Below, one piece after another: positions 1 through 21,236 of a stretch of DNA of 21,236 nt. The number at the start of each line of letters is the position of its first letter. The first letter of the stretch is position 1. Origin of the DNA: a virus; the IMG/VR virus record IMGVR_UViG_3300035195_000286, positions 1 through 21,236 of that record, one strand, 5' to 3'. Below the pieces are notes generated by a model. That model was not told the origin of the DNA. It did no database searches and saw only the letters and a list, made by a program, of their open reading frames with translations. Made by a program: the position numbers and the translations under genes.

Positions 1-687
1 AAGTTGATTCATTAAATCAAATACATCTCCGTGGTCTGCTATCAGACTACTGGCACGCTTAGGACCGATTCCATTTACTCCTGGGACATTATCTCCTTTA
101 TCTCCTGTTAAGCACTTAAAAGTTAAGTACATCTCAGGTGGAAAGTCATAATGCTCGTCCCAATTACCTATTGTTGTCTCTTTTCTTGTTACGGTAGAGA
201 ACCGTGATATGTTCTCGGTTATTAGAAGATCCCAGTCTTTATCTGAACTCACCATCCAAATGTCCTGTACACCTACTTCTTCTCTATTAAGAGCTATGAC
301 TGCCGCAATATCATCAGCCTCTACACCATTGTACTTAATAGTAAGATAACCTTTTTCTTTACATAAGTCAATACATTTCTGAAATTCTCCGAGGAAATTC
401 ATAAACTCTTGTCTTTCTTCTTCTGTTTGGTCTGCATACCGTTCTTTACGGTTTGCTTTATACTCTGGGTCTATAGATTTGCGGTAATCACTACCTCCAT
501 CTCCGAGTACTACGATTTCTCCACAATCGTATGATTTTGCAAGACTTTCGATAGTCCTGAGATATTCTACTTTAAAGAACTCTTTCTTTTGATGTTTCCA
601 TCTGAACGCCAAGTTAAGTCCATCAACTACTAACAGATTACCGTTAGGAGTCGGAGGGTTTCCAAGGCTCGTAAATTCTATCGCCAT
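1..687 (-). CDS. 5'-3' exonuclease (FEN/T5 D15-like), C-terminus cut by window edge
   Basis: The frame from the ATG at 687 stays open to base 1 (229 codons), so the C-terminus lies outside the window. It reads as a phage 5'-3' exonuclease/flap endonuclease, which removes primers and resects DNA ends. Visible motifs: an N-terminal metal-binding VVDGLNLAFRW (about residues 20-30), DYRKSIDPEYKANR (about 67-80), acidic GVEADD (about 121-126), SSDKDWDLL (about 148-156), then TGDKGDNVPGVNGIGPKRA (about 194-212), the helix-three-turn DNA-binding motif of the family. The start is supported by AGGA eight bases upstream. The first 44 bases overlap the end of the nuclease gene upstream, suggesting translational coupling. 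It sits last in the recombination operon visible here. Function is clear from motifs; only the tail is unseen. Confidence 0.93.
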   Translation of the reverse strand, partial: MAIEFTSLGNPPTPNGNLLVVDGLNLAFRWKHQKKEFFKVEYLRTIESLAKSYDCGEIVVLGDGGSDYRKSIDPEYKANRKERYADQTEEERQEFMNFLGEFQKCIDLCKEKGYLTIKYNGVEADDIAAVIALNREEVGVQDIWMVSSDKDWDLLITENISRFSTVTRKETTIGNWDEHYDFPPEMYLTFKCLTGDKGDNVPGVNGIGPKRASSLIADHGDVFDLMNQL

Positions 688-1117
688 GTGTCCATTCCTG
701 TTTTTCATGTTCAAGCCACTTCTCCGCTAGGCAAATATAAGCATCAAGCCAAGGCAGATGCATGTACTGTTCTAACTTCTGAGGTTTCCGAACGGTTGAT
801 ACAAAAAATTGTGCATGGTTGGCTTTGAAAAACAGAAGCGGTTCTTGATTACAAAGCTCCGCTTGTTGTCTTGCCTTAGCCCACCATTGCACAAAATTAT
901 TACTTTTGTTGGTAAATATTTTAGTAGTAACTGCGTCGTCCTTGTAAAATTTTACCTCGATTAGGAACTTGTTTATCTTATGTGTAAGATAAAGATCTCC
1001 TTTTATTTTCCCACTACCAGAGCCGGGAGTGCCCACAAATGGTAATTGGGTATGTCTTGTCAACATATTGGCAACTAGTGCCTCGGCTTTTGCGCCTTTT
1101 TGTCTACTATTGACCAC
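644..1117 (-). CDS. Holliday-junction-resolvase-like PD-(D/E)XK nuclease
   Basis: A 157-residue protein starting at GTG 1117. The N-terminal half has the layout of archaeal/phage Hjc-like and VRR-NUC nucleases: a conserved Glu in KAEALVANML (E12), a Gly/Ser-rich GTPGSGSGKIKGDLYL with the catalytic Asp (D41), and LIEVKFYK giving E54-x-K56. The C-terminal half is aromatic-rich with no known motif. Probable role: cleaving branched DNA made during phage replication and recombination, consistent with its place between SbcCD-like genes and a flap exonuclease. The start overlaps the ACP stop by 11 bases and has no evident Shine-Dalgarno, so translation probably couples to ACP. An internal ATG at codon 18 would remove E12, so GTG is preferred. 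Resolvase versus another PD-(D/E)XK nuclease is inference. Confidence 0.72.
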   Translation of the reverse strand: MVNSRQKGAKAEALVANMLTRHTQLPFVGTPGSGSGKIKGDLYLTHKINKFLIEVKFYKDDAVTTKIFTNKSNNFVQWWAKARQQAELCNQEPLLFFKANHAQFFVSTVRKPQKLEQYMHLPWLDAYICLAEKWLEHEKQEWTHGDRIYEPWKPSDS

Positions 1118-1334
1118 AGGTATCGATATATTTAATTAAATTATCGGTATTGTGGAGTTTTAAGTCTACTATTGCGTCATCGTCGATATCTATTTCTAGT
1201 TCATCTTCTAACTGTAGAACAATATCAACCATATCCAAACTATCAGCACCTAACTCAATAAGATCGTCTCCGAGCTGGAGACTGCCTCTGTTTAAGTCTA
1301 ATACTTCTTCTATAATTCTAAATACTGTTTCCAT
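1107..1334 (-). CDS. acyl carrier protein
   Basis: A 75-residue acidic protein with the acyl carrier protein signature LGADSLDMVDIVLQLED; Ser32 in the DSL motif is where 4'-phosphopantetheine is attached. Length and four-helix pattern match bacterial AcpP. It would carry acyl chains as thioesters in the host cytoplasm, after modification by a host phosphopantetheinyl transferase (none is seen here). The ATG at 1334 has GGAG seven bases upstream, overlapping the end of the SbcC-like gene, so both are cotranscribed. It is isolated from any fatty-acid gene and sits inside a recombination operon. A possible partner is the LuxI/FeeM-like acyltransferase at 9558-10151; that family uses acyl-ACP. 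Identity is firm, role in the phage is open. Confidence 0.92.
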   Translation of the reverse strand: METVFRIIEEVLDLNRGSLQLGDDLIELGADSLDMVDIVLQLEDELEIDIDDDAIVDLKLHNTDNLIKYIDTCGQ

Positions 1335-1337
1335 ACT

Positions 1338-3152
1338 TTACTCCAAATGACTTATGTTGTCATCTTTAATAATTTCTATTTTTTCTAGCAATGGGTGTGT
1401 CCAACCATGTGAGACTAGAAAAGTATTGAGTGTTTCTTCTTTAAGTAATACTTCTACTACTTTTTCTTTTCCCTGTTCGTCAAGTGCCTGATTAACCTCA
1501 TCGAGGAACAGCACATTGATCTGACTTCTACTAATAGATGTCATTAGTTTTCGTATTGCAACTAACGTAGCAATATTTACTCTTGCAAGTTCACCACTAG
1601 ATAATGCTAGAATGTCGATAAGTTTACCAGTATCAGTAACTTCTACGTTTAGTTTATCATTCTCTACTACGAAATTGATACTAAATCTACCATCGCTAAA
1701 CTCTGCCAAGTAGTCGTTTGTTAAAGACTCTAGTTCTTTAACGAGGGACTCGATCTTGTATGCGAGTAAGCCGTTTGTACTAAATGCTTTTTTAAGTATC
1801 TCGAGAACTGAAAGTTTATCTTCAATACTGCTGAGTTTGCTGATAATACTATCAAGCTCTTTCTCAAACTGAGCAGTTTGCTCTTGTATAATCTCAATTC
1901 GCGTATTGTGTCTCTCTCTTCTTTCATTTTCTTCTGCTACTTCTTCCAGCTCGTCACGAGCCATTTGAGCTTTCGCCCTAAGCGTTGTAATACTGTCTCT
2001 GATTCTTTCTGGATCGCTAACTTTCGTTGGGAGTCTAGAGTCAATAGAGTTGAAGAGCTGTTCCCAGTCTCTGACTCCTTTGGCTGCACTCCTATGTATT
2101 TTATTTTCATCTTCTAGTTTCTCTAGTTTCTCCTGTTCTTCGTTCATAAACTTAGAACATTGCATTGCCCTTTTATTGTGCTCACTATACCTAGCTTCGA
2201 CAAATTTCATGTCGACTGGTTGTTCACAGGTTGGGCACTCCTGGTCTTCCATGTTTTTTAAGCTTTCATACTTATCACGCATCATTACTTCGTGACTAAG
2301 TTCTGATTTCCAAGCTCCAATAGCGCCTATTACCCCTGCTGTGTCCACAGACTCCGGGTATAGACGAAAATCATCTCTGAGAGAAGTAATGTCTATTGAC
2401 TTCAACTTCTCTAACAAATTATTATTGGTGTTGATTTTTTTATTTTTTTCCGAGATATTTTCAAAGTCTATTTGTAACTGACGTAAAGTCTGTTCGTCTT
2501 TATCCGAGATTTTTGGTAAATCCATTTTGGATAATATCTCTGTAGTCTCTAATTTGTTGTCTGTTAACCATTTAACAATAGTATCTGTTTTAGCAGTCAG
2601 GGCTGTTACTTCCTGCGTTGCACTACGTACTCCTTCCTTGAACACCTCGAAAAATGCGACGTAATCGTCAAGTTTTAATAAATCTATTAAAAACTTCTTA
2701 CGGTTAGTATCTGTCGCAGTTAAGAACTGTAAACTTGTATTAGTATTCTGATAAACAAGTTGGGTGAATGTTTTGAAATCACAACCTAAGACCTCTCCCA
2801 AAGTCTTATAGGTGTTACTAGCAGTATGGCTACTTATATCTTCGCCATTTTTTGTTAGCTTACACTTTAGAGTTGCTCGTCTATTAACTGTGATGTTGTA
2901 GACATCAGTATCAACAGTAAAATCTAGACTAATATCATAGCCTTGATTTATATATCTATTAGCAATATCAGCTTTTTTCACATTCTTACTATTCTTGTTG
3001 AATAATACTTCTTCAAGAATAAGTGGAATAGATGATTTACCTACTCCATTTGTGCCTACTAGCTGTGTTAGATTTGCTTCTGCAAGATCGATTTCATTGT
3101 TTGACCCATAGGAGAAACAGTTATCCCAAGCTAACTTCTGTAGAATAATCAT
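1338..3152 (-). CDS. SbcC/gp46-like recombination ATPase subunit
   Basis: A 604-residue SMC-like ATPase, the large subunit of an SbcCD/T4 gp46-gp47-type nuclease that processes DNA ends. Visible in order: Walker A VGTNGVGKSS (about 32-41); long charged coiled-coil segments (about 165-300 and 315-460); a central zinc hook CPTCEQPV (C306, C309); the ABC signature ALSSGELARVNIATL (about 520-535); Walker B NVLFLDEVNQALDE; and an H-loop in LVSHGW near the C-terminus. It is much shorter than E. coli SbcC (over 1000 residues) but close to T4 gp46 in size. ATG 3152 has AGGAG eight bases upstream and overlaps the SbcD-like gene by 32 bases, so the two subunits are translated together. The assignment is strong. 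Confidence 0.95.
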   Translation of the reverse strand: MIILQKLAWDNCFSYGSNNEIDLAEANLTQLVGTNGVGKSSIPLILEEVLFNKNSKNVKKADIANRYINQGYDISLDFTVDTDVYNITVNRRATLKCKLTKNGEDISSHTASNTYKTLGEVLGCDFKTFTQLVYQNTNTSLQFLTATDTNRKKFLIDLLKLDDYVAFFEVFKEGVRSATQEVTALTAKTDTIVKWLTDNKLETTEILSKMDLPKISDKDEQTLRQLQIDFENISEKNKKINTNNNLLEKLKSIDITSLRDDFRLYPESVDTAGVIGAIGAWKSELSHEVMMRDKYESLKNMEDQECPTCEQPVDMKFVEARYSEHNKRAMQCSKFMNEEQEKLEKLEDENKIHRSAAKGVRDWEQLFNSIDSRLPTKVSDPERIRDSITTLRAKAQMARDELEEVAEENERRERHNTRIEIIQEQTAQFEKELDSIISKLSSIEDKLSVLEILKKAFSTNGLLAYKIESLVKELESLTNDYLAEFSDGRFSINFVVENDKLNVEVTDTGKLIDILALSSGELARVNIATLVAIRKLMTSISRSQINVLFLDEVNQALDEQGKEKVVEVLLKEETLNTFLVSHGWTHPLLEKIEIIKDDNISHLE

Positions 3153-4068
3153 TGTACACTCCTATAATTGGTTTTATCTTTTCTTCTTCTAAATTTAGTA
3201 TATCTCGTAAGTATACTACAAGTTCATCACTCATGGACATATCAGAAGTAAGAGACAATGTAGCTTCTACATGTCGTTTTACAACTTTCTTGTCTAAGAG
3301 TTCTGAGTTCTTAATCTTTGCCAAATCCTGAACGTCGCCTTCGAGTTCGTAAATTGTATGGTCAAAGTCAGTCTGTATCATACTGTCTGGGTCTGATACA
3401 GTTTTTCTGATTAGCTGAGGTAAATCAAGTTCATGCCATGTCCATGACCAATCCTTGTCTATAAGTAAAGCACCTGTCTTTACTCTGTTCCTGTGGAAAC
3501 TGGTTGTCATAGGACTGCCAGGATATACTATGTTTCTTTGAGTATTCTCGTGAGCATGTAAATCTCCAGCAAAGACAGTCTTAAACTTGTCAAACCTTTC
3601 TAATTCTACTTCAGGCATTACATGAGGGGGTATTTCCCCCCTAACATGCGTAAAAAGAATCTCGGCATCTATCGACTCTATACTGTTTTTGCGGTGCAAA
3701 TCAGCATAAGGTAATATAGCCCAATCATCTTGTACATAAGTAGAGTCTATAACCTCTACTAATGCGTTAACATCTGAAGTTGCTTTCTTTAGGTTAGTAA
3801 AGAAAGTCTTATTCTTCCTAGTAGCTTCATGATTTCCGTCATAAATAATAGTAGGAATAGTTACCCTTCTTATAAAATCAAAGTATAGGGTAAGTTCGTC
3901 CATTGAGGGGACTCGATCAAACAAATCCCCGCCAATGATGTGCAAATCACAGTCATTTTCCAACTCAGTAATCTGGTCAAAGAACATAGTGTATCTATTG
4001 GTTGCCCAATCTACAGGTACGTTTTTCTGTCCGAGTTTAATGTGCCAGTCGGCTGTGTATAATATCAT
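3121..4068 (-). CDS. SbcD/gp47-like metallophosphoesterase nuclease subunit
   Basis: A 315-residue calcineurin-like phosphoesterase, the nuclease partner of the SbcC-like ATPase downstream. Metal-site motifs appear in order: MILYTADWHIKLG (D7, H9), IGGDLFDRVPS, YDGNHEA, FTHVRGEI and FAGDLHAHEN. The reading frame is open to 4095, but the ATG at 4068 is chosen because it places the first motif at the N-terminus as in the family and because it forms a 4-base ATGA overlap with the peroxiredoxin stop. The family makes double-strand exonuclease and hairpin endonuclease activities with Mn. It lies in the operon SSB - peroxiredoxin - SbcD - SbcC - ACP - resolvase - exonuclease. The assignment is strong. 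Confidence 0.95.
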   Translation of the reverse strand: MILYTADWHIKLGQKNVPVDWATNRYTMFFDQITELENDCDLHIIGGDLFDRVPSMDELTLYFDFIRRVTIPTIIYDGNHEATRKNKTFFTNLKKATSDVNALVEVIDSTYVQDDWAILPYADLHRKNSIESIDAEILFTHVRGEIPPHVMPEVELERFDKFKTVFAGDLHAHENTQRNIVYPGSPMTTSFHRNRVKTGALLIDKDWSWTWHELDLPQLIRKTVSDPDSMIQTDFDHTIYELEGDVQDLAKIKNSELLDKKVVKRHVEATLSLTSDMSMSDELVVYLRDILNLEEEKIKPIIGVYNDYSTEVSLG

Positions 4069-4577
4069 GCTACGAAGTCGTCTCCTGGTTGCCATTCACA
4101 ACCTGTAAGTCCACCAGCCTGTAAAGACTGTAATGTTCTTAGTACTTCGTTTGCATTTCTGCCTGTATCTAAAGCATTTACTGATACATGCTGTATATAG
4201 CCTTCTGGGTCTATAATGTAAGTGGCTCTAAGAGCTACACCTTCATTATTATCAACTATACCTAACTCTTCAGCTAGGTATAATCCACAGTCAGCAGCTA
4301 AGGTATGGTTGATATTTCGTATTGCTCCAACAGCTGTTTTCCAAGCCATCTTACAATACTCATTATCGCCACTAATACCTATAACTTCAGCATGTTCTAC
4401 AAGTATATCCATACCCGCAATCTCGGTCGGACATATAAAAGTAAAGTCTTTGGGGTAAAAATAAATTACCAACCACTCGCCGTCTACTTCAGACCACGTG
4501 TCGACTTCAACCATTTCATCGTTCAGGTCTACACAGTTAAGTGTGTAAAGCGGAAACTTTTGTCCTACTCCAATCAT
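4065..4577 (-). CDS. 2-Cys peroxiredoxin (AhpC/Prx1-like)
   Basis: A 170-residue thioredoxin-fold peroxidase reducing H2O2 or organic peroxides. The catalytic motif PKDFTFICPTE gives P42, T46 and peroxidatic C49; an active-site Arg is likely R117 in ALRATYIIDPEG. C160 in LTGCEWQPGDDF occupies the resolving-cysteine place of typical 2-Cys enzymes (usually VCPA-W-PG). SGDNEYCKMAW matches the family's S-x-D-x(4)-H-x-A-W region with His replaced by Lys or Cys. It is slightly shorter than bacterial AhpC (about 187). It has 4-base overlaps at both ends, with SSB and the SbcD-like gene, so it is an integral part of the DNA-metabolism operon rather than a loose insertion. It needs a host or phage reductant; the glutaredoxin at 8685-9005 is a possible source. 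Likely role: protecting the infected cell or DNA enzymes from peroxide. Confidence 0.93.
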   Translation of the reverse strand: MIGVGQKFPLYTLNCVDLNDEMVEVDTWSEVDGEWLVIYFYPKDFTFICPTEIAGMDILVEHAEVIGISGDNEYCKMAWKTAVGAIRNINHTLAADCGLYLAEELGIVDNNEGVALRATYIIDPEGYIQHVSVNALDTGRNANEVLRTLQSLQAGGLTGCEWQPGDDFVA

Positions 4578-5200
4578 GATACGTCAAACTCCTCGTCTAC
4601 TGTTTCGTTAGATTCTGCACCTTGAACTTTCTTAAGTAACTCAAGTTGCGCGTCAGCTGTAGGTCTTGGAAGAACGTCGTCCATAGACTTAAGGTCTGCG
4701 ACAAGTTCTTGTTCCCAATCTTCTAAAGCTCTAGGCTTACATTTAAGCATTGCTAATTGATATTCAACATTGAACACCTGTGGGCCAGTCTTCAATCTCT
4801 TGAAGTAAATATCCCAACCAGTAGTCTGGTCTGTAGGATTTCCTAGCTCTTCCATTGCTACTAAAATTTGGTCAAAAAGTTTCCTTTTTAGATTAACCAC
4901 TTTGATACTTTTATCAGAGTAGTCGATACCTTGGACTGCATAAGCCCAACCGCATTTTAGGTCTGGGAAGTAATCTCGAACATGGTCATGCTCGATATTG
5001 TTAAACGTTTCTGAATTTCTGTCAAAAGACAAACATTCCATAGGAATATTCTTGTTGTTCTCTCCTTTGATCCAGTAAACGTATCTTGGAAGTAAGTCAC
5101 CTACTAGTCGTATGTGATGATCTTCCTTGTTGCCAAAGTTGTAAGTCTCAATTTTGGTCTTTTGGGCTGAGCCCTTCGTTGTATTAAAGCCAATAGCCAT
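4574..5200 (-). CDS. gp32-like single-stranded DNA-binding protein
   Basis: A 208-residue protein that fits phage ssDNA-binding proteins of the gp32-like OB-fold type. Supporting features: VGDLLPRYVYWIKGENNKNIPMECLSF (about 33-58), a conserved DYFP...CGWAY stretch, VVNLKRKLFDQILVAMEELGNPTD (about 102-124), TGPQVFNVEYQLAMLKCKPR, and a strongly acidic C-terminal tail ending DEEFDVS, as expected for the partner-recruiting tail of SSBs. The zinc site of T4 gp32 is not obvious. The ATG at 5200 has a strong AGGAG six bases upstream, so high expression is likely. It stands second in the operon after the small gene at 5210-5596 and overlaps peroxiredoxin by ATGA. Role: coating ssDNA during replication and recombination. 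Confidence 0.82.
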   Translation of the reverse strand: MAIGFNTTKGSAQKTKIETYNFGNKEDHHIRLVGDLLPRYVYWIKGENNKNIPMECLSFDRNSETFNNIEHDHVRDYFPDLKCGWAYAVQGIDYSDKSIKVVNLKRKLFDQILVAMEELGNPTDQTTGWDIYFKRLKTGPQVFNVEYQLAMLKCKPRALEDWEQELVADLKSMDDVLPRPTADAQLELLKKVQGAESNETVDEEFDVS

Positions 5201-5209
5201 AATAATCTC

Positions 5210-5596
5210 CTATAATGTCTCCTCGTATTTGAAGTGGATTATTCCATCTCTAATCTCGAGCAGTCTGTTTTGGTTAATAGTGTTCTCACTTACTTGACAG
5301 TAAATGAGATCTAGTGTGGTGTCTTTTGTTTTTGCGTACTCGAAAGAATTACGGAATGAAGCAACACCTACATACTCCGCAACCTCTTTATCGCTAAAGG
5401 CACGCCCTTTTTCAAGTAGTGCAACTGGGTTAACCAGAAAGCTACTACCATGAAAGCTTTTTTCATAAAACCTAAAGGTCTTATCATAATAATTTTTAGG
5501 AATCTTTTTATAAGTCACAATCCTTAGTATGGTTATGATGTCACCAACATTGCCATGGCTTGCTTCTAAAATCTTCTTCCAGTCAAAATATATCAT
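5210..5596 (-). CDS. conserved-looking phage protein of unknown function
   Basis: A 128-residue protein with no family I can name. It begins MIYFDWKKILEASHGNVGDIITILRI, is mixed charged and aromatic, and has no signal peptide or membrane segment. It is the first gene after promoter P2, leading into SSB and the recombination genes, so it is probably an early DNA-metabolism protein. The start is puzzling: the ATG at 5596 lies only two bases after the -10 box of P2 and has no Shine-Dalgarno, so a transcript started at the usual distance from P2 would lack it. Translation may use readthrough RNA from the helicase gene upstream, or a later start such as GTG 5518, which has AAGGA but only two bases away. 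The coding frame is convincing; the N-terminus is uncertain. Confidence 0.75.
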   Translation of the reverse strand: MIYFDWKKILEASHGNVGDIITILRIVTYKKIPKNYYDKTFRFYEKSFHGSSFLVNPVALLEKGRAFSDKEVAEYVGVASFRNSFEYAKTKDTTLDLIYCQVSENTINQNRLLEIRDGIIHFKYEETL

Positions 5597-5598
5597 AT

Positions 5599-5639
5599 AT
5601 TATACCAATTTTTTGAGGGGTTGTCAAGAACTATTTTTT
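5599..5639 (-). promoter_or_regulatory. sigma70-type promoter P2 with conserved upstream box
   Basis: On the minus strand TTGACA (5627-5622) and TATAAT (5604-5599) are separated by exactly 17 bases: a perfect consensus. The 19 bases from the -35 upward (5621-5639, AAAAAATAGTTCTTGACAA) are identical to those of the promoter at 21013-21053. It should be read by host RNA polymerase and drive the 5210 gene, SSB and the recombination operon. The 73-base gap (5597-5669) holds nothing else that I can see. Confidence 0.88.
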
Positions 5640-5669
5640 CCATGTATTTAATTCAAATAAAGTTTCTGA

Positions 5670-6950
5670 TTACTTGATGTTCACCTTATAATCTTGTTTA
5701 ACATAATATCCCATTCGTGCATTAGCCTGCCTACTAGCAGTTTTTCCTAACAAATGTATATCTACTATTTTGGGCTGTATTTTGCCCTCTTTTTTACGAA
5801 TAACCCTACCGATTAACTGTGTAAGAAGTGGTTCGTTGTTTACTGGTGTAGCCAGTATTAGACAACTTAGCACATCTAGAGAGATACCTTCTGAGAAAAT
5901 TGACTGCGTACCAAACAGAATATTTCTGTCAGCACCCATTCTCCTCATAGTATTTTCTCTTTCCGTAAAATCCATGTCTCCGGTTATGCAGACTGCATTT
6001 TCACCAACCAATCGTTGACACACTTTAAGGAATGAGACTCTATCCGATACTACTAGTACCTTATGACCTTCCGCAGCATATGTTGACGCAATCAGAGCAA
6101 TACTATGTATATATTCTTCGTTCTCTGCCAAATGATTGATTCTTTCTGCCCAAGGAGTAAACGATCCGTCAAGGAATCGTATATCACTTTTGATACAATC
6201 TATTTCTGGAATCATGTAGTTTTCTTTAGGCGGTTTATGTACGTTCTGACCAAAGTAATCCCTGAATACTACGTGTCTGCCGTCCTTCCTCTCTAGTGTT
6301 CCTGTTAGTCCCACTTTGAATCTTGCTGGCATTTCGTCTACTATTCGGGTAAACGTCGGCGACGAAACATGGTGCATCTCGTCTAGGATTACTGTCCCGA
6401 ACAAATGTTTTATCTCGTCTATCCTGCGGTATAAACTCTGAATGTTTCCCACTACTATCGGAGACGAAGTGTTGAACTCCCCGCTTCCGATTCTCCCTGC
6501 CTTTATCCCAAAGCATTTTTGTACCTCTTTTTCCCACTGATTACGTAGGTTTGTAGTATGTGTTACTACTAATGTTTTCTGACCAAGCTTAGCAGCTATA
6601 GAAAGACCTGTAAAAGTCTTTCCCCAACTTACCCAAGCGTTAATTATAGCATTGTCTTCTACTGCGTCGTAAACTCTCTGCTGGGACGCACGTAATTTGA
6701 ACTTAAATTCAGGAAACACCGTCGGCGCTTGTACGCGCTTATCGATAATCTCGTAGTCCTCTGGTATCAAATCAATTCGCCCGACAGGTATGGAAACCAA
6801 ACCTTCTTTTAAAGGGCGAATTGTTTTAATTATCATAGGTGGGTCTTGCGGCATACGAGGAGGCAACGTATAAGTCAGCTCCTGCTCTAGTAACCCAAGG
6901 AAACGACTGTCGCCTTGCAACTGTATTCTGTTGCTTATGACTGCCTTCAT
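5670..6950 (-). CDS. SF2 helicase, UvsW-like
   Basis: A 426-residue superfamily 2 helicase resembling T4 UvsW and the DEAD/DEAH-type phage helicases that remodel forks, D-loops and R-loops. Motifs in order: Q/I region FKLRASQQRVYDAV (about 83-96), motif I WVSWGKTFTG, Ia VVTHTTNLRNQW, II ILDEMHHV (DEMH), III GLTGTLERKDG, then in the second RecA domain VLVVSDRVSFL, IV/V GTQSIFSEGISLDVL and VI QLIGRVIRKKEG. Motif I is unusual: the glycine-rich turn before GKT is replaced by VSW. ATG 6950 overlaps the asparagine synthetase-like gene by four bases (ATGA), so it is the last gene of the metabolic cassette transcript and separated from SSB by promoter P2. The assignment as helicase is strong; UvsW orthology is inferred. 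Confidence 0.92.
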   Translation of the reverse strand: MKAVISNRIQLQGDSRFLGLLEQELTYTLPPRMPQDPPMIIKTIRPLKEGLVSIPVGRIDLIPEDYEIIDKRVQAPTVFPEFKFKLRASQQRVYDAVEDNAIINAWVSWGKTFTGLSIAAKLGQKTLVVTHTTNLRNQWEKEVQKCFGIKAGRIGSGEFNTSSPIVVGNIQSLYRRIDEIKHLFGTVILDEMHHVSSPTFTRIVDEMPARFKVGLTGTLERKDGRHVVFRDYFGQNVHKPPKENYMIPEIDCIKSDIRFLDGSFTPWAERINHLAENEEYIHSIALIASTYAAEGHKVLVVSDRVSFLKVCQRLVGENAVCITGDMDFTERENTMRRMGADRNILFGTQSIFSEGISLDVLSCLILATPVNNEPLLTQLIGRVIRKKEGKIQPKIVDIHLLGKTASRQANARMGYYVKQDYKVNIK

Positions 6951-8452
6951 GCACCTAGCCTTTTCAGTAACTCTAGATCTTCATCTCTCCAACGCATTGA
7001 TTGAGTGTGATGGTTATTGTCCCATGGGGAGCTCCACCCTGTTTTCTGTTTTCTCTCTATAACATGTTGGGGTATATAATCTTTCATAACTTCTCTCATT
7101 AAATACTTTGTAGTACCAGCTGCGTACCCTTTAATGTGTTTGAATCTTGTTGCTGTAGGAACACCTAAAACATAGTGTACATAGCGCTGAGTAAGTAGAG
7201 GTATTCTAGCCTCCATTCCAAATAATCCGACTGTTTGGTCAGTTGCTAGGATATTCTGTTCGGAAGTTGTGAGCAAGTCTATAAAAAGACTCATGCCCAT
7301 AGGGTCACCCTGCTCTAGCATATTTTGGGGGAACCATCTTTTATCTTTCATACTTTCTAGCATTTGTAAACAGTAGGCTGGGTCAAAACGTTTGTCATGA
7401 TGTAAATATCCTGAGTATAATTCATCTCCGCTATCTCCTGTTAATACTACTTTACAGCCATGTTCGGCTGCTGCTCTTGCTAGTAAGTATCTAGGGGCTT
7501 GTCTATTATGATCTGACCATGCGTAATGCGTGCCTGCTAGCCAGGTCTTACCTAATGCTATTCGTTGGTCTCTACCTAAGTCTACTTTTACTACTTCTCT
7601 GCCCCATAGTTCTCCGCTTTTTATAGCCATTCTGCTTTCTTCTTGGAAACCCATGTGTTCATGACTATTTCCTTTTTCGTTACTATAACCGCAAGTGAAA
7701 AGCGTGATATCCTTAGTACTTTCACGGCATATAGATGCTACTAATTGGCTGTCGAACCCGCCACTTAGAAATATTGCATGTTTGTTGGTAGAATTACCAT
7801 AATTTGCTACTTTTAAAATAGACTCTTTTGTTTTTTGTATAAAATCTTCGGGATTAAACTTATCTTTCCTAAGTACGAAGTAATTCCACAGATTGTGTCT
7901 ACGGAGTTTCCAATTATTAGTGTTGAATTCCAGTACTCCACCTGGTTCTACTTTATGGTAGCCTTTCCATATACACTCGTCTCCCATAGAGCCAAATTTT
8001 CTTTCATTTACATTTAGTTCTTTATGTAAGAAAGATTTACAACTTGTACTAAATTCAAAGGTCTTTCCGTCATACCCCCACCATAGAGGTTTTGTTCCAA
8101 ATTGATCTCTAATTAGAACTAATTTCTCCAGTTGTGGCATATAGTACATAATACTGCCATGCCAGTCTGTCCATTCTAAAACGGAAGTACCGTACTTGTC
8201 CAGCATTTTGCCGAGCCATACAGTATCGTTAGGTATTCTAGAATCATACATCTCTCCATTCAGCATGACTATATTACCTTTGTCAGTAACTATAGGCTGC
8301 TTTTGACCCGCTCCTGTTATATCAAGTAAAGCGTGCCCAAGATGTATTTTTGCATCTCCCCAGAAAGAAAGAGCATCTGGACCTCGATGCTCTTGTTTCT
8401 TTAGCATTATATGTGCTAAATGCTTATTGGTAGTACCTATAAATCCACACAT
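6947..8452 (-). CDS. glutamine-dependent asparagine synthetase-like amidotransferase
   Basis: A 501-residue two-domain protein. The N-terminal class II glutaminase has Cys2 in MCGFIGTT, HRGPD (22-26), NGEMYD (65-70) and RDQFGTKPL (115-123). The C-terminal ATP-pyrophosphatase domain has the PP-loop SGGFDS (230-235) and LTGDSGDELYSGY (337-349). The classical product is asparagine from aspartate, glutamine and ATP, but this fold also amidates other carboxylates. It is shorter than bacterial AsnB (about 550-630). GHALLDITGAGQKQP appears to lack the Arg of the usual GHxRLxI segment that binds glutamine, an inference from memory of AsnB. The start ATG overlaps the upstream stop as TGATG. The helicase follows with an ATGA overlap. 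In this context it may amidate a small-molecule precursor rather than simply supply asparagine. Confidence 0.9.
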   Translation of the reverse strand: MCGFIGTTNKHLAHIMLKKQEHRGPDALSFWGDAKIHLGHALLDITGAGQKQPIVTDKGNIVMLNGEMYDSRIPNDTVWLGKMLDKYGTSVLEWTDWHGSIMYYMPQLEKLVLIRDQFGTKPLWWGYDGKTFEFSTSCKSFLHKELNVNERKFGSMGDECIWKGYHKVEPGGVLEFNTNNWKLRRHNLWNYFVLRKDKFNPEDFIQKTKESILKVANYGNSTNKHAIFLSGGFDSQLVASICRESTKDITLFTCGYSNEKGNSHEHMGFQEESRMAIKSGELWGREVVKVDLGRDQRIALGKTWLAGTHYAWSDHNRQAPRYLLARAAAEHGCKVVLTGDSGDELYSGYLHHDKRFDPAYCLQMLESMKDKRWFPQNMLEQGDPMGMSLFIDLLTTSEQNILATDQTVGLFGMEARIPLLTQRYVHYVLGVPTATRFKHIKGYAAGTTKYLMREVMKDYIPQHVIERKQKTGWSSPWDNNHHTQSMRWRDEDLELLKRLGA

Positions 8453-8694
8453 CAGCTAAGCACTTTCCAACTAAGAATAGTATCAGGGTCAATATCGTCC
8501 CACCTCTGAAACTCTATATCATAAGCAATCATTTTATTACTTGTAGGCAGATTAGTAAAGAGTTGATGTTTTTTAGGTATCACATCATAACTAAGTGTCA
8601 TTTCTCTACTTTTCTTTGTACCAGAAATAAGACTAGTGTACTCTACTAAGCAGATGTGATTCTTCATTTTCTCTATAATTTTATCTATGTCCAC
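8452..8694 (-). CDS. small beta-rich phage protein, DUF2693-like
   Basis: An 80-residue protein starting at GTG 8694, which has GGAG five bases upstream. The pattern (an initial helix, then HICLVEYTSLISGTKKSREMTLSYDVIP and a final WDDIDPDTILSWKVL) recalls the small SH3-like protein family common in T4-like cyanophages, where a V-x-F-T-K-x-(D/S)G-x-x-R-x-M-x-x-T motif occurs (DUF2693 as I remember it). Here the equivalent is VEYTSLISGTKKSREMTL. The function of that family is unknown to me. It overlaps the glutaredoxin gene by 10 bases and the amidotransferase start by one base, so it is translated within the same unit. The family link is moderate to weak; the coding call is good because of its fit between neighbours. 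Confidence 0.68.
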   Translation of the reverse strand: MDIDKIIEKMKNHICLVEYTSLISGTKKSREMTLSYDVIPKKHQLFTNLPTSNKMIAYDIEFQRWDDIDPDTILSWKVLS

Positions 8695-9005
8695 GTTTTC
8701 TCCAGTTCGGTATACCCACCGATTTTTTCTCCATCAAGTATTATCTGAGGGAATGTTCTTGCATTGGGAAACTCTTTCGCCATCTCTAGCCTATCAAAGT
8801 CTCTATCAAGTTTCTTGTACATGGTTTTTACGCCCTTCTGTTGGCATAGCTTTAACGCCATCTCACAGTAAGGACAGTTGTCTTTTCCATAAATTATTGC
8901 TTCCATTTTTCTCCTAAATATGTTATCCCAGTTATCGGAATAAGCTTGACTGCTAGGCTTAGTCTTTATGAGGTCGCCTGTAATGTCGTTTTTTGTTGTT
9001 TTCAT
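8685..9005 (-). CDS. glutaredoxin
   Basis: A 106-residue protein with a glutaredoxin domain preceded by a 34-residue charged N-terminal extension. Motifs: IIYGKDNCPYCEMALKL with the CPYC redox centre, the cis-proline loop ARTFPQIILDG, and GGYTELEK for glutathione binding. It should reduce disulfides using glutathione, for example in host or phage ribonucleotide reductase, or support the phage peroxiredoxin at 4065. The frame can be extended to TTG 9017, but ATG 9005 gives a 4-base ATGA overlap with the stop of the preceding gene, like other junctions here, and is preferred. It sits between two genes of unknown function in the metabolic cassette. The domain assignment is firm; the substrate is unknown. 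Confidence 0.92.
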   Translation of the reverse strand: MKTTKNDITGDLIKTKPSSQAYSDNWDNIFRRKMEAIIYGKDNCPYCEMALKLCQQKGVKTMYKKLDRDFDRLEMAKEFPNARTFPQIILDGEKIGGYTELEKTWT

Positions 9006-9496
9006 ATCATACACCAAGTGCTTTTTTGTTCTTCAACTGCAAAGTCTCGAATTTCCCAAGGAAGCCCTCGTCTGTATACTATACCTGCCCATGCTACGTC
9101 CTCACTAGGTGGGGTTGCTACTTCCATGAGCCTGTCTATACCTTTAAACTTTATCATTGTTGCTACGCCTCTTTTGAAACGCTTTGTTATCTTGTGGTAG
9201 TGTATTTTGCACTTCTCTGTTTTTTCATACGCTATCACTCTGCCATGATTATCAACAAAGTTTTTTCCTCTATGTTGACTCATGCCTATTATATCTCTTA
9301 TCATATACCTTAGGGAATATAAATTTTTCATAGGAGTTTGCATTCTTCTTATACCTAGAGTATCTCCTACCATATTCTTGTCATCTAGCACCTGATTATC
9401 TAGCCATAGAATACCATCTATTAGCTCGACATTCTCACTATGTATAACGTAAACTGGGAAGACTAAATCTTCCCAAGTATCAACTCTATCTTGCAT
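9002..9496 (-). CDS. protein of unknown function next to the acyltransferase-like gene
   Basis: A protein of 164 residues from ATG 9496, which has GGGAG seven bases upstream. The frame extends upstream to TTG 9574, adding 26 very basic residues (MKRRLSKSLRARQRSQRR...) and overlapping the preceding gene by 17 bases; that TTG also has AAGGA about seven bases before it, so the longer form is possible. Visible elements: VFPVYVIHSENVELIDGILWLDNQVLDDKN, TLGIRRMQTPMKNLYSLRYMI, KCKIHYHKITKRFKRG, and a C-terminus GIVYRRGLPWEIRDFAVEEQKSTWCMI. The alternating hydrophobic pattern suggests mainly beta structure. I recall similar proteins in large marine myoviruses but cannot name a function. It has no membrane segment. 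The position, between acyltransferase and glutaredoxin, suggests it belongs to the same cassette. Confidence 0.72.
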   Translation of the reverse strand: MQDRVDTWEDLVFPVYVIHSENVELIDGILWLDNQVLDDKNMVGDTLGIRRMQTPMKNLYSLRYMIRDIIGMSQHRGKNFVDNHGRVIAYEKTEKCKIHYHKITKRFKRGVATMIKFKGIDRLMEVATPPSEDVAWAGIVYRRGLPWEIRDFAVEEQKSTWCMI

Positions 9497-9557
9497 CTTG
9501 TTACTCCCAAGAGTCCAAATTCTTCGCTGAGACCTTTGTCTCGCTCGTAAACTTTTA

Positions 9558-10151
9558 CTAAGTCTGCGCTTCAATGAACTTCCTTATTATCGGTTCAGCT
9601 TCCTCTTGTGGGGTTGGTTCCCATACCCATTGCCACCCATCGTACCCATACTCGTCTTTCTGTGTTCCTAGGTATTGTAGCCCAGGCATAGACTCCTTAA
9701 AGTAATTTACGTACATATGACCTGCTTCATACAAATCCATGATGGCATGTTCTACTCCCTGTACTTTTACTCCCCATTCTGGAGCCCATAAGCATGGAGA
9801 TTCTTTGTTCTTATCTACAGGAAATAAATGACACTTACTGTCAGTAATCCAACCTTTGTCCCAGATTGAATATCTCCTGCCATATAGCTCTTTAGCCAAG
9901 TGTGGCGGAATTATCCTTACACATGCTACTATTTCGCTATCTCTGTTTTTAATCCATAGAAAGTAAGACTCTTGATCTAACGCATCTATAGGATTCATAA
10001 TTCGTTGATTGCCTACTACGAACATTTCTACTCGTTCTTGGCATGTTTTTGCATACTCTTCTTTTGTTATGCTGTCGTAATGGAATAATTCTCTAATGTA
10101 CCCGTTACTGTATATCCTTCTTGCTATTGCTTTTCTGCTGTTATTTTCCAT
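9558..10151 (-). CDS. LuxI/FeeM-like GNAT-fold acyltransferase (putative acyl-ACP-dependent)
   Basis: A 197-residue protein. The first half follows the autoinducer-synthase layout: R40-V-E-M-F44 (family R-x3-F), acidic D56 and D59 in NPIDALDQ, a strand pair SYFLWIKNRDSEIVACVRIIPP, with R79 about 20 residues after D59 as in LuxI (C-x-R-L-L-P). The second half is GNAT-like: a strand LWAPEWGVKV, a long helix VEHAIMDLYEAGHMYVNYF, and closing strands. The Trp after the first motif and the E-x-S-R strand motif of true LuxI are not evident, so the substrate may not be homoserine lactone; FeeM-type N-acyl amino acid synthases are an alternative, and they too use acyl-ACP. A phage ACP is encoded at 1107. 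The start overlaps the oxygenase-like gene by 28 bases, without a clear Shine-Dalgarno. The fold is likely; the exact activity is inference. Confidence 0.55.
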   Translation of the reverse strand: MENNSRKAIARRIYSNGYIRELFHYDSITKEEYAKTCQERVEMFVVGNQRIMNPIDALDQESYFLWIKNRDSEIVACVRIIPPHLAKELYGRRYSIWDKGWITDSKCHLFPVDKNKESPCLWAPEWGVKVQGVEHAIMDLYEAGHMYVNYFKESMPGLQYLGTQKDEYGYDGWQWVWEPTPQEEAEPIIRKFIEAQT

Positions 10152-10732
10152 TGGTGGCTGTCCGGGTTGTGTTGTGATTTGTAGTTATCTCCATAGTTTA
10201 TTCGTCTATCTTTATTATCTAGATAACCTCCTGCTTCTACATAGTATAAATTTAAGGTAGTTAATGAATCAAGTTTTAATCTATGCCTGCCATGGTATGT
10301 CTCGGCAGCGTTAAATATTACTGCATCTCCTTGATGGCAGCTCAATATCATACTAGGCTTTTGTTCTCCCTCAATGAGAGGGTTATCCTGCCCTTCGATA
10401 AATCCCATAGGCCAGCTATCGTCACTAATCTGTATTATTACAGCGTGTTCTGCTTCCCACCTGTTTCTATGCCACCCCAAAAAAGAATGTTTAGCATATC
10501 TTCGTACCATTGAGTAACTAAGAACAACATCTTTGTTTAATAAGTTTGCTACTGTGTCTCTGTAAACGAGTCCAATTCCATCAGATAAAGGGTCTCCGCC
10601 CAGTTGAAAGTGTGTTCCACTTTTTCCTTTATATCTGCTTACATTTCTATTCAGTATACGTAAGTCCATATACTTATTTACTATATCACACTCATGAGGA
10701 CTCATGAAAGAACTTTGCTTGAAAGGTTTCAT
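10124..10732 (-). CDS. 2OG-Fe(II) oxygenase-like protein (prolyl-4-hydroxylase type)
   Basis: A 202-residue protein resembling phage and bacterial P4H-like dioxygenases, which hydroxylate proteins or small molecules with O2 and 2-oxoglutarate. Supporting segments: VVLSYSMVRRYAKHSFLGWHRNRWEAEHAVIIQIS (69-103), CHQGDAVIFNA (132-142, the usual P-x-x-G-D-A-V-I-F turn), and TYHGRHRLKLDSLTTLNLYYV with distal H147 and a basic residue (R151 or K153) for 2OG. The iron motif H-x-(D/E) reads H88-R-N90, so the carboxylate ligand is replaced by Asn, unless E93 serves; this could mean altered or lost iron binding. ATG 10732 overlaps the QueC-like gene by four bases. It is embedded in the metabolic cassette. 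The fold is moderately certain; the substrate is unknown. Confidence 0.68.
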   Translation of the reverse strand: MKPFKQSSFMSPHECDIVNKYMDLRILNRNVSRYKGKSGTHFQLGGDPLSDGIGLVYRDTVANLLNKDVVLSYSMVRRYAKHSFLGWHRNRWEAEHAVIIQISDDSWPMGFIEGQDNPLIEGEQKPSMILSCHQGDAVIFNAAETYHGRHRLKLDSLTTLNLYYVEAGGYLDNKDRRINYGDNYKSQHNPDSHQWKITAEKQ

Positions 10733-11532
10733 TCCATGTCCTTCATTATCGTACTAAAATACTTGATACCCTCCTGGTAGCGAAATACACCATCTTGTGC
10801 TGTCTTTTTCGCCTGCAATAACTCTAAACACTTGTAACATACATTACAAGGCTCAAATCCTAATAATCTTCCATTTTTTCTTATCTCGCCTTTAGGCTGA
10901 TAACAAGTCCATAGTAACTCTAACATCTTCGGCTCTTCTCGCATAATAAGTGCATACATTTCCGCTTTAGTTAAGAACTCCAATGGGTTTCGTACTTCAG
11001 GGGTTTCTCTACACGCTGATAGTTTAACTCCTGTTCCATCTAAGCAATCACTAGCGTAAAGAGCCATAATCTTTCTGTACTCTCTAAACTGTAATCGCAT
11101 TCTCATGTCATCTTCTGCATTAGCTCCCATCATGAACCATTTGAACTTGATTCCTCCAGGTGCGCCTAATACTACTGACATAAAGGAGGATAGTCCCGAT
11201 ACAATAATCGGAACTTCCCTCGTGTGTGGTAGAACTGATAGCATTGATTTATCGTTACCATATGGTAAGTTATAAAACTCTGCTTGTTTCTGCGTATAAA
11301 ACGCCATGGCGTCCGAAAACATTCCACCGCGTTGTTCATACCAATATACACAGAATGGGTGCATGTCAGGATCTCTTTGCGTGTAAATTAGAGCCGCTGT
11401 GGACTCTACACCTGCGCTGAGAGGCATATAGGTATTAGTTCTAGGGTCAGCATTATTTATTGCGTTAACAATATCGTCCGATGACTTAAGAGTCTGATTC
11501 TCTAGTTTTGGTACCTTAATTTTTGTTGGCAT
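10729..11532 (-). CDS. QueC-like PP-loop ATPase with zinc-binding cysteines
   Basis: A 267-residue adenine-nucleotide alpha-hydrolase. An N-terminal PP-loop PLSAGVESTAALIY (37-50) and a C-terminal LTKAEMYALI...LWTC210YQP...PC229NVC232YKC235LELL resemble QueC (7-cyano-7-deazaguanine synthase), which has K-T-K-x-E-I...SC-Y...CG-x-C-x-x-C. QueC turns 7-carboxy-7-deazaguanine plus ammonia into preQ0 for queuosine, archaeosine or phage DNA modification. The PP-loop is degenerate: SAGVES instead of SGG(L/V)DS. No other queuosine gene (FolE, QueD, QueE) or DpdA transglycosylase is visible in the window, so a different ligase or amidating activity on a carboxylate is possible. ATG 11532 has GGAG eight bases upstream and overlaps the SDR gene by 17 bases. 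The superfamily is firm, the QueC function is not. Confidence 0.75.
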   Translation of the reverse strand: MPTKIKVPKLENQTLKSSDDIVNAINNADPRTNTYMPLSAGVESTAALIYTQRDPDMHPFCVYWYEQRGGMFSDAMAFYTQKQAEFYNLPYGNDKSMLSVLPHTREVPIIVSGLSSFMSVVLGAPGGIKFKWFMMGANAEDDMRMRLQFREYRKIMALYASDCLDGTGVKLSACRETPEVRNPLEFLTKAEMYALIMREEPKMLELLWTCYQPKGEIRKNGRLLGFEPCNVCYKCLELLQAKKTAQDGVFRYQEGIKYFSTIMKDME

Positions 11533-12160
11533 TGCTCTTCTCCAAGCTAATCAATACATTCGTTGTTGCCTTGTCCCGTAACAGAGTCATATCCTTTAAT
11601 GGTTTGAATTTGGCGTTTACTAGTATCTCAGACACTACGTAATTTTGAGGTTGCGCAAGGTTAATTAAAATCAGTGCGGCCTCGTAGGGGTCAATAAAGT
11701 ACTCCCCGTCCTCAACTCCATCTAGGATTGCCGAATTTGTCCAACCCATACTAACATTGTGTAATCTACACTTGTTAATATGCGGGTAGTTAACAGCAGC
11801 TTGTATTGAATATTCTCGTAACTCAGTTTTGTCCTTTTCGTATATGTCTGAACCTATACTGTAATAACTGGTAGCTGAGCCAGTGCTAATAACAACTTTA
11901 TTATTATGCTTTTTCCATTGTGTATGTAATATCTTCTGGATCTTGTTCTGTATTCGAGGCACCCAAGCGTGATTAAACACGATATCTGCATCAAATCTTA
12001 ATATATCGTTGAGAACGTCGTCCCCACCTTTCATTAGATCAAAACCATTACTCCGTGAGTAACCCCTTACGTCAGCGCCATGATGTAAACAATACTGATA
12101 AATTTCTAAACCAATACCACTTGTGTGTCCTGTCACTGCTACTCTTTGTCCTCTTAACAT
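11516..12160 (-). CDS. short-chain dehydrogenase/reductase (SDR)
   Basis: A 214-residue Rossmann-fold oxidoreductase. The nucleotide-binding TGHTSGIG is at 10-17, the NAG-like position reads NHAW (64-67), a catalytic-type Ser lies in VVISTGSATSYYS (90-101), and Y107-E-K-D-K111 gives the YxxxK catalytic pair. Classical SDRs have about 250 residues, so it is slightly short in the C-terminal substrate region. It probably oxidises or reduces a small alcohol or ketone with NAD(P). The frame opens at GTG 12166, but ATG 12160 is chosen: AGGA is eight bases upstream of it and the Rossmann motif follows at the usual distance. It is the first enzyme of the metabolic cassette and overlaps the QueC-like gene by 17 bases. 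The assignment is good; the substrate is unknown. Confidence 0.87.
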   Translation of the reverse strand: MLRGQRVAVTGHTSGIGLEIYQYCLHHGADVRGYSRSNGFDLMKGGDDVLNDILRFDADIVFNHAWVPRIQNKIQKILHTQWKKHNNKVVISTGSATSYYSIGSDIYEKDKTELREYSIQAAVNYPHINKCRLHNVSMGWTNSAILDGVEDGEYFIDPYEAALILINLAQPQNYVVSEILVNAKFKPLKDMTLLRDKATTNVLISLEKSNANKN

Positions 12161-12179
12161 ATCCACGATCCTTATTCTC

Positions 12180-12332
12180 CTACAATTGAATTAAGCTAAC
12201 CCACATAGTCCCAAACACAAATACTGCTAGAATCGCGAAGGCTATATCGTCTTCATACCCTTCCAAGTTATGGCGGTTGATTCGTAAACAGTTTGTGTAT
12301 ATGCTATTAGCTGTTCTTTTTATTTTTTTCAT
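12180..12332 (-). CDS. small single-pass membrane protein
   Basis: A 50-residue ORF not previously obvious because of its size: MKKIKRTANSIYTNCLRINR is strongly basic, then an acidic GYEDD, then a hydrophobic stretch IAFAILAVFVFGTMWVSLIQL to the end, long enough to span a membrane. Its ATG shares one base with the stop of the DNA polymerase gene (TAATG), a junction typical of coupled phage genes. The SDR gene begins 20 bases downstream. The positive-inside rule suggests an N-in topology with the basic tail in the cytoplasm. The function is unknown; it could tether a complex to the membrane or act on the host envelope. It is supported by the junction and composition only. Confidence 0.6.
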   Translation of the reverse strand: MKKIKRTANSIYTNCLRINRHNLEGYEDDIAFAILAVFVFGTMWVSLIQL

Positions 12333-14593
12333 TAGTTATAATACTTGTCCCACTTGTCAAAACTGTAGTCTTGACCTATCTCAAAGTCACACCCCACAGG
12401 ACAATTGGGTATAGAAAAGCCTCTGTCCTTCTGGACAAAAGATTTCAGGTTTTTACAATAGACGTCCATTTCAGTCTCTGGTACTTCTGCAAGAATTGAA
12501 TCGTGCACAAGCCCGAAGATTTTGGACTTCATTCCAGTTCTATTGATGTAGTGTTGCATATCTATCGCACCCAATAGGTTGATGTCCGATGCGACGGATT
12601 GTACTAGAAAGTTAATTCCACTTCTTACTTCGTGAGACGCAATACCTTTGTCCTTACTCTTGGCATTGGGAAGCCTACGCTTCCTACCGAATTCGCTGTA
12701 AATGAATGCATTGGCACGAATAAACGAACCGCAATCATCTAACCACTTCTTCAGATTGGGGAATGACTGGAAGTATTCTGAAATAACTGTCTGAGCATCA
12801 TGCATTGAGAACTCTGTTCCAGAGTCCTTCGTAACTTGCCATGAGATTTTAGCTGGGCCTGCACCGTACATAATACCGAATGTTACAGCCTTAGCTTGTT
12901 GACGTTTGTCTTTGTATAATTCATCGACTTGGTCAGCTTCACATGGTAGTTTAAAGACTTGCTTCGCGATAGTCGAGTGAAAGTTGCCTCCACTCTTGAA
13001 TACGTTCTGCAGTCCTACGTCTTTCGCCAAAACAGCGGCAACATACACTTCTGCCGTTGTTAAGTCCATAGAGACGATTTTGTGCCCTTCTTTTGCTAGT
13101 ATACAGCCTTTAACCGTGGGGTTATCCCTCGGAAGCTGTTGCATATTCAATTTACCACTAGAAGAAAGACGTCCAGAAGTTGTGCCATGCAGGTTGAATC
13201 CTGTACGGAGTCTACTATCTCTATCAAGATTCGGTATAATCTTATCAAGATATGTAGTCTTTATCTTGTTCTTCTGTCTAATTTCTAGTATGTGTTTAGG
13301 AACAGCGTGTTCTTCTGCCAGTTCATTAAGAACCTCAGCATCAGTACTATGGGCACCTGTACCTGTTTTCTTACCCGTTGGGGTTAGATTTATAAAATCG
13401 AATAAAAGGGATCGAAGTTGTACTGTGGAGTTCGGGTTAAAGTCTTTACCCTGTGCTTTCTCAAACTGTCTCACTTCAGGAAATTCGTATAACTCTGCAA
13501 CTGCTTTCGTTATATCTTCCTGCATTACACCCTGAGCAAAGTCTAGTCGCTCACGGTTGAAAGGAACACCATTGTTCTCAACTTGCCTTAAAAAGTTACA
13601 GCCTTCGAGTAGAATATTCTCATAGACCCATAAGAGTCTCTTGTTCTTCTCGATTGCTGGCTTCATCTTCTGATATAGTGAAAAGGTTACTACTGCGTCC
13701 ATAGCCGCGTAATCTTTCATTACATCAAAAGGTATTAGGTCATAGCTAAAGGCTTGCTTTAGTATGCCATGTTTTCTCCTGTACTCTGCGCCCCAATCTT
13801 CTAACGGCTTCTCATAGTCTCCATAAGGAGTATGCTTCATCGCTAGTTGTTTAAGACCGTGTGTGCCAGGGTTTTCATCGAACATATAATGCATAAGCAT
13901 TGTATCTTCGAATTTTGGAAACTCGAAATTAAAATGGTAAATAAACCATTGTAAATCGAACTTCGCATTGTGAAATACTACAGTTTTCTTGTTGAAGAGT
14001 TCCTGCATTTTTGCTTCGACTTCTTCATCAATTACGTCGCAATCACAATAAATACCATGATCAGGCTCATAAGACATACTAAATCCAAGCATATAGCCGT
14101 CCCTACAGTATAAAGCACTTGTCTCTGAGTCGAGTGCGATATATGGGAGCGGGTGGTCGATCGCCGCTTGGATAAATTTAAGTGCTGTTTCTTTGTCCTG
14201 TATGCCATAGCATTTGTCTTCCGATAGTTTCTCAATTATTAGTTCTCCGCTAACATACCCTGAGATGCTTTCAATAGCATCTTCGAAAGCTTTCTTAGCT
14301 TCAGGTTTGAACTTAATGATAGCTGGATTGATGAGAGCTAAAAACTTCTCATCTATAATTTTACCATTGTATTCTGTTACTGATGTTTTTCTAGTGTACT
14401 GCTTAAATGCTTCTGCTCCCACTAAGATTAGCCAATCATAGTCGTCAGGATTTAGTTCTAGGTCAACATCTTTCTTAAGAACTTTTGTTACCGAACTATC
14501 AGAACATAACGCAAAACGTTCAAATTCAAACTCGAAGTATCTATCGAAGTTTGTACTTGTTGGCTTGGTTTCTATAAGTGCTACTTTAGCCAT
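12332..14593 (-). CDS. family A DNA polymerase with 3'-5' exonuclease
   Basis: A 753-residue replicative polymerase. The proofreading domain is intact: Exo I D155-S-E157, Exo II HNAKFD (N209, D213), Exo III Y295-x3-D299. Polymerase motif A is VSMD510LTTAE515VY, motif B R564QQAK568AVTF572GIMYG, motif C LVH697D698S. F572 corresponds to E. coli Phe762, a position used to sort viral PolA types. Two residues differ from E. coli Pol I: Arg712 is replaced by Tyr517, and the Glu of HDE is replaced by Ser699. There is no 5'-3' exonuclease domain; that activity is encoded separately at 1-687. ATG 14593 overlaps the upstream nuclease-like gene by 13 bases. It works with the primase, helicase and SSB in this window. 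Confidence 0.97.
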   Translation of the reverse strand: MAKVALIETKPTSTNFDRYFEFEFERFALCSDSSVTKVLKKDVDLELNPDDYDWLILVGAEAFKQYTRKTSVTEYNGKIIDEKFLALINPAIIKFKPEAKKAFEDAIESISGYVSGELIIEKLSEDKCYGIQDKETALKFIQAAIDHPLPYIALDSETSALYCRDGYMLGFSMSYEPDHGIYCDCDVIDEEVEAKMQELFNKKTVVFHNAKFDLQWFIYHFNFEFPKFEDTMLMHYMFDENPGTHGLKQLAMKHTPYGDYEKPLEDWGAEYRRKHGILKQAFSYDLIPFDVMKDYAAMDAVVTFSLYQKMKPAIEKNKRLLWVYENILLEGCNFLRQVENNGVPFNRERLDFAQGVMQEDITKAVAELYEFPEVRQFEKAQGKDFNPNSTVQLRSLLFDFINLTPTGKKTGTGAHSTDAEVLNELAEEHAVPKHILEIRQKNKIKTTYLDKIIPNLDRDSRLRTGFNLHGTTSGRLSSSGKLNMQQLPRDNPTVKGCILAKEGHKIVSMDLTTAEVYVAAVLAKDVGLQNVFKSGGNFHSTIAKQVFKLPCEADQVDELYKDKRQQAKAVTFGIMYGAGPAKISWQVTKDSGTEFSMHDAQTVISEYFQSFPNLKKWLDDCGSFIRANAFIYSEFGRKRRLPNAKSKDKGIASHEVRSGINFLVQSVASDINLLGAIDMQHYINRTGMKSKIFGLVHDSILAEVPETEMDVYCKNLKSFVQKDRGFSIPNCPVGCDFEIGQDYSFDKWDKYYN

Positions 14594-15114
14594 TCTAATA
14601 ATTCTCCATAAGTTAATGTTTTAAATAAGTTGCAATCCAGATGATATTTATAGGTCTGTCTGTTTAAATGGAACTGACCTTCTCCTGTATTGCCCCTGTG
14701 TTGTTTGTTAGAGTATTTCATTTCTTTACCGATATCACTATTCTGCACCCTAAAGACTTGAATCATGTCTTTAAAGAATACTCCATAAAATAGTATATCA
14801 AATTCTTCTTTCTTGACTTGCTGGATATTACAATCCCAGTCGTAGTCTTGCCATTGGTGATACATAATATCGCGGTTGGCTTCGCATTCTAAAGCCTTAA
14901 ACAAGTTCCTGTCAGTTATCTTCAGTTCTGCTTTCTTCTGAACTCTCGAAAATTTACACTCTATACGACTACCATCAAATTTATCAAATAAGTCGTAGCT
15001 AAGAGTTCCACTTTCAGTAGCCTTTATAATCTTCTTAATCATAATCTCGGCAACTGTGCCAAATCTACGAGTATGCAATCCGAAGATTGCTTTTTGTAAC
15101 TGTTCACTATCCAT
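14581..15114 (-). CDS. putative PD-(D/E)XK endonuclease-like protein
   Basis: A 177-residue protein between primase and polymerase. It has RRFGTVAEIMIKKI with a conserved-type Glu (E23), then YDLFDKFDGSRIECKFSRV, where an acidic D41 or D47 is followed by E52-C-K54 in a beta strand: the layout of PD-(D/E)XK nucleases and type II restriction enzymes. Further segments are EEFDILFYGVFFKDMIQVF and a C-terminal GQFHLNRQTYKYHLDCNLFKTLTYGELLEWLK. I cannot name the exact family. It overlaps the primase end by eight bases and the polymerase start by 13 bases, so it belongs to the replication unit started at promoter P3. Possible roles are cutting host DNA or processing replication intermediates. The nuclease call is moderate. 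Confidence 0.6.
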   Translation of the reverse strand: MDSEQLQKAIFGLHTRRFGTVAEIMIKKIIKATESGTLSYDLFDKFDGSRIECKFSRVQKKAELKITDRNLFKALECEANRDIMYHQWQDYDWDCNIQQVKKEEFDILFYGVFFKDMIQVFRVQNSDIGKEMKYSNKQHRGNTGEGQFHLNRQTYKYHLDCNLFKTLTYGELLEWLK

Positions 15115-15949
15115 ATAATCGGGCTTTTAACTTGTGTATTTGGGCTGGAGTGAACCCGCCTGGGTCTTGTCCGTCCTTTAGTTTAATCTGCTGTACTGAC
15201 AGTTCCATTTTCTCTGCCAATGTTTTAATTTGTTCTGATGCTTTTTGGCCTGCTTCGTCGCCATCAAACAATATATCAATTCCCTGCACTCCTTGTAGTT
15301 TGAGCAGGGATAGCTTGAACCAGTCCATTTGTTGTGTTCCGAAACAGCAAACTGTGTTCTTTAAGCCATTGTCCCAAAGATTGAGACAATCAAAAATTCC
15401 TTCTACCAATATAACTCTATTAGCTATTGGTTTAACCTTAGCTGGAGTGAACGGCATCTTTACCCCGTGTGGGTAGATATAATACTTGTCGCTGCCTACT
15501 GCTCCTGCTATGCTTCTCCCTAAGAGTGCAATAGTTCTGCCTGTCAAATCACGAATGGGAAAGATAATCCTACCTTCAAACTTTGGAACATTCCAAGTGA
15601 AGGCTTGCCATATCTTTAGAGTTTCCTCAGAGATATTGCGGTAAGGACCACCTTTCCATTCGATCCGGTCTTCTGGGAGTTGAATACCTACGGTTTGTGA
15701 ACGGGCTTTTGCAATCTTGTCTTTAATTCTGTGTACTTTAACCTCTAGTGGACTCTCTGGAGCACCGAAGTATGTAAATATGTTACCTTTATAACCACAA
15801 CCGAAACAGTGCATTACGCCTGTAACTTTGTCTACCCTAAGGCTTGGGTTATTATCGTCATGCTCAGGATTTAGGCATGATATTAGTGCGTCCTGTCCTT
15901 TGACAGTAAACGGCATCTTCTTTTCTTGTAATAAGTCTATTGCTATCAT
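15107..15949 (-). CDS. DNA primase (CHC2 zinc finger plus TOPRIM)
   Basis: A 280-residue primase like the N-terminal half of T7 gp4. The zinc finger is C25-LNPE-H30...MHC48FGC51G; the TOPRIM domain has LVE183GIFD187 and LFD229GD231EAG. The RNA-polymerase-domain region between them includes FEGRIIFPIRDLTGRTIALLGRS. No helicase domain is fused; the helicase is encoded at 18071-19432. It makes RNA primers for lagging-strand synthesis. It is the first gene after promoter P3: only ten bases separate the -10 box from ATG 15949, so the predicted mRNA leader is about four bases and has no Shine-Dalgarno, implying leaderless translation. An ATG at codon 12 also lacks a well-placed Shine-Dalgarno and would still keep all motifs. 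Identity is strong. Confidence 0.94.
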   Translation of the reverse strand: MIAIDLLQEKKMPFTVKGQDALISCLNPEHDDNNPSLRVDKVTGVMHCFGCGYKGNIFTYFGAPESPLEVKVHRIKDKIAKARSQTVGIQLPEDRIEWKGGPYRNISEETLKIWQAFTWNVPKFEGRIIFPIRDLTGRTIALLGRSIAGAVGSDKYYIYPHGVKMPFTPAKVKPIANRVILVEGIFDCLNLWDNGLKNTVCCFGTQQMDWFKLSLLKLQGVQGIDILFDGDEAGQKASEQIKTLAEKMELSVQQIKLKDGQDPGGFTPAQIHKLKARLYG

Positions 15950-15959
15950 TTATAAGTAT

Positions 15960-16000
15960 ATTATACAGGAATTTTGACCTTGTGTCAAGTATTATTTTTC
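15960..16000 (-). promoter_or_regulatory. sigma70-type promoter P3 of the same family
   Basis: On the minus strand TTGACA (15988-15983) and TATAAT (15965-15960) are spaced by 17 bases, followed by ATA as in P1. Upstream lies GAAAAATAATACTTGACA, a close variant of the box shared by P1 and P2. The -35 overlaps the stop codon of the ParB-like gene. It should drive primase, the nuclease-like gene and DNA polymerase. The expected start site is about 15953, four bases before the primase ATG. Confidence 0.88.
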
Positions 16001-16524
16001 CTTTCCATAGATTTAATTCTTTCTGAGCCAAGCGTAGATTTGTGTTTCCATTCTAGCTCGTCCCCCAATTTTTCAAATTCTGTCATCTTGACACCACTAG
16101 GATCAGCATCATCTTCGTAATAAAGTGACTTCCATACTAATTCTACCATCTGAAAGTAGACTGCTACAGCTTTATCTCTAAAATCTTTGTCTCCCCATAG
16201 ATACCATACTAACCAGTACTCTTTATCTATACGGCAAACTCTTATTTCTTGTTCTCCTAGTTCGGGAAAGTCTTTTACAATCTCTGCGTATGCTCTTAGT
16301 CTTTGTGAGCCAGCGATTGGGTACCAGTTAGGCATCGTTAGAATAGGCGCTTTCATTCCATGGGATAGTAATGAATCTCTGAGAGGTTCATTCAAGGGGA
16401 CGGATTTAATATTCTCCTTTACCTTGTCCTGTTCTAGTAGCCAGTTTATCTTTCTAACATACCACGTATTAGGTGGCATAGGTATAAGTTCCGCAGTTTC
16501 TCTACTTACTCTGTCGTTTGCCAT
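15985..16524 (-). CDS. ParB/Srx-fold-like protein
   Basis: A 179-residue protein. The N-terminal half has the pattern of ParB N-terminal/sulfiredoxin-like domains: VPLNEPLRDSLLSHGMKAPILTMPNWYPIAGSQRLRAYAEI (about 42-82), where the G-S-Q-R-L-R-A segment matches the G-x-x-R box that binds nucleotide in ParB-like proteins. The C-terminal half is acidic and aromatic, ending in a basic tail KHKSTLGSERIKSMERKNN. No HTH domain follows, so it is not a full partition protein. It starts at ATG 16524, overlapping the upstream small gene by 19 bases, and ends inside promoter P3. The molecular role is unknown; such domains in phages also occur in DNA-modification and regulatory proteins. Confidence 0.6.
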   Translation of the reverse strand: MANDRVSRETAELIPMPPNTWYVRKINWLLEQDKVKENIKSVPLNEPLRDSLLSHGMKAPILTMPNWYPIAGSQRLRAYAEIVKDFPELGEQEIRVCRIDKEYWLVWYLWGDKDFRDKAVAVYFQMVELVWKSLYYEDDADPSGVKMTEFEKLGDELEWKHKSTLGSERIKSMERKNNT

Positions 16525-16763
16525 TGAGCAAGCTCCTGCTTAATAACTTGTATTTGTTCTTCGTAATCAAACCAGAGACTACCACTACCAGTATTATTTT
16601 GTAACTTCTCTAGAATAATGAGTCTATCAATCTTATTTGCAATAGACTCTGGGTATTCTGATTTATGTTTCATTTTTCTACTATAGTCTTTTTCTGACTT
16701 GTGAGCTCCTGCTCCTGATTTGTTCCTGCTATGTTTAGCTACTGGATTGTTTATCTTTTTCAT
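16506..16763 (-). CDS. small basic phage protein of unknown function
   Basis: An 85-residue protein whose first 35 residues are very basic (MKKINNPVAKHSRNKSGAG and following), while the rest is a likely amphipathic helical region (ANKIDRLIILEKLQ...EEQIQVIKQELAQWQ). N-termini of the K-K-I-N-N-P-V-A-K-H type are common in small phage proteins, where I know no function. It may bind nucleic acid through the basic segment. Its ATG overlaps the gene upstream by 29 bases and its end overlaps the ParB-like gene by 19 bases. The coding call rests on this packing and on the composition. Confidence 0.65.
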   Translation of the reverse strand: MKKINNPVAKHSRNKSGAGAHKSEKDYSRKMKHKSEYPESIANKIDRLIILEKLQNNTGSGSLWFDYEEQIQVIKQELAQWQTTE

Positions 16764-17019
16764 ATTGTAATTCTAGCTCCCTAGATTCTTTTAAAAAGTC
16801 TATTGCCTTACCGTTTCTATAGGGTAAATCAGGCATCATATCCCAATCTTCTACAAACCTAAGCCAAATGCGTCCTTCATGGACTTGGACTTTAAATGTT
16901 TTACCTTCATAGAATCGTAATGATTCCATACTTAATTCTTCATCAAATTGTATATCTTCACCCTCTCGAATGAATTTATAGTCTACAAACGTTACTCGGT
17001 CTGGGTTAGCTTGTGCCAC
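16735..17019 (-). CDS. small protein of unknown function
   Basis: A 94-residue protein starting at GTG 17019, supported by AAGGAG eight bases upstream. It is acidic and aromatic: FVDYKFIREGEDIQFDEELSMESLRFYEGKTFKVQVHEGRIWLRFVED suggests a small beta-barrel or SH3-like domain, followed by a charged C-terminal helix KAIDFLKESRELELQYEKDKQ. I do not recognise the family. It overlaps the cupin gene by 14 bases and the next small gene by 29 bases, so it belongs to the helicase-to-ParB operon. Confidence 0.65.
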   Translation of the reverse strand: MAQANPDRVTFVDYKFIREGEDIQFDEELSMESLRFYEGKTFKVQVHEGRIWLRFVEDWDMMPDLPYRNGKAIDFLKESRELELQYEKDKQSSS

Positions 17020-17350
17020 CTACAGTTCTCCTTTTAATGTCATTATGGTTGAATTCTGCCCAATAGAGTTCAAATGCAACTCCATCTTTTAGTCCTTCAA
17101 ATTGATGTATTACGCCAGGCTTAACCTGCGTAAAGTCGCCTGGATTTAGGATTGTTTCATCTACTAAATCGTAATCATTTTGCCAGCATCTTACTAGCAT
17201 CTGTCCTGACTCAACGAAAAAGCCATTCCATTTAAATTCATGCTCATGTTCTGAACACTTCATTCCTTTCTTAAATTCTACTCTATGGAACTCTAAGACT
17301 CCATTAGCGTGTATTAACTCTGTTTGTCCCCATATTTTACCTGCTTTCAT
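17006..17350 (-). CDS. cupin-domain protein
   Basis: A 114-residue single-domain cupin. Motif 1 is GMKCSEHEHEFKWNGFFVESG, giving G-x5-H-x-H with Asn or Gly where the family often has Glu; motif 2 is PGDFTQVKPGVIHQF, giving the third metal-binding His. Between them lies RCWQNDYDLVDETIL. The fold usually binds a metal and acts as a sugar isomerase, oxygenase or small-ligand sensor; single-domain phage members have no assigned function that I know. ATG 17350 has AGGA eight bases upstream and overlaps the preceding stop as ATGA. The replacement of the metal-ligand Glu is worth noting but occurs in other cupins. The domain is well supported; the function is unknown. Confidence 0.8.
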   Translation of the reverse strand: MKAGKIWGQTELIHANGVLEFHRVEFKKGMKCSEHEHEFKWNGFFVESGQMLVRCWQNDYDLVDETILNPGDFTQVKPGVIHQFEGLKDGVAFELYWAEFNHNDIKRRTVGGTS

Positions 17351-18081
17351 ATCTTTTTCCTAAAATAATGTGTTTTCCACTTAGTTAGCGGATAACCAAA
17401 GAAGTAATGTAAAAACAACTGATACACTCCCTCTACTGTTATAATATTATATGCGTGATTGCCCTGGGGCGTACCTATATCGTAAAAGTACTTGTTGTTT
17501 ACATATATTGAAAAACCTGTGGTCTTTCTTATTTTTTGCCACTCTAATTTTCTTTCTGGCGTATCATACGTATCTGCGCCTAAATATACATCTGTAGATA
17601 GTGAAAAATCATAAATATCTGCTACTCCTTCGCCTCTACCAGACCTATGTAGTGCTATCCACTTTATTAGGTTGTTGCCCTGTCTATCTCTAAGAATAGG
17701 TTTTATATTGTTAAAATAAGGTGCGTACTGCATTCTATTAGTGCATCGTGGGTCTACTACCCAGCCTACTAATCTAACTTCAGGAAGTACTTTCTTTAGT
17801 ATTATTCTGTTTGTGCCTGGGTGTATGTTAAAAACTTGTTTTTCTAAGTCTCCGTATACAATAATCGGGTCTCGAAAGCCTAGTTTCCCTGACCTGTGTC
17901 GTTCTAGAACTGAGTCTATAAATACATATAGTCGTAAGTAAATTCTGTTTTCATTGTGATAAAGCCAGCCTTGGGCGCCCTGTGTCGTTTGCCACTCTCC
18001 ACAAAGTCCAATAAACTTAGTGTCTACGTCAAAAGCGAAAATACCTGCTCTAAAAGCTGGTGCCCATCTACTATAAATCAC
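17347..18081 (-). CDS. unknown protein, possibly ParB-fold-related
   Basis: A 244-residue protein starting at GTG 18081, with GGAG nine bases upstream, inside the end of the helicase gene. The middle has DPIIVYGDLEKQVFNIHPGTNRIILKKVLPEVRLVGWVVDPR, in which P-I-x-V-Y followed by H-P-G-T-N-R is reminiscent of the G-x-x-R box of ParB/Srx-like domains; this is weak. Other visible parts: WQTTQGAQGWLYHNENRIYLRLYVFIDSVLERHRSG and a C-terminal aromatic segment GVYQLFLHYFFGYPLTKWKTHYFRKKI. There is no signal peptide or clear membrane span. It ends with an ATGA overlap into the cupin gene. It appears to be a phage-specific protein of the replication operon. Confidence 0.6.
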   Translation of the reverse strand: MIYSRWAPAFRAGIFAFDVDTKFIGLCGEWQTTQGAQGWLYHNENRIYLRLYVFIDSVLERHRSGKLGFRDPIIVYGDLEKQVFNIHPGTNRIILKKVLPEVRLVGWVVDPRCTNRMQYAPYFNNIKPILRDRQGNNLIKWIALHRSGRGEGVADIYDFSLSTDVYLGADTYDTPERKLEWQKIRKTTGFSIYVNNKYFYDIGTPQGNHAYNIITVEGVYQLFLHYFFGYPLTKWKTHYFRKKI

Positions 18082-19432
18082 TGTAGTCTTCTCCAGTATT
18101 CATACTTTCCCGCATTTCTGCTTTCTCGTCGGGGTCTATAGCTGTATGTGGTCCGATCTTTAGTGTTTCCCAGTCGATTTCCGAGATAAATGACTTCATC
18201 TCTCCACTACGCATTTTATTACATTTGAATTTGATTGCATTCTCTTCTTTGCCCCAATGTTCTAGGGTATACGACGCATCTACTGCATCTTCGATACCTT
18301 TGGAGAATCTTACCTCTCCTTTAGGGTTTGTTTGGAACGCTGATATGACCAATACTTCTTGGTCTTGGGCGAGTGCCTTCAATCCCTTTGAAATCTCTAT
18401 TTGTTCAGTCCATTCGTACTGACCAGAGCGACTAGGAGCATTGTGACGACGTACTTGGTTTAGATAATCTACAATTACCATACCCAGATCGGGGTACTCT
18501 ATCTTCTTCTGCCTAACTGTACTAATAATCTTAGCAAGTGTAAGTGAAGGGTCAAAGAATACATCTAACTGAGCCTCTTTCTTTAATTCACACTTTCGAG
18601 TGAGTGCATAGTGGAATTTGTCAAAATCTGTGGAAACATTCCAGTCCGCTAGGACTTCACTGCCTCCTTCAAATCTATCTGCCCACCACTCACCGATGCG
18701 TTTCCACTCTTTCTCATAAAGATTTCTCTTTATCAGTCTGCCTAGTGGTACACCTGTGGCCATGCTACACATTCTTTGCAGAATAGGTCGCTGATCCATC
18801 TCGATAGTAAAGTAAAGCACGGAACGTCCTGATTGCTGGGCATTGACAGCCATATTACAGCAAGCAAATGATTTTCCGTGACCTCGTTGCGCCCCCACAA
18901 TGACCAAGTCTTTGGGAGAGAATTGATAAGACAAGTCGTAGTCTTGGTTTAACCCTAAGCCTAAGTACTTTGCCAAATCGTCTTCAGAATCGAACAACTC
19001 AACCGTTTCCATTGTATCTTGGTCGTCGGCTGTGTTAACTCGATCTTGAACTTGTACGACCATCTCTTGCAGATAGTCGATATTCTCCTTTGCGTCAGCA
19101 ACGGAGATTGTTTCGTCTAAATAATGTTCTATCTTGGCTAGGATTTCATTCTGTGTGAACATATCCTTAAGATATTCTAATAGTTCGTGCGCTGGAGTAT
19201 CAGTCTCCACAGCCTCTATCGCAAAGATTTTCTCTTGGAGTTCTCTGGAACGTATTTCATACTTCAAATCCTCAAAAGAGGGAAGCGCATGAAACTTATG
19301 GACGTGTTTATCCACGACCTTCCAAATCTTTTGGTACTCGCCTTCAGGTAAATAATGCACCTGTAAGCGGTTCCAAGTCTCGAAATCTCCTTGCGATAAA
19401 AGTTGTTTTATAAGTGCACTTTCTACTGTCAT
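18071..19432 (-). CDS. replicative DnaB-like helicase
   Basis: A 453-residue hexameric-type helicase. The N-terminal region (1-150) is helical like a DnaB N-domain. The RecA-like core has Walker A VGAQRGHGKSF (179-189), the catalytic Glu of YFTIEM (E211), Walker B MVIVDYLNQVR (318-328), a Gln sensor and Arg-finger region VISAFQTNPKGEVRFSKGIEDAVDASYTLE, and an acidic tail. It unwinds DNA ahead of the polymerase and pairs with the separate primase at 15107. The frame opens at TTG 19444, but ATG 19432 is preferred because GGGAGAG lies immediately upstream at correct spacing. It begins just 14 bases after the T-tract of a hairpin terminator, so its expression depends on readthrough or antitermination from P1. 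Identity is strong. Confidence 0.95.
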   Translation of the reverse strand: MTVESALIKQLLSQGDFETWNRLQVHYLPEGEYQKIWKVVDKHVHKFHALPSFEDLKYEIRSRELQEKIFAIEAVETDTPAHELLEYLKDMFTQNEILAKIEHYLDETISVADAKENIDYLQEMVVQVQDRVNTADDQDTMETVELFDSEDDLAKYLGLGLNQDYDLSYQFSPKDLVIVGAQRGHGKSFACCNMAVNAQQSGRSVLYFTIEMDQRPILQRMCSMATGVPLGRLIKRNLYEKEWKRIGEWWADRFEGGSEVLADWNVSTDFDKFHYALTRKCELKKEAQLDVFFDPSLTLAKIISTVRQKKIEYPDLGMVIVDYLNQVRRHNAPSRSGQYEWTEQIEISKGLKALAQDQEVLVISAFQTNPKGEVRFSKGIEDAVDASYTLEHWGKEENAIKFKCNKMRSGEMKSFISEIDWETLKIGPHTAIDPDEKAEMRESMNTGEDYSDL

Positions 19433-19444
19433 AATCTCTCCCAA

Positions 19445-19470
19445 GAAAAAGCAGGGGAGCGAACTCCCCT
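19445..19470 (-). terminator. Rho-independent terminator or attenuator
   Basis: On the minus strand a perfect 7-bp stem AGGGGAG/CTCCCCT (19470-19464 and 19459-19453) closes a TTCG loop (19463-19460) and is followed by GCTTTTTC. This lies between the stop of the tandem-HTH gene (19495) and the helicase ATG (19432). It should end or reduce transcription from P1, giving more of the HTH and ligase proteins than of helicase. Confidence 0.85.
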
Positions 19471-19494
19471 ACAATCTTGACAATTAAAAAGTTG

Positions 19495-20217
19495 TTATTG
19501 AGTAACTCTTTCTTTTCTAGCTGATCCGTCGTAGTCAGCACATACTAAACCACGTCTTGTAAGCATTGTTTTCACGCCTCTTACAGTTTTACCGATTGAG
19601 TCGGCGATAGCGTCGACAGTCATGCCGTCGATTTCCATGTCAGCTAAAGGGTCTGCTTTGCCTGAACCTTTAGTTTCTTTCTGCTTAGGGATAGCGTTAA
19701 TTTCGCCAGCTCTTAGCAAAGAAAGTGCTTTACCTCTGATAGAGTTTACACTCTTTCCTAGGCTTTCAGCAATCTCTTCAATGAAAGATCCACCGTTGAC
19801 CATCTCAACAAATGTTCCTTCTTCAGCTTCAGAATAAGTCTTAACTGACTCAACTTTAGGAGCAGGTTTAACATGCTCTGTAAGTTGCATTGAAAGGATT
19901 TTGCCTTGAATTGATTTAGCAGAAAAGTTTCCGCCTTCAAAATTCGAAGCGATTTCAGCGTATGTGTAAGAACCTGAGTTATCAGTTACAAATGCTGAAA
20001 GGGTAGCCTCTTGTGCATCACTAAAAGATTTAGTGTTGCTAGATGAAGCCAATTCTACATCATAACCCATTTTTCTCAACTTGCTAGAAACACTTCTTAC
20101 TGAAGTTTCTAAGTCTGTTGCAGCGTTAGCTACAGTAGATTGAGATACTGGGGATTCAGAGCCTACAAAGCTCTCAAGAGATGATGTTCTCTCGTCTGTC
20201 CATTTTGGTAATGCCAT
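19495..20217 (-). CDS. tandem Myb/HTH-like DNA-binding protein, four repeats
   Basis: A 240-residue protein built from four copies of a short helical module. R1 6-54 (WTDERTSSLESFV ... VRSVSSKLRKMGYDV), R2 65-111 (FSDAQEATLSAFV ... AKSIQGKILSM), R3 128-172 (YSEAEEGTFVEMV ... VNSIRGKALSLLRAGEI) and R4 193-228 (DGMTVDAIADSIGKTVRGVKTMLTRRGL). Each has a (W/F/Y)-(S/T)-(D/E)-x-x-E/R start in the first three, and an E-I-A-x-S-x-G-K-(S/T)-V-x-(S/G)-(I/V)-(R/K) recognition-like helix. This recalls SANT/Myb or sigma-like HTH domains, so it probably binds DNA as a regulator or an abundant DNA-organising protein. ATG 20217 has GGAG nine bases upstream. It lies between strong promoter P1 and a terminator, so it should be abundant. 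The fold is inferred from repeat comparison by eye. Confidence 0.7.
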   Translation of the reverse strand: MALPKWTDERTSSLESFVGSESPVSQSTVANAATDLETSVRSVSSKLRKMGYDVELASSSNTKSFSDAQEATLSAFVTDNSGSYTYAEIASNFEGGNFSAKSIQGKILSMQLTEHVKPAPKVESVKTYSEAEEGTFVEMVNGGSFIEEIAESLGKSVNSIRGKALSLLRAGEINAIPKQKETKGSGKADPLADMEIDGMTVDAIADSIGKTVRGVKTMLTRRGLVCADYDGSARKERVTQ

Positions 20218-20221
20218 TTTA

Positions 20222-20977
20222 TTATTCTCCGATTAAATTTAAAATGCTTGTTATTATAATGACACCGCGGTCTTGCGCTGCCTTAGTTTTGGCTGACTCA
20301 ACTCCTGACTCGTTTATTAAATGAGTGCAGTCCTTTGTCAGACTGTTTTTTACGGCATAGCCGTGTTGTTCCAGAACTTCCGCCGCATGAGCCTTGCTGG
20401 GATATGAATTGAGTCTACCACTAATACAGACTGTACCGATTATCTCTCGTTTTACAACTTTAGTTGCAGAAAAAGAGAAAGGAAGTTTTGATTTGTATTT
20501 GTTAGGATAAAATTCTGATTCTAACCATTGCATTAGGTTGCTTGTTGCTTTTGGGCCAATACCCGCTTCAGTACAACTTTTCTCAGATATATCTTCGAGT
20601 GAAGATATAGTCTCGCATAATTTTTGAGAAGCTGACCGACCGAAAAGTGGAATTGAGAAAGCTGGCAATAAAGTTTGCAAATCTACTGATTTTGACTTCT
20701 CAATTTCAATAGCTAATTTTATAGCCAGTCTCTCCGAGCCAAGTCTTAAGGAAATATCCTCAACGGTTAGCTCATACAATTCTGGATAGTCTCCGATATC
20801 CAACTTACTAATGCAAGCTGGGCCGAATCCTTTTATTTTTAAGAGTTTTCCGAAATGCTCCAACTTCTTACTCCATTGTGCTGGACACATCTTGTTTAGG
20901 CAGTAAATTAGGTCGTTGACCCAAGTTACATCACCCTCACAGGAAGGACAAGCAGTTGGCGGTAAAATTTGGCTCAT
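20222..20977 (-). CDS. NAD-dependent DNA ligase C-terminal subunit (Zn finger-HhH-BRCT)
   Basis: A 251-residue protein matching only the C-terminal half of bacterial LigA. A Cys4 zinc finger C10PSC13...C26LNKMC31PAQ is followed by helix-hairpin-helix repeats (about 41-165, e.g. KIKGFGPACISKL and AGIGPKATSNLM) and a BRCT domain (about 172-251: IIGTVCISGRL...AEVLEQHGYAV...KDCTHLINESGVESAKTKAAQDRGVIIIT). The adenylation and OB domains are absent, so it cannot be a ligase alone. Phages such as T5 encode split NAD-ligases as two subunits, and the partner is expected upstream of base 21236; it is not in the window. It is the first gene after P1; ATG 20977 has an AGAGAG element about ten bases upstream. 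It ends four bases before the next gene's ATG. It seals nicks with its partner, or binds DNA ends if no partner exists. Confidence 0.88.
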   Translation of the reverse strand: MSQILPPTACPSCEGDVTWVNDLIYCLNKMCPAQWSKKLEHFGKLLKIKGFGPACISKLDIGDYPELYELTVEDISLRLGSERLAIKLAIEIEKSKSVDLQTLLPAFSIPLFGRSASQKLCETISSLEDISEKSCTEAGIGPKATSNLMQWLESEFYPNKYKSKLPFSFSATKVVKREIIGTVCISGRLNSYPSKAHAAEVLEQHGYAVKNSLTKDCTHLINESGVESAKTKAAQDRGVIIITSILNLIGE

Positions 20978-21012
20978 TTAGATTTTTCTCTCTTTTCTTA
21001 TTTATATTGTAT

Positions 21013-21053
21013 ATTATAGAGGAAATTTAACCTCTTGTCAAGAACTATTTTTT
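21013..21053 (-). promoter_or_regulatory. sigma70-type promoter P1 with conserved upstream box
   Basis: On the minus strand TTGACA (21041-21036) and TATAAT (21018-21013) are spaced by exactly 17 bases, with AAAAAATAGT upstream of the -35 identical to P2. The predicted start is about 21006, giving a leader of about 29 bases before the ligase-subunit ATG. It lies in the 81-base gap between that gene and the 43-residue ORF. It should be a strong early promoter for host RNA polymerase. Confidence 0.9.
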
Positions 21054-21058
21054 GTATC

Positions 21059-21190
21059 CTAACTTTCTTTTTCAGGTTCAAAAATTTCGTCTTCTTCATA
21101 GACATAGGTGTCGGGGCTGTAGTTTCTTTTCAACTGCCACTCAAACCACATGGTTCTGAAATACTTGACTATTTTATTTAAAAAATTCAT
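21059..21190 (-). CDS. 43-residue protein of unknown function
   Basis: A short ORF: a hydrophobic and basic start MNFLNKIVKYFRTMWFEWQLKRN, then an acidic tail DTYVYEEDEIFEPEKES. The first part could be an amphipathic membrane-associated helix. Its ATG overlaps upstream reading frames that end just downstream (TGA in one frame at ATGA, TAA at 21174 in another), which is the usual coupling pattern here. A GAGG lies 12 bases upstream, a poor distance. It ends immediately upstream of promoter P1, so it is the last gene of the preceding operon. The coding call is moderate and the function unknown. Confidence 0.5.
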   Translation of the reverse strand: MNFLNKIVKYFRTMWFEWQLKRNYSPDTYVYEEDEIFEPEKES

Positions 21191-21236
21191 TTTTTCTTAT
21201 ATCCTCGATAATGCGCTGTGCCATTGCTTCGTGCGC
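21174..21236 (-). CDS. C-terminal fragment of a gene entering from the right edge
   Basis: Reading in from the edge, one frame ends AHEAMAQRIIEDIRKNEFFK with a stop at 21174-21176, overlapping the 43-residue ORF by 17 bases. Another frame ends HYRGYKKK with TGA in a 4-base ATGA overlap at 21187. The first looks more protein-like, but 21 codons cannot settle the frame or a function. Confidence 0.35.
   Translation of the reverse strand, partial: AHEAMAQRIIEDIRKNEFFK

Follow-up and report, generated by a model that had tools for sequence, protein, structure and literature searches.

In bacteriophage T5, D5 is an older candidate for the switch from early to late gene expression, and work from 1979-1983 reportedly described its product gpD5 as binding double-stranded DNA and influencing both replication and the expression of late genes. 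The classical gpD5, which we take to be a protein of ~29 kDa, fits the HTH protein (27.1 kDa; the T5 helicase has a mass of 57.5 kDa). In the T5 record AY692264 the HTH protein is listed as T5p116, 'putative transcription factor', and the helicase bears the name D5; elsewhere, in records and papers, the HTH protein goes by D5 or T5.118, and we use D5 in this sense. Relevant sections of a 2026 preprint (PMC13405049) describe T5 D5 as a trigger of retron-Kva2: the D5 HTH is predicted by AlphaFold3 to bind the retron-Kva2 msDNA, mass photometry shows that D5 remodels the retron complex, escape mutants are altered in D5, D3 and D2, and D5 expressed alone is mildly toxic. The mechanism of T5 early/late switching is described as unknown in PMC7472727, which puts forward a different protein, gpT5.026, and from which the terms gpD5 and gene D5 are absent. 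D5 is also unnamed in the relevant parts of PMC11879866 and PMC13250531, the latter of which refers to one unnamed protein, putatively DNA-binding, that was detected under blocked infection. In the T5-like phage AKFV33, 32 promoters and 19 terminators are given in the corresponding section of PMC3326045. None of the papers listed by our search, with the older T5 literature lying outside it, states the combined promoter, hairpin and codon pattern described below.

The window analysed here is the whole 21,236-base virus record IMGVR_UViG_3300035195_000286, and its features are collected in Table 1. In a profile search, residues 2-237 of its 240-residue HTH protein match phrog_323 ('transcriptional regulator, D5-like'; E 1.1e-42), the family to which T5 D5 also belongs (E 1.2e-71). 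T5 D5 is longer, with 255 residues, and is 46.5% identical over 83% of the query; the closest relative among the matches listed for named records is D5 of Vibrio phage VCPH (50.4% identity over 99%). A tblastn search with the protein had hits in 898 of the 50,697 phage records, and in 895 cases at least 80% of the query is covered; three further D5 loci lie in genome_contigs, all on MAG contigs. A Vibrio phage D5 protein ranked first in a BFVD Foldseek search with the D5 model (E 2.0e-25). The same model gave no PDB match at E <=0.001 in Foldseek; PDB sequence searches gave one weak match with the single protein (E 0.012) and seven weak matches with the D5 profile (best E 0.0016), none named phage D5. 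No NCBIfam match was seen at E <=0.1, and a megablast search of phages with the whole window as query gave no match, very near records possibly having been left out of that comparison. As judged by sequence, the protein is the T5 D5 homologue of an uncultured T5-like phage and belongs to a known protein family.

Table 1. Features of the D5 region; positions refer to the window
Feature	Position	Strand	Basis
Perfect sigma70-type promoter TTGACA-17-TATAAT before ligB-D5	21013..21041	-	Consensus match; recurs in relatives
ligB, C-terminal part of split NAD-dependent DNA ligase, first gene of ligB-D5 unit	20222..20977	-	phrog_3498 E 9.8e-57
D5-like four-HTH protein gene, 240 aa	19495..20217	-	ORF, ATG start
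HTH module 1, residues 1-52	20062..20217	-	Repeat score 17.5 with module 4; helices 8-18, 26-35, 40-49
HTH module 2, ~residues 63-113	19879..20031	-	Repeat scores 15.2 and 14.6 with module 3; helices 67-79, 86-92, 100-109
HTH module 3, ~residues 127-174	19696..19839	-	Repeats with modules 2 and 4; helices 130-141, 146-153, 157-169
Shorter HTH module 4, ~residues 194-226, sigma70 region 4-like	19540..19638	-	PF08281; helices 201-208, 212-222
Intrinsic-terminator-like hairpin and T-tract between D5 and helicase	19443..19472	-	9 pairs, TTCG loop
DnaB-like replicative helicase gene	18071..19432	-	ATG at 19432; phrog_19 E 2.4e-54; PF03796 E 5.7e-23

The neighbourhood of D5 is that of T5. As in T5, where ligB occupies the same place, D5 sits between ligB and the replicative helicase in a T5-type replication cluster. 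The T5 order ligB-D5-helicase-primase-polymerase-D10-D11-D12, which two Vibrio phages continue to a D13-like subunit, is found in the window as ligB, D5, helicase, primase, polymerase, D10-like helicase and D11-like single-strand-binding protein, followed by D12- and D13-like nuclease subunits and an exonuclease, with extra genes inserted. T5 further shares with the window a hairpin with T-tract after D5 and, as annotated in its record, promoters before ligB; VCPH has the same local gene order and differs in its hairpin stem. The initial annotation, which placed a four-repeat HTH protein between a promoter and a terminator, had captured a real arrangement, but it missed the T5 D5 family and ligB as the first gene of the unit. 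In each of the 65 loci (of 80) with all three genes, D5 showed higher conservation than ligB and helicase (medians 83, 63 and 66%), a figure biased towards D5 because the loci were picked by D5 similarity.

Comparisons were made with 51 representatives from isolate genomes and metagenome contigs, less than 92% identical to each other; three ORFs of 134, 186 and 189 aa and the window itself (L003) had been dropped before clustering. Together with the window protein, the representatives form the 52-sequence alignment A2. A 59-member set adds 8 of 10 named phages (L085 and L086 were left out), which were not clustered against the representatives, so that some members are effectively duplicates (T5 occurs twice). 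The 129 and 133 'unique' loci referred to below are unique sequences, not independent lineages.

Both an internal repeat alignment and structure prediction, proposed as checks along with the initial annotation, bear out its four divergent HTH copies, the fourth being shorter. In A2, none of 300 column permutations reached the scores of four 28-column repeat pairs (1-4, 3-4 and two segments of 2-3), the best of which scored 17.5, the highest null score being 14.4. Pair 1-3 was reached by 8 and pair 1-2 by 38 of the 300 permutations, which are a lenient null for module repeats. The AlphaFold2 model computed from A2 displays three three-helix modules and a shorter two-helix fourth. Its pLDDT of 87.8 and pTM of 0.37 mean that the local structure is confident and the overall arrangement of the modules is not. 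The recognition helices, 44 of the 240 residues, contain 21 of the 33 invariant residues (hypergeometric p 2.5e-10). These invariant positions, the HTH modules and the D5 homology lend indirect support to the earlier suggestion of a DNA-binding protein.

In the model, modules 1 and 3 adopt a three-helix fold similar to the DNA-binding domain of Caulobacter GcrA (Z 7.2, rmsd 1.8 over 47 residues and Z 6.9, rmsd 1.5 over 44 residues, respectively), which tops the list for both; GcrA has one such module compared with four in D5. The Pfam GcrA profile has no match in the window D5 and weak matches in 8 of the 52 A2 members at E <=0.1. Tandem Myb repeats in spliceosome chains, presumably CDC5L/Cef1, resemble modules 2-3 in fold alignments that span 90-96 residues (Z 6.1-6.7); the rmsd of ~11.5 indicates that the relative orientation of the modules differs. 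Module 4 matches sigma70 region 4 (PF08281) at residues 195-221 above the Pfam curated cut-off (E 6.6e-08), and 51 of the 52 A2 members match this profile at E <=0.1.

The module 4 match, the GcrA likeness and the enrichment of invariant residues in the recognition helices would also suit a sequence-specific transcription factor, sigma- or GcrA-like, that acts at few promoters and whose abundance is incidental. Yet all VIA-align rows have Z <8, a value common for small helical folds, and rows within Z 1 count as tied; the Pfam scan recognized no RNA polymerase-binding part in D5; and the codon adaptation and virion-preparation data below indicate large amounts of the protein. We regard such a factor as rather unlikely. 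A sigma70 factor proper was rejected, as only the 27-residue region 4 match is seen and region 2 is absent among the five Pfam rows at E <=1. An HU-type nucleoid protein was discarded as well: the HU profile is absent among the same five rows, and the model is a mostly helical HTH structure. D5 is acidic (pI 5.18), with charges of 0, -2, -4 and +1 on modules 1-4, which is unusual for a DNA-coating protein and a point against the explanation preferred below.

The claim that D5 follows the strongest-looking promoter had to be modified. A perfect promoter does lie ~0.8 kb upstream of D5, but it stands in front of ligB and is tied with two equally perfect sites on the same strand, at 15988-15960 before the primase gene and at 5627-5599 before ORF 5210-5596. 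Directly at the D5 start, the one site listed scores 9/12. The position of the perfect promoter before ligB defines the unit as ligB-D5. In its relatives, 115 of 133 unique ligB upstream regions score 11 or 12 of 12, compared with a shuffle mean of 8.2 that applies to these 160-nt regions and not to the 700-1020 nt stretch considered next. Among the 18 regions scoring below 11, 14 score 7-9, and in 13 of these ligB is called at >=266 aa, so that its start has probably been set too far upstream. When the stretch 700-1020 nt before D5 was searched instead, a promoter of at least 10/12 was present in 57 of 57 testable members (at least 11/12 in 55), 2 of the 59 having been omitted because upstream sequence was missing; the five low-scoring loci included in this rerun all reached at least 11. 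T5-type contigs carry an 11/12 promoter (TATACT) in place of the perfect 12/12 site of the window, and the T5 record annotates promoters P-K28b and P-K28a before ligB.

Promoter-like sites of all grades are about as frequent in the window as in its shuffles (60 versus 56.5), as would be expected if promoter and hairpin were chance matches in AT-rich phage DNA. Sites within one mismatch of the consensus at 17-nt spacing nevertheless exceed expectation (3 versus 0.36 from shuffles), and both elements recur at fixed places in divergent relatives with differing stem sequences, which leaves chance as a highly improbable explanation.

A G-C-rich stem followed by a T-tract, the layout of an intrinsic terminator, is found after the D5 gene. 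The TTCG-loop hairpin with T-tract described initially is present, except that its stem (19472-19451) comprises nine pairs, one of them G-T, not seven; TTTTTCTT follows, and with six G-C pairs the stem has the most among the terminator-like sites listed for the window. In an alignment inspected by eye, stem changes among close relatives come as paired substitutions, and the loop reads TTCG or GAAA. Downstream of D5, 108 of 128 unique regions beat their own 20 shuffles by two standard deviations, and for 115 unique gaps between D5 and the next ORF the median z of the folding energy is -3.5. A strong hairpin occurs in 107 of 129 unique loci, 102 of these with a T-tract; control offsets, all in coding sequence, yielded 9 hairpin and T-tract sites in total (12 offsets x 126-129 loci). 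The 59-member set gave a strong hairpin (score >=9) in 51 members, 48 with a T-tract. Of the eight members in which no strong hairpin was scored, L062 and L190 rise to 7.4 and 10.2 once longer loops are allowed, and others look mismatched by eye; among the three more without a T-tract after the hairpin, L123 has its Ts inside the scored stem. The record of phage Slocum annotates a terminator at the same place after D5, so the feature had already been noted.

In the window's clade (19433-19494 on the minus strand and L004-L027), TGTCARGA stands after the D5 stop and TCTTGGGAG before the helicase, with a variable stem between them; among 13 aligned sequences the former is kept in 12 and the latter in all, and the two could pair with each other. 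These flanks, together with the five of 129 unique loci in which a strong hairpin lacks a following T-tract (L123 among them), would be compatible with a hairpin that serves chiefly as an mRNA 3'-end or processing element, or in translational control of the helicase. Since 102 of the 107 strong hairpins do carry a T-tract and the outer pairing in 77 loci is no better than in shuffles (median p 0.45), we judge this distinctly unlikely and prefer a terminator. An outer stem hiding the helicase ribosome-binding site throughout the family was rejected on the same 77 loci, four of which had p <0.05 (window, p 0.225).

Within the 105 nt around the D5 stop, none of the 129 unique loci has a promoter of at least 10/12, the best site (9/12) being found in one locus. 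Sites that deviate from the consensus by at most one mismatch (17-nt spacing) are absent from the window between D5 and 15988, and the helicase therefore probably relies on read-through; a 10/12 site occurs inside the helicase gene at 19038-19011. The recurrent hairpin with T-tract and the lack of a >=10/12 promoter at the D5 stop thus indirectly support the layout behind the initial proposal that the downstream helicase may be attenuated.

Of 28 window genes hand-picked from 55 ORFs, D5 has the highest E. coli codon adaptation (0.301, next 0.245), of which only the rank is used here. It is likewise first among all 20 complete genes of the T5 locus L084 (0.695; ligB 0.233, helicase 0.256), first of 18 genes compared in VCPH (of 26 complete ones) and joint first of 14 in 234P1 (of 35). 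Despite the common promoter, ligB lacks the codon bias of D5. According to the relevant part of PMC8624392, spectral counts place D5 among the major proteins in purified virions of the T5-like phage phiR2-01; the same part reports that D5 was not identified in T5 virions, and the association may hence be carry-over. Codon rank and phiR2-01 abundance lend indirect support to the high expression proposed at the outset, and with it to an abundant DNA-binding regulator with a helicase behind a terminator.

Taken as a whole, the locus is very probably explained by a T5-like D5 in a promoter-driven ligB-D5 unit, with termination at the hairpin and helicase expression by read-through. Homology, modules, recurrent promoter and hairpin, codon bias and gene order are observed here; termination, abundance in this phage, and DNA binding and its role are what we infer from them. 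In this model, D5 would be an early protein, made in abundance, that binds double-stranded DNA and consists of four HTH modules in tandem; by analogy with T5, replication of the phage DNA and expression of late genes may depend on it. Transcription of ligB-D5 would be driven by a consensus promoter of the host sigma70 type, the hairpin would stop much of it, and read-through past it would supply the helicase and the following genes; promoter, terminator and codon choice would jointly yield high D5 output. It is conceivable, but unlikely, that ligB-D5 forms a fixed cassette in T5-like phages, uniting a consensus-like promoter, D5 as the only codon-optimized gene, a terminator-like hairpin and a helicase without its own promoter, in which the four-module D5, flooding the cell, coats the phage genome as a chromatin-like scaffold and, being partly carried in virions, is therefore exposed to retron surveillance.

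The arrangement is real and meaningful, and our addition is comparative sequence support for the promoter, hairpin and codon pattern. The recurrent promoter-ligB-D5-hairpin layout offers concrete sites for testing D5 in the early-late switch. The natural diversity of D5 is also relevant to phage defence, because T5 D5 triggers retron-Kva2 according to the sections of PMC13405049 cited above.

Several further features were noted. Relative to T5, the window carries an insert (6947-12166) between the D10-like helicase and polymerase genes. It encodes a thioredoxin-domain protein and an asparagine synthase that has a glutaminase domain, and four of its ORFs have no Pfam match; a QueC match is weak (E 0.0048, below cut-off), and by eye one ORF is short-chain dehydrogenase-like and one 2-oxoglutarate oxygenase-like. 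The insert is possibly a small-molecule or nucleotide modification cluster. An acyl-carrier-like protein (PF00550; 1107-1334) and a peroxiredoxin (AhpC/TSA; 4065-4577) lie inside the recombination gene block. In the T5 record AY692264 (L084, 9640-9760), the helicase is annotated as starting inside the hairpin that follows D5, at the loop; by eye, a later in-frame ATG behind AAAGGAGA is the likelier start. For Aeromonas phage AhSzq-1 (L086, 2492-3229), the annotation splits D5 into two CDS and breaks helicase and primase into short pieces, which suggests frameshift errors in the record.
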